A stretch of 64,000 nt of DNA from Bdellovibrionales bacterium (GTDB lineage: Bacteria > Bdellovibrionota > Bdellovibrionia > Bdellovibrionales > Bdellovibrionaceae): NCBI GenBank assembly GCA_018266295.1, contig JAFEAQ010000010.1, positions 124,001 to 188,000 on the forward strand, given 5' to 3'. A program made the position numbers and the translations under genes. The notes under the pieces are model-generated. The model ran no database searches. It saw only the letters and a program-made list of their open reading frames with translations, and was not told the DNA's origin. This document shows positions 1 to 64,000 of the stretch, in pieces. How positions within the stretch are numbered: the first letter of the stretch is position 1; each line of letters starts with the position of its first letter.

Positions 1-1
1 T

Positions 2-3000
2 GCTCGAGGACTTGAAGAGATGCTGACCCATCCGATGACGACCTCGTCCCTCACCCTGGGGCCTTTAGAAAGTATCCGGCTCTTCAAACAAGCTTTACGT
101 AAAGAACTCCAAGCCAAAGATCTTAATCTCGCCGAAAAAAATCTGTTCGCTCGCGCTCAGAACCTCGAGCACAGCCTTCTTCAGGCCACCGAGAAAAATC
201 TCAATGATTTTACTTGGCGGGATCTCAAGGCCCAGGCGTCACAGCTTCATCAAGAGGCATTGCAGCTGTATCCTACTCCCAACCACCAGGAAATCACCGG
301 CTGGGCGCTCAACATTCATGGCGACATTATTAATCTTGCCGGCGATTATCACTCGCTTCTGGCTTGGACCGAGTTTTCGATTAAACCCGTCCCCGGATCT
401 AATGAAATGCAAAAAAGCTGGAAAGAGATTCAAAAAGATCTTACGACGACCATGTCACTTGAAAAGATCGCAAGTCACGGCGGAAAAATTCTTGAAGATC
501 TGGGACACTTTAAGATTCTGTACTCACCACTCCCATCAGAAACGGCGGAGGCTGTTGACCAGCTCACGGAGTGCTTGAAAAGTTCAATTCATGCAGCTCA
601 AGGGCTTTCAGGAAAAATCAAGCACGCGCAGAAAATCTGTTACAGCCTATTTAAAAACATGAACTTCGGTATTCTGTACGATAAGAACCGCAAACTCTTT
701 TCGATTGGCTTAAGGGTTTTTGAAAATGTTCTTGATGTCAGTTACTATGATCTTCTGGCCTCGGAATCCCGCCTGCTCAGTTTTATCGCGATTGCTAAGG
801 GCGACGTTCCTGTGTCTCATTGGTTCTGTCTCGGAAGGAGTTTAGCGCAGGTCGAAAAAGGCTCCGCTCTCATTTCTTGGTCAGGATCCATGTTTGAATA
901 CCTGATGCCATCGCTGGTGATGAATACTCCTGAGGGCAGTTTAATTAAAAACACCTGTGATCTTGTAATCCAGCGGCAAGTCTCCTATGGCCACGAAAAG
1001 GGTGTTCCCTGGGGAATTTCCGAATCCGCTTATAATAAGCGCGATCTGCACATGACTTACCAATACTCCAACTTCGGCATTCCGGATCTGGCGTTAAAGC
1101 GTGGCCTTGGCTCAAACCTCGTCGTGGCTCCTTACGCGACATTGCTGGCAGCGATGTATGATCCCGCACAAGCTGCGACGAATTTGCAGCGTCTCAAAAC
1201 CATCGGGGCAAACGGTCATTACGGCTTCTACGAAGCCATAGACTATACGAGTTCACGCTTGCCGGTGGGGCAACCCTATTCGGTGATTAAAGCCTATATG
1301 GCCCACCATCAAGGCATGTCGCTTGTCTCATTAACGAACTTCTTTTTTGATAATTACATGTGCCGGCTCTTCCATGCAGAACCGCTCGTACAGGCCACAG
1401 AGATTCTACTGCAAGAACGCACTCCGCGGGCTGTGGGAGTGATTCCCGCCGCTGGAGACCACAACCGCGTCATTGTTCGCGAAGAGGTCGCCGCGGTTTC
1501 AAGGCGCTATCATAGTGTCGATCGCCCGACTCCGCGGACACAGCTCTTATCAAACGGAAACTATTCCGTGATGCTCACGTCGGCGGGTTCTGGCTTTAGC
1601 CGCTTTCAAAACCTTGCCGTCACCCGTTGGCGCGAAGACGTCACCCAAGATCACTGGGGAAGTTATATCTTCATCAAAGACCGGGATAAAAACCTGACTT
1701 GGTCGGCAACTTATCAACCCCTCGGCAAAGCGGTGGAAAGTTACGAAGTCACTTTCGCCGAAGACCGTGTGTTATTTGAACGTGAAGACGAAGAGATCCG
1801 CTCTAAACTGGAGATTTTTATTTCTCCGGAGTCGAGCGCTGAAATTCGCCACCTCACACTGACAAACGAATCCGACGCCCCTCGAGAGCTTGAGATAACC
1901 TCTTATGCTGAAATCGTGATGAATACTCCCGCCGCGGATATTGCTCACCCTGCCTTTTCAAACCTTTTCATGGAAACCGAATTTATTCCTGAGCACCAGG
2001 CACTGATTGCACGCCGACGCCCGCGCTCAGCAAAAGAAACGGAACTGTGGACCTCGCAAATTCTTTCACTTCAAAATCCGACGAATTTCGAAATCGAGTA
2101 TGAAACAGACCGTATGAAATTTCTAGGCCGCGGCCGCGATATCCGTCATGCGCGGGCGATAAATACAAACGAAAAACTCACCCGGTCCGTTGGCGCGGTT
2201 CTGGATCCGATTTTTAGCCTGCGAACACGAGTGCATCTCGAACCCGGAGCCACAACCACGATTCAGTTCACAACGGCCGTCGCCACCTCCCGCGATGAAA
2301 TCCTACGGCTCGCGGAAAGCTATCATGAAGCCGGCAGTTACGAGCGAGTTTCGTCTCTTGCCTGGGCCCAGGCTCAGGTCAAGATGCACTACCTCAATAT
2401 TGAACCAGATGAGGCCCATCTTTATCAGCGCCTGGCTTCAAGATTATTCTATCTGGATTCTTCTCTGCGCCCCGCAAGTTCTATTATAAAACACAACAAG
2501 CGTGATCTGACACAGCTCTGGGCCCAGGGTATTTCCGGCGACTTCCCAATAATTCTTGTTCGCGTAGAAGAAAACGAAGATCGGGTGATCGTGCGCCAGC
2601 TTTTAAAAGCCCAAGAGTACTTCGCGATGAAACGGCTGACCGTGGATCTTGTCATTATGAACGGCAAAGAACATTCCTACGGTCAAGAGCTTCAACAAAT
2701 GCTGGAGGCCATGGTTCACATGTCGCCGCCACCGGCCGAGCTGCCTCAATCCCGCGGCAAGGTTTTCATTATCCGCGAAGACCTACTGACCCGTGAAGAC
2801 CGCTTAGTCATCTACACCGAAGCGCGTGTCGCTTTGTTTGCAAGTCAGGGAAGTCTTTCAGATCAAGTCAATCGCATGCTTCATACACTCCCTCCCCCTG
2901 CCGCCGGCGTAGAAATTCAATGTCACGAAAAAGCCCCTCCACTTGAAACTCCCGAGCTAGAATACTTTAACGGCGTCGGCGGATTTACTCCGGATGGCCG

Positions 3001-5404
3001 CGAATACGTCATTGCACTTAAAAATGAAAACGACGCAACACCGGCACCGTGGATCAATGTTATTTCTAATGGCAAGTTCGGTTTCCAGGTTTCCGAAAGT
3101 GGTTCTGGCTATACGTGGTCCATGAATAGCCGCGAAAATCAGATCACGCCGTGGTCGAACGATCCCGTTTGCGACCCCTGCGGCGAGTGCTTTTATATTT
3201 TTGATTTGGACTCCCGCTGCTTATGGAGTCCGACCGCCCTCCCGATCCGAGTCAAAGAGGCGACTTATATCGCACGCCACGGACAAGGGTACTCACGCTT
3301 TGAGCACCTCTCGCATGGCATTCATAGCACGCTCACGCAGTTTGTACCGATGGATCAGCCGGTGAAGATCTCAGAGATCCGACTCGAAAACCGTTCGAAC
3401 CAATGGCGCCGCTTATCGGTTTATTCCTATGTTGAGTGGCTCCTCGGCTTTTCGCGGGCAACGATGGCACCTACGACCGTGACTGAGTTCGACAGCGACA
3501 CCGGCGCCATGTTTGCATTCAATGCCCGTCATAACGAGTATGGAACTCGCATCGCTTTTGCCGGCTTCCTCAATCACAAACAAACCATGACCGGAGATCG
3601 CCGTGAGTTCATCGGCAGAAACAGCAGTCTTCGCCGACCGCTCGGCATTCTGCGCAGCGAACAGCTTTCAAACCGCACTGGCGCCGCCTTTGATCCGTGC
3701 GGTGCCTTTCAGACGGATATTGTGATCGGCCCCGGAGAAGCCGTGAAGCTTCCATTCATCCTTGGTCAGGCAGAAAGCCGCGAAGAGGCCCACGGAATTA
3801 TTCTTGAGCTCCGCAATCAGTTCACCGAAAACATGCTTGCGAGTGTCATCGCCCAATGGAACGAATGGCTGGATAAAGTTCAGGTAGAAACTCCGGATAA
3901 ATCCTTTGATTTACTGTTAAACCGCTGGCTGCTTTATCAAAATATCAGCTGTCGTTACTGGGCACGCTCCGGATTCTATCAGGCCGGCGGCGCCTTTGGC
4001 TTCCGCGACCAATTGCAAGACGTTATGGCACTGACCATCTCGATGCCTGAAACTGCACGCAAACACATCTTGCGCGCCTCAAGCCGTCAGTTCCTTGAAG
4101 GCGACGTTCAGCATTGGTGGCATCCGCCGCTGGGCCGAGGCGTGCGCACGCATTTTTCGGATGACCTCCTATGGCTGCCGTTTGTGACTTTCAATTACTT
4201 GCAAGTGACGAAGGACTTTTCGATCCTCGATCAAGAAACGAACTTCCTAGAAGGCCCTCTGTTAACTCAAGAGCAGGAAGATTCGTACTTCACACCGACG
4301 ACCTCGCAAGAAAGTGCGAGTCTCTTTGAGCACTGCGCCCGGGCCTTGGACCGAAGCTTAAAAGTCGGCGTCCATGGTCTGCCTCTGATGGGTTGTGGCG
4401 ACTGGAATGACGGCATGAACCGCGTTGGTAAAGACGGTAAAGGTGAAAGCGTCTGGCTCGGCTGGTTCCTGCATCAGAACTTGATTCAATTCTCAGCCAT
4501 TGCCGACGCCCGCGATGAAAAGTTGCGTGCTCAAAACTGGCGCAATCACGCGGCTCATTTAAAGAGCGCGCTAGAGGATAAGGGCTGGGATGGTGACTGG
4601 TACCGCCGCGCTTTCTATGACGACGGCACGCCTCTCGGTTCCCGCCAAAGTGTTGAGTGCCAAATCGATTCGCTGACACAAACCTGGGCAGTGATTTCCG
4701 AAGCCGCGGATCCGTCCCGTGCACGTCATGCGATGCAGGCAATAGAAAAATATCTCGTCAACAATGAAGCGCGGATCATTCAACTTTTTACTCCGCCTTT
4801 TGATAAAACCGATCACGATCCAGGATACATCAAGGGCTATTTGCCGGGGGTCCGTGAAAATGGCGGCCAGTACACCCATGCCGCGGCTTGGGTGATTATC
4901 GCCCATGCAATGCTTGGCAACGGAGCCAAGGCCCACGAGATGTTCCAGCTCGTCAACCCGATCCTGCATGGTGATTCACCGGAGCACACCGCACACTACA
5001 AAATTGAACCCTATGTTGTCGCCGGCGATGTTTACTCGCAAAAGCAACATCCAGGCCGTGGTGGCTGGAGCTGGTACACAGGTTCGGCAGGATGGCTTTA
5101 CCGCGCAGGCCTTGAGTATATGCTTGGGTTGCGGCTCCGTGGTGAAGAGCTTTCCATTGATCCGTGTATTCCGCCGGATTGGAAAGACTTTCGGATTCGC
5201 TATCGTCATAAATCGGCAACCTACGACATCCTTGTTGAAAACCCAGCGGGGGTTTCCCAGGGCGTGCAGAAGATCGAGATTGACGGAAAAGTGATTGCCG
5301 GTGATCAGTTCATCCCACTCATAGACGATGGCAAAACTCACTCTGTTCAGATTCTGTTAGGAGCGGAAACTCAGCCCGAACGCGAAAGCCCCCTCAGCCA
5401 ATAA
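2..5404 (+). CDS. cyclic beta-1,2-glucan synthase-like protein, C-terminal part (5' end outside window)
   Basis: The reading frame is open to the left edge, so the visible ATG at position 20 is probably internal; family members (NdvB/ChvB/Cgs) are about 2800 residues and only the last 1800 are here. A glycoamylase-like domain (PF10091 type) lies near residue 243 counted from position 20 (DLLASESRLLSF, then IAKGDVPVSHWF). A C-terminal GH94 phosphorylase-like catalytic domain follows, with GFRDQLQDVMAL near residue 1326 and GCGDWNDGMNRVG near 1458; the Asp of DWNDGM is the expected general acid. Known family members make cyclic glucans from UDP-glucose through an N-terminal, membrane-bound GT84 domain, which would lie upstream of the window. 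The protein could instead be a GT36/GH94 relative acting on another beta-glucan. The family assignment is firm; the product is inferred. Confidence 0.9.
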   Translation, partial: ARGLEEMLTHPMTTSSLTLGPLESIRLFKQALRKELQAKDLNLAEKNLFARAQNLEHSLLQATEKNLNDFTWRDLKAQASQLHQEALQLYPTPNHQEITGWALNIHGDIINLAGDYHSLLAWTEFSIKPVPGSNEMQKSWKEIQKDLTTTMSLEKIASHGGKILEDLGHFKILYSPLPSETAEAVDQLTECLKSSIHAAQGLSGKIKHAQKICYSLFKNMNFGILYDKNRKLFSIGLRVFENVLDVSYYDLLASESRLLSFIAIAKGDVPVSHWFCLGRSLAQVEKGSALISWSGSMFEYLMPSLVMNTPEGSLIKNTCDLVIQRQVSYGHEKGVPWGISESAYNKRDLHMTYQYSNFGIPDLALKRGLGSNLVVAPYATLLAAMYDPAQAATNLQRLKTIGANGHYGFYEAIDYTSSRLPVGQPYSVIKAYMAHHQGMSLVSLTNFFFDNYMCRLFHAEPLVQATEILLQERTPRAVGVIPAAGDHNRVIVREEVAAVSRRYHSVDRPTPRTQLLSNGNYSVMLTSAGSGFSRFQNLAVTRWREDVTQDHWGSYIFIKDRDKNLTWSATYQPLGKAVESYEVTFAEDRVLFEREDEEIRSKLEIFISPESSAEIRHLTLTNESDAPRELEITSYAEIVMNTPAADIAHPAFSNLFMETEFIPEHQALIARRRPRSAKETELWTSQILSLQNPTNFEIEYETDRMKFLGRGRDIRHARAINTNEKLTRSVGAVLDPIFSLRTRVHLEPGATTTIQFTTAVATSRDEILRLAESYHEAGSYERVSSLAWAQAQVKMHYLNIEPDEAHLYQRLASRLFYLDSSLRPASSIIKHNKRDLTQLWAQGISGDFPIILVRVEENEDRVIVRQLLKAQEYFAMKRLTVDLVIMNGKEHSYGQELQQMLEAMVHMSPPPAELPQSRGKVFIIREDLLTREDRLVIYTEARVALFASQGSLSDQVNRMLHTLPPPAAGVEIQCHEKAPPLETPELEYFNGVGGFTPDGREYVIALKNENDATPAPWINVISNGKFGFQVSESGSGYTWSMNSRENQITPWSNDPVCDPCGECFYIFDLDSRCLWSPTALPIRVKEATYIARHGQGYSRFEHLSHGIHSTLTQFVPMDQPVKISEIRLENRSNQWRRLSVYSYVEWLLGFSRATMAPTTVTEFDSDTGAMFAFNARHNEYGTRIAFAGFLNHKQTMTGDRREFIGRNSSLRRPLGILRSEQLSNRTGAAFDPCGAFQTDIVIGPGEAVKLPFILGQAESREEAHGIILELRNQFTENMLASVIAQWNEWLDKVQVETPDKSFDLLLNRWLLYQNISCRYWARSGFYQAGGAFGFRDQLQDVMALTISMPETARKHILRASSRQFLEGDVQHWWHPPLGRGVRTHFSDDLLWLPFVTFNYLQVTKDFSILDQETNFLEGPLLTQEQEDSYFTPTTSQESASLFEHCARALDRSLKVGVHGLPLMGCGDWNDGMNRVGKDGKGESVWLGWFLHQNLIQFSAIADARDEKLRAQNWRNHAAHLKSALEDKGWDGDWYRRAFYDDGTPLGSRQSVECQIDSLTQTWAVISEAADPSRARHAMQAIEKYLVNNEARIIQLFTPPFDKTDHDPGYIKGYLPGVRENGGQYTHAAAWVIIAHAMLGNGAKAHEMFQLVNPILHGDSPEHTAHYKIEPYVVAGDVYSQKQHPGRGGWSWYTGSAGWLYRAGLEYMLGLRLRGEELSIDPCIPPDWKDFRIRYRHKSATYDILVENPAGVSQGVQKIEIDGKVIAGDQFIPLIDDGKTHSVQILLGAETQPERESPLSQ

Positions 5405-5428
5405 ACTGCTGGGGGCCGTCTCTTTTTC
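5388..5428 (+). terminator. intrinsic terminator overlapping the end of the glucan synthase gene
   Basis: The 5' arm GCCCCC-tc-AGC (5388-5398) lies inside the last codons and pairs with GCTGGGGGC (5408-5416). The hairpin is followed by a T-rich stretch (tctcttttt). It fits a rho-independent terminator with a two-base bulge. Confidence 0.65.
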
Positions 5429-5450
5429 GTCATTGAGCGCGATTTTGGTC

Positions 5451-5478
5451 TTGCCTCACCGGGGTCCTGTGTTAGCAT
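5451..5478 (+). promoter_or_regulatory. possible sigma-70 promoter for hflX
   Basis: TTGCCT (5451-5456) and TAGCAT (5473-5478) are separated by 16 bp, each matching the consensus at four of six positions. They sit between the upstream terminator and the hflX start. Read by eye only. Confidence 0.3.
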
Positions 5479-5536
5479 AAATACAAGAGCATAGAGGCCA
5501 TGCAGGCCTTGAGAGAGAAGCAGGAGATACAGAGAT

Positions 5537-6805
5537 TTGACTCAAAACCAAGTCCATATCAAAGCCAGTGATCGTGCGATTGTCGTTGGTGTAGGTCTCA
5601 AGACCGAACCTCTTTCTGAAATCAAAGAAAATCTTTTAGAACTCGAAGAACTTGTCAGTGCCGCGGGTGGAGAAATTGTTGGGTCTGTGATCCAAACTCT
5701 GCCGGCGTGGAATCCTGCGACCTTAATTGGTTCCGGAAAGGTCGAAGAAATCCGCGAGATGGTGCGCGAAGCAAATGCAAACCTTGTGGTTCTTGACCAC
5801 CACCTCACCGGCGTCCAAAGCCGTAACTTGGCGCAATCCATGGGCACGCGTGTGATTGACCGCAATCAGCTTATTTTAGATATTTTTGCTCAGCGGGCGC
5901 AGACCTTCGAAGGTAAACTTCAAGTAGAACTTGCACAGTTGCTTGATCAAATGCCCCGCATGGTCGGTGCGTGGATGGAATCTCTGTCTCGTCAAGGGGG
6001 CGGTATCGGGACGCGAGGTCCTGGTGAAACAGCGCTCGAGAGTGACCGCCGCCGCATCCGCGAAAAAGTTGCGCTGATTCGTAAGAAACTCGAGTCGGTG
6101 AGCAAAAACCGTCAGCAACATAGAAACTCGCGACGCCGTCACGAGATCCCAAGTTTTGCTTTGATCGGATACACGAACTCCGGAAAGAGCTCTTTGCTCA
6201 ACCGCCTCACCGGCTCGCAGGTGATGGCCAAGAATCAAGTGTTTGCAACCTTGGACCCGACAACGCGAAAGATCTTCCTGCCGGAAGGGCCTCCAGCTGT
6301 TGTCACCGACACCGTAGGATTTATCCGCAAACTTCCACCACAGTTGATTGAAGCTTTTAAAGCGACACTTGAAGAAAGTGCCGAAGCTGATGTGCTTTTG
6401 CATGTCATTGACTTATCTTCGCCCAACATGCTTCGTCAGATCGAAGTGGTTGAGGCCCTGATTAAAGAATTCAACTGGCAGGATAAGAAAATCATCCATG
6501 TCTTCAATAAGTGTGATGTGGCGCCGATTGAAAAACAATTTCAGGTGCGCCTCTACCCGCGTGTGTTTGTGAGTGCGCTGACCGGCCAAGGGATGGAGCA
6601 GTTGAAAAAGCTCATGGTGGAAAGCATTCAAGGCATGCAAACCGATGTGCAGCTCTACTTCCCGCGCAGTGAAGAATTTAAAATTTACGATCTGGATCGT
6701 GAGACCAAAATCCTTCGCAAAGAGACGGCAACGGAAGGTACTGTGTGTTATACGCAGTTGACTCCGGCACTCATCACGCGCTGGAAAGACTACATCGTTA
6801 AGTAG
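5537..6805 (+). CDS. hflX: GTPase HflX
   Basis: This is a ribosome-associated GTPase of the Obg-HflX group; known HflX proteins bind the 50S subunit and split stalled or stressed ribosomes. The N-terminal HflX domain carries the family stretch RTQG-type glycine-rich region (GGIGTRGPGETALE), followed by a helical linker and a G domain: P-loop GYTNSGKSS near residue 210, DTVGF near 257 and NKCD near 323. At 422 residues the length is normal. Translation appears to start at TTG (5537), because AGGAGA lies nine bases upstream and no ATG is suitably placed. It is a single-gene unit between a terminator and an unrelated secreted protein. All nucleotide-binding motifs look intact. Confidence 0.95.
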   Translation: MTQNQVHIKASDRAIVVGVGLKTEPLSEIKENLLELEELVSAAGGEIVGSVIQTLPAWNPATLIGSGKVEEIREMVREANANLVVLDHHLTGVQSRNLAQSMGTRVIDRNQLILDIFAQRAQTFEGKLQVELAQLLDQMPRMVGAWMESLSRQGGGIGTRGPGETALESDRRRIREKVALIRKKLESVSKNRQQHRNSRRRHEIPSFALIGYTNSGKSSLLNRLTGSQVMAKNQVFATLDPTTRKIFLPEGPPAVVTDTVGFIRKLPPQLIEAFKATLEESAEADVLLHVIDLSSPNMLRQIEVVEALIKEFNWQDKKIIHVFNKCDVAPIEKQFQVRLYPRVFVSALTGQGMEQLKKLMVESIQGMQTDVQLYFPRSEEFKIYDLDRETKILRKETATEGTVCYTQLTPALITRWKDYIVK

Positions 6806-6874
6806 TTCCTTCGTCGAGTCTAGGATTCCCCCAAGAAGCTCAACATCTGTTGCCCATGGACCGATAGTGGAAAT

Positions 6875-8209
6875 ATGGGTACTACTCAAACTCTCCTTAT
6901 CCATACCATGGTGGCTCTTTTCGTCCCGATCATTGCCTCCGCTGAAGTGAATGCTCCCGCGAATCGCGTGATGTGCATCAATGGTCCTATGGAGAAAAAC
7001 AAAGAATTCATCGTCAGTGTTGACGTAAACAAAGACCCCCTGCATTTGGAATTCTTAAAATCGCAGCAGCCGAAGAAGGCCGCGCCACCGGCTCGCGTTG
7101 CGGGTGAAGTCGCTGCGGAAACGGCCCCGACAGTGATGACAGATATCGAGTCTTGCTTTCCAACAGACGCGTCGAAGAAAAATTATAGCTGGTTTGCGCA
7201 GTTACGAGACTATATCAACTCGGTCACCGACACGCATACGGAAAGCAGCATGATGCCTGAGACTGCTAAAAAAGAAATCACAGAGCTCGCAAAGCATGCT
7301 CCGCCGACACAGACTTCTCCGAAGATAAAGCGCGAGTGTATTGCAGCTTCAATGACCCGCTCTCCGGGGAACGATGGCTATACATGCGGCTATCCGACGG
7401 CGAAAGAAGCCAAGCGAGGCTTTTCGGCGAAAACTCAGAGTGTGCCTAAGCCTTACGGCAAAGCCGGCGGCGAGACCTTGCAGTGTTTGAATGATCGCAT
7501 GGTGGACTACATGACTTTTGCGGTAAACAGCGCCCTGGAGTGCATGTCAGGCGACGAGCCGATTGACTCCCGCGTGATTTATAAAAAGCTCAATAATGAA
7601 ACGGGCTTTACACCGTCATTAGCTTCTATTGGCGGTATGGGCATTGGTCAAACGACCTCGCCTGCTAAAAACGAGCTCACGGACCGTAAGCTCGGCAAAG
7701 GTCGCTATATTTTAGAAAACATCGTGAACAGTAAAAAACCTGAGTGCAATGGCTTTAAGGGCGTTGCCGCTGCTGACTTGAAGCGGTCTCCGTCCGTGAA
7801 AAACACCTGTGACTGGGTCAATCCCGGAGATGGCCTTGCGCGCAGCCTGATGTACACCATCGGCTATTATCTGACCATGCGTGATCAGTACGTGATTCCA
7901 ACACTTGAAAAGCGCTCAGTAAAACTTATTGAAAACAAAAGCCTTGTCAGCGACTTCACAGCTATTGCCTATGGTGCGGAAGGTTTGGACCATGCGAAGT
8001 GGTTGATGCAAAAATACCGTGTCGGCCGTGGCACGAACGCAAAGACTTTGCAAAACAATATCCGCAAGGACAGCGTCTACCTCTCGAACATCAAAGATAA
8101 AATGCAAGAGATCAGCTGTATCCGCCAGGGTAAAGCCGCCGACAAAGCTTGCAAACAACAGCCAATTTCAGAAGCCGATGCCGAGGCAGATTCATGCATA
8201 ACAAAATAG
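6875..8209 (+). CDS. secreted protein of unknown function, cysteine-containing
   Basis: 444 residues beginning with a plausible Sec signal peptide (hydrophobic residues 7-21, cleavage after IASA). The mature part has about a dozen cysteines spread along it, an Ala/Pro-rich linker (residues 66-85) and no domain I recognise, so it probably folds in the periplasm with disulfides. The ribosome site is weak (GTGGA). The next gene, also exported, begins 16 bases before this one ends, so the two are translated together and may act together. Function unknown. Confidence 0.8.
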   Translation: MGTTQTLLIHTMVALFVPIIASAEVNAPANRVMCINGPMEKNKEFIVSVDVNKDPLHLEFLKSQQPKKAAPPARVAGEVAAETAPTVMTDIESCFPTDASKKNYSWFAQLRDYINSVTDTHTESSMMPETAKKEITELAKHAPPTQTSPKIKRECIAASMTRSPGNDGYTCGYPTAKEAKRGFSAKTQSVPKPYGKAGGETLQCLNDRMVDYMTFAVNSALECMSGDEPIDSRVIYKKLNNETGFTPSLASIGGMGIGQTTSPAKNELTDRKLGKGRYILENIVNSKKPECNGFKGVAAADLKRSPSVKNTCDWVNPGDGLARSLMYTIGYYLTMRDQYVIPTLEKRSVKLIENKSLVSDFTAIAYGAEGLDHAKWLMQKYRVGRGTNAKTLQNNIRKDSVYLSNIKDKMQEISCIRQGKAADKACKQQPISEADAEADSCITK

Positions 8210-8616
8210 TTATTTTAATCACATTCATGGTCAGCGTCACTGCTTTGGCTTCGCCAAAAGATGTCGCGGCCATGATAAAGGAATCCCAGTCTCTTCGCGA
8301 AGCAGCAGCGAAAGAAACAAGCGCCGCGGGCCGATTGAAGAAATTAAAAGAATTCGAAACAAGTCTCAACGCTGAGATCAAGTCCTATGAAAAAGCTTCG
8401 CCAACCGAGGGCGGTGATGCGGAAGAAAAAGTCGTCAAATTCTCATTCCGTTTCGAACCAATCTTTGACCTGAGCAAAAAGAAATTCACAAAAACCGACT
8501 GCGACAAAGCTAAGGGCCGCATCGAGCTTGAAGACATGAGCGGCAAACCCGAAGGCTCCCCGCTCTCCGCCAACGCCGAGGAAGCATTGAAGTGGCTTGA
8601 GGTGGTTTGCAAGTAG
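8194..8616 (+). CDS. small secreted protein of unknown function
   Basis: 140 residues. The frame is open further upstream, but the start at 8194 is preferred because GAGGCAG sits just before it and the protein then begins with a clean signal peptide (MHNKIVILITFMVSVTALA). The mature part is charged and probably helical around residues 25-65, with two cysteines near the C-terminus. It overlaps the preceding secreted protein gene by 16 bases. No family recognised. Confidence 0.75.
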   Translation: MHNKIVILITFMVSVTALASPKDVAAMIKESQSLREAAAKETSAAGRLKKLKEFETSLNAEIKSYEKASPTEGGDAEEKVVKFSFRFEPIFDLSKKKFTKTDCDKAKGRIELEDMSGKPEGSPLSANAEEALKWLEVVCK

Positions 8617-8626
8617 CGATCGCTAC
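8613..8626. repeat. 14-bp perfect palindrome at the stop codon
   Basis: GTAGCGATCGCTAC is self-complementary and includes the TAG stop of the small secreted protein gene. No T-tract follows, so it is not a clear terminator. It may be a protein-binding site or chance. Confidence 0.35.
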
Positions 8627-8743
8627 GGTGACGAAATCTTCGACATCCGCTTCCGTAGACAGGTCTTTTTTACATTACCGCCGGGCCCTGAGCTCACCAT
8701 ATCCAGCTATTGCGGCAACGATATTGCACCTTTTTAGAGTCCT

Positions 8744-10165
8744 ATGAAGAAATCAAAGTTTGCTCTGGCTGTGATAGGTTTGCTGTGGCTGACGATGGCA
8801 AGCACAGCGCTGGCGATGACACCGGTTCATTCGAATCAGAGCCACGAACTGCTGTTGATTACCAATGGGTCTGCGGCCCTTCAGGCCCGTCTTGAAATGA
8901 TCGAGCGTGCGCAAACTTCAGTGGCCATCGAATCCTATCTCCTGGTCGCCGATAGTTCCGGAAAGTTCCTGCTTCAAGCTCTGCAAAAAAGAGCCAAGGC
9001 CGGAGTGAAGGTGCGAATTCTTTGTGACCTTTTAGATCAAGCTCTGGATCCGTTTTTAGCCACCGTCCTTGCAGAAGACGGCATCGAGGTTAAATATTAT
9101 CGCCCCTCTTCCATGGCAAAGCTGTGGGTTTCAAAGGGCCACAGAAATCATCGCAAGACTTTTATTGTCGACGGACGTGAAATGATCGTCGGTGGGCGCA
9201 ACAGTGCGGATCGGTACATGGATATCCCTAACCACCGCAACTTTCTTTTTGTCGACTATGAACTTGCCGTCAAAGGACCCATCGTTGAAGACGTCCTCGC
9301 AAGTTTTAACGAGTATTGGTCAAGCCCCCTCAGTGAAAAGGTGGCTGCGAGCCGCCATCCTTCAAAGGGTCCTAGCTGGTCCTCCATCAACTCCAGCAAC
9401 CCAAGCGAGCGTGAGTGGCAAGCCCGCCAGTTCCTGGTGGAATCCCCAGAAGATCAAGCTTTACGCCTTCAGGTAGCCACCCTCGGTATCAAAGCCCTCG
9501 AGGCCTCACCGACGTTTGAATCGAAGTCCCTTTGGTGGGTCGGCGACGAGCCCATGAACAGCGACTCGAGCCGCAAGGTCCAAGGTTTTGTTCTCGACCA
9601 TATCATCCAGGCACAGCACAGTTTTTCCGCTGAAGAATGGGCTTTCATTACGACTCCAGAAATGGAACAAGCTCTGGATCAGCTCTTGACTAAAAAGGTT
9701 CGCATCGAAATCCTCACCAATAGCTATCCTTCCGCATCGGATCCTATTTTAACCCACATTGCTCATCCCATTGAAGCTCGATGGGTGCAAAAAGGCGTGC
9801 GCATTCTGGAGCTTCAAGCGATCCCCGTGCCTGGTAGTAACATGAGCGCTCCACCTGGAACCCGATTTGGAACTCACGCAAAAACCTTCGTCATCGATGG
9901 AAAAGACACCTTTATCGGAAGCTACAACTTCGATCCGCGATCACAAAACATCAACTCCGAAGACGGCCTTTATATCGAAAATCTTCCCGAACTTGCTAAA
10001 GCGGTTGAACAAACCATGAAAACTCGAATGTCGGTCGCGTGGGAGATGAATGCCAAAGGCGAATACGTCAACGGCCCTCCCGTCGACCAAACGATCCCCA
10101 AAGGAGAGCGCTTCAAAACCCATGTTTTGGGCGGGCTCGCAGAATATCTGCGCGGACTTTTTTAG
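8744..10165 (+). CDS. secreted phospholipase D-like protein (two HKD motifs)
   Basis: 473 residues with an N-terminal signal sequence (AVIGLLWLTMASTALA). Two PLD active-site motifs are intact: HRKTFIVDG near residue 136, followed by GGRNSADRY, and HAKTFVIDG near residue 377, followed by GSYNFDPRS. Known members use the two histidines to hydrolyse or transfer phosphodiester head groups; cardiolipin synthases and secreted phospholipases share this layout. There are no N-terminal transmembrane helices of the ClsA type, only a cleavable-looking signal, so a periplasmic or secreted enzyme acting on phospholipid is more likely than a housekeeping cardiolipin synthase. It stands alone and no strong ribosome site is visible. 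The substrate cannot be read from sequence. Confidence 0.85.
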   Translation: MKKSKFALAVIGLLWLTMASTALAMTPVHSNQSHELLLITNGSAALQARLEMIERAQTSVAIESYLLVADSSGKFLLQALQKRAKAGVKVRILCDLLDQALDPFLATVLAEDGIEVKYYRPSSMAKLWVSKGHRNHRKTFIVDGREMIVGGRNSADRYMDIPNHRNFLFVDYELAVKGPIVEDVLASFNEYWSSPLSEKVAASRHPSKGPSWSSINSSNPSEREWQARQFLVESPEDQALRLQVATLGIKALEASPTFESKSLWWVGDEPMNSDSSRKVQGFVLDHIIQAQHSFSAEEWAFITTPEMEQALDQLLTKKVRIEILTNSYPSASDPILTHIAHPIEARWVQKGVRILELQAIPVPGSNMSAPPGTRFGTHAKTFVIDGKDTFIGSYNFDPRSQNINSEDGLYIENLPELAKAVEQTMKTRMSVAWEMNAKGEYVNGPPVDQTIPKGERFKTHVLGGLAEYLRGLF

Positions 10166-10171
10166 TGTGAA

Positions 10172-10195
10172 GGGATGGCCGGTTGCGACCATCCC
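10172..10195. terminator. hairpin between convergent genes
   Basis: GGGATGG (10172-10178) pairs with CCATCCC (10189-10195), with an inner CG/CG pair and a GTTG loop. It lies between the PLD-like gene and the DUF1428 gene, which converge. No T-run follows on either strand, so it may be a weak terminator or an mRNA 3'-end stabiliser. Confidence 0.4.
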
Positions 10196-10210
10196 CGATT
10201 CATAACAAGG

Positions 10211-10570
10211 TTATTTCGGCTCAACCAGGACGGTAAATCCGCCGACCGCGAAACGTTTTATATCAAAAGGCATCTCGACGCCTTCCATTTGCATACGAGG
10301 ATCGGCGTGAACTTTTTTATTCACCTGATTGCGATGAGCTTTTGATTTGTAAACGACGAAGGCAAAGATCACAGTTTCATCAGATTTAAGTTTGCACATC
10401 TTAGGGAAAGTAACACCCCACGGCGTTTTCAGATCATCACCGACGCTTTCATAGTAATCGAGGGCCCCATGATCCATCCAAACTTTGCACCCAATAGCCG
10501 CCATTTTCTTATAAATCTTTAAGTTTTTCTTTTTGATCGGAATCACAAATCCATCAATATACTTAGCCAT
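10211..10570 (-). CDS. DUF1428 family protein
   Basis: 119 residues matching the YbaA/DUF1428 family: a dimeric ferredoxin-like fold of unknown biochemical role, with the family features MAKYIDGFVIPI at the start and VFAFVVYKSKAHRN-type residues in the middle. The start at 10570 is chosen because AGGAGG lies immediately upstream; the longer frame to 10720 adds a non-conserved hydrophobic stretch with no ribosome site. It is cytoplasmic and monocistronic. Family clear, function unknown. Confidence 0.88.
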   Translation of the reverse strand: MAKYIDGFVIPIKKKNLKIYKKMAAIGCKVWMDHGALDYYESVGDDLKTPWGVTFPKMCKLKSDETVIFAFVVYKSKAHRNQVNKKVHADPRMQMEGVEMPFDIKRFAVGGFTVLVEPK

Positions 10571-10695
10571 GAAGTCCTCCTTATTGGACGAGAAAAAGCA
10601 TATCCTCCGAGCCAAACCCAAATCAAGCCCAATAACCACAGCCAATAAAAAATCAAACCACCCCAACAAAAAAACACCAATATTTAAACCCGCCC

Positions 10696-10807
10696 CCACA
10701 TACCTCGCCTGGCCGACCACGATGGTCGGACAGCCCCGTTCTCACGGATGGATGGCCCACGCAAAGTAAGCGACTGGGCGAGCACGCAAGTCTCATCGCA
10801 CATCACG
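10696..10807 (+). repeat. REP-like structured repeat cassette, copy 1
   Basis: 112 bp nearly identical to 21398-21509. It contains a perfect stem CCGACCA/TGGTCGG with CGA loop (10713-10729), extendable by CTG/CAG; a small CCGT/ACGG hairpin; and a GCCCA...TGGGC stem with inner CGC/GCG. A third, diverged copy lies at 29072-29160. Position upstream of a RAYT-type gene suggests the hairpin DNA that such transposases recognise; a small RNA is the alternative. Confidence 0.7.
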
Positions 10808-10877
10808 TAGAATCAAGATCCTTCACGTGATCTTAAAGAACGCATAAGCTGACATCATCTTTGATAAAACTAAAAAG

Positions 10878-10922
10878 AGATGAGAAAGAAAGAAAGAAGA
10901 GAGAGAGAGAGAGAGAGAGAGA
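10878..10922 (+). repeat. purine (GA/GAAA) simple repeat
   Basis: Runs of GAAA followed by about ten GA dinucleotides, upstream of the transposase promoter. The second element has a shorter purine tract at the same place (21571-21602), so the repeat number differs between copies. Confidence 0.7.
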
Positions 10923-10972
10923 GGTAGAAATCTTAAATCTTCTTATAAATCACTAACTTAAAGCTAATTCTA

Positions 10973-11001
10973 TTGACCAAACACAAGTGAAATATTATAT
11001 T
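10973..11001 (+). promoter_or_regulatory. promoter of RAYT copy 1 (leaderless arrangement)
   Basis: TTGACC (10973-10978), a 17-bp spacer and TATATT (10996-11001). The ATG follows nine bases after the -10 box, so transcription should start about at the start codon. The same arrangement is kept in copy 2. Confidence 0.6.
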
Positions 11002-11009
11002 GCCCGTGA

Positions 11010-11585
11010 ATGAAAAACTCTTCTTCTCTACTTTTTGATTATCATGACTCAGGTACTACAAAACGTAAGTACGGAAGAACTACGCATGGGGGAGTTGATT
11101 CAAAAGGTCGGCGTAAAGAATACCGTCCGCTTTCAGAAAAGAAATGGATTCACCTCACCCTTAAGTCAGAAAAAGCAAAAGGCCCATGGAGCTTCCTCAC
11201 CCCAAAGAACCAACAAATCATCCGCGAAATCCTTAAATCCAAATCAAAAAAATGGGGAGTACAGATCGCTGAAGTCGTCAACGTCGGGAATCACCTTCAC
11301 ATCAAGCTTAAATTCAAATACCGCGAAGGCTTTCAGAACTTCCTAAGATCCGTAACAGCCCTCATCGCAAGAAAAATCACCAACGCCCGCCGTGGACATG
11401 CTGCCGGTAAGTTCTGGCAAGGCCTCGCCTTCACCCGCGTGATCAAAACCCGCATCGAAGAACTCCAGCTCCGTGGCTACTTCAAAGCAAACCGCCTTCA
11501 AGCCGCCAAAGGCCAGAAGGCGCGCGAGGAGTACTTACAGAAATTCAACGACTGGATCACCTGCATGCGGCAAGGAACTGCGTGA
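11010..11585 (+). CDS. REP-associated tyrosine (RAYT / IS200-like Y1) transposase, copy 1
   Basis: 191 residues of the Y1_Tnp (HUH) group. A basic N-terminus (GRRKEYRPLS) precedes the fold; the metal-binding HUH motif is NHLHIKLK near residue 95, and a Tyr near residue 157 sits in RGYFKANRLQA, at the place of the YIHLNPVRA-type motif of RAYT proteins. RAYTs nick single-stranded REP hairpins and are thought to spread or maintain them. The gene is about 96% identical by eye to the copy at 21688-22263, including its promoter and REP-like cassette, while the 3' flanks differ directly after the stop. No ribosome site is present and the predicted transcript begins at the ATG. Confidence 0.82.
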   Translation: MKNSSSLLFDYHDSGTTKRKYGRTTHGGVDSKGRRKEYRPLSEKKWIHLTLKSEKAKGPWSFLTPKNQQIIREILKSKSKKWGVQIAEVVNVGNHLHIKLKFKYREGFQNFLRSVTALIARKITNARRGHAAGKFWQGLAFTRVIKTRIEELQLRGYFKANRLQAAKGQKAREEYLQKFNDWITCMRQGTA

Positions 11586-11615
11586 GTGCATGCGGAGACC
11601 CGTGTCGCCCCCTGA

Positions 11616-12503
11616 TTATTCGGTTTCGTCCCAGCACTTAATGTGCGTTAAAGCGAACAGTCCCGGAGGAGTATCAAAATACTTTTCGCCCACTGCCCGC
11701 ACGAAGGTGCGTGTGTATCCATCTTCGTGACCGGCATCGAGAGTCGTATCGATATTCACCCAGCGGCCATCGACCAAAGCTTCATTCCACGCATGAAAAG
11801 ACCCCTTCGCCTGACAGATTTCCGCCGGCGTCATATTATCTTCGCGCTGCCCGATGAGCTTTCCGACCACGACCCGCGTTTTGATCCCCAGAGCCCGGTG
11901 CAAGGCTGCCGTGAGGTTCGCATAACCAAGACAGACCGCTACCTTCGAGCGAAGCACAGAGAGCGCATCCCCTGGTTGCTGATCAAAAGTTCGGTCGTTC
12001 GCATGCGGTTGATCGTAAGCAATATTGGCCGTCACCCAGGTATGGATCGCCCGGGACTTTTCCAAGTCCGTTTTTGCCACCGAAGTCATTTCAGCCGCCG
12101 CCTTTTGAATCTCTGGATGACTTGCTTGAATCTCCAATGAGTCCGCCAAGTACAAACGATCCGTGCGATCACTATTCACAACCTCATAGCTCGCTAAAAA
12201 CTTATAAGCACTCTGGATGTAACTTGCCCCATCGGTGGTAAATACGTGAATAGTATAATCGCCAGGCCCGCGAACGAGCACTATCCGAGGCAGAGCAGCT
12301 CCGCCGGCCGCAAAGGAGGGCCAAAAAAGAGTTTGAGAAGACGTCTCGCCGTTTTTTTGAATCTCCACCAACAACCAGCGAGTCCCGGCAGGAACAATGC
12401 CGGGCATCTGAAAGCTGCTGTTAGAAGTTAAAATTTTCGGCGAAACGTTTTGAGCGATGGCGCTCGACGCCACCATTAAAATAGTAAAAATCAATGCCTT
12501 CAT
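11616..12503 (-). CDS. secreted transglutaminase-like cysteine protease family protein
   Basis: 295 residues with a signal peptide (MKALIFTILMVASSAIA). The N-terminal 120 residues look like a beta domain. The C-terminal transglutaminase core has the Cys-His-Asp triad: VCLGYANL, FHAWNEA and NIDTTLD. In this family the Cys acts as nucleophile in amide hydrolysis or transfer; bacterial secreted members often act on peptides or cell-wall material. AAGGAAGA before the ATG supports the start. It converges on RAYT copy 1 with a 30-bp gap and no obvious terminator. Triad intact; substrate unknown. Confidence 0.85.
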   Translation of the reverse strand: MKALIFTILMVASSAIAQNVSPKILTSNSSFQMPGIVPAGTRWLLVEIQKNGETSSQTLFWPSFAAGGAALPRIVLVRGPGDYTIHVFTTDGASYIQSAYKFLASYEVVNSDRTDRLYLADSLEIQASHPEIQKAAAEMTSVAKTDLEKSRAIHTWVTANIAYDQPHANDRTFDQQPGDALSVLRSKVAVCLGYANLTAALHRALGIKTRVVVGKLIGQREDNMTPAEICQAKGSFHAWNEALVDGRWVNIDTTLDAGHEDGYTRTFVRAVGEKYFDTPPGLFALTHIKCWDETE

Positions 12504-12843
12504 GAATCTTCCTTGAATTGAATGTGGCGGCGGTTTTTATCGGAATGAGAAATAAAGTCAACAGGTCGAATGCAAAGACTTGCGAGTGGAAGAAAACTTC
12601 CAATCCTTGGAGGAATTTACAACAAAAACGCCTCCATAATACGCTCCCGCAAAAGTGAATTCCATTTTGGGTTCGTCAAAAGGCCCTAAGGGATGTTTAG
12701 ACAATTGACGATCCACAAACGTCCAAGAACCAAATAAACGTCTGAGTAGGTGGCACCATTTTTGTAATAGCTATAAATCAGTACCTTTCATGACCGCGCA
12801 CGTCGTCTCAAAAAATAACTAAAAAATTTAGGAGAGATTTTTT
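12504..12843. other. divergent intergenic region
   Basis: It separates the transglutaminase gene (minus) from the secreted unknown gene (plus). A short hairpin, TGGAAG-aaaa-CTTCCA, lies near 12590-12605, and TATAAA at 12772-12777 could be a -10 box for the rightward gene, though I see no matching -35. Nothing else recognisable. Confidence 0.4.
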
Positions 12844-13725
12844 ATGAAAAAGATTTTTTTCGTACTTACTTTGACGACGGCCCTGATGGCCCACGCCGCT
12901 CCAGGAGATAATACAGCCTGGGACTCTAAAGGCATGGTCACCTCAGAACAGTGGCGGGACTTCGCAAAACAGGGAATGACTGCGCTTCCCTCAGAGCATG
13001 CGTTTGGATTTACTGTCACCGGAAAAGTCGCTCCAGCGACCTTTGATAACGTGAATAACTATTTCCAAAGCCTCACCCCGTCGCAGCAGCAATACATTCA
13101 AAACGCCATGAAAGACGTCAAAGGCTATCCCTCCAAGCGCCTTGAACGCCAAGCGGAATTAATAGTTAATGAGTATCTCAAAAATCAAGGCGTCAAAGGT
13201 GCAGTGAGCGCCGACGGAGAAAACTACTACAAAAGACAAGGTAAGTTTGAATTCGACGGCCTGCAAACTCGCACTGACGCCGGCGGCAGAACTGAAACTT
13301 GGTTTAAGATGAGATCGACTGGTGAACCACCGGTAAAATATTTTACTCCGGAGTATCCAGAAGACTGGCAAAAAGTTGAAGAGTGGAAAAAATCAGGCCG
13401 ACCTTATAAAATTGTTGGCGAAGAAACTCAAAATGCTGAGTTCAATAAGTATAAACTGACTGAGGTCTCTCCGGAAAAGATCTCCTTTAGACAGCCTGGC
13501 CAATACACGGGCACTATGACTCTGGATCTTTCAACCGAAGGTCATATCACAGTTTATAAAAATCTCAAGCAAGCCAACGGTTCCTATGAAGACAAGCTGG
13601 ATATTAAAACTAAGATCTCTCCATCAGCTCGCGTAGCCCGCGCCCTCAGAGGCAGTGAAATCGACGCAAAACGCGCCGATAGAATCGATGTCAAAGAAGC
13701 CGTTTCACGCGCAGGCAGAAAATAG
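12844..13725 (+). CDS. secreted protein of unknown function
   Basis: 293 residues. AGGAGA lies eight bases before the ATG, and the protein begins with a clear signal peptide (MKKIFFVLTLTTALMAHAA). The mature part is polar and lysine-rich, without cysteines, and holds beta-rich stretches around residues 120-250. I recognise no family. The next gene, also encoding an exported protein, starts 12 bases after the stop, so the pair is almost certainly one operon. Confidence 0.78.
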   Translation: MKKIFFVLTLTTALMAHAAPGDNTAWDSKGMVTSEQWRDFAKQGMTALPSEHAFGFTVTGKVAPATFDNVNNYFQSLTPSQQQYIQNAMKDVKGYPSKRLERQAELIVNEYLKNQGVKGAVSADGENYYKRQGKFEFDGLQTRTDAGGRTETWFKMRSTGEPPVKYFTPEYPEDWQKVEEWKKSGRPYKIVGEETQNAEFNKYKLTEVSPEKISFRQPGQYTGTMTLDLSTEGHITVYKNLKQANGSYEDKLDIKTKISPSARVARALRGSEIDAKRADRIDVKEAVSRAGRK

Positions 13726-13737
13726 ACGAGATCCCCC

Positions 13738-15312
13738 ATGGTGGCTATCAAGGCGTACTCAAAAATACTTTTAGCTTTCGGGTTCGCCTTGAACCTCTCT
13801 GCCACGGCCTTGGCTGAGGCAAGCACCCCCACTGCATCTGCCACAAGTTTAACTAAAGTTTCCCGTTCCTATGGCAAACACTTTAAAAATGCCTCGCAAC
13901 GGGGTCTCAACAGGGCCTCGACCAAGAAGGCCTCCCAAGAGATCACCGCCGGAAACTCAAACGTCATCATGCAAACAGGCCAAACTTTGATGATGATGAT
14001 GATTCTTTCAGGCGTGGATCTTGTTCGCCAGTCTGTCACTCAATCTAAATTAAAAAATCAGCCCATCGACCAAAAAACGTTGCTGGAGAAAAGTGCTGAA
14101 GCGGCCGAATACATTCTCAATGACGGTCATATCTGGGCAAGTCTTGCCAGCGCTGGCGCCGTCGGTAAGGCGGCAAAAAAACCACTTCAAATATTCGATC
14201 AAATGGTCGATAGCAGCACTTCTCGTCCTATTTTAAAAGATCTTCTCAAGTCAGGCATTGCCACCTTTATCACCTTTATGGGCTGGGAAATGGGCAATCA
14301 GCTCTACACCGAGGCCACAGAAATGCTCGAGTGTGATTGCGAATACGAGCGTGCCCAAAACCTGATGCCACTGTTAATAAACTCACTTCGTAATGGCCTC
14401 ATCCCTCCAGACGAGCAAAGTCAAAAGGACTGGGAGCTTCTGCAAAAGATTTTTGGCAATATGATGAAGATTTTGATTCACGACGATGATTTAAGAAACC
14501 TCTGGCTCTACAATACTTGGCGAACCCGCATCGCGACCGGCGAGTTCGTCACGATGGTTTCGTCTATGGCCACGGCGAGTGCCATTGGCACAACTTTGTT
14601 TCCAGGCGCAGGCACTCTCGGTGGCTTGATGTTTGGCGTGGTTGGCGGAACCGTGGCTCTTTATATTCCTGAAGAGAAAAAAGACGAGATCACCGAATCT
14701 ATCCAGGATATACGCTCCAAGTTCTGGCTTGCCGGCGATGACCGAGGCCCGTTCTTTGATCACAAGAAAAACGTCCTTAGCTTATTAATGAATTGCATCC
14801 CTCAGCAAACGGACTGCCCGCCGCTGTTAAAATTCAATTTCCAATCAAAAGCGGTGGAAAACATGGCCTCAATATCGTTTGAAAAAATATTCCGCTACGA
14901 GTCTCGTCTGCAAAGCTATTCTACAATGAAAGACACCGCCGAGAAGAGTGGGAATACGGAATACACCAAAGCATACACAAATAAAATCAATCTCATTCAA
15001 AAGCAGTACCGTGAGACACTGCAAGACCTCAAGGCGATGTACGGCAAAGAACTTCAAGAAACCGATGCCTTGGCTCAACAGTACAACTTAAAGTCACTGA
15101 TGACAGACGCGAACTTGAAACGGTATCCGCAACTTAAACAGTATGCAGACTATCGCGCCAAGGTTGCAAAAATAAACTCATTCCTTAATGACTTCGCCAA
15201 CAGCGGCCTCCAAGACATGGGCCACGAATCTCGCGACTATATGAGCACTGCTTACAGTTTGTATTTTTCTGGTTTTAAGGAACAAGAACTTTTAAAAAGC
15301 CTCGAAGAATAA
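13738..15312 (+). CDS. exported protein of unknown function with a glycine-rich hydrophobic segment
   Basis: 524 residues. The N-terminus (LLAFGFALNLSATALAEA) reads as a signal peptide. A hydrophobic, small-residue-rich segment near residues 275-305 (GTTLFPGAGTLGGLMFGVVG) resembles a glycine-zipper membrane hairpin, and another hydrophobic patch lies near 80-95 (MMMMILSGVDL). The C-terminal third is predicted helical and charged, likely coiled coil. It follows the previous secreted protein gene after 12 bases. A membrane-inserting exported protein is inferred; no family recognised. Confidence 0.75.
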   Translation: MVAIKAYSKILLAFGFALNLSATALAEASTPTASATSLTKVSRSYGKHFKNASQRGLNRASTKKASQEITAGNSNVIMQTGQTLMMMMILSGVDLVRQSVTQSKLKNQPIDQKTLLEKSAEAAEYILNDGHIWASLASAGAVGKAAKKPLQIFDQMVDSSTSRPILKDLLKSGIATFITFMGWEMGNQLYTEATEMLECDCEYERAQNLMPLLINSLRNGLIPPDEQSQKDWELLQKIFGNMMKILIHDDDLRNLWLYNTWRTRIATGEFVTMVSSMATASAIGTTLFPGAGTLGGLMFGVVGGTVALYIPEEKKDEITESIQDIRSKFWLAGDDRGPFFDHKKNVLSLLMNCIPQQTDCPPLLKFNFQSKAVENMASISFEKIFRYESRLQSYSTMKDTAEKSGNTEYTKAYTNKINLIQKQYRETLQDLKAMYGKELQETDALAQQYNLKSLMTDANLKRYPQLKQYADYRAKVAKINSFLNDFANSGLQDMGHESRDYMSTAYSLYFSGFKEQELLKSLEE

Positions 15313-15315
15313 AGC

Positions 15316-15789
15316 CTATGGATTCTTACGATGAGCAAGACGCTCTTCACGACGGCGCTTGCCTTCGTCATAACGTCGCTTCTCGTCTGGAGTTTCACAG
15401 ACTAAGCCGGGCACTTCCGTGGGCTTACCGTTAGAACCTAAAGCGACGAATGTGGTGTATGCAGAGGCGGTATGGAAGACTTCGCCCGTCTTTGGATTCT
15501 CAGCATCGACACGAACTCCGACTTCCATCGAAGTACGAGAAGTGAAATTCACTGATGCTTTCAGGTTTACGACCCAGCCTTTGTAAACTGGCGCAATAAA
15601 ACTCAAAGAATCAATACTTGCAGTGACGACTTCTTTATTGGAGTGACGTTGGGCTGCGATCGCAGCGGCGATGTCGATCCACGACATGATGGTTCCACCG
15701 AAGATAGATCCCAAGGCGTTGATATGGGTCGGTAAAACTAATTGGGTCATTATCACCTGGGATGCTGAAACTGGTTTAGCGCTCCCCAT
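15316..15789 (-). CDS. acyl-CoA thioesterase (hotdog fold, YciA/BACH type)
   Basis: 157 residues. The hotdog fold features are a helix preceded by NALGSIFGGTIMSWID, where the Asp of the central helix is the usual catalytic residue, then beta strands (SIDSLSFIAPVYKGW). Known relatives hydrolyse acyl-CoA of various chain lengths. A charged C-terminal tail (KRRREERLAHRK) follows. The start at 15789 (ATG, GAGGG eight bases upstream) is preferred over a TTG 15 bases earlier. It converges on the preceding exported-protein gene with a 3-bp gap. Confidence 0.88.
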   Translation of the reverse strand: MGSAKPVSASQVIMTQLVLPTHINALGSIFGGTIMSWIDIAAAIAAQRHSNKEVVTASIDSLSFIAPVYKGWVVNLKASVNFTSRTSMEVGVRVDAENPKTGEVFHTASAYTTFVALGSNGKPTEVPGLVCETPDEKRRYDEGKRRREERLAHRKNP

Positions 15790-15830
15790 GATAATGACCC
15801 TCAACTTTCGAAAAAGTATTTTAAACTAAA

Positions 15831-16226
15831 TTACATGCCTGCGCCGATATCGCCGTTACCATTGCGGCCGATACCATTTTGAGCGCCCGGAAGAGTCGTA
15901 GCACCCGCTACTGTCGTGTGACCAGCAGGGATTGTTTGAGTGGCTTGATTGTTGTAAGCCGCTGCTGCAACTCCTTGATTGATATTCGTCTCTGTACGAA
16001 CTTCGTTCTCGACGAAACCAAGGTGAGGCAAGCACCAAACGATCAATTGGGCACGTGACTTCACGTTCATTTTTTTGTAGATATTTGTCAGGTGAAATTT
16101 CACAGTTTTTTCTGTGACAAAAAGCTGGTTCGCAACTTCCTTGTTGGACAAGCCTTTGCTTACTAATTCAGCAACTTCAGCCTCACGATTAGAAAGACCT
16201 TTTTGAATCAGGACATCTCTGAGCAT
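15831..16226 (-). CDS. small LuxR/GerE-type transcription regulator with HTH at the N-terminus
   Basis: 131 residues. A GerE-type helix-turn-helix occupies residues 8-68 (LSNREAEVAELVSKG, then TEKTVKFHLTNIYKKM). No receiver or ligand-binding domain precedes it, and a 60-residue low-complexity Asn/Gly/Ala/Thr tail follows. A good ribosome site (AAGGGAG) precedes the ATG. It is divergent from the chemotaxis operon, 236 bp apart, so it may act there; that is only positional inference. Confidence 0.85.
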   Translation of the reverse strand: MLRDVLIQKGLSNREAEVAELVSKGLSNKEVANQLFVTEKTVKFHLTNIYKKMNVKSRAQLIVWCLPHLGFVENEVRTETNINQGVAAAAYNNQATQTIPAGHTTVAGATTLPGAQNGIGRNGNGDIGAGM

Positions 16227-16392
16227 CCTTGCTCCCTTCCCGTTATTGTTTATCTTTTTTTGTTTTTTGTTTAGCCCTAGGCCTTGCGACCTTTGTACCC
16301 TTCTTGAAATAAACCTCTATGTTCGTCCCAAAAAGAGTCACACCACCTAGATTCAAGTCTTACAACAAAATATCTTTTTAGCAAGACACTTG

Positions 16393-16422
16393 GACTCTAG
16401 TTTTAAAAAACTAGACCGAAAA
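16393..16422 (+). promoter_or_regulatory. sigma-28 (FliA)-like promoter of the cheY-cheX operon
   Basis: TCTAGTTT (16396-16403), an 11-bp spacer and ACCGAAAA (16415-16422) match the enterobacterial FliA consensus TAAAGTTT-N11-GCCGATAA at 12 of 16 positions with exact spacing. The site is embedded in an inverted repeat, CTAGTTTT-aa-AAAACTAG (16397-16414). It lies 40 bp before the cheY start, which suits a chemotaxis gene. Confidence 0.5.
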
Positions 16423-16462
16423 GTTAGGAAGAATTCTAAGAATTAACCGGCGAGGGCATATT

Positions 16463-16888
16463 ATGTTTCCTAACGACACCAAATTTCTAGTGGTCGATGA
16501 TTTCGCAACAATGCGTAAAATTATCAAAAAAGTCCTGAATGAGCTTGGCTACACGAACGTAGAAGAGGCTGATGACGGCAAAAACGCACTTCCGATGCTG
16601 CAAGCCGCAGCGACTTCGGGCCAGCCTTATGGCTTTGTGATCTCCGACTGGAATATGCCAGGTATGACTGGAATCGACCTTCTGAAAGCCTGTAAAGCCG
16701 ACGCAAACCTTAAAAATATGCCTTTCATGTTGGTCACCGCAGAATCCGAGCAAAAACACATTTTGGAAGCTGCTAAAGCCGGCGTCTCTGACTATGTTGT
16801 AAAACCATTTAATGCAGCGACTTTGAAAGCAAAAATGGAAAGAGTTTACCAGCGCCACTCTGCTGCCCCTGCAGCCAAAGCCTCTTAA
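16463..16888 (+). CDS. cheY: CheY-like chemotaxis response regulator
   Basis: 141 residues, a single receiver domain. The acidic pocket is present (VVDDF), as are the phospho-acceptor Asp62 in SDWNMPGMTG, the Thr in LVTAESE and the Lys in VVKPF. In the CheY family phosphorylation by CheA promotes binding to the flagellar switch. An Ala/Pro tail of about 12 residues follows the domain. It is the first gene of an operon with cheX and an HD-GYP-like gene, 34 bp before cheX, downstream of a sigma-28-like promoter. The genome is likely to have several CheY paralogues, so the partner is unknown. Confidence 0.88.
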   Translation: MFPNDTKFLVVDDFATMRKIIKKVLNELGYTNVEEADDGKNALPMLQAAATSGQPYGFVISDWNMPGMTGIDLLKACKADANLKNMPFMLVTAESEQKHILEAAKAGVSDYVVKPFNAATLKAKMERVYQRHSAAPAAKAS

Positions 16889-16922
16889 GATTTTTGAACT
16901 TTTAAAGTGAAGGATAAATACC

Positions 16923-17429
16923 ATGTCTGCCGCACCTAAAACTGTCCCAGAGGCGAATCCACTCTTTGATAAGAAGCTCCTTCAAGCTTTTGTCGACGGC
17001 GTTTTAAAGACCCTCGCTACGATTGCCCAAACAGAAGCAAAAGTTGGAAAACCTTATATTGAGCCGGAAATGACTGAAAAAGGCGAAATCGCCGGAATGG
17101 TCGGAATGGTGGCTCCTCCTTTGAAGGGCACCCTGCTCATTTCATTCAATAAAGAATCTATTTTCCAGATCATGGAGAACATGCTCGGCGAAAAGCACAC
17201 TGAAATTAATAAAGATGTTTCAGATGCTGTCGGCGAATTAACGAACATGATCTATGGGACCGCAAAGACCGCACTCAACCAAATGGGATATAATTTTGAG
17301 ATGGCAATCCCTTCGGTGATTCGCGGAGAGTTCGTTCTTTCTAAATCATCAAAAGGAGCAACTCTCGTTATTCCGTTCGAATTGAAGAACAACTCCGTCT
17401 TTCACGTAAAGATTACTGTGCAAATGTAA
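16923..17429 (+). CDS. cheX: CheX-family phosphatase-like protein
   Basis: 168 residues of the CheX/CheC/FliY phosphatase fold. The signature helix is visible: DAVGELTNMIYGTAKTAL near residues 100-117, with the Glu and Asn that position water on CheY-P in characterised members. It likely dephosphorylates the CheY-like protein encoded 34 bp upstream. The motif is complete in this single copy; CheX works as a dimer. The degenerate HD-GYP gene follows after 23 bp. Confidence 0.88.
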   Translation: MSAAPKTVPEANPLFDKKLLQAFVDGVLKTLATIAQTEAKVGKPYIEPEMTEKGEIAGMVGMVAPPLKGTLLISFNKESIFQIMENMLGEKHTEINKDVSDAVGELTNMIYGTAKTALNQMGYNFEMAIPSVIRGEFVLSKSSKGATLVIPFELKNNSVFHVKITVQM

Positions 17430-17452
17430 TCCCCCCATGTAACAATACCTGA

Positions 17453-18832
17453 ATGTCCGAAAAACCTATTGAATCTACTGTGGACGTCCTTATCACAAGC
17501 CAGCGAGAAAGCTTCTGGCAGGACGTTCAAGTTATTTTAAGAGGTTACTACCCTTACAAACTTCATTTCATGAAGGACACGGACAGCATCCTGTCACCCA
17601 CTGAAAATCTAAAGCCTCTGCTGGCGCTGGTCGACGGCCAAGGTGGCACGCTCACAACTTCAGAGTGGGTTCAAAGCGTAAAAATGACTTATCCTGACTG
17701 CCCGCTCATCGTTCTCTATGGACCTGGCGATCAGCTGGATTTTTCCTTGGTTAAGAAAAACGGCGCAAACTTCATCATGCATACAAGCTATGACCGTGAG
17801 TTTGTCTCTGACATGATTCTAACCTTGGCACCGGTGGAAATGCGCGGAACCAATATCCCCGTCTCCTCCCTGCTTCCGATTGAAATGACCGATATTAACA
17901 CCGAAGAAGACATCAACTTCGATGTCTATATACATCTGCCGTCTAATGGCAAAAGCTTCCGCGTTCGTAAAGGCGGCGGCAAAATTGATGACCGTCTCCT
18001 AGAAAAGTCCGACACCACTCATCAGCGCCTCTATATTAAGAAGACGCAGATTAAGCCTTTTTTCGAATACGCCCGCACAATCCTGACCATGCGAGACATG
18101 GCCAATCCGGTTCCGCAAACGGAGCGCATATATAAGTCAAAAAAGCTCATCCACGAGATCATCTCTGAGTTCTTGAATTCTGAGGCCGCCGACTTCCAAG
18201 CCGGGAAAGCAATCTTTGAACGCTGCCGTATGATCCTCAACGAGTTAGAAATTACCACCGCGAAAACTCCAGAAGAGCGAATCAAAGAAATCTATAAGTT
18301 TACAGGACATCCGCGCAGCACTTATCAAGATGCTTTAAGTATGGCAGTCTTTGCCGCCGGCTTTGCGTCGCTTTTAGGAATGGATGCTGCAAGAACTGAA
18401 AGTGCTGCTTTAGCAGGTCTTCTACATAACGTGGGCCTTGCGCAAATGCCTTTAAGTGCCATTGGTAAAGCTCCTAAAGATCTCTCGCCGGAAGAGGCCT
18501 CGGAGTACAAACTGTACCCGGATCGTTCGGTGATTTTGATTAAGTCAAAAAAAGTCCCACTTCCCCAGGAAGTTTCAACGGGCATTGTCCAGCATCAAGA
18601 AAATGCGGACGGCTCAGGCTTCCCCCACGCACTTCCGAATGACAAAATCGAACCCATGGGAAAGGTCCTGAGGCTTGCGATGCGTCTCTTGGAGTTAACA
18701 GCGTTGGACGGTGACAAGCTTGGCATGACACCGAAAGCGGCGATCGCTGCGATTCGTGACGAGTCCCTCAATGGCAAATCTTATGTGGATTTAGTAACGA
18801 TCACTCAGGTCTTTAAGAAGTTCGGCAACTGA
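17453..18832 (+). CDS. HD-GYP-like domain protein with degenerate catalytic residues
   Basis: 459 residues. Residues 1-115 look like a receiver-type fold (VDVLITSQRESFWQDV) without a clear phospho-acceptor Asp. A beta-rich middle section follows, then a C-terminal HD-GYP-like domain from about residue 280. The hallmark HD pair reads HN (LAGLLHNVGLAQMP), the GYP triad reads GFP (DGSGFPHAL), and the first metal-ligand His is absent (TYQDALSMAV). It is therefore probably a non-catalytic c-di-GMP sensor or scaffold rather than a phosphodiesterase. It is the third gene of the cheY-cheX operon and overlaps the convergent nucleotidyltransferase gene by 28 bp. Confidence 0.82.
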   Translation: MSEKPIESTVDVLITSQRESFWQDVQVILRGYYPYKLHFMKDTDSILSPTENLKPLLALVDGQGGTLTTSEWVQSVKMTYPDCPLIVLYGPGDQLDFSLVKKNGANFIMHTSYDREFVSDMILTLAPVEMRGTNIPVSSLLPIEMTDINTEEDINFDVYIHLPSNGKSFRVRKGGGKIDDRLLEKSDTTHQRLYIKKTQIKPFFEYARTILTMRDMANPVPQTERIYKSKKLIHEIISEFLNSEAADFQAGKAIFERCRMILNELEITTAKTPEERIKEIYKFTGHPRSTYQDALSMAVFAAGFASLLGMDAARTESAALAGLLHNVGLAQMPLSAIGKAPKDLSPEEASEYKLYPDRSVILIKSKKVPLPQEVSTGIVQHQENADGSGFPHALPNDKIEPMGKVLRLAMRLLELTALDGDKLGMTPKAAIAAIRDESLNGKSYVDLVTITQVFKKFGN

Positions 18833-20013
18833 GCCATCATCTCTTCGCGGGAATGGAAGCGACCTTCCAATTGCATAACAAAAAGCTTGTGAAGCCAGAT
18901 ACCTAGCTCACGTCCTTCAAAGTGTCCTTTAAGATCATCACCCTTCACCCAAGCCTCGGGCATCTTTTCACCCCAGGCCTGCCATTGCTTCATCATCAAA
19001 TCAGCCCCGCGGGACTCAATCCCCAGCAATTGACAGACGCGAATGAAAAGCCTGACGGATTCATCTCCCAAAAGTGCCAATTGCTCTCCCGGAGTGGCGA
19101 GGAAGAAATGCTTTGGATTTTCAACATATTCCAGCGCTCTCTTCAAAGTCTTCTGGAGTATTCGCGAGAATCTATAAGTATCGATGATCCATTGCCATTC
19201 GAGATCCTTTTGTAAAGCCCACGGAGTTAAGAACGCGAACCACAAAAAAGCTTCGTCCTTTGATGGGTTTGCGAACAAAAGCTGATACTCTTTTTGAGAT
19301 TTCGCATAGATATTTTGCCATCCTGGAAAGAGCACTTTCCCCAAACCACTTTCGTGCAAGAGCTGCAAACCCCGTAAAGGATTCGTGGATTTTAACAACT
19401 TAAAACTCTCTTCGTGAATGCGCTCAGCACTGACGGTTTTGACAGAGTTTGCAAGTTGCTTAACGGCCGTGAACGTTTCAGGCTCTATTGCAAAATCCAA
19501 CTGGGCGGCAAAACGCACAGCCCGGAGCAAACGAAGATGATCTTCGCGGAATCTCTCCTCGGGATTTCCAACAGCTTTGATTTTTTTATCAGCTAAGTCC
19601 TTGAGACCTCCAACGAAATCCAGAACTCGACCTTGGTTAAGATCATAGAAGAGCGCATTCACTGTAAAATCACGGCGAAGAGCGTCCTCTTCTGGCGTTG
19701 TGAACACCACCGAATCAGGGCGCCGGCCATCAGCATAGTTGCCATCTGAGCGGAAGGTGGCCACTTCAAACGAAATCCCGTCTTCGATAACGAGCATGAC
19801 CCCGAAGGCCTTCCCGACCGCCACAGTCTTTGGGAAAAGCTTTTCAATGGCTTCAGGGGTGGCATCCGTCGCAAGGTCCAAGTCATTGGCTGTCTTATTC
19901 AGAAGCGCATCCCGCACGCAGCCGCCGGCCAAATAGGCCTTGTAGCCATTATCGACCAATTTATGATAAATTTTTTCTAGCGCTGGCCAATGCGGGTGAG
20001 ATTGGATATTCAT
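18805..20013 (-). CDS. cca: CCA tRNA nucleotidyltransferase / poly(A) polymerase family
   Basis: 402 residues of class II nucleotidyltransferases. The N-terminal head has YLAGGCVRDALL, the catalytic Asp pair in NDLDLATDA, and the neck motif RRDFTVNALFYD; RFREDHLRLLRAVRFA marks the RNA- and nucleotide-binding helices. The tail beyond residue 230 is poorly conserved and has no HD domain. The class adds CCA to tRNA 3' ends or poly(A) to mRNA, and sequence alone separates these poorly. Lack of a long basic tail favours the tRNA enzyme. The one tRNA in this window already encodes CCA, so repair would be the main role. The gene is divergent from queG by 50 bp. Confidence 0.85.
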   Translation of the reverse strand: MNIQSHPHWPALEKIYHKLVDNGYKAYLAGGCVRDALLNKTANDLDLATDATPEAIEKLFPKTVAVGKAFGVMLVIEDGISFEVATFRSDGNYADGRRPDSVVFTTPEEDALRRDFTVNALFYDLNQGRVLDFVGGLKDLADKKIKAVGNPEERFREDHLRLLRAVRFAAQLDFAIEPETFTAVKQLANSVKTVSAERIHEESFKLLKSTNPLRGLQLLHESGLGKVLFPGWQNIYAKSQKEYQLLFANPSKDEAFLWFAFLTPWALQKDLEWQWIIDTYRFSRILQKTLKRALEYVENPKHFFLATPGEQLALLGDESVRLFIRVCQLLGIESRGADLMMKQWQAWGEKMPEAWVKGDDLKGHFEGRELGIWLHKLFVMQLEGRFHSREEMMAQLPNFLKT

Positions 20014-20063
20014 TCGTTTTTAGGATAACCCGCGATTTTCGGTATTGGAAACTCCTTTTGACG

Positions 20064-21116
20064 ATGAAGCATGAAGACCTCCAAAATTTTTTAGATGCAA
20101 AGTCCAAAGAACTTGGCTTTTCGCACTTTGGAATGAGCGCTCTGACTCGTCCCCTCAGCTTTGAAGTTTATCAGAATTGGCTCAGCGAAGGTTTGCACGG
20201 CAAAATGGAATACCTCGCCACCCACGCCCCGATTAAAGAAAAGCCGCAGACCCAGTGGCCGCGAGCACATTCAGCCCTGGTCTTTGCCGTTCCCTATTTT
20301 CCGCACCCAATGCCGACCGAGAAATTCCCGCTAAAAGAATCCCGCGTGAGTTTGTATGCCCAGGGATATGACTATCACCTGTGGTTTAAGATGAAATTGC
20401 AAACCTTGTGCGACGAATTCAAGAGTCTTTTTCCAGGGGAAGAGTTCGTGCCGATGACGGACAGCAGTCCCGTACTAGAACGCGATCTCGCGTACCGTGC
20501 GGGCCTTGGCTGGGTCGGCAAAAATACTTGCGTGATTCATCCCAAAAAAGGCAGTTTGTTTTTTATCGGCGAGGTCTACACAAGCCTTGCAGTGAAATCG
20601 GATGTGGTGCCTGTGCACGACTTCTGCGGCACCTGCACTCGTTGCATGGACATTTGCCCAACGAATGCGATCACAGAGGAACGCAAACTCGACGCGCGCA
20701 AATGCATTTCGTACCTCACCATCGAATCCCGCGAGGTGCCGCCGGTGGAGCTGCGCGAGAAAATCGGCGACTGGCTTTTTGGCTGCGACCTTTGCCAAAC
20801 GGTTTGCCCGTGGAACCAGAAGGCTTTCAAAAATCAGCTAAGCGTGGAGTCTGTGCAAAGCAAAACCGACGACGCAAAAGCCGCTCTCGAAGAGGAGCTC
20901 CGCTGGCTACTGACAAGCTCAGGCAAACACCTCGAAAAATCCTTGCTAGGCACCCCTCTGTCACGCGCAGGAGGCTTTGGCTTAAAGCGCAACGCCCTGA
21001 TCGTCACAGCCAACCGCAAAATCAAGGCCCTTCTTCCAGAAGTAGAGGCCCTCTTCAATCACCCAAAACTCGGCGACCTCGCCCAGTGGACGGCCGCACA
21101 CCTAAACCACCCATAG
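20064..21116 (+). CDS. queG: epoxyqueuosine reductase QueG
   Basis: 350 residues, the normal length. It catalyses the last step of queuosine synthesis in tRNA, reducing epoxyqueuosine with a cobalamin cofactor and two [4Fe-4S] clusters. Visible features are the cobalamin-domain segment ERDLAYRAGLGWVGKNT, the first cluster motif CGTCTRCMDICPTNAI, the second CDLCQTVCPWN and a C-terminal HEAT-like tail. The frame is open upstream, but ATG 20064 gives the expected N-terminus (FLDAKSKELGFSHFGMS). It shares a 50-bp divergent promoter region with the nucleotidyltransferase gene. Confidence 0.95.
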   Translation: MKHEDLQNFLDAKSKELGFSHFGMSALTRPLSFEVYQNWLSEGLHGKMEYLATHAPIKEKPQTQWPRAHSALVFAVPYFPHPMPTEKFPLKESRVSLYAQGYDYHLWFKMKLQTLCDEFKSLFPGEEFVPMTDSSPVLERDLAYRAGLGWVGKNTCVIHPKKGSLFFIGEVYTSLAVKSDVVPVHDFCGTCTRCMDICPTNAITEERKLDARKCISYLTIESREVPPVELREKIGDWLFGCDLCQTVCPWNQKAFKNQLSVESVQSKTDDAKAALEEELRWLLTSSGKHLEKSLLGTPLSRAGGFGLKRNALIVTANRKIKALLPEVEALFNHPKLGDLAQWTAAHLNHP

Positions 21117-21397
21117 CAGCGAGCCGCTGCGGCGGAGACCTCCGCCGCCAGAGCCGTCCAACATCCAGTAAAGACTCTCTCCAAAAAGGAACCAAAAGCT
21201 CGCTGAGCCTCACCGAACGGCCCTCATTGGGCCTATCCAGAATTACCAACACAAAGTACGACACCTAGGCAGACGCAAGGAATGAATCCCAACCCAACCT
21301 CACATCAAACCAATAAGATCTCATCCGGAAAAGCGACCTGGTACCTTTTCACCCATAACCTGATTCTCTCCCCTCCAAAAATATTTAAATCGCCTCC

Positions 21398-21509
21398 CCA
21401 CATACCTCGCCTGGCCGACCACGATGGTCGGTCAGCCCCGTTCTCACGGATGGATGGCCCACGCGAAGTAAGCGACTGGGCGAGCACGCAAGTCTCATCG
21501 CACATCACG
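21398..21509 (+). repeat. REP-like structured repeat cassette, copy 2
   Basis: 112 bp, nearly identical to 10696-10807. Here the base opposite the G before the main stem is T, so the hairpin CTGGCCGACCA/TGGTCGGTCAG is continuous with one G-T pair. It precedes RAYT copy 2 at the same distance as in copy 1. Confidence 0.7.
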
Positions 21510-21650
21510 GAAAAATTGAAACTCTCACCAGGTTTCTTAAAGAGCTGATGAATACAAATAATCATGTGGAGAGAGAAAGAAAATAGAAAGAAGAGAGAGA
21601 GGTAGAAATCTTAAATCTTCTTATAAATCATTTACTTAACACTAATTCTA

Positions 21651-21679
21651 TTGACCAAATATAAGCAAATAATTATATT
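21651..21679 (+). promoter_or_regulatory. promoter of RAYT copy 2 (leaderless arrangement)
   Basis: TTGACC (21651-21656), 17 bp, TATATT (21674-21679); the ATG at 21688 lies nine bases downstream, as in copy 1, while the spacer sequence differs between copies. Confidence 0.6.
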
Positions 21680-21687
21680 GCCCGTGA

Positions 21688-22263
21688 ATGAAAAACTCCT
21701 CCTCCCCACTTTTTGATTATCATGACTCTGATACTACAAAACGTAAGTACGGAAGAACCACTCATGGGGGAGTTGATTCAAAAGGTCGGCGTAAAGAATA
21801 CCGTCCACTTTCAGAAAAGAAATGGACTCACCTCACCCTTAAGTCAGAAAAAGCAAAAGGCCCATGGAGCTTCCTCACTCCAAAGAACCAACAAATCATC
21901 CGCGAAATCCTTAAATCCAAATCAAAAAAATGGGGCGTACAAATCGCTGAAGTCGTCAACGTCGGGAATCACCTTCACATCAAGCTTAAATTCAAATACC
22001 GAGAAGGCTTTCAGAACTTCCTAAGATCCGTAACAGCCCTCATCGCACGAAAAATCACCAACGCTCGCCGTGGGCATGCCTCTGGGAAATTCTGGCAAGG
22101 CCTCGCCTTCACTCGCGTAATTAAGACAAAACTCGAAGAACTCCAGCTCCGTGGCTACTTCAAAGCCAACCGCCTTCAAGCTGCCAAAGGCCAGAGAGCG
22201 CGCGAGGAGTACTTACAGAAATTCAATGAATGGATCACCCGAATACGGCAAGGAACTGCGTAA
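21688..22263 (+). CDS. REP-associated tyrosine (RAYT / IS200-like Y1) transposase, copy 2
   Basis: 191 residues, differing from copy 1 (11010-11585) at only a handful of positions (for example KLEELQ for RIEELQ, and ITRIRQ near the C-terminus). The HUH motif NHLHIKLK and the Tyr in RGYFKANRLQA are intact, so both copies should be active. Many substitutions between the copies are silent, which points to selection on the protein. The gene ends at the border of the duplicated unit; sequence after the stop is unrelated to copy 1. Confidence 0.82.
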   Translation: MKNSSSPLFDYHDSDTTKRKYGRTTHGGVDSKGRRKEYRPLSEKKWTHLTLKSEKAKGPWSFLTPKNQQIIREILKSKSKKWGVQIAEVVNVGNHLHIKLKFKYREGFQNFLRSVTALIARKITNARRGHASGKFWQGLAFTRVIKTKLEELQLRGYFKANRLQAAKGQRAREEYLQKFNEWITRIRQGTA

Positions 22264-22565
22264 GCGCGGGAGCTTAGGGCTAAGAGCGTATTTTTTACCT
22301 GGAAACAGATGAATCATGTGCTCCCTTCGCTTTCCTCGACAGGGTGTTCATTGCGTCGCAGCAATGTGTTTCGAAACATGTTGTGGGCGGCGGAAACAGG
22401 TTTTGGCTGTCCTCGTGTGCCGAGCCATTCAGCATATACCCCACCTTAACGAATTACTAACACGCGCCACGGAGGTTTTTGCTTGAAACTATGCTCGAAG
22501 TTGAAGTTAATGACGTCACCGAAGCGTAGTCAGTTTTTTGAGCTCTAATAGAGGGGACGAGTTCA
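22264..22565. other. intergenic region upstream of the HNH nuclease gene
   Basis: It holds a small hairpin CATTGC-gtcgca-GCAATG and, next to it, the 12-bp palindrome TGTTTCGAAACA (near 22368-22379). No open frame looks coding. One or both could be an operator or terminator; I cannot assign a role. Confidence 0.35.
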
Positions 22566-23549
22566 ATGTTATTCTGTTCGAAACACAGGTCAAAATCATC
22601 AGCACTTCTGCTGATGTTGTTCGTGGGTCTCAGCTTTGCAACTCCGTTTGCAACAGCTCAACAAGACACTTCACATAACAGCATCATCGATACCACCGCC
22701 GCGAACGACACTGCCATCGTCGATGACTTTTATACCATCGACGAAGTGCAACCGACTTTCGCACCCGTTGTTCAATCTCCTGAACAACCCCTGCAGCCGG
22801 TGGACCAAAGCCAACAAGAAGTTCAACAACCCCAACCAGACCCTCGAAACATGTCCCCGCTCGAAGCTCTCTCGAACCGCCAGTTCGTGGAGTACGCTCG
22901 CGCCGTGGCTGTGAACTTGCTCCGTTGGACGTACCACGAGCAAACGCCGTCTCGTCCGACGATGAAGTACGATCGCAAACTCCACTTTGGCCGCTGGATC
23001 AACGATCCTAACGACCAAACTTGCTACAACACCCGCGCCCGCGTTTTGATCCGCGACTCCGAAACGCAAGTGTCTTTCAAGGACACTAATCACTGCGTGG
23101 TTGAAAAAGGCCGCTGGGCAGACCCTTACGCCGGCGACGTTCTTCGTGAATCAAAGCAAATTCAGATCGACCACATGGTCCCACTCAAAAACGCTTACAT
23201 CTCTGGTGCGTGGGAGTGGAACTTCCAAACTCGTTGCACTTACGCGAACTACATGGGGAATAAATTCCACCTCATTACAGCCAGCGGTCATGAAAACATG
23301 AGCAAGGGCGACGGCACTCCTGAAAAGTACATTCCGCCGAACCAGAATTATCGCTGCGAATACTTGGAAAACTGGCTCAAGATCAAACTCATCTGGAAAC
23401 TTAAAATGGCTCGCGGCGAAGTGGATGCCATCCGCCAAGCGATTCAAGAAAGCGGTTGCGACGGACGCAAGTTCAGAATGTCCAGCCTTGAGCTGAAACG
23501 TCAGCGTCAGATGATCTATGAAAACCGCTACAACTGCCCCGCTCGCTAA
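22566..23549 (+). CDS. secreted HNH endonuclease (DUF1524-like)
   Basis: 327 residues. A signal peptide (LLLMLFVGLSFATPFATA) is followed by a Gln/Pro-rich linker (residues 55-100) and an HNH/beta-beta-alpha-metal nuclease domain: GRWADPYAGDV, the catalytic QIDHMVPLKNAYISGAW, the late Asn/Lys region HENMSKGDGTP and CEYLENWLKIK. Relatives are secreted, non-specific nucleases; in a predatory or scavenging bacterium such an enzyme would degrade foreign DNA. Four or more cysteines suggest disulfides. GAGGGGACGAG precedes the ATG. The 3' end overlaps the pseudouridine synthase gene by 32 bp. Confidence 0.85.
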   Translation: MLFCSKHRSKSSALLLMLFVGLSFATPFATAQQDTSHNSIIDTTAANDTAIVDDFYTIDEVQPTFAPVVQSPEQPLQPVDQSQQEVQQPQPDPRNMSPLEALSNRQFVEYARAVAVNLLRWTYHEQTPSRPTMKYDRKLHFGRWINDPNDQTCYNTRARVLIRDSETQVSFKDTNHCVVEKGRWADPYAGDVLRESKQIQIDHMVPLKNAYISGAWEWNFQTRCTYANYMGNKFHLITASGHENMSKGDGTPEKYIPPNQNYRCEYLENWLKIKLIWKLKMARGEVDAIRQAIQESGCDGRKFRMSSLELKRQRQMIYENRYNCPAR

Positions 23550-24219
23550 GATCCCGATCCTCTACGAGGACGAGATTTTAGTGGTCGTGGATAAGCCCGC
23601 GGGAATCCCTACGCAAGCTACTCTCGACAAACGACGCCCGCACACCTACGGGCTTTTGCATGCTCAGCTCCGCGAAGCCCAGCCGGACGCTTACCTGGCC
23701 ATGCACCATCGCCTTGATAAGGACACCTCTGGCGTCCTGCTCTTCTGCAAAGACCAAAAGTACAACCAGCAGATCAGTGACATGTTTAAGCGCCATGAAT
23801 TTGAAAAGATCTATTGGGCGCTCACAGTGCCCGGCAAATGCAAGGACTCGTGGCAGGTGAAGAATTACCTCACAGAGAAACCTGCCCCCCGTAGCCAGCG
23901 CCGTAAGATGCACAGCGTGCGTTCTGGAGGTCTCCCGGCAGTGACTGATTTTCGGAGGCTTGAAACAAAGAAAAAAGGCCTCTTGATTGAGGCCAAACCG
24001 CGTACGGGACGCATGCATCAGATCCGGGTGCATTTGGCTGAGGCGGGTCTCCCCATCCTTGGGGACGACCTTTACAACACGCCTGAGGGCGCTAAGAAAG
24101 CTCCTAGGATGATGTTGCACGCTTATCAGCTGATCTTTCAACATCCACACACCCGAGAGATGCTGACGATCACCAGTCCGCCTCCAGCAGACTTTTTAAA
24201 AACGCTTGAAAAGTTATAA
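23518..24219 (+). CDS. RluA-family pseudouridine synthase
   Basis: 233 residues of the RluA/RluC/RluD family, which converts uridine to pseudouridine in rRNA or tRNA. The catalytic motif HRLDKDTSGVLLF holds the essential Asp near residue 66; VVVDKPAGIPTQ and RTGRMHQIRVHL are the other family motifs. There is no S4 domain, so it resembles RluA or TruC more than RluC/D. The ATG at 23518 lies within the upstream nuclease gene (32-bp overlap), so translation is likely coupled even though the two proteins act in different compartments. Confidence 0.9.
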   Translation: MKTATTAPLAKIPILYEDEILVVVDKPAGIPTQATLDKRRPHTYGLLHAQLREAQPDAYLAMHHRLDKDTSGVLLFCKDQKYNQQISDMFKRHEFEKIYWALTVPGKCKDSWQVKNYLTEKPAPRSQRRKMHSVRSGGLPAVTDFRRLETKKKGLLIEAKPRTGRMHQIRVHLAEAGLPILGDDLYNTPEGAKKAPRMMLHAYQLIFQHPHTREMLTITSPPPADFLKTLEKL

Positions 24220-24227
24220 CTAAAAAA

Positions 24228-24274
24228 CAGGGGGAGAACTCATCATCCTCCCCCCTGAAACAATCGGTTGTTTC
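24228..24274 (+). terminator. tandem hairpins after the pseudouridine synthase gene
   Basis: CAGGGGGAG (24228-24236) pairs with CTCCCCCCTG (24248-24257), with one bulged C. A second hairpin GAAACAA-tcgg-TTGTTTC (24257-24274) follows. There is no long T-tract, but two adjacent stems right after the stop suggest the transcript end. Confidence 0.45.
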
Positions 24275-24415
24275 ACCTTGCGCCCACAATCCATTGGGGT
24301 TTTATATTTGTCGATACCTACACAGATTAGCTTGGACAATTCTCGTCATCGACTGTAGGTTTTAACCGCAAGATGAAGACATTTTTCTTTTGTTATTTCA
24401 TACATTTAGACCGTC

Positions 24416-25378
24416 TCACATCAACACATTTGAAATTTGACTAAGATTTTGACAGTACTCGGAGAAGCGCATTCGTGACTTTTCATACTCAACACTCAAG
24501 CCCGTGAAGAGCTTTTTCGCACGCTCGCTATCAAGATTCTCTTCATGCTCCATCAGAATGCAGAACTTTTCAAAGCGGAAAGCTCCGAGCTGTGCCGCGC
24601 TGGATTTTAGCATGTGGGCTTTTTTACGAATGAGTTCTTCGGTGCCGTCTTGAATAAGATCGCGCAATTTATAGATCTCATCCTGCGTGTTTTCCGAATA
24701 GATTTGATAAAGAGATCTGAGCAACGTCTGATGTTGATCATCGAAGATCCGGATTTTATCAAGCGAGCTCGTATCCAGCACTGAAAGGTCCGCATAGATG
24801 CGATTTGCCCACTTATGAATTTTTCCTCGCAGCTGATCAAAGGTCACTGGCTTTAGAAGATAGTCATTCATTCCGACTTCACGGCTCGTGACGATATCAT
24901 CCTCCATCAGCCCGGCTGAGCAAGCAATCAATGGAATCGAAGCAAAGCGCTCTTGACTTGCGCGGATCAGGGCCGCGGCTTCAAAACCTGACATCTGTGG
25001 CATGTAGCAGTCCATCAGAACCATATCGAAGTAATCATTGCGAAGCGCTTCGAGAACCTCCGTGCCGTTATTGACGATCTTAAAACGCACGTCCATTTTT
25101 TGGAGCATCTTTTGAACGATTTTTTGATTGATCAGATTGTCTTCGGCAACAAGGACTTTGAAGAAAGAGAGATCCACTCCGCCTTCGCGATCCGAAATTT
25201 CACTGTCTTGATTTTGCATTTTGAGAACTTCCTGCGCATTAAGTTCGTATGAGTTAGACAGAATATCCGCGGCGGTGTTGGCACCGTTTTCATAGGCGGA
25301 TGGCTGCCCGTTGCCATGAGAGGATTGCTGGATTTGAGCCAGAAACTTAAGGATACTCTTCCGTGAGTGACTAAACAT
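24416..25378 (-). CDS. REC-Hpt phosphorelay protein
   Basis: 320 residues. A receiver domain spans about residues 70-190 (VLVAEDNLINQKI; phospho-acceptor Asp in LMDCYMPQMSG; Lys in LLKPV), followed by an Hpt domain with phospho-His in RKKAHMLKSSAAQLGA near residue 257. This is the layout of the output half of a BarA/ArcB-type hybrid kinase without the kinase, so it probably passes phosphate between a hybrid kinase and regulators. ATG 25378 is preferred over a GTG four codons upstream because AAGGTG is correctly placed. It sits at the left edge of the signalling island, divergent from an OmpR-type regulator. Confidence 0.87.
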   Translation of the reverse strand: MFSHSRKSILKFLAQIQQSSHGNGQPSAYENGANTAADILSNSYELNAQEVLKMQNQDSEISDREGGVDLSFFKVLVAEDNLINQKIVQKMLQKMDVRFKIVNNGTEVLEALRNDYFDMVLMDCYMPQMSGFEAAALIRASQERFASIPLIACSAGLMEDDIVTSREVGMNDYLLKPVTFDQLRGKIHKWANRIYADLSVLDTSSLDKIRIFDDQHQTLLRSLYQIYSENTQDEIYKLRDLIQDGTEELIRKKAHMLKSSAAQLGAFRFEKFCILMEHEENLDSERAKKLFTGLSVEYEKSRMRFSEYCQNLSQISNVLM

Positions 25379-25721
25379 TTTTTCGTTCACCTTTTATATC
25401 GTTCTAGCCCTAATTTACCATCAGTGATGAATCAGGTTGTCGTCGAGAGGTTACGTGCAGGATGTCGATTTTCTTTAAGCTAGGGATGGAGTATATAGTT
25501 TTTAATTTACTAGTTTTCAAGCACAGAAACGCAAGAAGTGTTCGAGTCCCGAAAAAAAATCTTCTATCCGCTCCAAAGTGATGTGGACCACGTCAACAGC
25601 GAACTATTTACACGTTTCAGTGCTCGATACAACAGATGAAGATCGAAATTTGACAGCGTAATCAATTTGGTGTTTCTTTCCTGTAAACAAAACAAAGTGC
25701 AAGCTGCACTGGAGAAGAAGT
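25379..25721. other. divergent control region at the left edge of the signalling island
   Basis: AT-rich and gene-free. TTGACA at 25650-25655 could be a -35 box, without a convincing -10. An inverted repeat AGTGCA-agc-TGCACT (25696-25710) abuts the GGAG ribosome site of the following regulator gene and could be an operator or a site-masking hairpin. Confidence 0.35.
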
Positions 25722-26417
25722 ATGGATGCTAAGAAGATTCTTTTCATAGAAGACACTCCTGAATGCCAATTGATTCTTCAGAATATCTTGAAAGATTATT
25801 CCACAGTTGGTTGCAGCTCCCTCGATGAAGCATCCCGTGCTCTGAAACTCGGTCCTTATGCCGCTATTATCTTAGATATTGAACTGCCGGACGGTGATGG
25901 GCTTCGCTTCCTGACTGAAATCCCCGAAGCTCAGAAACATCAGGGCGCCATCTTCATCATCAGCAGCAAGACCGCACTTGCCAACAAAGCCATGGCGTTT
26001 ACTTATGGCGCTGATGACTTTATTTCAAAGCCGTTTGATCCGATCGAACTCAAACTTCGCATCGATGCGAAGATCCGCAAGATCTCTGAACAACAGAATC
26101 AATCCGCGAATTATAAAATTGAAGACATCACGGTGAACGTGGCTGAACAAAAATTGTATCTAGATAAAAACGGCGAGCAAGCTCCGACCAGTCTCACCTC
26201 ACTTGAGTTCCGCATTTTTGCTTTTTTGTCTAAACAGAAAAACAAAGTCATCAGCCGCGACGAGATCATCAATCATATCTGGGGTGGCAAGGTCTACATC
26301 ACGGATCGCACGGTGGATGCGCATATCGCTCATATCCGTAAAAAGATCCAACCTTCACGTGTGAAGATTGAAACCGTTTTCGGTACAGGCTATAAACTCA
26401 CGACTTTTGCCAGTTAA
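25722..26417 (+). CDS. OmpR/PhoB-family response regulator
   Basis: 231 residues: receiver domain (FIEDTPECQLIL; phospho-acceptor in IILDIELPDGDG; FIISSKTA; ISKPFDPIELK) followed by a winged-helix Trans_reg_C domain (SLTSLEFRIFAFLS; RTVDAHIAHIRKKI; VFGTGYKL). It should bind DNA as a dimer after phosphorylation. GGAGAAG precedes the ATG. No kinase gene is adjacent in the same direction; the nearest phosphotransfer partners are the divergent REC-Hpt gene and the hybrid kinase at 31916. It is the most diverged of the three OmpR-type proteins in the island. Confidence 0.92.
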   Translation: MDAKKILFIEDTPECQLILQNILKDYSTVGCSSLDEASRALKLGPYAAIILDIELPDGDGLRFLTEIPEAQKHQGAIFIISSKTALANKAMAFTYGADDFISKPFDPIELKLRIDAKIRKISEQQNQSANYKIEDITVNVAEQKLYLDKNGEQAPTSLTSLEFRIFAFLSKQKNKVISRDEIINHIWGGKVYITDRTVDAHIAHIRKKIQPSRVKIETVFGTGYKLTTFAS

Positions 26418-26536
26418 AGACAAACCAACATCTTATTTAGCAAGTGCTAAGAACTAGACGTTCTGTGACGATTTCTCCATAGCTAGGTAATACATTCTCG
26501 ACATCCCCAATGGATACTTAACAAAAGGGGGATTCA

Positions 26537-27076
26537 ATGAAAGAAGATTCGACAGTCAAATCGAATATTTCAAAGCATTTGTCTTATCGAAAAGATCCGG
26601 CAAACGACCTCATTGATACGTCGCAGATTAACTCCGAGTTTAATGAATACCTGCAATACTTCCTCGAAATGCAAAAGATCCGTGCCAGCAAGAAAGTTTT
26701 GATCGTCGAGGACGATCCAATTTCTTTGCTTGGACTCAGACACATCGTCAAGAACTTCAATCCAGATATTAAATGCTTTTTAGCAACAAACATCGATGAA
26801 GCCATCGATATTCTTGAAAAGGAAAAGTGCGATCTTCTGATTGCCGACTACTACCTTTCACCGACGGAGAACAGTCTTGAACTCTGGGACATCGTTCGCG
26901 AAAAATTCCCGGCCGTCGACATGGTGATTACGTCTGGTATCGGCAGCGAACGCTACCAACAGATCGTCAAGAACTTCGATTATCCCCCACCCTTCTTCGA
27001 CAAGCCGTTCTCGCCAGAGAAATTCAACGGCTATCTCAAGGAAGTCTTCGGAGGAGTTCATCATGGAAAAGACTAG
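26537..27076 (+). CDS. receiver-only response regulator (operon A)
   Basis: 179 residues. A 50-residue N-terminal extension precedes a receiver domain: LIVEDDPIS, phospho-acceptor Asp in CDLLIADYYLSPTE, Thr in MVITSGIG and Lys in FFDKPFSPE. All phosphorylation residues are present. There is no output domain, so the protein probably acts by binding a partner. AGGGGGA precedes the ATG. The gene overlaps the HPF-like gene by 14 bp, and the segment encoding VFGG doubles as that gene's ribosome site. Its paralogue at 31155-31667 has lost the phospho-acceptor. Confidence 0.88.
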   Translation: MKEDSTVKSNISKHLSYRKDPANDLIDTSQINSEFNEYLQYFLEMQKIRASKKVLIVEDDPISLLGLRHIVKNFNPDIKCFLATNIDEAIDILEKEKCDLLIADYYLSPTENSLELWDIVREKFPAVDMVITSGIGSERYQQIVKNFDYPPPFFDKPFSPEKFNGYLKEVFGGVHHGKD

Positions 27077-27401
27077 CGTGATACCGAATAAAAATATGAC
27101 TCTGATTTACCAGAATTTGGAACCGAATCTGGAGTTGAAACTTTTCGTCAGCGGGCAATTGACATTTCTGCTAGAGAAATGTCCTAACAACTGCAGCCTC
27201 ACAGCTAAGATCGTCGACCTCGATGATCGCTATTTGGTGCAGTTAAACCTCGCCAGCGAAAAGGATCTGCTCTTTGCATCGGGTGAAGACGAGGTCGTTG
27301 CCGCCGCATTGGATGCGGCCATCAGCGATCTTTCGGCACAAATGCGATTTTGGAACAAGAGTCATACCTACGATACAAGCATAGACTTAGAGATATTTTA
27401 A
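27063..27401 (+). CDS. HPF/RaiA-like domain protein (operon A)
   Basis: 112 residues with the beta-alpha-beta-beta-beta-alpha pattern of ribosome hibernation promoting factor / RaiA (PF02482-like). The first strand and helix cover residues 13-37, strands 43-75, and the C-terminal helix is DEVVAAALDAAISDL. Sequence identity to known HPF is low, so this is a fold-level call supported by its similarity to the N-terminal half of the protein at 30404-31153 (PxNxxxxLxxLxxxCPxNC/S pattern). Known HPFs sit in the 30S decoding centre and silence ribosomes; this diverged version lacks many of the basic residues and may do something else. Translation is coupled to the receiver gene upstream. Confidence 0.6.
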   Translation: MEKTSVIPNKNMTLIYQNLEPNLELKLFVSGQLTFLLEKCPNNCSLTAKIVDLDDRYLVQLNLASEKDLLFASGEDEVVAAALDAAISDLSAQMRFWNKSHTYDTSIDLEIF

Positions 27402-27418
27402 AACACGGAGGATTTTAG

Positions 27419-28210
27419 ATGACTAACATGGATGGCAACCAGCTCGTGAGTGGATTCAGGGACTACGGATACAGAACGACAGAAAAAGCCCCTGAAAGTC
27501 ACGTGCAAGCTTTTATTCCTAATGTCCTGGTGATTGAAGACTCAGCCGAGTATCAGGTCATTATACGCGGCTCTCTCGAAAGAGATCTGCACCTCTTTTT
27601 TGCTTCCAGCCTAAAAGAGGCGAAAGAATACTTAGAAAGCCGTGAGATTCACCTTATTTTACTCGATGTGATGCTACCTGATGGAAGCGGCTTTGATTTC
27701 TGCAACGATCTGCAGACCAATCCCGCGACTTCTCGCATTCCAGTGATCTTTCTGACCGGCAAAACCGGCGTGACGGATAAGATTCTAGGACTGAGCCTCG
27801 GGGCCGACGACTATATCACAAAACCCTTTGTCCCTCTCGAGCTCAAAGCCCGCATCGAGTCCAAACTCAAAAAGTCGCTCTTGCATGACCGCAACGAGTT
27901 GCAATTACAACGCGGTCATTTGCGCTTTGATACGATGACCTATTCGGTCTATGCGATCAAAGATGACAAGCATGAGCTCATTAACATGACACCGATTGAA
28001 TATCGCATCCTGCTGCACTTAGCCCAAAAACCGGGCCGTATCTTCACTCGGAATCAACTCATTGACTCTATTTGGGGAGGCACGGTCCACATTAACGAAA
28101 GGTCGATCGACAAACATATATACACAGTCAGAAAAAAATTAGGTTCTTATGGCGATTATATTAAGACCATTCCAGGTCTTGGTTATCAATTCAATATCGA
28201 TATGGAGTAA
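27419..28210 (+). CDS. OmpR/PhoB-family response regulator (operon A)
   Basis: 263 residues. About 35 extra residues precede the receiver (VLVIEDSAEYQVII; LILLDVMLPDGSGFDF; FLTGKTG; ITKPFVPLELKA), then a winged-helix DNA-binding domain (NMTPIEYRILLHLA; SIDKHIYTVRKKL; IPGLGYQFN). It is a close paralogue of the regulator at 29609-30310; LLDV-LPDGSGFDFC and TPGLGYQF-type blocks are shared. CGGAGG lies before the ATG, 17 bp after the HPF-like gene. The HPF gene follows after 3 bp. Confidence 0.92.
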   Translation: MTNMDGNQLVSGFRDYGYRTTEKAPESHVQAFIPNVLVIEDSAEYQVIIRGSLERDLHLFFASSLKEAKEYLESREIHLILLDVMLPDGSGFDFCNDLQTNPATSRIPVIFLTGKTGVTDKILGLSLGADDYITKPFVPLELKARIESKLKKSLLHDRNELQLQRGHLRFDTMTYSVYAIKDDKHELINMTPIEYRILLHLAQKPGRIFTRNQLIDSIWGGTVHINERSIDKHIYTVRKKLGSYGDYIKTIPGLGYQFNIDME

Positions 28211-28213
28211 GTC

Positions 28214-28603
28214 ATGCGCACCGAAATTGTTTTTAAAGACATTCGCCGTTCTGAGTACGCCGAAGACTTTATCAATGATAAAGTCGACGCACTTGTCGAA
28301 AAACTGATCCAACCCGACAGTGATTTGCATATTACTGTTCGTTTGGAAAGAAGCCGTGCCCGCACGGCCATCCGTCAAGGACTGTACCAATGCGAAGTCT
28401 TCGTGAAATCGGGGATGAGTGATCGAGTCTATAAAACGGTCCGGCAGGATCGCAATCTCTTCAGAGCCGTCGTTGCAAGTTTCGACGCCCTCAAAGTGGT
28501 TTTAGGCAAAAATCATGATCGCCTCCGTCACGACCGCCGACGCCGTCGTGTGCCTGCGTATGAGAGTTATACGCCGCCCCCTATAAATTCCCCGTCTGCT
28601 TAA
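28214..28603 (+). CDS. ribosome hibernation factor HPF/RaiA-like protein
   Basis: 129 residues. The fold reads as the short HPF type: strand TEIVFKDIRRS, helix YAEDFINDKVDALVEKL, strands DLHITVRLER and LYQCEVFVKS, helix FRAVVASFDALKVVLG, then a strongly basic tail (HDRLRHDRRRRR) and a Pro-rich end. Known short HPF and RaiA proteins bind the 30S subunit and stop translation in stationary or starved cells. The start lies 3 bp after the OmpR-type regulator gene, whose last codons supply the GGAG ribosome site, so the two are translated together. It is the most HPF-like of three such proteins in the island. Confidence 0.75.
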   Translation: MRTEIVFKDIRRSEYAEDFINDKVDALVEKLIQPDSDLHITVRLERSRARTAIRQGLYQCEVFVKSGMSDRVYKTVRQDRNLFRAVVASFDALKVVLGKNHDRLRHDRRRRRVPAYESYTPPPINSPSA

Positions 28604-28629
28604 ACTGAAGAACATAGGGGTCAAAAAAG

Positions 28630-28665
28630 AAAGAGCCAGTGCTGACACTGGCTCTTTCGTCATTT
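28630..28665 (+). terminator. strong intrinsic terminator of operon A
   Basis: AAAGAGCCAGTG (28630-28641) and CACTGGCTCTTT (28646-28657) form a perfect 12-bp stem with CTGA loop, followed by cgtcattttt. A-rich sequence on the 5' side would let it work on the other strand too. Confidence 0.85.
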
Positions 28666-28930
28666 TTGGGCGGGTGGTTTTTGCTGGCTCCGCAGTTCTT
28701 CCTACATCCTGATAATCGGGGCTTCTGCCCCGAGCCCCGCTTCCTGCCGGCCGTCCGGGCCGTCAGGTCTCCGTACCTTGGGACATTCTTCGATCTTATT
28801 TTGTACTTTGATACGAAGATCGTTCCCTGCGAATCGTCTATTATACGACCGAGTCGTCTTGTAAACGAGTTGTCCTTATGGCAACAGGAGATCACTCAAA
28901 CAATTCTCGTTAGAATTAAAGAGTGTTTCT

Positions 28931-28976
28931 GTGAAATGGTATAATAGACGACCTAATCGTATAATATACCATTTCA
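28931..28976. repeat. long AT-rich inverted repeat
   Basis: The arms begin GTGAAATGGTATA and end TATACCATTTCAC (13 bp perfect) and continue inward through two mismatches to ACGA/TCGT around a CCTAA loop. A 13-base segment of the left arm (28939-28951) also has an exact reverse complement at 28837-28849, so several pairings compete. It could be a MITE remnant or an operator. Confidence 0.6.
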
Positions 28977-29071
28977 CTTAAGCGATCCTTCTCTGCGAAG
29001 AGCGTATTGCGTTTTTTTGTGAGAAAGCATCCCTCCAATCAAAACTTCGAATCAAGTAATTGTATTTGACC

Positions 29072-29160
29072 GTCATTCCCAGACGAGCACGATGCTCGTC
29101 TGGCCCCGTTCACACGGACGGATGGCCATCGCTGTGTCCGCGACTGGGCGAGCGAAGACG
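29072..29160 (+). repeat. REP-like structured repeat cassette, diverged copy 3 (no transposase)
   Basis: It contains CAGACGAGCA-CGA-TGCTCGTCTG (29080-29102), followed by CCCCGTTCACACGGACGG and a GGATGGCC...GCGACTGGGCGAGC block aligned with copies 1 and 2. The main stem keeps the CGA loop, but several base pairs are exchanged for other complementary pairs. No RAYT gene is adjacent. Confidence 0.65.
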
Positions 29161-29202
29161 GAAGACCCGAAAACAAAAAAATATCGTAGGTGTTTCGGGC
29201 AT

Positions 29203-29232
29203 AAAAAAAGCCGGCGCTAAGCCGGCTTTTTT
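29203..29232. terminator. bidirectional intrinsic terminator
   Basis: AAAAAAAGCCGGC (29203-29215), loop GCTAA, GCCGGCTTTTTT (29221-29232). It has T-runs on both strands and ends operon B (minus) just after the Hpt gene. Confidence 0.85.
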
Positions 29233-29244
29233 CGTTCGTTAGAA

Positions 29245-29595
29245 CTAGTGGATATTGAGGTACTCGCCGTAGCTTTTTGAGATGTTGGCGTAGTCCTTCT
29301 CGAGCTGCGATGCTAGCTCTTGAAGTCTTTCCTTGCTCATTTTCGAGCTGTCGCGCTCGATCTCCTCACAGATTGTCGACATAGGTTTTACACCCATACT
29401 GAGAGTTCCAGACTTTATATCGTGGGCTGTGAAACGGATTTTATCTTGATTGCCCTCTTCGATTGCTGACTTTAGTTTTGCAATCTTTCCTGGATAGTCG
29501 GCGATGAAAATCTGCACCACTTCACGAGCCACCTGCGGTCCGTAGTTGGTCTCAATCGACTTTACGCTTTGAATCGCGTCGAATTGCCCTTCCAT
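29245..29595 (-). CDS. stand-alone Hpt (histidine phosphotransfer) protein (operon B)
   Basis: 116 residues, a single four-helix Hpt domain. The phospho-His lies in FTAHDIKSGTLSMG near residue 58. Such proteins shuttle phosphate between the receiver of a hybrid kinase and a final response regulator. AGGAGG precedes the ATG, and the gene starts 13 bp after the OmpR-type regulator gene, in the place where operon A carries an HPF gene. A bidirectional terminator follows. The likely donor is the hybrid kinase at 31916-34216. Confidence 0.88.
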   Translation of the reverse strand: MEGQFDAIQSVKSIETNYGPQVAREVVQIFIADYPGKIAKLKSAIEEGNQDKIRFTAHDIKSGTLSMGVKPMSTICEEIERDSSKMSKERLQELASQLEKDYANISKSYGEYLNIH

Positions 29596-29608
29596 GAGTC
29601 CTCCTTAT

Positions 29609-30310
29609 TTAGTGCTGTTGCTCCGCCAAGAACTGGTAGCCCAATCCTGGAACGGTGCGAATGTACGATGAACAAGTTCCGAGCTTTTTGCGGATCGAAG
29701 AGATATGGCGGTCCACAGAACGGTCTTCGATGTACACAGAATCACCCCAAACACTGTCGATCAGCTGTTCGCGGCTCAGGACGTAACCTGGAGAGCGAGC
29801 AAGCTTCAACAAGAGTTTGAATTCGATCGGCGTCATGTTCAATTTTTGGTTGCCGTTGTTCTCATTCAAGTAAATTGAATAAGTCGAGAGTTCAAACTTC
29901 AGGCTGCCACGCTGGAAGTAAGTCTCTTCTTTGGCGTAGTATAAGAATTTTTTAAGTTTAGATTCGACGCGAGCGCGTAGCTCCAAGACGTCAAACGGCT
30001 TAGTCACATAGTCCTCAGCACCGAGTGCAAGACCTAGTACTTTGTCACCCACGCCCACTTTGCCAGTGAGGAAAATCACCGGGATCTTTTGCGTGGAGTC
30101 CTGACTCTGCAACGTCGTACAGAAGTCAAAACCGCTGCCATCCGGGAGGCTCACGTCCAACAGAATAAGGTGAACCTCATTTTTCGCCAGGATTTCTTCC
30201 GCCTCTTTCAGCGATCCGGCGAGCAACAATGAGCATGTTTGGCTCAAAGCTGTCTTTAAAAATGGGTGAATCTCTCTTGAATCATCTACTGCTAAAACTG
30301 TTGGCATCAT
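29609..30310 (-). CDS. OmpR/PhoB-family response regulator (operon B)
   Basis: 233 residues: receiver (VLAVDDSREI; LILLDVSLPDGSGFDF; FLTGKVG; VTKPFDVLELRA) and winged-helix domain (NMTPIEFKLLLKLA; SVDRHISSIRKKL; VPGLGYQF). It is the paralogue of the operon A regulator at 27419-28210 but lacks that protein's N-terminal extension. Two successive ATG codons begin the gene after AGGAAC. It lies between the HPF-REC fusion gene (93 bp upstream) and the Hpt gene. Because its recognition helix resembles that of its paralogue, the two may share targets. Confidence 0.92.
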   Translation of the reverse strand: MMPTVLAVDDSREIHPFLKTALSQTCSLLLAGSLKEAEEILAKNEVHLILLDVSLPDGSGFDFCTTLQSQDSTQKIPVIFLTGKVGVGDKVLGLALGAEDYVTKPFDVLELRARVESKLKKFLYYAKEETYFQRGSLKFELSTYSIYLNENNGNQKLNMTPIEFKLLLKLARSPGYVLSREQLIDSVWGDSVYIEDRSVDRHISSIRKKLGTCSSYIRTVPGLGYQFLAEQQH

Positions 30311-30403
30311 AGTGTTCCTTTACTCCTTGATGTTTGTTCCTTGAAATTGCTTTCAAATTGTTAAAACTGTTAATTGTTAATCTTCTTACTTTTTATTTAG
30401 TTA

Positions 30404-31153
30404 CTAATTTAAATTGGTCTGTTCTTTCATCTTTCTTAGATTTTCTAAGAACTGGTCCGTGGTCTTTCGAATGGAATCGTAAGTACTGGTTTTCTGCAGA
30501 TAGCCGATTTTGCGGAATGTCTTGCTCTTTGGAAAGACAATCTGCGAGCGCGGGCTTGCTGAGAAAATCAGTACAGGCACCTTCTTATTCTGAATACCTG
30601 TGGCACTGAGATCCGCCGTCTCATCGAGCATACGGATCGTTTGCAGGCCATTCATCGACGGCATCATCCAATCAAGGACGATCAAGTCGTAGGCGTGCTC
30701 AAAGAGCTCATCGACCGCGTCCTGACCATTATCGACCACCACAGTTTCACAACCGCTCTGACCAAGAATGGACTGAATCATTTTCACTGAAATTGGATCA
30801 TCATCGACAATCAGCACTTTTAGACTGCCCGCCGTTTTTTCGGGCTCCAGGTAGCGAGTTTCTCGCCACGCCTTAATTTGTTCATACATTTGTGCGGCAG
30901 ACAGATTGACACTTTCTCCCAAGGTTCTCTCCTCGCTGTAAGCTAAAAACTGACCCAAAACATGGCGCACCAGAATTTCCACGGCAAAACGAGATCCAAG
31001 ATCTTTCACCTTCGTTTGAATGAAAGAATTATCGGGACACATATCCGTTACTTTCGCCAGCTTGGTTCTGATCATGAATTCGACTTTTGGATTCGGAGGC
31101 ATCCCTTCAAAAAGGATGTCCATCTGATTCCCTGAGGACTTTGCCATCTCCAT
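30404..31153 (-). CDS. HPF-like domain fused to a receiver domain (operon B)
   Basis: 249 residues. Residues 10-95 match the HPF-like protein of operon A (NPKVEFMIRTKLAKV, then MCPDNS, later LSAAQMYEQIKAW as the C-terminal helix). Residues 108-235 form a receiver with LIVDDDPISV, phospho-acceptor in IVLDWMMPSMNG, Ser in LIFSAS and Lys in YLQKT. ATG 31153 is chosen because GGAGG lies five bases upstream; the longer frame runs back into the receiver gene. It looks like a phosphorylation-controlled version of the operon A protein. I know of no described family with this order. The HPF assignment is a fold inference; the receiver is clear. Confidence 0.7.
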   Translation of the reverse strand: MEMAKSSGNQMDILFEGMPPNPKVEFMIRTKLAKVTDMCPDNSFIQTKVKDLGSRFAVEILVRHVLGQFLAYSEERTLGESVNLSAAQMYEQIKAWRETRYLEPEKTAGSLKVLIVDDDPISVKMIQSILGQSGCETVVVDNGQDAVDELFEHAYDLIVLDWMMPSMNGLQTIRMLDETADLSATGIQNKKVPVLIFSASPRSQIVFPKSKTFRKIGYLQKTSTYDSIRKTTDQFLENLRKMKEQTNLN

Positions 31154-31154
31154 A

Positions 31155-31667
31155 CTAACCTCCGAAGACGTGTTCAAAAAAGTGTTTGAGTTTCGCTGAA
31201 AACGGCTGGTGTAGACCTCCATGGTCCTCCTTGCTCATCTTCACTAGGGCTTCATAATATTCACGGTCGTTCACATGAGAGAGGATGATTACGTCCATCT
31301 GTGGATAACGGTCGCGGACGACCTCCCAGAATTCGTAGTCGATCTCGTCCTCTGACAAGTAGTAGTTAGCGATCAATAAATCGCACTCTTTTTCGTCGAG
31401 CAGATCACTGATCTCGTCCACAGAGTCCACAATCCAGCACTGGGCATCCTGATTCGCCTCTTGGATCATTTTCTGCATTGCACGTTGAATACGAGGGTCT
31501 TCTTCCGCCAACAGAATGCTTTTCTTATTCAGCACGCGGTCGAAATTGAAAAATTGGCGCTGAAGAGCTTCTTTGTAATCTGGAGTAACCGTGACACCAC
31601 CTAAGTGGCGACTCAGCGTCTGCTCTATCAGACGATGATCGTTCTCCTGTAAGTTATAAAAGTCCAT
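31155..31667 (-). CDS. degenerate receiver protein (pseudo-receiver, operon B)
   Basis: 170 residues, paralogue of the receiver-only protein at 26537-27076, with the same CDLLIAxYYLS and C-terminal VFGG blocks. The phospho-acceptor Asp is replaced by Asn (CDLLIANYYLS), the conserved Lys by Gln (LHQPFS) and the acidic pair reads EED. It therefore should not be phosphorylated in the usual way and may be a fixed-state binding partner or competitor of its paralogue. The stop codon is one base before the ATG of the HPF-REC gene, whose GGAGG ribosome site lies in the VFGG codons. Confidence 0.85.
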   Translation of the reverse strand: MDFYNLQENDHRLIEQTLSRHLGGVTVTPDYKEALQRQFFNFDRVLNKKSILLAEEDPRIQRAMQKMIQEANQDAQCWIVDSVDEISDLLDEKECDLLIANYYLSEDEIDYEFWEVVRDRYPQMDVIILSHVNDREYYEALVKMSKEDHGGLHQPFSAKLKHFFEHVFGG

Positions 31668-31915
31668 GAACCCCCCTCATTGACTTGTTGTACTTCTTGC
31701 AGCGTTTACCAGTATATTTTGCCTGGTTGCATGTTATTGGTCAGATTATTATTCCGTAATATCGTCGAAACGGTGTGAAATTCGTATGAAGAAAAATCGA
31801 CAACTCATCGCAATTTTGCGACGTCTGTTTTGCATACTTTCGAAGAAACCTTCACAACCATGATTTTTTCTTCAATTGGTCATCTTCAAATTTGTTTTTC
31901 TTCAAAGAGGCTTTA

Positions 31916-34216
31916 TTGTGCATATTGAATATGCTTCGACTATTACGCAAAAACACAGCTATCAACACACCTTTCGCGCCCAAGCTCTCCTACATCTTTC
32001 TTATGGCGTTTGTGGTGATCTTTGCCGGTGGGAGTTCGGTTTTATACTTTAAAACCCTTCCTGACAGCCGGGTTGAGCGTGCCGTCAACGACCTCACCGA
32101 TCCCTACTTCGTTGCTTCTCAGAATCTCCATCAGTTTGATCGGTTCCTCATCGGCATTGGTTTGTATAACCGCCAACTCATCGATCGCGAAGAGCTTAAA
32201 AGCCGCTTCGAAGACCTCCGCATTCATGCGGCGACTTATGAGAAAGATCCTGAACTTTACCAAGAGTTGACGGCAATTCCTGGCGCCATCAAAAACCTCA
32301 AAGATTTGAATCTGACTTTGGAAGAACTTGCACCGTTAGTGACAAAAGCCCGGGTGGAGGATCGCCGAAATTTAGATCTTATGTATGACTCGCTTTCGCC
32401 CTATGAGAGCCGTCTTCAAGAGATTGCCGCTGCGGTCAACGAAAATGACGTCCGAGCTCGCGCGTCTCTATTTGACAAACAAGTCCACTCCCATCGCATG
32501 CTCGGCTGGACACTGCTTGCAATTGCCGTGTGCAGCATCTTGCTGTTGATGATTTCCCATGGGAACATCAAAAATGTCGCCCTGCTGCTCGAGACTTCAA
32601 AACACAAATCAACACGCCTTAAAGAGGCCATCAATCAAACTCAGCGGGCCAACCGGGCGAAGTCCGAATTCCTCGCGACCATGAGTCACGAGATTCGTAC
32701 GCCTCTGAATGCCATTGTCGGCTTCACCTCTTTGCTCCTCGACACGAAGCTTTCTTACGACCAGAAGGACTACGTGCAATCTATTCGAAGTTCCAGCAGC
32801 ACGCTTTTATCTTTAATTAACGATATCCTTGATGTGTCCAAGATTGAGGCCGGAAAGCTTGTCTTAGAATCGATTGAGTTCGATGTCCGCTCCATCTACA
32901 TGGATATCGCCAATATCGTGGCCGATAACGTCGCCCAGAAGAAACTAGAACTCGTAAGTTTTATCGATCCGAAGATTCCGCGTTTGATCAAAGGCGACCC
33001 GGCACGCCTTAAACAGATCATTCTGAATTTGCTGAATAATGCAATTAAGTTTACTCCAAGCGGCAGCATCGCGGTGAAATGCTCAATGATCAACATGAAC
33101 GAAAAGCATATTTCGCTGAATTTCGAAGTGAAAGATACCGGCATCGGTATTGAACCGCGCTTACTGAGTCGTTTATTCACGCCGTTTACTCAAGCTGATT
33201 CTTCAACCACACGCCGTTATGGCGGTTCGGGCTTGGGCCTTTCAATCTGTAAGCAGCTGGCAGAATCAATGGGCGGTGAAGTCGGTGTTTCAAGCACACC
33301 GGGCAAAGGTTCGAACTTCTGGTTCCGGGTTGAAATGGAAGTAATCAACACCCAGCCGATGGAAAATCCTTTGCCTGAGTCCTTCTTCGGCAAAGATGTT
33401 TTGATCATGACGCGAAACCCGGTCCTCCAAGAGTATCTGGAACTCCAGTTAAAGGTCATCAACCTCAATCCGCACTCTCCAGGAGCTAGCCGTGATATGA
33501 GTGCGGTGACGGCGACTCCTGAGACCATCGCCATTATCCTGGATCAGGGAAATTTACCGTTTAAGCCGGAAGAGCAAACCAAGGTGTTACGTAACATCTC
33601 ACGTAACTTTGAAATTCCGATTGTGTACCTGGTGGAACGCACGCACAACTTGGCGCACTTATCACCAATTCAAAGAATCAATTATTTAAAGAAACCAGTC
33701 CTTCAGCAAAATCTTTATAAATGCTTGCTTGAGGTCCTCCACATCACCAATATTCGCCTGGATGAGCCGATGAAAATTCCCACTGTTGATACTTCGAAAT
33801 ATGTTGTGAATAAACCGCGCGTCTTGCTGGTTGAGGACAATCCGATCAATCAGAAAATCGCCCTCTTGATGTTGGAAAAAATCGGATGTAACGTTGATGT
33901 GGCCGCAAACGGAATTGAAGCGTTGAAAGCTCTGCAACTTTTCTCGTACGATTTGATTTTCATGGATTGTCAAATGCCGGAGATGGATGGTTACGAGGCC
34001 ACCCGTCGTATCAGAAAATTGTCAAAGCCGATCTCGGATATTCCTATTGTCGCCCTCACCGCGAACGCATTTAAGGAAGATCAAACAAAATGTATCGAAG
34101 CTGGCATGAACGACTTTGTAACAAAACCGGTAGAATCCTCCACTCTCGAATCGAAGCTCAAGCGCTACTTGAGGGCTCCAGCTCCAATGCGCCCGGCGCA
34201 AGAAGCCTCCGTTTAA
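31916..34216 (+). CDS. hybrid sensor histidine kinase (TM-sensor-TM-HisKA-HATPase-REC-REC)
   Basis: About 766 residues. Two membrane helices (around residues 25-47 and 205-225) flank a 150-residue helical periplasmic sensor. HisKA follows with phospho-His in FLATMSHEIRTPLNA; the ATPase domain has NLLNNAIKFTP, VKDTGIGIE and YGGSGLGLSICKQLAE. A middle receiver-like segment (about 490-620) lacks recognisable phosphorylation residues; the last receiver is intact (LLVEDNPINQK; LIFMDCQMPEMDGY; ALTANA; VTKPV). TTG 31916 has AAAGAGG five bases before it; ATG 31931 is an alternative. It is the only kinase in the island and so the likely phosphate source, via the Hpt proteins. Confidence 0.88.
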   Translation: MCILNMLRLLRKNTAINTPFAPKLSYIFLMAFVVIFAGGSSVLYFKTLPDSRVERAVNDLTDPYFVASQNLHQFDRFLIGIGLYNRQLIDREELKSRFEDLRIHAATYEKDPELYQELTAIPGAIKNLKDLNLTLEELAPLVTKARVEDRRNLDLMYDSLSPYESRLQEIAAAVNENDVRARASLFDKQVHSHRMLGWTLLAIAVCSILLLMISHGNIKNVALLLETSKHKSTRLKEAINQTQRANRAKSEFLATMSHEIRTPLNAIVGFTSLLLDTKLSYDQKDYVQSIRSSSSTLLSLINDILDVSKIEAGKLVLESIEFDVRSIYMDIANIVADNVAQKKLELVSFIDPKIPRLIKGDPARLKQIILNLLNNAIKFTPSGSIAVKCSMINMNEKHISLNFEVKDTGIGIEPRLLSRLFTPFTQADSSTTRRYGGSGLGLSICKQLAESMGGEVGVSSTPGKGSNFWFRVEMEVINTQPMENPLPESFFGKDVLIMTRNPVLQEYLELQLKVINLNPHSPGASRDMSAVTATPETIAIILDQGNLPFKPEEQTKVLRNISRNFEIPIVYLVERTHNLAHLSPIQRINYLKKPVLQQNLYKCLLEVLHITNIRLDEPMKIPTVDTSKYVVNKPRVLLVEDNPINQKIALLMLEKIGCNVDVAANGIEALKALQLFSYDLIFMDCQMPEMDGYEATRRIRKLSKPISDIPIVALTANAFKEDQTKCIEAGMNDFVTKPVESSTLESKLKRYLRAPAPMRPAQEASV

Positions 34217-35274
34217 TTTTTTCAAGTTTGATATTCTTGAGTGGTGTCGGCGCCAGCGCTGACTGGGCCGGCGTTTATCAAGCCGTGAAACCCAGCATCC
34301 CGATGATTATGTCGAGCGGCGGCCTTTGCTCAGGAGCTTTGATTCAAGACGATATCATTGTCACCGCAGCCCACTGCGTGAACCGCTTTCGGCCCGTCCA
34401 CGTCACGTGGAATGACAATCCGAAAATTTTTGAGAATGCCCGTGTCGTGCGTCTCAATACCAAAGCCGACGTCGCCTTGATTCAGCTTGAAAAGAAATCT
34501 GAAAGAAAGCCACTTCCACTTTTGGCAAAAGGACAAAAACTCCCTGAGGGGACGGCGATTGCAACCATTGGTCACCCGTCCATCGGCGAATTTTTAAGCA
34601 CGCCGCCGTTTGATATGGATATGACCTACTTGATGTCGACAGGGATCGTTTCTGGAGTCACGACGGATGATTTTATCTCTGACATGTCTGTGAGCCCCGG
34701 AAACTCCGGCGGGCCGGTATTCAATGACCGCGGTGATGTCGTCGGTGTGGTTTCAAGAAAGCGCATCGACCGCTTCGTGGGCTCGATCGGCATGTCTGCG
34801 GGTCTTAACAAAGTTTATGAGCTTTTAGAAAACCACAACGCCCACAAAGGCCCTGAGCCCACCTGGCGAAATGCCAGCTCGAGCGGCAAAATTTATATAG
34901 CTTACAGCGGCCAAACCTTCATGGGAAAATACGACGGCCAAAATGTCTGGTACGCCGGTTTCAATATTGATATTTGGGACCGATTGCGCTTTGAATTTGC
35001 CGATAACTTCTCTCGCACAAAGAGATTCCAGGACTATGCACTTGGATATAAATTCGCAACAGAGATGCACAACCACAACATGATCTATATCACGCCGACG
35101 CTGGATTACCTGCACTACAAGATTGACGAGAACGACCAAGCCATCGTCGACAAACGCGTGGTGGGTTACGGGGTTTCTTTGATGGCCTCCCAAATTCCAT
35201 TCGGGCTGAAGTACATCGGGTTCAATGTGGATGGACATTACTACGGCGTTACTTCACTGCAGTTGGCGTTCTAG
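34090..35274 (+). CDS. trypsin-like serine protease with C-terminal beta-rich domain
   Basis: Catalytic triad intact: TAAHCV, Asp in KADVALIQL and SPGNSGGPVF. After the protease (to about residue 255) come 130 residues of alternating strands ending in Phe (SLQLAF), like a small outer-membrane barrel. The hydrophobic signal stretch (LIFSSLIFLSGVGASA) begins only about 42 residues after the ATG at 34090, which lies 127 bp inside the kinase gene. The only other in-frame starts are TTG codons at 34228 and 34237, which would cut into the signal. Either the signal peptide is unusually long or the true start is non-standard. The exported location is inferred. Confidence 0.75.
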   Translation: MYRSWHERLCNKTGRILHSRIEAQALLEGSSSNAPGARSLRLIFSSLIFLSGVGASADWAGVYQAVKPSIPMIMSSGGLCSGALIQDDIIVTAAHCVNRFRPVHVTWNDNPKIFENARVVRLNTKADVALIQLEKKSERKPLPLLAKGQKLPEGTAIATIGHPSIGEFLSTPPFDMDMTYLMSTGIVSGVTTDDFISDMSVSPGNSGGPVFNDRGDVVGVVSRKRIDRFVGSIGMSAGLNKVYELLENHNAHKGPEPTWRNASSSGKIYIAYSGQTFMGKYDGQNVWYAGFNIDIWDRLRFEFADNFSRTKRFQDYALGYKFATEMHNHNMIYITPTLDYLHYKIDENDQAIVDKRVVGYGVSLMASQIPFGLKYIGFNVDGHYYGVTSLQLAF

Positions 35275-35362
35275 GTAGACCCGCGCTTCGTGCGGTAGCG
35301 CCGGCTTTTGCAATGGTCCTGTTCGGAAGTGTTTTGTACGGGATCACTGATAATCACGACAC

Positions 35363-35387
35363 GTTTGTAATCAAACTGATTACAAAC
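35363..35387. promoter_or_regulatory. perfect inverted repeat, possible operator
   Basis: GTTTGTAATC-aaact-GATTACAAAC, 10-bp arms with a 5-bp spacer, between the protease gene and a small secreted protein gene. No T-tract follows, so a regulator-binding site is more likely than a terminator. Confidence 0.45.
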
Positions 35388-35498
35388 TTAATGTCCCGTT
35401 CAAACTTTCGAACGACTATCTAGACTTTTAAAATGCAATCGGAAATGTGATTCTTAATTTGTAAGGTAAAGCAATCTTTAAATTAGGAGAATAAACTC

Positions 35499-35780
35499 AT
35501 GAAATATTTTTTGGTAGCTATCGCCATTGTCACTGCAGGTTCTTTTTCTTTGGCAAAAGAAAAAAAATCTCCTCGTAAACCATCCGGAACAGCTGAAATC
35601 GTTGGAACTGGACAGTATTTAAGAGGCGCTGGCCCTCAGGGTTCTTATTTACAATTCAGCGATGCAGCCGGTGCCGCATTGATGGCTGATTTCAACGTCA
35701 GCGCTAATACTCCAAAAGAGGTCACGTTCACGGTTACATGTGACAGCGGCAACAATTGCGTTTTAGAACGCGGCCACTAG
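35499..35780 (+). CDS. small secreted protein of unknown function
   Basis: 93 residues with a clear signal peptide (LVAIAIVTAGSFSLA) and a strong ribosome site (TTAGGAGA) before the ATG. The mature 74 residues are beta-rich with two close cysteines (CDSGNNC) that could form a disulfide. It is followed by its own terminator, so it is expressed alone. No family recognised. Confidence 0.75.
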   Translation: MKYFLVAIAIVTAGSFSLAKEKKSPRKPSGTAEIVGTGQYLRGAGPQGSYLQFSDAAGAALMADFNVSANTPKEVTFTVTCDSGNNCVLERGH

Positions 35781-35809
35781 TACCGGTTTCTAAAGCACTA
35801 CTCGATCAC

Positions 35810-35845
35810 AAAGGCCCGGTTCATTACCAGGCCTTTTTTATTTTT
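35810..35845 (+). terminator. intrinsic terminator after the small secreted protein gene
   Basis: AAAGGCC-c-GGT (35810-35820) pairs with ACC-a-GGCCTTT; the stem is followed by TTTTTTATTTTTATT. Confidence 0.85.
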
Positions 35846-35963
35846 ATTAACGACGCTCCGGAAAATAAGCCAGTGCAATTGTGGTCATTAGCTGGATAAA
35901 AAGCATTTCTTTGTTTTACAATTATATTGATAAGTAAAATCTAGAATGCTAACTCGTTGAAAT

Positions 35964-36281
35964 ATGAAAAACTCAATCGCTTTAGAATATTGGAAGCATA
36001 CTGCACTTAATTTAGGTCAGGCTGCCCGAGATTTGAGATATTTCTATTATCATCCAGATGCTGATAAGATTGCAGCAGAAGGAACGTTGAAACATTATTC
36101 TTACTCGGGCGTCCGTCGTATTCGCAGCCTAGGTAATAATATTTTCTATTCAGTTATTCCCCCTCATTGGCATCACTCAAAAGCAGATCTCGAATCAATG
36201 ATGCCTGCAAGTGCCAAAGAGTGGTTTCTTCACGGTTACGCACCTTGGAGTTATCCAGATCCGTCTAAGGCAAAGAAGTAA
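35964..36281 (+). CDS. small protein of unknown function
   Basis: 105 residues, aromatic- and His-rich (YFYYHPDAD, PPHWHHSKAD, YAPWSYPDP), with no signal peptide or membrane segment. The ribosome site is poor (the start is preceded by GTTGAAAT). It is flanked by a terminator and the salvage operon. The composition looks like a real protein, but no family is recognised. Confidence 0.55.
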   Translation: MKNSIALEYWKHTALNLGQAARDLRYFYYHPDADKIAAEGTLKHYSYSGVRRIRSLGNNIFYSVIPPHWHHSKADLESMMPASAKEWFLHGYAPWSYPDPSKAKK

Positions 36282-36439
36282 AGTCGACTATTAACCCCTT
36301 GGAACCAAGCCAAACTATTTTCAGAAACGTGCGGACTTCAATAAAAAGCAGATGATAAACTGGAAATACGCCCTTTAGACCCCCGTGCCGAAGAACAGAA
36401 CCTTTGACGCGCGCGTACCGCCACGTTAAAAATACCCAA

Positions 36440-37093
36440 ATGACAAACCGCACTGCCCTCATCGAACAAATCGTGGAAATGGCGCGCCGTCTGCACGCAC
36501 GAAATATGCTCGCAGCCGCCGATGGCAATATCAGTTACCGCATCAGTGATGATGAAATCCTGATTACGCCTTCCGGTGTCGCTAAAGCGTTTATGAAACC
36601 TCACGAGATGGCCGTAGTGACTCTGGATAATAAGGTGCTCAGCGGGAGCCCCTCCGGAGAACGCCTTATGCATTTAGAAATTTTTAAAAACTGCCCCAAA
36701 GCCAAAGCGGTGATTCATGCGCATCCACCCACGGCGATTGCTTGGTCCATTGCCCGCCCAGAGCTCAAAGAGCTTCCGTGCAACAGCCTTTCGGAAGTGA
36801 TCCTTGCGTGCGGAAGTATTCCGTTTGTTCCCTATGCCCGCCCGGGCACGCTCGACATGGGCACACACTTGAAACCGTTCTTGCCTTCTCATCGTGCGAT
36901 GATCCTTTCCCGCCACGGCGCTGTCGCGTGGGGCGAAGATCTCGACGAAGCCTATCGCGGTATGGAGCGCATTGAGCACTCTGCTTTGATTTTGGCGAAG
37001 GCCGTTCAACTCGGAGGCCTCACGACACTTCCGCCGGATGAAGTGAAGGCTCTTTACGAAATGCGGAAAACCATGGGAGAGCGCTTATTATGA
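36440..37093 (+). CDS. class II aldolase/adducin family protein, probable 5-deoxy/5-methylthio-ribulose-1-phosphate aldolase
   Basis: 217 residues with the fuculose-phosphate-aldolase fold: NISYRISDDEILITPSGV, the likely catalytic Glu in GSPSGERLMH, zinc-binding HAHPPTAIAW, a later His pair region SRHGAVAWG, and YARPGT. The stop overlaps the mtnA start (ATGA), and mtnP follows. In known DHAP shunts an aldolase of this family splits methylthioribulose- or deoxyribulose-1-phosphate into DHAP and an aldehyde. The alternative is MtnB dehydratase of the methionine cycle, which shares the fold. None of the later MtnB-pathway genes is here. The ATG at 36440 fits better than TTG 36404. Confidence 0.8.
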   Translation: MTNRTALIEQIVEMARRLHARNMLAAADGNISYRISDDEILITPSGVAKAFMKPHEMAVVTLDNKVLSGSPSGERLMHLEIFKNCPKAKAVIHAHPPTAIAWSIARPELKELPCNSLSEVILACGSIPFVPYARPGTLDMGTHLKPFLPSHRAMILSRHGAVAWGEDLDEAYRGMERIEHSALILAKAVQLGGLTTLPPDEVKALYEMRKTMGERLL

Positions 37094-38127
37094 TTAGAGT
37101 TCAGTCTCTGGCCATTGAATTTAACGAAGGCCAATTGCGCATCTTGAACCAAACTCTTCTTCCCCACGAAGAAAAGTGGGTCGAGATTGAATCCGTCAAC
37201 CACATGATCGAAGCAATTAAATCGCTCAAAGTCCGTGGCGCTCCGCTGATCGGAGTGGCAGCTTCGTTTGCCCTTGCACAATCAGCGCTCAAAAAAACTT
37301 CGCGTGAGGATTTACTAAAAAAAGCCCAAGCGCTTTATGAAGCCCGTCCGACGGCAGTGAATTTGATGATCTGCATGGACCGCATGAAAAAAGTTCTGCA
37401 GGAGAACTTCAGTATCGAGAACGTGGTCAAAACCGCGGAATCGATTTTCCTTGAGGACTTTCAGCTCTGTGAAAGCATTGCCAATAACGGCGCACAGTTT
37501 ATCAATGATGGTGACAACATCCTGACCCACTGTAATACCGGAAGCCTTGCCACCGCCGGCGTGGGAACAGCGTTGGGGATTATTCGCCGCGCCCACGAGC
37601 AAGGAAAGAAAATCCATGTCTATGTCGATGAGACAAGACCTCTCTTGCAAGGGGGACGTCTGACGACCTGGGAGCTTAAAAAACTTAAAATTCCATTCAC
37701 CCTGATCACCGATAATATGGCCGGCCACTTAATGAGCCTTGGGAAGATTCAAAAAATCTTTGTGGGCTCGGACCGTATTGCGATGAACGGTGATTTCGCA
37801 AATAAGATCGGAACTTACTCCGTCGCTGTGCTTGCGGGTTATCACCAGATTCCATTCTATGTGGCGGCCCCTTACACGACCGTCGATCCCGAGTGCCCGA
37901 CCGGCGCCTCCATTCCGATTGAGCAACGCAAGGCCGAAGAGGTCTTAGGAGTCAGCGGCAGTTTTGGTGGCTCACCATCAACGATCGAGTGGGCTCCGGA
38001 AGGCAGCCCGGTTTACAATCCGGCGTTTGATGTGACGCCGGCAAAACTGACGACCGGTTGGATTTTAGATAACGGTGCATTCAGCCAGAAAGACATTCAA
38101 GCTGGCGCTCTCAAAAAAAGGAACTAA
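37090..38127 (+). CDS. mtnA: S-methyl-5-thioribose-1-phosphate isomerase (MtnA)
   Basis: 345 residues of the eIF2B-alpha-like isomerase family. It converts (5-methylthio)ribose-1-phosphate to the ribulose form. Visible features are VRGAPLIGVAASFALA, the catalytic Cys in LTHCNTGSLAT, HVYVDETRPLLQGGRLT and the catalytic Asp in VGSDRIAMNGDFANK. Length is normal. It is translationally coupled to the aldolase gene upstream and followed after 3 bp by mtnP. Some relatives act on 5-deoxyribose-1-phosphate as well. Confidence 0.94.
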   Translation: MIRVQSLAIEFNEGQLRILNQTLLPHEEKWVEIESVNHMIEAIKSLKVRGAPLIGVAASFALAQSALKKTSREDLLKKAQALYEARPTAVNLMICMDRMKKVLQENFSIENVVKTAESIFLEDFQLCESIANNGAQFINDGDNILTHCNTGSLATAGVGTALGIIRRAHEQGKKIHVYVDETRPLLQGGRLTTWELKKLKIPFTLITDNMAGHLMSLGKIQKIFVGSDRIAMNGDFANKIGTYSVAVLAGYHQIPFYVAAPYTTVDPECPTGASIPIEQRKAEEVLGVSGSFGGSPSTIEWAPEGSPVYNPAFDVTPAKLTTGWILDNGAFSQKDIQAGALKKRN

Positions 38128-38130
38128 TCA

Positions 38131-38976
38131 ATGTTTGGTATCATCGGTGGCTCTGGCTTTGAAAAATTCGACGACTTTGAAGCAGTAGAACTCTTAGATC
38201 GTGAAACGCCGTTTGGACTTGCCAGCAGCGGGTTTAAAAAAGTGCGCGTGAACGGCGTTGAATTTTTATTTATCTCTCGTCACGGCGATCATCATGAAAT
38301 GCTGCCGTCGGAAATCAACTACCGTGCAAATATCTTTGCGTTGAAAAACCACGGCGCCAAAGCCATTGCTTCGTTCTCGGCGGTCGGCAGCCTTGAAAAA
38401 GCCTGCAAGCCCGGCGACCTCGTCGTTCCTTATCAGTATATCGATCGCACCAAAGGTGTTCGCGCACATAGCTTCTTGGGTGACGGCTTGATTGGCCATA
38501 TCTCGCTGGCGAAGCCGATTTGTGAAGTGATGGCAGAACGCCTAAAACCACTAACGGCAAAACAGGGTTTTGAAACTCATTACGCGAAAACTTACGTGTG
38601 TATTGAAGGCCCTTACTTCTCAACAAAAGCGGAGTCCCTGTCCTATCGTCAGATGGGTGCTGAGATCATCGGCATGAGCAACTTCCCGGAGTACGCGCTG
38701 GCGCGCGAAGCTGGACTTCCGTACCTGCCTTGCTGCTTTGTCACCGACTATGACTGCTGGGATGACAGCATTCCGCACGTCACAGTAGAAGAAGTGATCA
38801 AAGTCATGAAAGGCAATAACAGCAAGGCTTTCGCAGTTTTGAAAGAGTTGCTCGCACAGAAAAACTTTTGGGACGGAAGTCTTGCTCCTGAGGGCGGACT
38901 TCGAACGGGTCTCTTTATGCCAAAGGAAGCAATCCCTCAAGAGAAGCTCGGCTGGGTGAAGATCCTGATGTCCTAG
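38131..38976 (+). CDS. mtnP: S-methyl-5'-thioadenosine phosphorylase (MtnP)
   Basis: 281 residues of the PNP/MTAP family. It releases adenine from methylthioadenosine with phosphate. Motifs seen are GIIGGSGFEKF, FISRHGDHHEMLPSEINYRAN, the EGPYFSTKAES substrate loop and GMSNFPEYALAREA, with the Asp of VTDYDCWDD in the purine-binding position. AAAAAAGGAA lies before the ATG. It completes a three-gene operon (aldolase, mtnA, mtnP) in which product and substrate pass in order mtnP, mtnA, aldolase. Confidence 0.94.
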   Translation: MFGIIGGSGFEKFDDFEAVELLDRETPFGLASSGFKKVRVNGVEFLFISRHGDHHEMLPSEINYRANIFALKNHGAKAIASFSAVGSLEKACKPGDLVVPYQYIDRTKGVRAHSFLGDGLIGHISLAKPICEVMAERLKPLTAKQGFETHYAKTYVCIEGPYFSTKAESLSYRQMGAEIIGMSNFPEYALAREAGLPYLPCCFVTDYDCWDDSIPHVTVEEVIKVMKGNNSKAFAVLKELLAQKNFWDGSLAPEGGLRTGLFMPKEAIPQEKLGWVKILMS

Positions 38977-39033
38977 TTCGAAACGTTCGCTGTTAAGAAA
39001 AAATCACTTAACTAAAAACTTGTTAAAAAGCTG

Positions 39034-39061
39034 TAAATGTTCGTTTCAAGACACCCGATAA
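39034..39061 (+). promoter_or_regulatory. sigma-28 (FliA)-like promoter of the giant lipoprotein gene
   Basis: TAAATGTT (39034-39041), 12-bp spacer, CCCGATAA (39054-39061): 13 of 16 positions match TAAAGTTT-N11-GCCGATAA, with one extra spacer base. The ATG follows 11 bp later and no ribosome site is visible, so the mRNA would have almost no leader. Confidence 0.5.
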
Positions 39062-39071
39062 GTGAATTGAA

Positions 39072-42000
39072 ATGAGAATGTTTTCAGTTGTTAAGTATTT
39101 ATTTATTAGCTTCCTTTGCGGATATCTTGCTGCTTGTACCAGCAGTGATACGGGAGCCATTGATAAACTCTTAGGAAACTTCTCATCCACACCGATCTTA
39201 ACTTCTGTCCCCGACCAAACTGTCCAACAAGAGGACCTGCTGAAGGTCGACGTCAATAATATCAAAGATGGAATTCCCGGGAACGATAAAGACATGAGCT
39301 ACACCTGTGTCTATGACACAGAAGTCGACGGCAAGGTGACAGCGACCACAGCATGCACGGATCTGCCGAACTCGACTGTGACGTTTGATGCGGCTAGCGG
39401 AATCTTGCAATGGACTCCGCACTCAGGTGTTTTAGGAAACTACGAATTCAAAATCACCGGTAAAAATACCGACGGCACTTACGATGAAATATTCTCTGTC
39501 GGCGTTCGTTTAAAATTTAGCGGTATCGGTCTTTATACGCAAATCACCGGTAACAGCGTGACTGTGAATTGGACACCGAATCCGGCGGCTCAAGGCTATC
39601 AGATTTTCAAACTCAACTCACTGACCGGTCAGTATGAAACTTTCAAAACAATCACCGGCGGTTCTACGAGCGGAACCACTCTCACCGGTCTGACTCCGAA
39701 CACTCCTTATACTCTGCGCGTGCAGGCGATTGATGCCCTCGGAAACTTTGATGGCAACGTCGTCTCACGCTCTTTTACAACCACCGAACTTGTGAAACTC
39801 TCAATGAGCGCGCCGGTCTCAACACTCGCGGCAGGCACGCCCACGACTGTGACGGTGACGGCATTCAACGCAAATGGAACACCACAAACCGTGGGCGGAC
39901 TCCCCGTCGTTCCGAGCATTGCAAGCGGTACGAGCTCGGGAACTTTCTCTTCTGTCACGGATAATAATAACGGCACTTATACATTTACTTTTACACCGAC
40001 CGTGGTTGGCACATCCATCGTCATTGATTGCTCGATTAATATTACTTTCTTCTTAAATAATACAGTTCCTCTTGCGATTATTCCGGGGGCGGCGTCTTCA
40101 GCAAACTCGGCAATCTCCATCAGCTCAGGCACCGTGGTTTCAGGCAGCCCCGTGACCGTAACAGCGACGGTTCGCGATGCTTATAACAACCCGATTAGCT
40201 CGGGCCAGGCCGTGAGCTTTACAAAAACCGGAGGAACCTCGACGGGTTCTTTCAGCGCCATTAACAATCAAGGTAACGGTGTCTATTCGATTTCGTATAC
40301 AGGGATCACAGCTGGGACCGCGCAGACTTTGGGAATTAAAGTCGATACTGCGAACCTGACTCCGACAACAACGATTCAGGTTGTGCCTGGAACGCCGGTG
40401 TCTGCGAATTCGACTCTGACTATTAGCTCAGCGACAATAGCCTCTGGCACAACGGCAACGGTGGTGGCGACACTTAAAGATATCAACAACAACCCAGTTC
40501 CTTCGGGTGTCATGGTGGTCTTTAATAAGGCCGGTGGCACAAGTTCTGGAACATTTGATCCAATCGTTAATAATAACAATGGCTCTTACACTACGATCTA
40601 CACAGGTGTCACTGCGGGAACGGCGCAGACTCTGAGTGTGTCCGTCGACGGTGTGACTTTGAACCCGACAGTCACTGTAACCGTGGTGCCGGGCCCGGCC
40701 CTGCTTGCGAATTCAAGTTTGACCATCACAAGCCCGACGGTTGTCTCTGGGGCGTTTGTCACTGTGACTGCGACTTTAAAGGACGTAAATAATAACCCGA
40801 TTGATTCCGGCGTGACCGTGAGCTTTACAAAAACCGGCGGAACTTCCACGGGAACTTTCGGTACCGTGACCAACCAAGGTAACGGGGTTTATAACATTCG
40901 TTATACAGGTGTTGCGGCCGGAACTGCGCAAACTATTGCGGTGCTTATTAATGGCACAAGCCTTGGCACAACCGTCAGTGTCGGTGTTCTTACGGGCGCG
41001 CCATCTCCGACTCAGTCTTCAATTACAATTTCGAATGGCACCGTGATTTCAAATCAGAGTGTCACTGTCACAGCGACAATTAAGGATGACAACAACAATC
41101 CTGTCACCTCGGGTGTGGCGATCACGTTTGCAAAAACCGGCGGAACTTCCACGGGTAATTTTGGCACTGTGACGAATGTGGGTAATGGTGTTTACACAAT
41201 CACCTATACAGGTATTGCTGCAGGTACGGCGCAAACCATTGCCGTCCAAGCAGATGGCTCAGCCCTCGGCCCGACGACGACAGTCACTGTGGTGGTCGGT
41301 GCGCCGAATGTCGCGGCGTCTTCATTTACGGTGGGAGCTTCGTCCATTCTTTCAGGCCAGACAACAACTTTAACGGCCACGATTAAAGACATCAATAACA
41401 ACCCGATCAGCTCCGGCATTACAGTCACCTTCTCTAAGACGGGCGGAACTTCGACAGGGAATTTTGGAACGGTCACAAACCAAGGGGCCGGCGTTTATAC
41501 AATCACGTATACGGGGGTCGTTTCCGGAACGGCCCAAAATCTGGCTGTGTTAATTAATGGTTCTGCGTTTGGTAGTTCGACACCGATTACGGTCTTAACG
41601 GCTCCACCTTCGGCATCACAGTCCTCAATCTCGATTTCGAGTGGCACTGTAGTCTCAGGCCAGTCTGTTACGGTCACTGCGACAGTGAAGGATTTAAATA
41701 ACAATCCAGTCACTTCAGGTGTCGCCATCACTTTTGCTAAATCCGGCGGTTCCTCAACAGGAACTTTCGGCAGCATCACCAACGTCGGAAATGGTGTTTA
41801 CACCGTGACATACACAGGCGTCGTTGCGGGTTCAGCACAAACAATTGCACTTGAAACCGATGGCACGTCTCTGGGGCCAACAACCACCGTGTCTGTTCTG
41901 GTCGGCCCACCTGTTCTGGCAAACTCTAGTTTAGTCATTGGTTCGTCGACGATTCTTTCAGGCGAGACTACAACTGTGACAGCGACGATTAAAGATATCA

Positions 42001-45000
42001 ATAACAACCCCATCAGCACGGGCTCAACGATCGCGTTCTCAAAAACCGGCGGAACTTCGACCGGCACCTTTGGTTCTGTAACAAACCAAGGCGGCGGCGT
42101 CTATACCGTGAATTACACCGGCGTCGTTTCCGGCACGGCTCAAACACTTGGTGTCTCTATTAATGGAACTGACCTTGGCGCCTCGACGACGGTCACTGTC
42201 CTCACCGCTCCTCCGTCTGCCACGAAGTCTTCGATTTCAATTTCAAATGGCACCGTGGTCTCAGGCCAATCAGTCACCGTGACTGCGACAGTGAAGGATT
42301 TAAATAACAACCCCGTCACTTCTGGTGTGGCGATCACTTTTGCAAAAGCCGGTGGTTCTTCAACCGGGACATTTGGTACTGTGACGAATGCTGGCAATGG
42401 TGTCTACACAGTTACTTACACAGGCGTCACTTCAGGAACAGCGCAAACGATCTCTTTACTGACGGATGGCTCAGCTTTAGGCCCTTCCGTAGCCGTCAGT
42501 GTTCTTAATGGCGCACCGATTGCTGCGAATTCGACTTTAACTATTGGCTCTTCAACAATTCTTTCAGGCCAGGCCACCACAATCACTGCGACGATTAAGG
42601 ACGTGAATAACAATCCTATTAGTTCTGGTGTTACTGTGACGTTCTCTAAAACGAGCGGCACATCGACAGGAACTTTCGGGACGATTACAAATCAAGGCGC
42701 CGGCGTTTACACCGTCACTTACACAGGCGTTGTTGCCGGGACCGCTCAAGACATTAAGATTTTGATTGATGGAGCGGATTTAGGTCTTCTCACGAATGTC
42801 GCTGTGAACCCAGGTGCGCCGTCCGCGACGACGTCGACGATTTCTGTTGCTAGCTCTACGGTGATTTCTGGTCAGTCCGTCACGGTGACTGCGACCATCA
42901 AAGATGCGAACAGCAATCCGATTAACTCAGGCGTTGCCGTGACATTCTCTAAAACCGGTGGATCCTCAACGGGAACCTTCGGTACGATCACGCCGCAAGG
43001 AACAGGTGGCGTCTACACAGTTCCTTACACAGGTATTGTTGCGGGCTCCGCGCAAACGTTAGGTATCTTGATTGATGGCGTGGGTCTTGGCCCAACAACG
43101 ACATTGAGTGTAACACCGGGCGCGCCGAATAACACTCTGTCAACTCTGACAGTCACTTCAAATGTTGTCATCGCCGGTCAATACGTGACTCTGACGGCCA
43201 CGATCAAAGATGCCAACGGCAATCCGATCAGCTCCGGAATTCTTGTGAACTTTGATAAGTTCGGCGGAACTTCGTTTGGTAACTACAGCACGGTTGTGAA
43301 TCAAGGTAATGGCGTCTATACTTCTAACTACACCGGCGTGACGGCCGGAACTGCACAAACTGTTCAGGCTAACGTCAACGGTTCGGGCTTTGGCCCTACA
43401 CAAAGCGTTCAAGTACTTGTGGGCGCTCCTTCATTGGCAAACTCGAGCCTGACCGTTTCTTCAGGGACCGTGGCATCGGGTTCAAGCGTGAATATCACGG
43501 CCGTCATTAAAGACTCGCAGAACAATCCGATCACTTCCGAGTATGCGATCACTCTAGATACCATTGGCGGATCAAGCACAGGATCTCTTTCAAGTATTAA
43601 TAATGCCGGTGGCGGGACATTTACCGCGACTTATACAGGCGCTATTGCAGGCTCAGCGCAAACTTTGCGTGTACTGGCAGATGGAACACCGATCTCGGGT
43701 TTAACTAAAACAATTCAAGTCCTTCCGGGACCTGCTTCCTCGACAAATTCGACTTTCACAATCAGCGCAAGCACCGTTCAGTCTGGCACGTCGGCAAACC
43801 TCTCAATGAATCTGCGGGATGCCAATAATAACGCCATCTCCAGTGGCGCGACCGTGACATTTACCAAAGCCACAGGCGTGAGTGACGGAACTCTCAGTGG
43901 TGTTTCAAACGCTGGCGGCGGAAACTATACGGCGACTTATACAGGAACGACCATGGGCCCTGCGCAGGCGATCAACCTGGTGGTGAATGGCACCGCTGTG
44001 GGTCTTTCCGTCAACGTGACTGTGACCGCAGGCCCGCCAACACACTTCTCGACATCTCAACCGCTCAACCCGCTTGCGAGTATCGATTGCGCGGGTCCTT
44101 ACACACTGACACTGAAAGACGTCAGCGAAAACACGACAAGCTCTTTGTCTGTGGTGAACCTCGCATTCTCGTCCTCACCTGCTGGTGGCGCGACAGGTAC
44201 GATTTTCTCGGACTCTTCGTGCTCGACCCCAATTACTTCCTTAAGTATTCCGGCTTTAACGGCCTCAGCGCAGTTCTACTATAAAGCGTATATTCCGAAC
44301 AGCTTCACCTTCACAATTTCTCCGGGCGGAAGCATCGCAAATGCAAGTTTCACGATCACCAATATTCCGGTACTTTCTTGGATTGGTGCAAGCGCCTTCT
44401 TTACTATGAATGGCAGCGGCTCCGGCACTGTGATGGATGACTCGGCCGGTGGTATGTGGAATCCATATGATATCGCTATCAACGGTAATAATATGTTCGT
44501 GGTGGATTACTCCGGCAACCGCATTTTGAAATACGATATTTCAACAAATCAGTTCATCGGCTGGATTGGCTATGTCGGTTCAAACGATGGCGTGATTGCT
44601 TACGACGGCGGTAGCGGCTGTAATTCGCTCGCGATCGGCGCGCTAACTCCGGTTTGGTGCAAAGGCGGACGCGCAAGTGCTTCTGTCAGTAATGCCACAG
44701 TGATTCAGAATCCGCGAAATATCGCAGCTGATACTAATTACATCTATGTTTCAAGCTGGAGTAATCATCGTATTGCCCGCTTCTTACAATCCGACGGAAG
44801 TTTCCAAGGTTGGCTCGGTAAAACCAGTACAACGGCGGCGACCTCACCGGCGTCCTGCGTTTCTGCAGGGACGAATGCCACAACTCCTACTTGGTGTTAT
44901 GGCGGCACTTCGACAAGTGGTACCGGCGACGGCCAACTCAACAACCCTGCGGGTATTATCGTTTACAACAGTAAAATCTATGTCAATGATAACGGCAATC

Positions 45001-47213
45001 ATCGTCTTTCTAAGTACGATGCTTCGACCGGGGCATTCGAAGGCTGGGTCGGCCGTGTCGGCGCAACTCAGCCACCGACATCAGGTCAGTTATCAACTTG
45101 CTCTGTGCAACCAGCTGTCGGCGCAAAAACTCCGGGCTGGTGCTTGGGTGGCGTTTCTCAGGTTTCTCAGCGCCGCCAGGCCAGCGTCGCGGGCCCGCCG
45201 TCAGAAGTTGCCGCTCCGGATGAAGGTTTCTACAATCCTTCAGGCTTAACAACCGACGGTACGAGCTTGTATATCGGTGACGGCAATAATTATCGTATTG
45301 CCCGCGTAACATTAAGCACAGGGGCCTTTAACGGATGGTTGGGTTACATTTACCGCAACTCGGCGTTATCACCAACCACACCTTCGCAAACTGCAGGAAA
45401 CTTTACTGCGGGTTGGACAGCCGGCGGTGTGACCGATGCGCGCGCAGGTGTCGACGGCTGGGGTTATCCATATCAATTAGGCTATGACTCTGGATCCGGC
45501 TATTTATTTGTTGCTGACCAGTATCACCGTATTTCTAAACTCCGCGCTTCGGATGGTGGAGATTTCCGCTGGATTGGTCGTGCCGGTGGCTCACCAACCG
45601 GTGGTTACACAGGTTGCAGCAGCACTCCTGTGGGCGGCACAAACCCTGGCTGGTGCGTGAACGGCTCTGCAAACAAATATGGTAATACCAACGGCACGTT
45701 CTATACACCAACAGGCATGGCGCTGACTTCAACAAAGCTCTATGTTGCGGATTACAATAACTTCCGCGTGCAAAGATTTAATTTGAGCGATGGAACCTTC
45801 GACGGCTGGATCGGCAGCGGCAATGTGGCTGCAATGAAATGGAGCCGAACTATTGCCAGTGGCGCTGTGGCCTCTCGTTCTGGGATCGATGACTACTCCT
45901 TCGGCGATGTCTCCGGTGCTTACGCAGGGATCGCGATGAATTCGACTTACATGTTCATGGGTGACATCGGTTGGAATCGTATTAAGAAATACAACCGCCA
46001 AGACGGACAAGTTATTGGCTACATTGGTCAGATTCAAAACAATGGTGGCTTCTACCCGACCGGTCCGGATTCTTGCGTTGGTTATAATTCCGGCATGACT
46101 CCTGACTGGTGTTACGGGGGCGGTCGCACGACGAATGGCTCCGGCATCCATGGTTATAACAATCCGTACTCTGTCGCCGCTGATGATACCTACGTTTATA
46201 TTGCCAACTATTCCAACCATCGCATTGATCGCGTTCGCATCAGCGATGCCCTTTACTTGGGATGGATTGGCCAGGTCAACGCCACTCCGACGGATGGCGA
46301 CCCTGCGTGCTTAACAACCAACTCGCCAAACCCAGCACCGAACTGGTGTATCGGCGGCACCGCAACTTCGAATAACGTGTGGGGCACGCTCAATGCGCCA
46401 CGTGCACTCTTCTATGATACAGCACAAAGTGTGTTGTATGCGACGGACAATACTTCGCGCTTGATTAAGATCGATCCATCGAATGGCGCGTTCTTAGCTG
46501 TCGGCGGTACTATTTCTGCGGGCTCGGGCGGTGCGAACTGCGGCGTCACTGCCGGAGTTGCAAACGGCTGGTGTACAACGTCGGCGACGGGCTCTTCAGG
46601 AACCACAAAATATGGCGGCCTGAACAGCGCCTCGGCGATTGCAACAAATAGCAACTATATCTTCGTCGCCGATACGAGCAACAACCGCATCGTCCGCTTT
46701 GATAAAACAACCGGCGCTCCTGCAGGCTTCGTGGCGAAGCTTAATAACGGTACAAACACAAACCTGACAGCTACAGGCGGCGCTTGTAACGGTCTCTCGG
46801 GCTTCCCGAAAGTGACTCCAGGCTGGTGTTGGACGACGACTTTGGGAATTGCACCGAGCCAAATTACCGGCACCGAAGAAAATGCTTACAACTCCCCTCG
46901 CGGCGTGTGGGCGGATGATACTTACGTTTACATTGCTGATACCGGCAATAATCGCATTGTGCGCATCTTTGCCTCAACGGGCGCTCCTGATGGCTGGAAA
47001 GGTCTCATTGGCTCAACCAGTGGCATGAGCGATTCAGCTTGTATTGCTGCCGGCGTTGGCGGCGTGACTCCGAAGTGGTGTAAAGGCGGAACTTCTGCTC
47101 CTGGTCAGCAACTCGGCGCCTTCGACTACCCTGTCAGTGTTTTCGGTGACGCGAATTACATCTATGTCATGGATGGTCGCAACAACCGTGTTCAAACAAT
47201 CCCTAAAAACTAG
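39072..47213 (+). CDS. giant Ig-repeat / NHL-propeller surface lipoprotein
   Basis: 2713 residues. The lipobox LAAC places the lipidated Cys at residue 22; the +2 residue is Thr, so outer-membrane sorting is expected. An Ig/cadherin-like domain (38-148) and an FnIII domain (150-239; TGLTPNTPYTLRVQA) come next, then about 14 Big_1/invasin-like repeats of some 101 residues (240-1655; core VTVTATxKDxNNNPxxSG). A linker leads to a C-terminal NHL-like propeller region (about 1770-2713) with repeats of the form NHRIxKxxxSxGxxxGWIG and paired-Cys insertions ending TPxWCxGG. This is a long stalk with a propeller tip, as in adhesins. It may act with the stator operon that follows, though a terminator separates them. 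Confidence 0.88.
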   Translation: MRMFSVVKYLFISFLCGYLAACTSSDTGAIDKLLGNFSSTPILTSVPDQTVQQEDLLKVDVNNIKDGIPGNDKDMSYTCVYDTEVDGKVTATTACTDLPNSTVTFDAASGILQWTPHSGVLGNYEFKITGKNTDGTYDEIFSVGVRLKFSGIGLYTQITGNSVTVNWTPNPAAQGYQIFKLNSLTGQYETFKTITGGSTSGTTLTGLTPNTPYTLRVQAIDALGNFDGNVVSRSFTTTELVKLSMSAPVSTLAAGTPTTVTVTAFNANGTPQTVGGLPVVPSIASGTSSGTFSSVTDNNNGTYTFTFTPTVVGTSIVIDCSINITFFLNNTVPLAIIPGAASSANSAISISSGTVVSGSPVTVTATVRDAYNNPISSGQAVSFTKTGGTSTGSFSAINNQGNGVYSISYTGITAGTAQTLGIKVDTANLTPTTTIQVVPGTPVSANSTLTISSATIASGTTATVVATLKDINNNPVPSGVMVVFNKAGGTSSGTFDPIVNNNNGSYTTIYTGVTAGTAQTLSVSVDGVTLNPTVTVTVVPGPALLANSSLTITSPTVVSGAFVTVTATLKDVNNNPIDSGVTVSFTKTGGTSTGTFGTVTNQGNGVYNIRYTGVAAGTAQTIAVLINGTSLGTTVSVGVLTGAPSPTQSSITISNGTVISNQSVTVTATIKDDNNNPVTSGVAITFAKTGGTSTGNFGTVTNVGNGVYTITYTGIAAGTAQTIAVQADGSALGPTTTVTVVVGAPNVAASSFTVGASSILSGQTTTLTATIKDINNNPISSGITVTFSKTGGTSTGNFGTVTNQGAGVYTITYTGVVSGTAQNLAVLINGSAFGSSTPITVLTAPPSASQSSISISSGTVVSGQSVTVTATVKDLNNNPVTSGVAITFAKSGGSSTGTFGSITNVGNGVYTVTYTGVVAGSAQTIALETDGTSLGPTTTVSVLVGPPVLANSSLVIGSSTILSGETTTVTATIKDINNNPISTGSTIAFSKTGGTSTGTFGSVTNQGGGVYTVNYTGVVSGTAQTLGVSINGTDLGASTTVTVLTAPPSATKSSISISNGTVVSGQSVTVTATVKDLNNNPVTSGVAITFAKAGGSSTGTFGTVTNAGNGVYTVTYTGVTSGTAQTISLLTDGSALGPSVAVSVLNGAPIAANSTLTIGSSTILSGQATTITATIKDVNNNPISSGVTVTFSKTSGTSTGTFGTITNQGAGVYTVTYTGVVAGTAQDIKILIDGADLGLLTNVAVNPGAPSATTSTISVASSTVISGQSVTVTATIKDANSNPINSGVAVTFSKTGGSSTGTFGTITPQGTGGVYTVPYTGIVAGSAQTLGILIDGVGLGPTTTLSVTPGAPNNTLSTLTVTSNVVIAGQYVTLTATIKDANGNPISSGILVNFDKFGGTSFGNYSTVVNQGNGVYTSNYTGVTAGTAQTVQANVNGSGFGPTQSVQVLVGAPSLANSSLTVSSGTVASGSSVNITAVIKDSQNNPITSEYAITLDTIGGSSTGSLSSINNAGGGTFTATYTGAIAGSAQTLRVLADGTPISGLTKTIQVLPGPASSTNSTFTISASTVQSGTSANLSMNLRDANNNAISSGATVTFTKATGVSDGTLSGVSNAGGGNYTATYTGTTMGPAQAINLVVNGTAVGLSVNVTVTAGPPTHFSTSQPLNPLASIDCAGPYTLTLKDVSENTTSSLSVVNLAFSSSPAGGATGTIFSDSSCSTPITSLSIPALTASAQFYYKAYIPNSFTFTISPGGSIANASFTITNIPVLSWIGASAFFTMNGSGSGTVMDDSAGGMWNPYDIAINGNNMFVVDYSGNRILKYDISTNQFIGWIGYVGSNDGVIAYDGGSGCNSLAIGALTPVWCKGGRASASVSNATVIQNPRNIAADTNYIYVSSWSNHRIARFLQSDGSFQGWLGKTSTTAATSPASCVSAGTNATTPTWCYGGTSTSGTGDGQLNNPAGIIVYNSKIYVNDNGNHRLSKYDASTGAFEGWVGRVGATQPPTSGQLSTCSVQPAVGAKTPGWCLGGVSQVSQRRQASVAGPPSEVAAPDEGFYNPSGLTTDGTSLYIGDGNNYRIARVTLSTGAFNGWLGYIYRNSALSPTTPSQTAGNFTAGWTAGGVTDARAGVDGWGYPYQLGYDSGSGYLFVADQYHRISKLRASDGGDFRWIGRAGGSPTGGYTGCSSTPVGGTNPGWCVNGSANKYGNTNGTFYTPTGMALTSTKLYVADYNNFRVQRFNLSDGTFDGWIGSGNVAAMKWSRTIASGAVASRSGIDDYSFGDVSGAYAGIAMNSTYMFMGDIGWNRIKKYNRQDGQVIGYIGQIQNNGGFYPTGPDSCVGYNSGMTPDWCYGGGRTTNGSGIHGYNNPYSVAADDTYVYIANYSNHRIDRVRISDALYLGWIGQVNATPTDGDPACLTTNSPNPAPNWCIGGTATSNNVWGTLNAPRALFYDTAQSVLYATDNTSRLIKIDPSNGAFLAVGGTISAGSGGANCGVTAGVANGWCTTSATGSSGTTKYGGLNSASAIATNSNYIFVADTSNNRIVRFDKTTGAPAGFVAKLNNGTNTNLTATGGACNGLSGFPKVTPGWCWTTTLGIAPSQITGTEENAYNSPRGVWADDTYVYIADTGNNRIVRIFASTGAPDGWKGLIGSTSGMSDSACIAAGVGGVTPKWCKGGTSAPGQQLGAFDYPVSVFGDANYIYVMDGRNNRVQTIPKN
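41013..42830 (+). repeat. 606-bp tandem higher-order repeat inside the giant gene
   Basis: Equivalent positions in repeats 4, 6 and 8 fall at 41013, 41619 and 42225, exactly 606 bp (202 residues) apart. Each period holds one repeat of the SISxGTVVSGQSVTVTAT type and one of the SSTILSGQTTTxTAT type, so three two-domain units lie in tandem. Confidence 0.8.
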
Positions 47214-47226
47214 AGTCCAGTTTTCG

Positions 47227-47254
47227 AAAACGTCGAGCTCACCTCGACGTTTTT
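47227..47254 (+). terminator. intrinsic terminator of the giant lipoprotein gene
   Basis: AAAACGTCGAG (47227-47237), loop CTCAC with CTCGACGTTTT (47243-47253), ending in a T-run. Perfect 11-bp stem. Confidence 0.88.
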
Positions 47255-47283
47255 CCAGTCTTCAAAAACCTGTTAAGAAAATA

Positions 47284-47311
47284 TCAAGATCAGACAGACC
47301 TTTGCCGAAAA
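47284..47311 (+). promoter_or_regulatory. possible sigma-28-like promoter of the stator operon
   Basis: GCCGAAAA (47304-47311) matches the FliA -10 at 7 of 8; TCAAGATC (47284-47291) matches the -35 at 5 of 8 with a 12-bp spacer, as in the giant gene promoter. The ATG lies 8 bp downstream and has no ribosome site. Confidence 0.35.
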
Positions 47312-47318
47312 GACAAGC

Positions 47319-47885
47319 ATGGACTCATTTAGTTTTAAATTTTTCTTTACAACAATTGTGATTTTGTTTGCGCACTCAGCTCATGCAACGGATGTTGTTT
47401 TTGAATCTGATGTTCAAATAAAGCGAAATGACCAAAACGGTTTTGAAATATTGAAGGCAGGTCAGAGCATTCCTCTGAAGGCCGGCGAATCGGTTTTCGC
47501 TCTCAATAATCAAAACATGCCAGTGCTTATCGTTGCTCCCGCAAAAGACAAAGGACGCGTTGTTGTTGCGGACTCAAATATGTCTTTGGCTATTCAGGCA
47601 CAGCTTCAATCTTCTTTGCAAAAATCAACCAGCGAAATTATTGATGGCCTTCGTAAAGCCGAAGGCCTCATTCAGAAAAAAGATTTCACCCAAGCTTCGG
47701 CGATTATTTTATCTCTAAAGAGCAAATATAAAGACATCTCGTCGCTCCTGTTTATGAGTGGCACTCTGTCCTACTTACAAAATAATAAAAGTGCCGCGAT
47801 TGAAGATCTGCAACGTGGCCTCAATCTTGATCCTAACAATGAACCTGCGAAGAAATTGCTCGCGCAATTAAGGGGTACGCCATGA
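47319..47885 (+). CDS. exported TPR-repeat protein, first gene of the stator operon
   Basis: 188 residues with a signal peptide (FFTTIVILFAHSAHA). Residues 25-75 are beta-rich (SIPLKAGESVFALNN), and the C-terminal half holds tetratricopeptide-like helices (AAIEDLQRGLNLDPNNEPAKKLLAQL). A periplasmic protein-binding role is likely. The stop overlaps the MotA-like gene start (ATGA). No Shine-Dalgarno sequence is visible before the ATG. Confidence 0.8.
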   Translation: MDSFSFKFFFTTIVILFAHSAHATDVVFESDVQIKRNDQNGFEILKAGQSIPLKAGESVFALNNQNMPVLIVAPAKDKGRVVVADSNMSLAIQAQLQSSLQKSTSEIIDGLRKAEGLIQKKDFTQASAIILSLKSKYKDISSLLFMSGTLSYLQNNKSAAIEDLQRGLNLDPNNEPAKKLLAQLRGTP

Positions 47886-48589
47886 TCAGTTTACCGATTG
47901 GTGCCGTCCTCACGATTTTTATCTTCTTGATCTCAATGGGTTTTGGCAACCTGGGAATTTACTTTAACGCCCATTCGGCGATCCTTGTCGGCGGCGGAAC
48001 GGTGGCGATTTTATTCTTCTCTTGCCCGAATGCGGTTTTGATGAACCTCGTTCGCGAAATTCGCGGCCTCTTTAAAGGTCACGACACTTTTGCCAACGTC
48101 AGCGATGATCTTGCAAAATTATCTAAGAACAAAGACTCCGCAACGACCTCTGGTGATGAACTCATCGCCTATGCAAAGGACATGTGGATGCAAGGGATCT
48201 CTCAGGATCTCTTTGTGGTACTTCTATCGCAAAAGCGCAAAGAGATCGAGCAACGATCTGTCGACGCGATTCAATGTCTTAAGAACTTAGCGAAGTACCC
48301 GCCGGCTCTCGGGATGGCTGGTACGGTTATGGGTATCGTGACGCTCTTTCAAAGTTTGGACGGCGGTAAAGACAAGATCGGTCCGGCCCTGGCCCTTGCG
48401 ATGACCGCAACATTCTTTGGTCTGGCGATTGCCAATGGTATTGTGATGCCGCTATCAGACCGTCTACAGATCCGTCACTTGTCACAAACCCATTACTTGA
48501 CGAATGTTTATCAAGTTTTGTTGCTGATTAACCAGGATGAGTCTTCTCACCTGATCGAAGAAGAGGTTCAGTACCGTGCGACGGCCTGA
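47882..48589 (+). CDS. MotA/TolQ/ExbB-type proton channel subunit
   Basis: 235 residues with membrane segments near 5-25, 30-50, 140-165 and 175-198. The conserved MotA_ExbB block is KYPPALGMAGTVMGIVTLF followed by GPALALAMTATFFGLAIAN. In known stators five copies surround two MotB-like subunits and rotate, driven by protons or sodium. The lone long N-terminal hairpin (IGAVLTIFIFLISMGFGNL, then AHSAILVGGGTVAILFF) matches MotA rather than TolQ. It overlaps both neighbours and clearly works with the MotB-like product. Confidence 0.88.
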   Translation: MISLPIGAVLTIFIFLISMGFGNLGIYFNAHSAILVGGGTVAILFFSCPNAVLMNLVREIRGLFKGHDTFANVSDDLAKLSKNKDSATTSGDELIAYAKDMWMQGISQDLFVVLLSQKRKEIEQRSVDAIQCLKNLAKYPPALGMAGTVMGIVTLFQSLDGGKDKIGPALALAMTATFFGLAIANGIVMPLSDRLQIRHLSQTHYLTNVYQVLLLINQDESSHLIEEEVQYRATA

Positions 48590-49253
48590 GAAGAGACTGC
48601 CAAGAATTGAACGCGACGAAGTCGCCCACGTCGGTGAGGATGAGAATCAGCACTTGTGGGCCGTTTCGTATTCGGATTTCTTGATGGTTCTTTTATCGTT
48701 CTTCATCCTTTTCTTCTCGGCCGAAGCGCCGCAGAAACAGAAATTGATCTTAGAATTAGCCAATCACTTTACGACTCCGAACGCAGGACCGGGCTCTGGC
48801 TCCGGTCAAGGCACCGGCATCGGCCCCGACGGCAATCGCCGCATGCCTTCCGGTGTGTTTGAACAGCTCAAAGGATTAAATGTCACCGTCGACAAAGAAA
48901 AAGAAAGTTTGATTATCAATTTTCCGAACGACCTCTATGGCCCGGGCAAGCACCGCATTGAACATGACAAGGCCGCAATGATTGAGAACTTCTTAAACGT
49001 CATGAAACCTTATCAAGGCCAAGTAAATCTGTATTTTGAAGGCCACGCCGACACGGCTCCTTTGAAAATTCACAAAAATGAAATCGTCGTCGACAACTTT
49101 GTTTTAAGCAGTTTACGTGCTTCGTCGGCATTAGGAATGGCTCGGGAAATGGGTTTTTCCGAAAAGAACATGTTCATTCAAGCCAACTCCTCTAACTTAA
49201 GAAATTCCAGATCCCTTTCGATTCGAATCGAACCTCGCGGAGAAGTTCTATGA
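48576..49253 (+). CDS. MotB-like stator protein with OmpA domain
   Basis: 225 residues, GTG start with GAAGAGG upstream. One membrane helix (VSYSDFLMVLLSFFILFFS) carries the Asp at the place of the proton-binding Asp of MotB. A Gly/Ser-rich linker (residues 70-88) leads to an OmpA-like peptidoglycan-binding domain (LYFEGHADTAPL, then LSSLRASSALGMAREMGF). It overlaps the MotA-like gene by 14 bp. The short linker and complete motifs indicate a working stator subunit. Confidence 0.9.
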   Translation: MRRPEKRLPRIERDEVAHVGEDENQHLWAVSYSDFLMVLLSFFILFFSAEAPQKQKLILELANHFTTPNAGPGSGSGQGTGIGPDGNRRMPSGVFEQLKGLNVTVDKEKESLIINFPNDLYGPGKHRIEHDKAAMIENFLNVMKPYQGQVNLYFEGHADTAPLKIHKNEIVVDNFVLSSLRASSALGMAREMGFSEKNMFIQANSSNLRNSRSLSIRIEPRGEVL

Positions 49254-50701
49254 GAAATATTATGAAACATTTCCTATTGCTGGTGCTTCTAACCGGCTCT
49301 GCTGTGACTGCACAAGCCGACCTACTTGATCGTATGCGTCTGGAAGACACACTTAAAAACCGCATTGAAGATGCGTTTCGCCTGTATGATCCAAAAGCCA
49401 AGGCCCTGATTCGTTTTGACTATAAAACTTTTAGCGGGACTCTCCCCGGCACGTCGATTGAAACTCAGGGACAAGTCAATCCCTACAACATTGATTCCGG
49501 CGACATCAATCGCGTGACTATTGAGATCTTCACAGATCTTGAAGAAACGCCGGCGGAAGCCAAAGACTATGTTCTTCGTGTGATCCCTATTGAAAAATCC
49601 AAAGTTTTTGTCGAATACAAAAAACTAAAAACTCAGTTCCCGAAAGACATCCCACGGCCCCATCTCGATCCCGAAGCGCTGTCGACCATTGCGCATGATA
49701 CAATGTCGACCATGGCAAAAACCATGGGCGCCATTTTTGGCGGCTGCATGCTCTTATGCTTCGGCTTCATGTTCCACCAGAACTCGAAAAAACTCAAAGA
49801 GTTCAAATCGCAGATCCAACTCTTAACGACGGCTCTTTCAGAAAACGCTTCAGGCCCCGCGCCGACACCGGTTGCTGCGACGAAGGCACAAGGCAGTTCC
49901 GCTTATGGTGGCGGAGGGGGCGGTTCCAAAGAATTCGGTTCACTCAAGAACCTGCAGCTTGAGAGTCTGAAGGAAATTTTTGCGGACTGCTACTGGTGCC
50001 GCGAGGATGCCTATGCCCACTGGTTGTGGAAAAACATCGAGGGTGCTCAGAAAAAATCATTGATGGAGCAGTTCTCACTCATGAAGGACTACTCTCTTTA
50101 TTTTGTCACGATTCAACCACATGAGATGTCTTACCATGAACATCCGTTTTATATGGATCCGCAAAGCTTGCTATGGACCTCACAAGAGGACCTAAGCGCC
50201 CAGATTCGCAAAGACTTTAGCCTGTGGCATTTTGTGAGCCCGATGCGCCAGCAGAATTTGCCGTTAAGCCTCGAAGAGCGTCTGCAAGCTGTGCAAACCA
50301 AGCCCGAAGGAAAGAAATCCTCTTTTGATAGCAAACAACAAAGCCCCCACCGCGTTTTAGAAACCAAGCTCTCTTGGGGGGAAATCTCTTCCGAGGATGA
50401 AGCGGCTTTGTACAGTCATCCTGAGATGGTGCCGGTATCCCTGCGCGAGAACATCCAAACACTGGTTTGGCTCGCACAAAAAGACGATGCATTTATTCAA
50501 AAAACATTGTCACGCTATGATGCACGCTCTTTGGCCTCAGCCTGGGTCGGACCGGAAGCTGTGCTGAAAAAGCTCGAAGCGCAATTACCAGAGAAGAAGC
50601 TAAAGCTTTTATTGAACTACCGAGAAAAAACAGCCCCTAGCCGTCATTCCGATGTTTACGCGAGTCTTGTTGCCGAAGGGTTTAAGAATGAAGCTGCTTA
50701 G
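49250..50701 (+). CDS. membrane protein with periplasmic domain and FliG-like cytoplasmic domain
   Basis: 483 residues. Signal or anchor (FLLLVLLTGSAVTAQA), then a periplasmic region (24-150) with strand-rich RLYDPKAKALIRFDY and FSGTLPGTSIETQGQ, a membrane helix (MGAIFGGCMLLCFGFMF, about 160-180), a Gly-rich hinge (GGGGGGS, about 222) and a cytoplasmic domain. The C-terminal 110 residues follow the FliG middle/C pattern: LVWLAQKDDAFIQKTLSRY, ARSLASAWVG, LPEKKLKLLLNY, comparable to the DxxIQKxLRxxDxxxLxxAL and MSxRAAxxLxEDL blocks of FliG. A stator-facing rotor-like subunit fused to a membrane ring part is inferred. It has ATGA overlap with the MotB-like gene. Confidence 0.7.
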   Translation: MRNIMKHFLLLVLLTGSAVTAQADLLDRMRLEDTLKNRIEDAFRLYDPKAKALIRFDYKTFSGTLPGTSIETQGQVNPYNIDSGDINRVTIEIFTDLEETPAEAKDYVLRVIPIEKSKVFVEYKKLKTQFPKDIPRPHLDPEALSTIAHDTMSTMAKTMGAIFGGCMLLCFGFMFHQNSKKLKEFKSQIQLLTTALSENASGPAPTPVAATKAQGSSAYGGGGGGSKEFGSLKNLQLESLKEIFADCYWCREDAYAHWLWKNIEGAQKKSLMEQFSLMKDYSLYFVTIQPHEMSYHEHPFYMDPQSLLWTSQEDLSAQIRKDFSLWHFVSPMRQQNLPLSLEERLQAVQTKPEGKKSSFDSKQQSPHRVLETKLSWGEISSEDEAALYSHPEMVPVSLRENIQTLVWLAQKDDAFIQKTLSRYDARSLASAWVGPEAVLKKLEAQLPEKKLKLLLNYREKTAPSRHSDVYASLVAEGFKNEAA

Positions 50702-51263
50702 TGCGCTTTTATTTTCTCAGCTTGTCTGCGTCAGCGCCCTTGCCATGGATATGCGCACGGATCTCTCAAAGACAAAGAGCTTCCTCACCGCCTCCGGTGA
50801 AGCAGCTCAGTTCACTTTGGACGAAGGCCAAATCGCGGGCTCGGGCCTGAAAGTGGATTTCACAAATTCATTTTCTGATAAAATCGCTCTGGAAGTCTAT
50901 TTAGCCTCGGCGATTAACACAGCCGGCGGCGCAAGCTTTACCGGAATCGGGGGCTACACGTACTACAACGTTCTTGGCGAGTGTTGCGCCACGGTCCGCA
51001 CAGTGGCTGTCGACGGCAAGCCGATGGTCACCGAGACTTCTTTACGCGGTCAAAACCTGCAAATCGGTCTCGGTCTTGATCAGTACTTTCTCAACGGCTC
51101 AAAAAGCGTTTACTCCGCTTCAGGCTTGGGCCTCTCTGTGGTTTATCAGTTTCCGCTTTTTAATTACAATTTTAAAACCGAAGCCCGTCACTCACAGATG
51201 ACAGCAGGTCAGAATAAGATCCAAGGCAATTTCTTCAGCTTTGGCGTCGTTTTCGCTCTTTAA
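50688..51263 (+). CDS. outer-membrane beta-barrel protein, last gene of the stator operon
   Basis: 191 residues. ATG 50688 (AAGGG seven bases upstream) gives a signal peptide (LLSALLFSQLVCVSALA); the frame extends further upstream inside the previous gene. The mature part has alternating hydrophobic strands and ends in VVFAL, consistent with an eight-stranded barrel. A vicinal Cys pair (GECCAT) sits in a loop. It overlaps the FliG-like gene by 14 bp, placing an outer-membrane part in the same operon as the stator. Confidence 0.78.
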   Translation: MKLLSALLFSQLVCVSALAMDMRTDLSKTKSFLTASGEAAQFTLDEGQIAGSGLKVDFTNSFSDKIALEVYLASAINTAGGASFTGIGGYTYYNVLGECCATVRTVAVDGKPMVTETSLRGQNLQIGLGLDQYFLNGSKSVYSASGLGLSVVYQFPLFNYNFKTEARHSQMTAGQNKIQGNFFSFGVVFAL

Positions 51264-51407
51264 ATCGCATCACGGTCCAGTCCGCACCTGATCAACAGAA
51301 CCAAGGTCTGTTTGTCGAGGCTGACTATTCGACATTGTTCTCTCCCCGGCCTATGCTTAAAGGAGTTCCCCGATTTACATCTTTAGTGACATTGGAGAAA
51401 GCATCCT

Positions 51408-51629
51408 ATGAGTCAACCCGGCGCCACTTCCAAAGCCTCTAAAAAGAATCAAACTACTATCCCCCTCAGAGTCCGCAAAGCCCTAAAAATCGCTAAGGGC
51501 GACACACTGCTTTGGACCATTAACGGTGACGAAGTTTCAATTCGTATCATCGGTAAAGATAAAAAAGACTCCACCAAAGCACCGGATATGTCTCTGCTTG
51601 AGTGGAGTCTGAAAGAAATTGATCTGTAG
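51408..51629 (+). CDS. AbrB/SpoVT (MazE-like) DNA-binding protein
   Basis: 73 residues with a swapped-hairpin AbrB domain: TTIPLRVRKALKIAKGD then LLWTINGDEVSIRI. Members act as transition-state regulators or as antitoxins. No toxin gene (MazF, VapC, Doc) lies next to it, so an orphan regulator is more likely. The ribosome site (TTGGAGAA) is rather far from the ATG. It converges on the RND pump gene with a 4-bp gap. Confidence 0.8.
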   Translation: MSQPGATSKASKKNQTTIPLRVRKALKIAKGDTLLWTINGDEVSIRIIGKDKKDSTKAPDMSLLEWSLKEIDL

Positions 51630-51633
51630 TTTC

Positions 51634-54600
51634 CTAGTGCGCGACGCGGGCTTTAAATTTATTTTCAAAAATCGAATACAAGATCGGTAAAACAAAAAGT
51701 GTGAGCAAAGTCGATGAGACAATGCCTCCGATAACCACCGCTGCGAGGGGTTTTTGAACTTCGGCACCGATGCTGGTTGAAAGCATCATAGGTAAAAATC
51801 CAAAAATGGCCACAAGGGCTGTCATCAAAACCGGTCGCAGGCGTATGAGCGTCCCTTGAACCACGAGATCCTTTCCGGACTTTCCCTCAAGCTTTAACTG
51901 ATTGAAGTAATTAACTAAGACAACCCCGTTCAGAACCGCGATTCCCGAAAGAGCGATAAATCCAACCCCCGCGGAAATACTAAATGGCAGCTGATTCAAG
52001 ATAAGCCCGATAACTCCGCCGACAAGGGCAAAAGGAATGCAGCAGAAAATCAGCAACGTCTGCCCGACACTTCTAAAGGCCGCAAAGATCATCAAAAGCA
52101 CAAGCCCCAGTGCAATCGGCGTCAACACCAATAATCTTGTGCGAGCCTCCTGCAAGTTTTTAAAGTTTCCACCCCATTGGATATAATATCCCTGAGGAAG
52201 AGCGACTTCTTTCTCGACGATCTTTTGAGCTTCATTGACGAAACTTTCAGTATCTCGGCCGCGAAGATTGATGAGCACCGCCGAACGACGATTGGAATCT
52301 TCACGATTGATGGAACCAAAGGTTTCGGCAAACTTCGAGCTCGCTAAGGTCGATAGCGGAGTCGTGGTGTTAGAGCCAATTCCCACAGGCAAAGCACGAA
52401 TCGTTGCCAGATCCGAACGTTCTTCCTCGCTGAGTCTTACGACGATAGGAAACTTCTTCTCGTTTTGATAAAGAAATCCGGCTTCTTGCCCGCCAAGAGC
52501 AATCGCCACCGTGCTTAGAATGTCCGACACGCTTGCACCGTATCTCTTAACCGCCGAATCTATCGGAACGACACGAAGAACCGGGCTGGTTCCCGCAAGG
52601 TCGACTTCGACGTCACCGGCGCCGGGAACTCTTAAGACCACTTCCTGAATCTGTTTTGCGATTTCCATATTTTTTTGCAAATCAGGCCCAAAGACTTTTA
52701 CAGCAACATCGGCCCTGGTCCCTTCTAGCAATTCATTAAACCTCATCTGAATGGGCTGAGAGGCTAAGTATGACTGACCAGGAAGTTCCTTCTCGAGTCT
52801 TTCAATAATCGCTTTCACGAGGCTTGCGTAAGTGTGCTTTGTACCTTCATTACTAGTCCCCCATTGATTGCGAGACTTCAGCATGATGTAGGTATCAGAG
52901 ATATTTACACCCATCGGGTCTGTTGCAACCTCACTGGTCCCGATGCGTGAGAACACGTCTTCGACCTCTGGAAACTCTTTAATGATTCCCTCTGCCTTCA
53001 GCTGAAAGGCAATAGATTGATCCAGACTCAAATTCACCGGACGAATCATATGAAATGCGTAGGAACCTTCACTTAATTGCGGCAAGAACTCCGACCCCAG
53101 GCGAGCAAACAGAATCCCACCCAGAACAACCGCTGCAAGTGACAATACAATCGCCGTTTTTTTAAAGACAAAGGTCGCTTCTAAAATAGGCTTATAGAGC
53201 GCGCGAATCCATCCCATGATTCTTGGCTCCTTGCCTTCGTCATTAGAAGACAGAAAAAGACTCGCCAGTGCCGGTGCCGTTGTAAACGAAAGCACCAAAG
53301 CTGCAAGCACCGCGATTGAAAATGTCGCGGCCATCGGCTTAAACATCTTTCCTTCGACGCCCACAAGCGCAAACACCGGCAGGAAGACCATCACGACGAT
53401 CAGCTGACCAAACCCCGCGGCCTTGCGGATTTCAATCGAGGCTTCAACGATCGTTTCTTTGATTTCTTCTTTACTGAGTTTCCGTTTGTACTGCTTAGCC
53501 CGCTCATGAATCATGCGAACACAGTTATCGACCAGAATCACCGTCCCATCGACGATAATACCGAAATCCAAAGCGCCAAGACTCATCAGATTTCCGGAAA
53601 TCCCAAGGGGCTTCATGATTAAAAACGTGATCAGCAGTGAAAACGGAATCGTCAACGCCGTGATGACAGCGGCTCTGATATTTCCGACAAGCAGGAAGAG
53701 CACGATGATCACCAACCCTGCCCCTAAGAGCAAATTATGCTCTACGGTCCCAAGAGTGGCATTGACAAGGTCCGAACGGTTATAAACCGTCTTTAAAACA
53801 AATCCCTCGGGCAGAGTTTTACGAATTTCTTCGACCTTATCATGAACACGTGTGGAAACGGTTCGGCTATTTTCACCGAGCAACATCATCACCGTGCCAA
53901 GCACGGTTTCCTGACCGTTATAAGTGGCGGCTCCCGTTCTTAATTCCTTTCCGAGACGCACTCTCGCAATGTCCCCGATAGTAATGACTTTAAAAGAATC
54001 CAGCTGCTTGACCGGTGCCTGTTCAATATCTTCAGGACCCTTAAAAAGCCCAATGCCCTGAACCAGGAATTGTTCCGCCGTCTGAGAAATATATCCGCCA
54101 CCGACATTCTTATTCACTTTTTCAAGTGCGGTAACGATGTCTTCGAAGTGAATTCCGTAGGACGCCATTTTCTTAATATCCGGCTGAACGTGGTACTGTC
54201 TTTCAAATCCCCCCGTGGTGTTGATTTCAGCCACTCCTTCGACTGTGAGTAAGCGCGGCTTCACAAACCAGTCCTGCACTTCCCGGACCTGCATCATTTG
54301 CTTTAAGCGCTCACTTGCATCTGAGGACGGCTTTGCAACATCCAAAGCGTATTGAAAGATTTCACCCAGCCCCGTTGAAATGGGGCCCAACTTTGCTTCG
54401 GCCCCTGAAGGCAGCTCCGGCAAAACTCCCTGCAATCTCTCAGTCACCATTTGGCGCGCCCGATAGATTTCGACTTCGTCCTTAAACACGATGGTCACCT
54501 GAGACAACCCAAAGCGCGTGATCGAGCGGACTTGCTCGACTCCGGCAATACCCCTCATCGCGGACTCCACCGGATAAGTGATACTGCGCTCGATCTCTTC

Positions 54601-54774
54601 GGGTGCTAAGCCCTCAATGACCGTGTTTACCTGAACTTGATTATTGGTAATATCCGGGACGGCGTCGATCGGCAGGTGTTGAAACGCGTACAAGCCTGCA
54701 AGTGCGATTCCCAGAGTCAAAAGAATAACTAAAAACCTATTATAGACTGAAAAACGAATGATATTATTAATCAT
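51634..54774 (-). CDS. heavy-metal efflux RND transporter (CzcA/CusA family)
   Basis: 1046 residues, normal for HME-RND pumps. Large periplasmic loops follow TM1 and TM7. The TM4 signature ALDFGIIVDGTVILVDN fits the HME1 pattern DFG-x3-DG-x-V-x3-(E/D)N described for Co/Zn/Cd exporters rather than the Cu/Ag group. The pump uses proton flow to export divalent metal from periplasm or cytoplasm. AGAGG precedes the ATG, 11 bp after the adaptor-like gene. With the TolC-like gene it forms a three-gene efflux operon. Metal specificity is inferred from the one signature. Confidence 0.92.
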   Translation of the reverse strand: MINNIIRFSVYNRFLVILLTLGIALAGLYAFQHLPIDAVPDITNNQVQVNTVIEGLAPEEIERSITYPVESAMRGIAGVEQVRSITRFGLSQVTIVFKDEVEIYRARQMVTERLQGVLPELPSGAEAKLGPISTGLGEIFQYALDVAKPSSDASERLKQMMQVREVQDWFVKPRLLTVEGVAEINTTGGFERQYHVQPDIKKMASYGIHFEDIVTALEKVNKNVGGGYISQTAEQFLVQGIGLFKGPEDIEQAPVKQLDSFKVITIGDIARVRLGKELRTGAATYNGQETVLGTVMMLLGENSRTVSTRVHDKVEEIRKTLPEGFVLKTVYNRSDLVNATLGTVEHNLLLGAGLVIIVLFLLVGNIRAAVITALTIPFSLLITFLIMKPLGISGNLMSLGALDFGIIVDGTVILVDNCVRMIHERAKQYKRKLSKEEIKETIVEASIEIRKAAGFGQLIVVMVFLPVFALVGVEGKMFKPMAATFSIAVLAALVLSFTTAPALASLFLSSNDEGKEPRIMGWIRALYKPILEATFVFKKTAIVLSLAAVVLGGILFARLGSEFLPQLSEGSYAFHMIRPVNLSLDQSIAFQLKAEGIIKEFPEVEDVFSRIGTSEVATDPMGVNISDTYIMLKSRNQWGTSNEGTKHTYASLVKAIIERLEKELPGQSYLASQPIQMRFNELLEGTRADVAVKVFGPDLQKNMEIAKQIQEVVLRVPGAGDVEVDLAGTSPVLRVVPIDSAVKRYGASVSDILSTVAIALGGQEAGFLYQNEKKFPIVVRLSEEERSDLATIRALPVGIGSNTTTPLSTLASSKFAETFGSINREDSNRRSAVLINLRGRDTESFVNEAQKIVEKEVALPQGYYIQWGGNFKNLQEARTRLLVLTPIALGLVLLMIFAAFRSVGQTLLIFCCIPFALVGGVIGLILNQLPFSISAGVGFIALSGIAVLNGVVLVNYFNQLKLEGKSGKDLVVQGTLIRLRPVLMTALVAIFGFLPMMLSTSIGAEVQKPLAAVVIGGIVSSTLLTLFVLPILYSIFENKFKARVAH

Positions 54775-54785
54775 ATAAACCTCTA

Positions 54786-55232
54786 CTAGTGCCCATGTCC
54801 TTCTTCTCCAGAAGAGAAGGCGGACAATTCTGCTGCACGTAAAAACCCAAGGCCACTCGTGACAATCTCATCACCGACTTTGAGTTCCTTTGACTTGATT
54901 TTTAATTTTCCAGCGGACTTCGAAACTGTGGTGAAATCGATGCGCTTATAAAAACCATCACGCAATCTATAGATATTCACCTCTTCACCGGAAACGAGAA
55001 TGGCTTTACTTGGAATCTCCCATTCAGAAGGGTTCGAACTCAGCTTCAGAGTTTGTAGGGCAAAGTTTTTTATGGCCTCAGAAGACAGCTTAATTCCGTC
55101 ATGCTCATCGGCGGCCGTAATCCCCTTATCCGGTCCCACCGCCGGCGACACCGCCTCTTCTTCGTCGGCTAAAGATAAGTGCGGTTGAAATAAAAATAGA
55201 ATACCGAGTGCGGCTAAAATTATTTTTTTCAT
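54786..55232 (-). CDS. very short efflux adaptor-like periplasmic protein
   Basis: 148 residues with a signal peptide (LAALGILFLFQPHLSLA). The C-terminal half resembles the last beta domain of CusB/CzcB-type adaptors (IPSKAILVSGEEVNIYRLRDG, then ELKVGDEIVTSGLGFLRAAEL) and the protein ends in GHGH. Full adaptors are near 400 residues; the hairpin and lipoyl parts are absent. It overlaps the TolC-like gene (ATGA) and precedes the pump. It may be a minimal adaptor, or the real adaptor may be encoded elsewhere. Confidence 0.7.
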   Translation of the reverse strand: MKKIILAALGILFLFQPHLSLADEEEAVSPAVGPDKGITAADEHDGIKLSSEAIKNFALQTLKLSSNPSEWEIPSKAILVSGEEVNIYRLRDGFYKRIDFTTVSKSAGKLKIKSKELKVGDEIVTSGLGFLRAAELSAFSSGEEGHGH

Positions 55233-56473
55233 AGAGCAAACTCCATCGCTTCGCCGTCAATAAAACGAATGTCTAAATAGTTCTCGAGTGTTTTGAGTTC
55301 TCGTTCATTCCTAGTTTTTTCAAATTCAACGAGGCTTCGATGGGCCTCGATCACAAGACTGCTGGGAACAAGGCCACGATAGAAATGCCCCTCGATTTTC
55401 TTGTGGCGTTTTTCTTGAGACAAGCCACTTGACGAAGCTTTGAGCAGCCTGACCGAGCTTACGTACTGCTTAAACAGCGTCTCGCGCAGGTTGTGCAATT
55501 CGGTAAGAGCAAAATCACGGCGGACCTCCGCGGTCTTAACATTCGCAGCAGCAGTGGCTCGACCGCCTTGATTCAGACTTAGCAACGGTAGCGGCATACT
55601 GAAGTTGATACCAACTTGACTTGAAGTTACATCCCCGTCAGAGACTCGTTTCATAGACGGCCCCACACTCAGAGCTGGAAACACTTCACTGCGGGCTTTT
55701 GCAAGCTCTGCCTGGGACATTCCGACTTCTGCTTCATAAATTGCAAGCAGTGGTGAGCTGTTGATTTTTTCAGATTTCTCTGAAATCTCTGGCCAGTTTT
55801 TCACCCTTGCCGGCAGATTCAATTTGAAATCAGCTAAGGGCTTTCCGAGTGAGAGCTTAAAGAACGAGTCAATCTTTGTGATCTCTTCGATGATTTCTTG
55901 CTTTTTAAAAACATAATCTGACTTCGCAAGGTCAAAAACCTCGACGGTGACTTCTTGTTCCGGTGAAAGCTTTGGACGCTGCTGATACTGACGAACGAGT
56001 TTTGAAAAGACGGCAATAGACTCATCGACCATCTCGGCCTCTTCGTATAACTGACGAAGCCGCGTTAAATGCAAAATCACTTGCTTACGGACCTCGGCGC
56101 GAACCTTCGTAAGCTCCGCCTCGGCCTTTTTGACTTCGGATTCAGCAAGGGACTTTCTTGCAGAACGTCCACCACCGACCTCGATCGGAAAAGCCAAGCT
56201 CACGTCGAATTCCGACTGATTTTGCCCGGAGTTTTTGCCTGCAACATACTCCGATGACAGTTCAGGATTTAAAAGCTGCGAAGACTGCCCGACTGCGGCC
56301 TTCTTTGAGTTTAAGTAAGATTCGGCCTTTAAAACTTCAGGCGATCTACTTTCTGCACATAAAACCATTTGATTTGCATTATTAACGGCAACGCAAGGGT
56401 CCTCGACTGCCAATGCGCCCATGGGCGCCAAGGTCATAACCATTGCAAGTGCCGCCTTTTTAAAAAGCGACAT
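55229..56473 (-). CDS. TolC/CzcC-type outer-membrane efflux channel protein
   Basis: 414 residues, signal peptide (MVMTLAPMGALA) and two copies of the OEP-type helical repeat (for example SEVKKAEAELTKVRAEVRKQ and NVKTAEVRRDFALTELHNL). It should form the trimeric outer-membrane duct for the pump encoded downstream. AGAGG precedes the ATG. A single disulfide could form between the Cys residues near the mature N-terminus. First gene of the core efflux operon. Confidence 0.88.
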   Translation of the reverse strand: MSLFKKAALAMVMTLAPMGALAVEDPCVAVNNANQMVLCAESRSPEVLKAESYLNSKKAAVGQSSQLLNPELSSEYVAGKNSGQNQSEFDVSLAFPIEVGGGRSARKSLAESEVKKAEAELTKVRAEVRKQVILHLTRLRQLYEEAEMVDESIAVFSKLVRQYQQRPKLSPEQEVTVEVFDLAKSDYVFKKQEIIEEITKIDSFFKLSLGKPLADFKLNLPARVKNWPEISEKSEKINSSPLLAIYEAEVGMSQAELAKARSEVFPALSVGPSMKRVSDGDVTSSQVGINFSMPLPLLSLNQGGRATAAANVKTAEVRRDFALTELHNLRETLFKQYVSSVRLLKASSSGLSQEKRHKKIEGHFYRGLVPSSLVIEAHRSLVEFEKTRNERELKTLENYLDIRFIDGEAMEFAL

Positions 56474-56519
56474 AAAAACCTCTATAAAATGTGATTGAGA
56501 AAGTAAGGCTTAACGGAGG

Positions 56520-56903
56520 TTAAGCGTTTTTCGGAGGCTGATAAGGCACATCTAAGAACCGATCGTGCGGTCTCTTAAACTTTAAAATGTAGTCCACTTT
56601 CATGGAGTGGGCGAAAGAAAGTCCGGAAATAACCGGCACAACGACATTGGAACAATGACCAAAGTGACAAACGCTCTGTGAACAATCATCGACAGGAGAA
56701 CTGCTGCTATGGGTATTTTTTTGATAGACACTCACAAGAGAGGCCCCATCACTGTGATCACAAATAGCAAAAGATGATAAGATCAGCGTACCGAAGAGCA
56801 CGCTGATAGAGAACCAAGTTAATAATAAAAATGTTCTGCTTTTTGTCACTTTAAACAATATACCAATCTTCAATAGGGGCATCAACATCTTAGGTTGAAA
56901 CAT
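56520..56903 (-). CDS. small membrane/exported protein with CHFGHC motif (CzcI/CopL-like)
   Basis: 127 residues. A hydrophobic segment (TWFSISVLFGTLILSSFAIC) is followed by a Ser/Asp/His-rich stretch and CSQSVCHFGHCSNV, likely a metal-binding site. A GTG 18 codons in (before TKSRTFLLLT) would make a neater signal peptide than the first ATG. Small Cys/His proteins of this kind precede Czc and Cop operons and are thought to bind metal or tune induction. It lies 46 bp before the TolC-like gene. Family assignment rests on motif and position only. Confidence 0.6.
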   Translation of the reverse strand: MFQPKMLMPLLKIGILFKVTKSRTFLLLTWFSISVLFGTLILSSFAICDHSDGASLVSVYQKNTHSSSSPVDDCSQSVCHFGHCSNVVVPVISGLSFAHSMKVDYILKFKRPHDRFLDVPYQPPKNA

Positions 56904-56983
56904 CCAAAATGAGAAGCCAATGAGTTTATGGGCGACCTGAACTGTACAGCCGGCCGCCCATAAAAACCCCTTTAGAACTTTCC

Positions 56984-57841
56984 TTAGAAGCTCGCCAACA
57001 TGCTTACGCTGTAAGTGACTTCCTCCGCACGGTACAAACTTGATTGCAAACTTCGAGAATCCGGCCTGAGACCATTTTGTCGTGTCGCCACAGAGTTTGT
57101 GATATCGGGAACAAAGAGCACGGGCCCTACGGTCACGTACATCCCCGTACTGATATCTAAGGTCTCATCCAACAGGCTGAGACTGCTCGTTCGCCAGTCT
57201 TCTGTTGTGCCAATCCCCTGATAAAAGGACACATTGTCGGACAAAGAATAAGAAAGACTCACCCCATGAATGAGAGTCGTGTGGGAAAACTTCTCCTTCC
57301 CGTCTTGACTGATGGATTGGGGAGTAAAACCCTGGCGCGGGTCTAAAAAGTAAGTCACACTCCAACGCGGGTTGAGCGTCCAGTTCACGTAAGCAGTCAA
57401 ACGGAACTTACCGTTGCTTCTTTCGGCAATCGCCTTGTCCGTGACAGGCAGATAAAACCATACAAGCGGGACGATTTCATCTGACCCCAACAATCCGGGC
57501 GTCTTAAACGAGTAAGTCACGACGGAATTGGATCTCTCGAACTTGCTACCACTGTCACTATCGCGCGTATATGTAAAATACTGACGAAAACCCCACTTGG
57601 TTGTCTCACTGGTCTTATAGGTCAGCCCCAGCGCATTGGTCGTATTGACGGCCGCATGGGAATTTCGGTCACGAATATCTGAAGCGCTCATATCAACAGC
57701 CGAGATGGCCAAGAAACCGACGTTGGATTTCGGTTTCACCACAGTGTTTACCGTGGTCGTCGTTGTCGTGGGCGCTGACTGTTGCTGAGCCAACCCTTCC
57801 ATCGCAAAGAAAATAAGCGGCAAAGTGAATAACTTCTTCAT
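56984..57841 (-). CDS. outer-membrane beta-barrel protein
   Basis: 285 residues with signal peptide (LPLIFFAMEGLAQ), a Thr-rich spacer and about ten amphipathic strands (TKWGFRQYFTYTRD, FRLTAYVNWTLNPRWSVTYF), ending in MLASF, the usual barrel terminus with final Phe. The start overlaps the lipoprotein gene stop by one base (TAATG). The location upstream of the efflux operon suggests co-regulation. Cargo unknown. Confidence 0.75.
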   Translation of the reverse strand: MKKLFTLPLIFFAMEGLAQQQSAPTTTTTTVNTVVKPKSNVGFLAISAVDMSASDIRDRNSHAAVNTTNALGLTYKTSETTKWGFRQYFTYTRDSDSGSKFERSNSVVTYSFKTPGLLGSDEIVPLVWFYLPVTDKAIAERSNGKFRLTAYVNWTLNPRWSVTYFLDPRQGFTPQSISQDGKEKFSHTTLIHGVSLSYSLSDNVSFYQGIGTTEDWRTSSLSLLDETLDISTGMYVTVGPVLFVPDITNSVATRQNGLRPDSRSLQSSLYRAEEVTYSVSMLASF

Positions 57842-58194
57842 TATTTTGCCCCGTTCTTAAGAACTTCGTACTCAGTCTCTGCGTCTATACCTGTGCCTTG
57901 CTTAAACTCGACTGTTGCCATTTGGTCCGTGACTCCGACGACCTTTCCAATGGAAGCAAGTTGACGAACGCAATTCACTCTTTCTCGATCTTTAAAATTT
58001 TTTGTGGCGCATGTTTTATTTAAAGCTGTGATCTCGGCCCCTTTTTCAGGGATTACCGATTCGTTGAATTTGATTTTTACCTGCGTAGAACCATCTTCAA
58101 AATGAAGGGGTTTGCTCTCTGAGCGGTAATAAGTTGTGGTACATGCGGTCGCTGCAAAAGAAAGGCAAATAAGTGCCATTACGTATTTTTTCAT
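57841..58194 (-). CDS. small lipoprotein of unknown function
   Basis: 117 residues. Lipobox AATAC gives a lipidated Cys at residue 18, followed by Thr, so outer-membrane sorting is expected. The mature part is beta-rich with two further cysteines (KTCATK and VNCVRQ) and a likely disulfide. GGAGAG precedes the ATG. It is translationally coupled to the barrel protein gene, so the two probably form a unit. Confidence 0.75.
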   Translation of the reverse strand: MKKYVMALICLSFAATACTTTYYRSESKPLHFEDGSTQVKIKFNESVIPEKGAEITALNKTCATKNFKDRERVNCVRQLASIGKVVGVTDQMATVEFKQGTGIDAETEYEVLKNGAK

Positions 58195-58294
58195 ACATCT
58201 CTCCGAGCCAAAGGAATGCCGTTCAAATCGGGCCCACCCATTTGGCTAATAAATATTTAATTTTTAAAATTTCGAACTTAGCTATAAGACGTCG

Positions 58295-58624
58295 CTAAGC
58301 AATCGGAGGGCGCTTTTGAGTTTCAAAAACCATGCTGAGATAGTTAAACATGTAGTCCAAATTAGGAGTGCCAACTTGAACATCTAAAGACACAGCGACT
58401 TGCTGAGTGTAGTCGAAAGAACAATGGCCGGAATGACCAAAGTGACAAACGTGCTCGCCTTGGCTGTCATCCACGGGATCCGCTTGGTGAGAATAATCCG
58501 CAGCCACCATCGCCGTAATGACGGAAGTGCTTTCTTTATTTGAATTCAATTTACAATGAATGCCCGCTAGCGAGGTCATCGAGAAGATAATAAAAGAAAG
58601 AAAAAGGGCAACCGTTACTTTCAT
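58295..58624 (-). CDS. small exported protein with CHFGHSGHC motif
   Basis: 109 residues with a signal peptide (LFLSFIIFSMTSLAG). It shares with the protein at 56520-56903 a Asp/Ser-rich stretch leading to VCHFGHSGHCSFD and a similar C-terminus (DYMFNYLSMVFETQKRPP versus DYILKFKRPHDRF). The His/Cys cluster probably binds metal. Two such paralogues bracket the barrel-lipoprotein pair. Function inferred from motif only. Confidence 0.6.
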   Translation of the reverse strand: MKVTVALFLSFIIFSMTSLAGIHCKLNSNKESTSVITAMVAADYSHQADPVDDSQGEHVCHFGHSGHCSFDYTQQVAVSLDVQVGTPNLDYMFNYLSMVFETQKRPPIA

Positions 58625-58784
58625 CCCGAATATTAGTAACGTCGATTCTTTTTAATTTCAACTGATTTAAATTAGCTTGTAATAATAGCCACTTGCCAGA
58701 GGCGCATGAAAAGGTCTAGTGCGCAATTGCGTGTATGACTCTGACAATCCCGTTTGCTAAGGTAATAAGATCAACTGAGGCAGA

Positions 58785-59948
58785 ATGGCGTATCTTAAAA
58801 GAAACTCTAGCATTCTTTCTATCTTAGGTATTTTGTTTTTTCTCGCAGGCTTACTTTGGAATGCCTGCAATCACGGCGGCGATTTTAAAGTTTTCTATCT
58901 CGCCGGCGAACGCTTCCTCACTCATCAATCTGTCTACAATCCGGCCGACGGCTGGTCGCCGTTTAAGTACCACCCTGCCTGGGCCGTGGTTTTTTCGCTA
59001 TGGTCCCTGCTCCCTTTTACCCTGGCGACCCTGGCTTTTAATGCGGTCAACATGGGCTTGTGGATTTGGGCGGCCCACTCTTGGAGTAAGCTCCTTAACT
59101 ATAAAATCACCACGACAAGTTTCTTAATCCTGGTCGTCTTAAGCCTGAATGCGATGTCAGCAGAAACGGCTTACGGGCAAATCAACGGCCTTCTCTTTTG
59201 GGGCGCGACTCAGATTTTCTTGTGGCTAGAGGACTCGACTCAAAAACCTTTCCGCAGCGGCTTGCTCTTAGCTGTGCTGATCAGCCTCAAACTCAATTTA
59301 GGCATCCTGCTGTTCTATGCTCTTTACAAAAACTGGCGCACGGCTTTGGGACTTCTCGGCGGCGCTTTGGTTTTGCATGGTATTGTCAGCTTAAGCTTTG
59401 GCGACATCGTCAACTGGGGTCTTTATCACTCGTGGCTCGATCTCTTGATGACTCAGTCAAAGGAACAATTCAACACGTTTGAAGTGCAAAGCGTTCTCCG
59501 CGTGTGCTACGTCCTCTTTGGTGAGAGCCTTGCAAAAACGATCTGGGCCGGCCTCTTGGGACTCGCCGTGGTGCTGGGAATTTATTTGGATAGAACTCAC
59601 AAGCACGAGAATCCACAGCAGAGAACCGCGCTGGCGGGAGGCTATTGGCTTGCGATCATCTTCTTCTTTTCGCCGCTCGCATGGTGGTATCAGGTCTTGT
59701 ACCTTTTCCCGCTCGCGTTTTTGCTCCTAAAGAACTCAACGTTGCCAAAAGCACAGTGGCTTGCGCGCATTTGCCTGTGCAGCTTTGCATTCATTAGCTT
59801 TAACACCATCGGCCGCGCCGGAATCTTCAGCTACAAATTTTATATGGGATATTTCGCAGCCGGTATGATCCTGTGGCTCTACTTCCTGTGGGACCGCGTC
59901 CGTCCCGCACAAGCACAGATTTCACTCTCTGCCGAAAAGGCCGCTTGA
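58785..59948 (+). CDS. GT87-like membrane glycosyltransferase (DUF2029)
   Basis: 387 residues with about nine to ten membrane helices. The family hallmark near the N-terminus is GGDFKVFYLAGERFL, with the Asp after the first helix and VYNPADGWSPFKYHP; GT87 enzymes transfer mannose or related sugars from polyprenyl-phosphate donors outside the membrane. GAGGCAG precedes the ATG. It stands alone and converges on the glycine-rich gene with a 16-bp gap. The acceptor is unknown. Confidence 0.82.
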   Translation: MAYLKRNSSILSILGILFFLAGLLWNACNHGGDFKVFYLAGERFLTHQSVYNPADGWSPFKYHPAWAVVFSLWSLLPFTLATLAFNAVNMGLWIWAAHSWSKLLNYKITTTSFLILVVLSLNAMSAETAYGQINGLLFWGATQIFLWLEDSTQKPFRSGLLLAVLISLKLNLGILLFYALYKNWRTALGLLGGALVLHGIVSLSFGDIVNWGLYHSWLDLLMTQSKEQFNTFEVQSVLRVCYVLFGESLAKTIWAGLLGLAVVLGIYLDRTHKHENPQQRTALAGGYWLAIIFFFSPLAWWYQVLYLFPLAFLLLKNSTLPKAQWLARICLCSFAFISFNTIGRAGIFSYKFYMGYFAAGMILWLYFLWDRVRPAQAQISLSAEKAA

Positions 59949-59964
59949 GCGCAGCGATCTCTAT

Positions 59965-60894
59965 CTAACGTCGATAGGTCAGAATAATCTGGCCGCCGCC
60001 GCCACTTCCAGAAACGCCGCCGCCATTCCCCGAGCTCCCACCCGCGGATCCTGCGCCACCGCCAGGAAAACCACCAGCTCCGCCCGCAGCTCCCGCAGCA
60101 GCGCCAGAACTAGCGCCTCCTCCGCCGCCGCCACCGCCACCATTTTGGTTTGACACACCGGCAGATCCTACAGTGGGAGAAGCACCCGACGTACCCGCAC
60201 TACCTCCAGCTCCGCCCCCGTTTGCAGCACCGCCGGCAGCGCCAAAGGAATCACTCGGAGGGCTGGCCCCATTGGCACCTGCGCCCGTCGGAGAACCCGC
60301 GGCGCCACCACCAGCACCGGGAAAATAACTAGGATTGTTGCCGCCAGCACCGCCAGCATAAAGCACATCACCTACGGAAGACGCCGTCGCGCCACCAGCG
60401 CCGCCCAAATAGTTAGTTCCATCTTGAATAGAACCTCGCCCACCTTGGGCCAACACCGTGCCTGTACTCGAAAACCAAGTATCGCCCCCATTGGTACCAG
60501 GCGCATTGTTGCCAGAAGTGCCGCCGGCACCAATCGAGTAAGTGATACTGTTACCAGGTGTCACGGCGAGATTATTTTTCTTCGCGTAAGCACCGCCGCC
60601 GCCCGCACCATATGCAGACCAACTCGAAGCTCCAGCAGCACCTCCGCCAGCCCCCCAGCACTCCACAGAGATAAGAGTCGTCACTCCAGATGGCACGATC
60701 CAACTCGTCCCCGAAGTGAGAACCACGGTGTTCATTTGGTTTCGGAAAAAGGCCATTGGGATTGTTTGCGCTAAGATCTGTGATCCGCAGAAAAGACAAA
60801 TCAGAAGTCCGGCGCAACGTCGATGAAGAATACTTTTGAAGATGAAAATGAGAGAATCCATTGGGACTATGTTGACAGTCACAGCCGTCCGCAT
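59965..60894 (-). CDS. exported glycine-rich repeat protein
   Basis: 309 residues. A hydrophobic leader (CAGLLICLFCGSQILA) is followed by TIPMAFFRN, a beta segment (WIVPSGVTTLISVECWGAGGGG) typical of the Gly-rich domain found in some surface and tail-fibre proteins, and then 200 residues that are mostly Gly, Ala and Ser. The C-terminus QIILTYRR closes the domain. The start may be the ATG at 60861, which shortens the leader. The structural role, perhaps surface or appendage, is inferred. Confidence 0.75.
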   Translation of the reverse strand: MRTAVTVNIVPMDSLIFIFKSILHRRCAGLLICLFCGSQILAQTIPMAFFRNQMNTVVLTSGTSWIVPSGVTTLISVECWGAGGGAAGASSWSAYGAGGGGAYAKKNNLAVTPGNSITYSIGAGGTSGNNAPGTNGGDTWFSSTGTVLAQGGRGSIQDGTNYLGGAGGATASSVGDVLYAGGAGGNNPSYFPGAGGGAAGSPTGAGANGASPPSDSFGAAGGAANGGGAGGSAGTSGASPTVGSAGVSNQNGGGGGGGGGASSGAAAGAAGGAGGFPGGGAGSAGGSSGNGGGVSGSGGGGQIILTYRR

Positions 60895-61207
60895 GCCAAC
60901 ACAAACTCAATAGTGGAATGAATTCTGCTGCAATTGTGCAGCGAGAGCTTTGCTATCCATGAGGTTGGTACAGCTTTAATTAGTCTGATTTATACGAATA
61001 TGCATGGGCTTGTATGCTCCAACGAAATCATCGAATAAAGCCCTGCGTTCCAAGGTGTTCCCTACGGTACATTTCAAGCAAACACTAAACTGGATATGGT
61101 TCCATTAGTTTGTCATATCGTTAAATGAGAAATAACATTAAAGCCAATCATACGAATTTTTTTAAGCATTGATTCGGATGTGAATGATCAGCTTTCGAGG
61201 AAGAACC
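60895..61207. other. divergent intergenic region
   Basis: AT-rich spacer between the glycine-rich gene (minus) and the RCC1 gene (plus). I see no clear promoter pair, gene or repeat. The GAGGAAG ribosome site of the RCC1 gene is at its right end. Confidence 0.4.
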
Positions 61208-62494
61208 ATGAAGAGAGAGAAAAAAATAACCGTTAAGAGAAGTATCAGGAGAAATATTAAGAGAAGATTGTTCTTAAAGCGATTATTTGGTTTTGGATTT
61301 GTTGTGAATCAAGCCTCTTTACTACGGCCAGTATCTCTGATTCTTGGAATTTTATTTTCCGGAAAGAAATCCCTCGCACACATAATTCCATTCGCTTTTT
61401 GGCGTAAGACTCCGTTGACGTTATGGATGTGGGGCTACGGCAATGACGGAGCGACAGGACTCGGGATTTCAACCAATAAAAGCTCTCCCGTGCAGGTAGG
61501 CTCTCTCTCAACCTGGGACTCAGTTTCCGCCGGATCCATTCACACGATGGCCATAAAAACCGACGGAACTTTATGGACGTGGGGTGACAATACCAATGGT
61601 CAACTCGGCATTGGCACTGTCGTTGGAAAAAACTCTCCGGTGCAAATTGGAACGGGAAATAATTGGTCGATGGTTTGCGCCGCCGGAGTTTGGACGACAG
61701 CAGAGTTCTCGCATACGCTCGCGGTCAAGAGCGATGGAACTTTATGGGCCTGGGGCGATAACTCAAAAGGACAGCTGGGCGATGGCACGACGGTGAGTAA
61801 AAGTTCTCCGATTCAAATTGGCACTGACACCAACTGGGCTTATGTAAATGGCACTTGGGGATTGAACAGCTTCGCGATAAAAACCGACGGGACTCTATGG
61901 TCTTGGGGATATAACGCCGCCGCCTCTGCCGGTATGCTCGGAGACGGAACGATCGTAAATAAAAGTTCTCCAATTCAAGTAGGCGCTCTCACAAATTGGT
62001 CGAAGATCAACGTGGGCTTTGGCCACGTCCTTGCGCTCAAAACGGATGGAACTCTATGGGCCTGGGGGCTCAATTCGAGTGGGCAACTTGGCAACGGCCT
62101 TTTCGCGGCGAAAAGTTCACCGATTCAAATTGGCGTCGGCACGAACTGGATGACTCTTGGCACCGCAGGCTACGGCAGTCTTGCGCTTAAAACCGATGGG
62201 ACCTTGTGGAGCTGGGGCAGTAACTCCTATGGAGAGCTCGGTCTCGGTGACACCAACGACAGAAGTGTACCGACCCAAGTGGGAACTTCCACTTGGACGG
62301 CGTTGGATTCCTCATTGGATCAAGCTATGGCCATTCGTTCTGATGGAACACTCTGGGCATGGGGCTCGAATAATAAGGGACAGTTAGGAGATGGAACAGT
62401 TGTAGCGCGAAGCTCTCCGGTCCAAATCGGTGCAGTCAATACATGGGTGAAGTGCAGCGCCGGTGAATCCTTTGCGGCCGCCCTCAGATATTAG
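61208..62494 (+). CDS. exported RCC1-repeat beta-propeller protein
   Basis: 428 residues. ATG 61208 is chosen because GAGGAAG lies just upstream. A very basic leader (SIRRNIKRRLFLKRLFG) and hydrophobic stretch precede IIPFAFWRK, after which seven RCC1 blades run to the end; each has the pattern ALKTDGTLWxWGxNxxGQLGxGT followed by SSPIQIG. RCC1-type propellers bind proteins or membranes; bacterial exported ones are little studied. The leader resembles that of the adjacent glycine-rich protein. No enzymatic residues seen. Confidence 0.82.
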   Translation: MKREKKITVKRSIRRNIKRRLFLKRLFGFGFVVNQASLLRPVSLILGILFSGKKSLAHIIPFAFWRKTPLTLWMWGYGNDGATGLGISTNKSSPVQVGSLSTWDSVSAGSIHTMAIKTDGTLWTWGDNTNGQLGIGTVVGKNSPVQIGTGNNWSMVCAAGVWTTAEFSHTLAVKSDGTLWAWGDNSKGQLGDGTTVSKSSPIQIGTDTNWAYVNGTWGLNSFAIKTDGTLWSWGYNAAASAGMLGDGTIVNKSSPIQVGALTNWSKINVGFGHVLALKTDGTLWAWGLNSSGQLGNGLFAAKSSPIQIGVGTNWMTLGTAGYGSLALKTDGTLWSWGSNSYGELGLGDTNDRSVPTQVGTSTWTALDSSLDQAMAIRSDGTLWAWGSNNKGQLGDGTVVARSSPVQIGAVNTWVKCSAGESFAAALRY

Positions 62495-62540
62495 AAAGTC
62501 CTTCACTGACTGTACTTAATGTATCCCTCACATTGATTTA

Positions 62541-63285
62541 CTAATCTTGTGAAAGCATTGCAATAACAGCTCCGTATATGCCTTTAACAACTTCACTCAT
62601 TTTCGTATAATCAAGGCGGTCAGGTGTGTCAGCCTCGGTATGGTATGCTTTGTTTCTCATCATAGCCGTGTCTGTAATCATGACCGCCGGCCAATCGTAA
62701 GTCCAATAGTTACGATGATCAGAAAAATCCACGCCGTTGACGTAAGCAGGAGCATTCATCGAATAAACTGGCACTTTGCTATTAGCAGTCATATTACGCT
62801 TCAGTTCTCGCACAAGTTCACGATCGGCTGGCAACCCCACTTGCATTGTCGTCAGCCCCGGGATTCTTTGGCCCACAAGCGTCTAAATGCGCACCAATAA
62901 CAGCGACATCTTTGCTCTCACCTGATTCATAACGAAAGAGTATATTGTGAAAAACCCGATCGAATGCATAGACGTCATAAATTTTTGGCTGGTAACCCAA
63001 TTCTTGCAGCCGATTGATCACAAATTTTTCAGCCTTCAAAACGGATTCAACATTTTTAAAATAGCGGTTTGGCTGTATCCCAGAAAGTTCGTAAGTATCA
63101 GCCTTCAATCGATTTACATCCACAACAACACTATCGGTAACTGCCTTCCCAGAAGAAACGATAGGATTACGCAGGTACCAAAACATCAAAAGCCAAAAAA
63201 GCGAAAACGGAATCAAAATCCCATATAAAAGAAACTCTGGCCGAACAAGTTTTATAGACTTCATTAAGTTTATACTAAGAAGCAC
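62541..63285 (-). pseudogene. M28-family metallopeptidase, disrupted by an internal deletion
   Basis: The first part (from 63285 or ATG 63264) has a membrane anchor (FLLYGILIPFSLFWLLMFW) and the zinc-ligand segment GAHLDACGPKNPGADDNASG. It then shifts frame and stops near 62818. The second part, in another frame, resumes at LVRELKRNM and runs through the late M28 motifs DFSDHRNYW and YHTEADTPDRLDY to the stop at 62541. The region between, which should hold the catalytic Glu pair (about 80 residues in relatives), is missing. The gene cannot make an active peptidase. Confidence 0.82.
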
Positions 63286-63321
63286 CCATCAGAATGTCAC
63301 CTAAAACGCCCCAAAAGTGCA

Positions 63322-63464
63322 GCACCATTTCCCTTCCATTTGCGAGTTCCACAGAAGGTAAAATTCTACGTAAAGAACGGAAACCCTGTCGAACCAAGAA
63401 ATAATAAAATACCAAGAACTAAAAAGAGCGAGGACTGTCTGAGCAAATGGAAGGGAAATGGTGC
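63322..63464. repeat. 143-bp element bounded by 22-bp perfect inverted repeats, touching the tRNA-Leu 3' end
   Basis: The 22-base sequence at 63322-63343 (starts GCACCATTTCCC, ends CATTTGC) is exactly the reverse complement of 63443-63464. The right copy includes the GCACCA end of the tRNA. The 99-bp centre has no gene. Confidence 0.75.
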
Positions 63465-63550
63465 CTCGGGCCGGAATTGAACCGGCACGACCCGGTAAAG
63501 GAATCCCAGGATTTTAAGTCCTGTGCGTCTACCAATTTCGCCACCGAGGC
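63459..63550 (-). tRNA. tRNA-Leu (anticodon UAA)
   Basis: Read on the minus strand: acceptor stem GCCTCGG/CCGAGGC, D-arm GGCGAAATTGGTAGACGC, anticodon stem CAGGACTTAAAATCCTG with anticodon TAA, a long variable arm typical of type II tRNAs, T-arm GGTTCAATTCC and discriminator A. The CCA end is encoded (63459-63461). Confidence 0.95.
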
Positions 63551-63681
63551 ATACTAGAAATGAAGCGCCAGAAAATCATTATTTCGCCCTCTTGTCATCT
63601 ATTTGCTTTTTTGCGTTAGACTCATGACACCCCGAGAAATCTCTTTGACTATCGCCCCTGCCCGGGCTTTGATATTTCGTC

Positions 63682-64000
63682 GTGAATTTCTTTGCCCGAA
63701 ACTTTCAGATCTTTAAGCGCATAGGACTTCCCCTGTATGTCCTAACCCTGATCTACACTAGCCTGGATCAGCTTCTCACTATCAATACCGAAGCGGCGAT
63801 GCGCAACCCCAACGGCGGAACGACGTGGATCTGGGTTTATGGCTTTTCCTCTCTGATTGTCGGAATTATCTTCCCCATTCTGGGGATTTTGGTTGTGCTC
63901 TATGGCGCCAAAGCTCCGGATGCGAATGAAAAGGGCCTTTGGCAGTTTATTCAGCACCACATGAACCAGTTGAGTATTGAGATTCTGCGATCTTGGGGAA
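63682..64000 (+). CDS. membrane protein, N-terminal part (3' end outside window)
   Basis: The frame is open from a TGA at 63670-63672 to the right edge; GTG 63682 is the first plausible start, giving 106 visible residues. They hold a hydrophobic stretch (IGLPLYVLTLIYTSLDQLL), an insert rich in Asn/Gly (MRNPNGGTTW) and a second helix (FSSLIVGIIFPILGILVVLY). No strong ribosome site is visible. Too little is present to name a family. It was found by translating the edge; the minus-strand frame here looks like its shadow. Confidence 0.6.
   Translation, partial: MNFFARNFQIFKRIGLPLYVLTLIYTSLDQLLTINTEAAMRNPNGGTTWIWVYGFSSLIVGIIFPILGILVVLYGAKAPDANEKGLWQFIQHHMNQLSIEILRSWG

Follow-up and report, generated by a model that had tools for sequence, protein, structure and literature searches.

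Positions 24416–34216 of the window (the whole stretch of Bdellovibrionales DNA that was analysed, 64,000 nucleotides) raise the question of whether a phosphorelay can act on ribosome hibernation through HPF/RaiA-fold proteins encoded among its own genes. The first-pass annotation had proposed that phosphorylation state directly sets ribosome hibernation, and had added that no description of such a combined system was known; a search of open-licence papers likewise returned no description of receiver–HPF coupling. To our knowledge, hibernation factors are controlled mainly at the level of synthesis. With an HPF-fold domain fused or coupled to a receiver, a sensed signal could act fast on hibernation without transcription, and the module is a conserved and genetically simple place in which to look for regulatory HPF-fold members that do not bind the ribosome.

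Gene content and organization

All previously noted ORFs were recovered at their positions in an ORF check of the window. The interval holds 11 consecutive genes rather than ten, and all 11 encode two-component or HPF-fold proteins as judged from ORFs, Pfam and fold, as had been claimed. REC, Hpt, Trans_reg_C, HisKA and HATPase_c domains were each found by Pfam where they had been called. The features are as follows (genes are referred to by their lower coordinate).

24416–25390, minus strand: REC-Hpt phosphotransfer protein (Pfam Response_reg 80.1 bits, Hpt 25.6 bits)
25722–26417, plus strand: OmpR/PhoB-type response regulator (Pfam Response_reg and Trans_reg_C)
26537–27076, plus strand: receiver-only protein with acid pocket, Asp and Lys intact (Response_reg 36.6 bits, sequence)
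27063–27401, plus strand: HPF-fold protein of the HPFa family, net charge −8, pI 4.4 (AF2 model, PDB fold matches, family profile)
27419–28210, plus strand: OmpR/PhoB-type response regulator, paralogue of 29609 (Pfam)
28214–28603, plus strand: HPF-like protein of a second, basic family, HPFb (PF02482 24.8 bits; net charge +9 over the first 112 residues, pI 10.3)
28629–28658, plus strand: terminator-like hairpin at the end of the 26537–28603 operon (13 bp perfect stem)
29245–29595, minus strand: stand-alone Hpt protein (Pfam Hpt 45.5 bits)
29609–30310, minus strand: OmpR/PhoB-type response regulator (Pfam)
30404–31153, minus strand: HPF-REC fusion with a complete receiver active site (Response_reg 67.6 bits; HPF part by model)
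31155–31667, minus strand: pseudo-receiver, Asp replaced by Asn and Lys by Gln, paralogue of 26537 (Pfam, sequence)
31892–34216, plus strand: membrane hybrid histidine kinase HisKA-HATPase_c-REC (Pfam; two hydrophobic segments read in the translation)

Both proteins earlier described as receiver-only carry Response_reg, but only 26537 is intact; 31155 looks like a pseudo-receiver, with Asn in place of the phospho-acceptor Asp (in DLLIANYY) and Gln in place of Lys (in HQPFS). With this one exception, the hybrid kinase, Hpt and receiver domains all retain their conserved phospho-sites, as judged by Pfam and by inspection of the residues. The receiver with the Asp-to-Asn change adjoins the fusion that has a complete receiver, and in the sister operon the arrangement is the reverse.

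Judged by their sequences, the genes form two paralogous sets. The first, on the plus strand, consists of the receiver 26537, the HPFa protein 27063, the OmpR-type regulator 27419 and the HPFb protein 28214, followed by the terminator-like hairpin, and is flanked by 24416 and 25722. The second, on the minus strand, consists of the pseudo-receiver 31155, the HPF-REC fusion 30404, the OmpR-type regulator 29609 and the Hpt protein 29245; the gene for the hybrid kinase, 31892, diverges from this set. Between the sets, 27419 and 29609 are 56% identical, 26537 and 31155 are 32% identical, and 27063 shares 18% identity with the 30404 N-domain over 90 residues (E = 2e-10 in a single BLASTP comparison). 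No common promoter motif was found upstream of the two operons. An imperfect palindromic element lies between them (window positions 28832–28990), with 24 matches, complete or partial, across the same genome, which indicates a dispersed MITE- or REP-like repeat.

The translational coupling of the HPF genes that had been read in both operons is borne out by overlapping or nearly abutting starts and by Shine–Dalgarno sequences inside the receiver genes. The start of 27063 lies within 26537 (14 nt overlap), that of 28214 lies 3 nt beyond 27419, and in both copies the Shine–Dalgarno sequence of the HPF gene is contained in the final codons of the receiver (GTC TTC GGA GG). The probable start of 30404, at 31153, follows the 31155 stop by 1 nt and would give a protein of about 249 residues and not 272.

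Fold and family of the HPF-like proteins

On the strength of predicted fold and family profile, both 27063 and the 30404 N-domain are assigned as HPF; solved HPF/YfiA/RaiA chains rank first among the PDB matches of their AlphaFold models. The best of five AF2 models of 27063, made from a two-sequence alignment, has a pLDDT of 84 and the order b-a-b-b-b-a, and its first 29 PDB fold matches are HPF/YfiA, with TM scores of up to 0.75/0.88 to HPF chains. The HPF part of 30404 was modelled with a pLDDT of ∼80–93, the receiver part being of low confidence. At E ≤ 0.001 the HPF part has 26 matches in the PDB, every one a hibernation-factor or chloroplast small-subunit chain.

Direct comparison with PF02482 upheld the HPF call for 28214 (24.8 bits against a cut-off of 23.7) but fell short for 27063 (16.3 bits) and gave no direct match for the 30404 N-domain. 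A PF02482 family search of the genome did not list the window genes, and the HPF calls in the window come from hmmscan of the proteins. The HPFa family profile, built from 40 relatives, found RaiA/YfiA and HPF among its PDB matches, beginning at E = 1.4e-7; of the 24 matches one is a de novo design. Taken singly, 18 of the 40 members match PF02482 at E ≤ 0.05, and the profile matches an alignment of HPFb and canonical sequences with 91% probability. In one genus belonging to the same family there are relatives of 28214 with 34–40% identity. The C-terminal dimerisation domain of long HPF was not found by Pfam in 27063, 28214 or 30404. Among the proteins of the window, only 28214 resembles, in sequence, an ordinary ribosome-binding HPF of basic charge.

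Conservation of the receiver–HPF linkage

Receiver–HPF neighbourhoods recur in other genomes as fusions, as operon pairs and, in distant genomes, as layouts resembling that of the window; the physical and evolutionary tie of the phosphorelay to HPF-fold proteins is real and is conserved in many relatives. Of the 369 genomes of the phylum, 215 have the HPFa family, mostly as genes that stand alone: of 88 HPFa genes sampled in rank order, eight have a two-component neighbour on the same strand. HPF-REC fusions spanning both domains were found in 14 genomes from 11 genera and six families of the order, counted from the matches of the fusion-profile search that extend over both of its parts; some of the most diverged, for example L275 and L276, rest on the fusion profile and alignment and not on the HPFa profile. 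When genome contigs were scanned with the fusion alignment, ordinary receivers dominated the matches (pattern VL[IL]V[DE]DD...). The active site is kept in the fusion receivers, in which D, D, D, S and K are invariant.

Three layouts can be told apart. In the first, the fusion stands with the remaining relay genes, in the order hybrid kinase, HPFb (basic), HPF-REC, OmpR, Hpt in L275, HPF-REC, OmpR, Hpt, hybrid kinase in L276, and HPF-REC, OmpR, HisKA-REC, Hpt in L052. The second has Hpt, HPF-REC and receiver genes together with an OmpR gene that diverges from them, and is seen in L142, L143, L267, L270 and, in the same genome as the window, L099, although no Hpt gene was recognised in L099. 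The third pairs a receiver with a stand-alone HPFa protein (L098 in the same genome, L101–L103, L149, L277, L278, L282 and L283), and several of these loci also carry Hpt and hybrid-kinase genes. The Hpt genes adjoining fusions were confirmed by Pfam. Fusions of the second layout often have an N-terminal hydrophobic hairpin, a feature of one fusion clade; in the fusions that carry it (L142, L143, L267, L268, L269, L270 and L273) it would place the HPF-like domain at the membrane. Linked HPFa members fall in several well supported groups of the tree; the best tree requires 12 label changes, two of which are forced by supported branches.

Two further neighbourhoods were observed. A basic HPFb gene lies directly upstream of a hybrid histidine kinase gene in two genomes of another genus (L330 and L331). 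In three genomes of one genus (L048, L107 and L108) a stand-alone HPFa gene directly follows a gene that we take, from its sequence as read and not from a family search, to encode RNase R. HPF shields ribosomes from RNase R in Staphylococcus aureus (PMC8406268), and the adjacency fits a ribosome role.

Charge of the HPF domains and alternative readings

The HPF domain of 30404 has a net charge of −2, compared with −8 for 27063 and +9 for 28214. Across HPFa the median net charge is +6.5 for stand-alone, −5 for receiver-paired and −2 for fused members (p = 5e-7), and in a larger set the linked medians are −4 and −0.5 versus +4 for stand-alone members (p = 3e-6), both p values ignoring relatedness. 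Aligned columns show the linked domains to be poorer in basic residues at several helix positions. There are exceptions (L104, +6, and L272, +4, are linked yet basic; L312, −7, stands alone), and with only two supported pairs on the tree the difference is not established as phylogenetically independent; since relatedness is uncorrected and exceptions occur, it is taken as a trend and a lead, not as a rule. A PF02482 protein elsewhere in the genome, C4:756612 (L057:6547–7005), has a net charge of −10 over its first 112 residues and no adjoining two-component gene.

One explanation is that the linked HPF-fold domains have been co-opted as protein–protein or dimerisation modules with no ribosome role, leaving the OmpR-type regulators as the sole outputs. 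The loss of basic charge is consistent with this, as are the hydrophobic hairpins of one fusion clade, the very fast divergence of the HPF domains (18–25% identity) and L271, in which hairpin and receiver are kept and an HPF domain is not recognisable. A basic HPF gene nevertheless lies in the operon here, in the L275 cluster and beside the hybrid kinase in L330 and L331, and receiver linkage turns up in several HPFa groups, a pattern that speaks for a functional tie rather than a frozen accident. On balance co-option is considered rather unlikely.

Under the direct control originally proposed, all three HPF-like proteins (27063, 28214 and, by its HPF domain, 30404) would bind the 30S decoding centre and receiver phosphorylation would switch the binding. 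What stands of that proposal is the HPF fold and family membership, the conserved operonic and fused receiver linkage and the basic character of 28214; there is also a precedent in HibA, an archaeal protein in which an HPF/RaiA domain fused to a CBS module is a true hibernation factor (PMC13324472). The reduced basicity of the linked domains, including the depleted helix positions, and the hairpins of several fusions argue against it, as does the acidity of 27063, whereas RafH contacts 16S rRNA via K21, R24, R28, R75, R84, R88, R91 and other basic residues (PMC10799931). Plain decoding-centre binding by 27063 is therefore unlikely and, on its sequence, direct plugging of the ribosome by this protein is doubtful; the charge contrast suggests instead a division of labour with 28214. 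Direct control by all three proteins is accordingly judged improbable, more so than co-option.

That two-component operons and HPF genes are chance neighbours without a functional link would suit the 80 of 88 HPFa genes in the rank-ordered sample that do not lie beside two-component genes, but is strongly disfavoured by the fusions in 11 genera, and is very improbable given also the translational coupling in both copies in the interval and the layouts conserved across families.

Proposed mechanism

The reading that we prefer, tentatively and at somewhat less than an even chance, is that the interval is a phosphorelay island in which the receiver-linked HPF domains are regulatory and a basic HPF acts on the ribosome. 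The island would be a multistep phosphorelay whose outputs include receiver-tied HPF-fold domains. We infer that phosphate would pass from 31892 to its own receiver, on to the Hpt proteins 29245 and 24416, from which the receivers of 26537 and 30404 and those of the three OmpR-type regulators would accept it. Once phosphorylated, 26537 and the REC domain of 30404 would each alter the partner choice of the adjoining or fused HPF-fold domain. The acidic receiver-linked domains (27063 and the 30404 N-domain) would be the regulatory members, and the ribosome-bound factor would be the basic 28214 or a canonical HPF encoded elsewhere; by holding, releasing or competing with this factor the linked members would let the signal set the extent of hibernation, while the OmpR regulators would tune transcription of the same genes. 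The analysis shows the gene anatomy, the HPF fold, the translational coupling, the fusions, their conservation and the difference in charge; the flow of phosphate, the switch of partners and an action on ribosomes are inferred from these.

A partner switch of this form is tentatively favoured over direct ribosome plugging. By analogy with the sigma-factor mimicry of PhyR, a role in which the linked domains regulate a basic HPF (28214, for example) fits better, although it is unproven. Besides the exceptions to the charge trend, two observations count against the proposal: most linked modules have no adjoining basic HPF gene, and acidic PF02482 proteins also occur unlinked (C4:756612). The wider idea, that several families of the order share a new class of response regulator in which an HPF mimic of lost or reversed charge captures or releases the true hibernation factor under control of phosphorylation, is unlikely.

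Comparison with known systems

The HPF-like proteins of the window share with HPF/RaiA (YfiA; PF02482) the b-a-b-b-b-a fold, profile homology and a similar size, and 28214 is also basic and above the Pfam cut-off. They differ in that 27063 and the 30404 domain are acidic, lie below single-sequence Pfam detection and are receiver-paired or receiver-fused, and in that the C-terminal domain of long HPF is lacking. As in HibA, a hibernation-fold domain is joined to a regulatory domain; here, however, the protein is bacterial and known from genes and models, and the fused domain is Response_reg, phosphorylatable and part of a phosphorelay, rather than CBS. The RafH/DosR system of mycobacteria likewise ties two-component signalling to an HPF, but DosR works through transcription and neither a receiver–HPF fusion nor an operonic receiver is described there (PMC10799931). 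PhyR–NepR–EcfG is similar by analogy only: PhyR is a response regulator with an effector-imitating, sigma-factor-like domain, whereas here the output domain is of HPF fold and would imitate a ribosome factor; among the 11 genes of the interval none was seen to encode an anti-factor. With hybrid-kinase/Hpt/OmpR phosphorelays the island has all of the standard domains in common, gathered in one cluster, and is set apart from them by its HPF-fold output domain.
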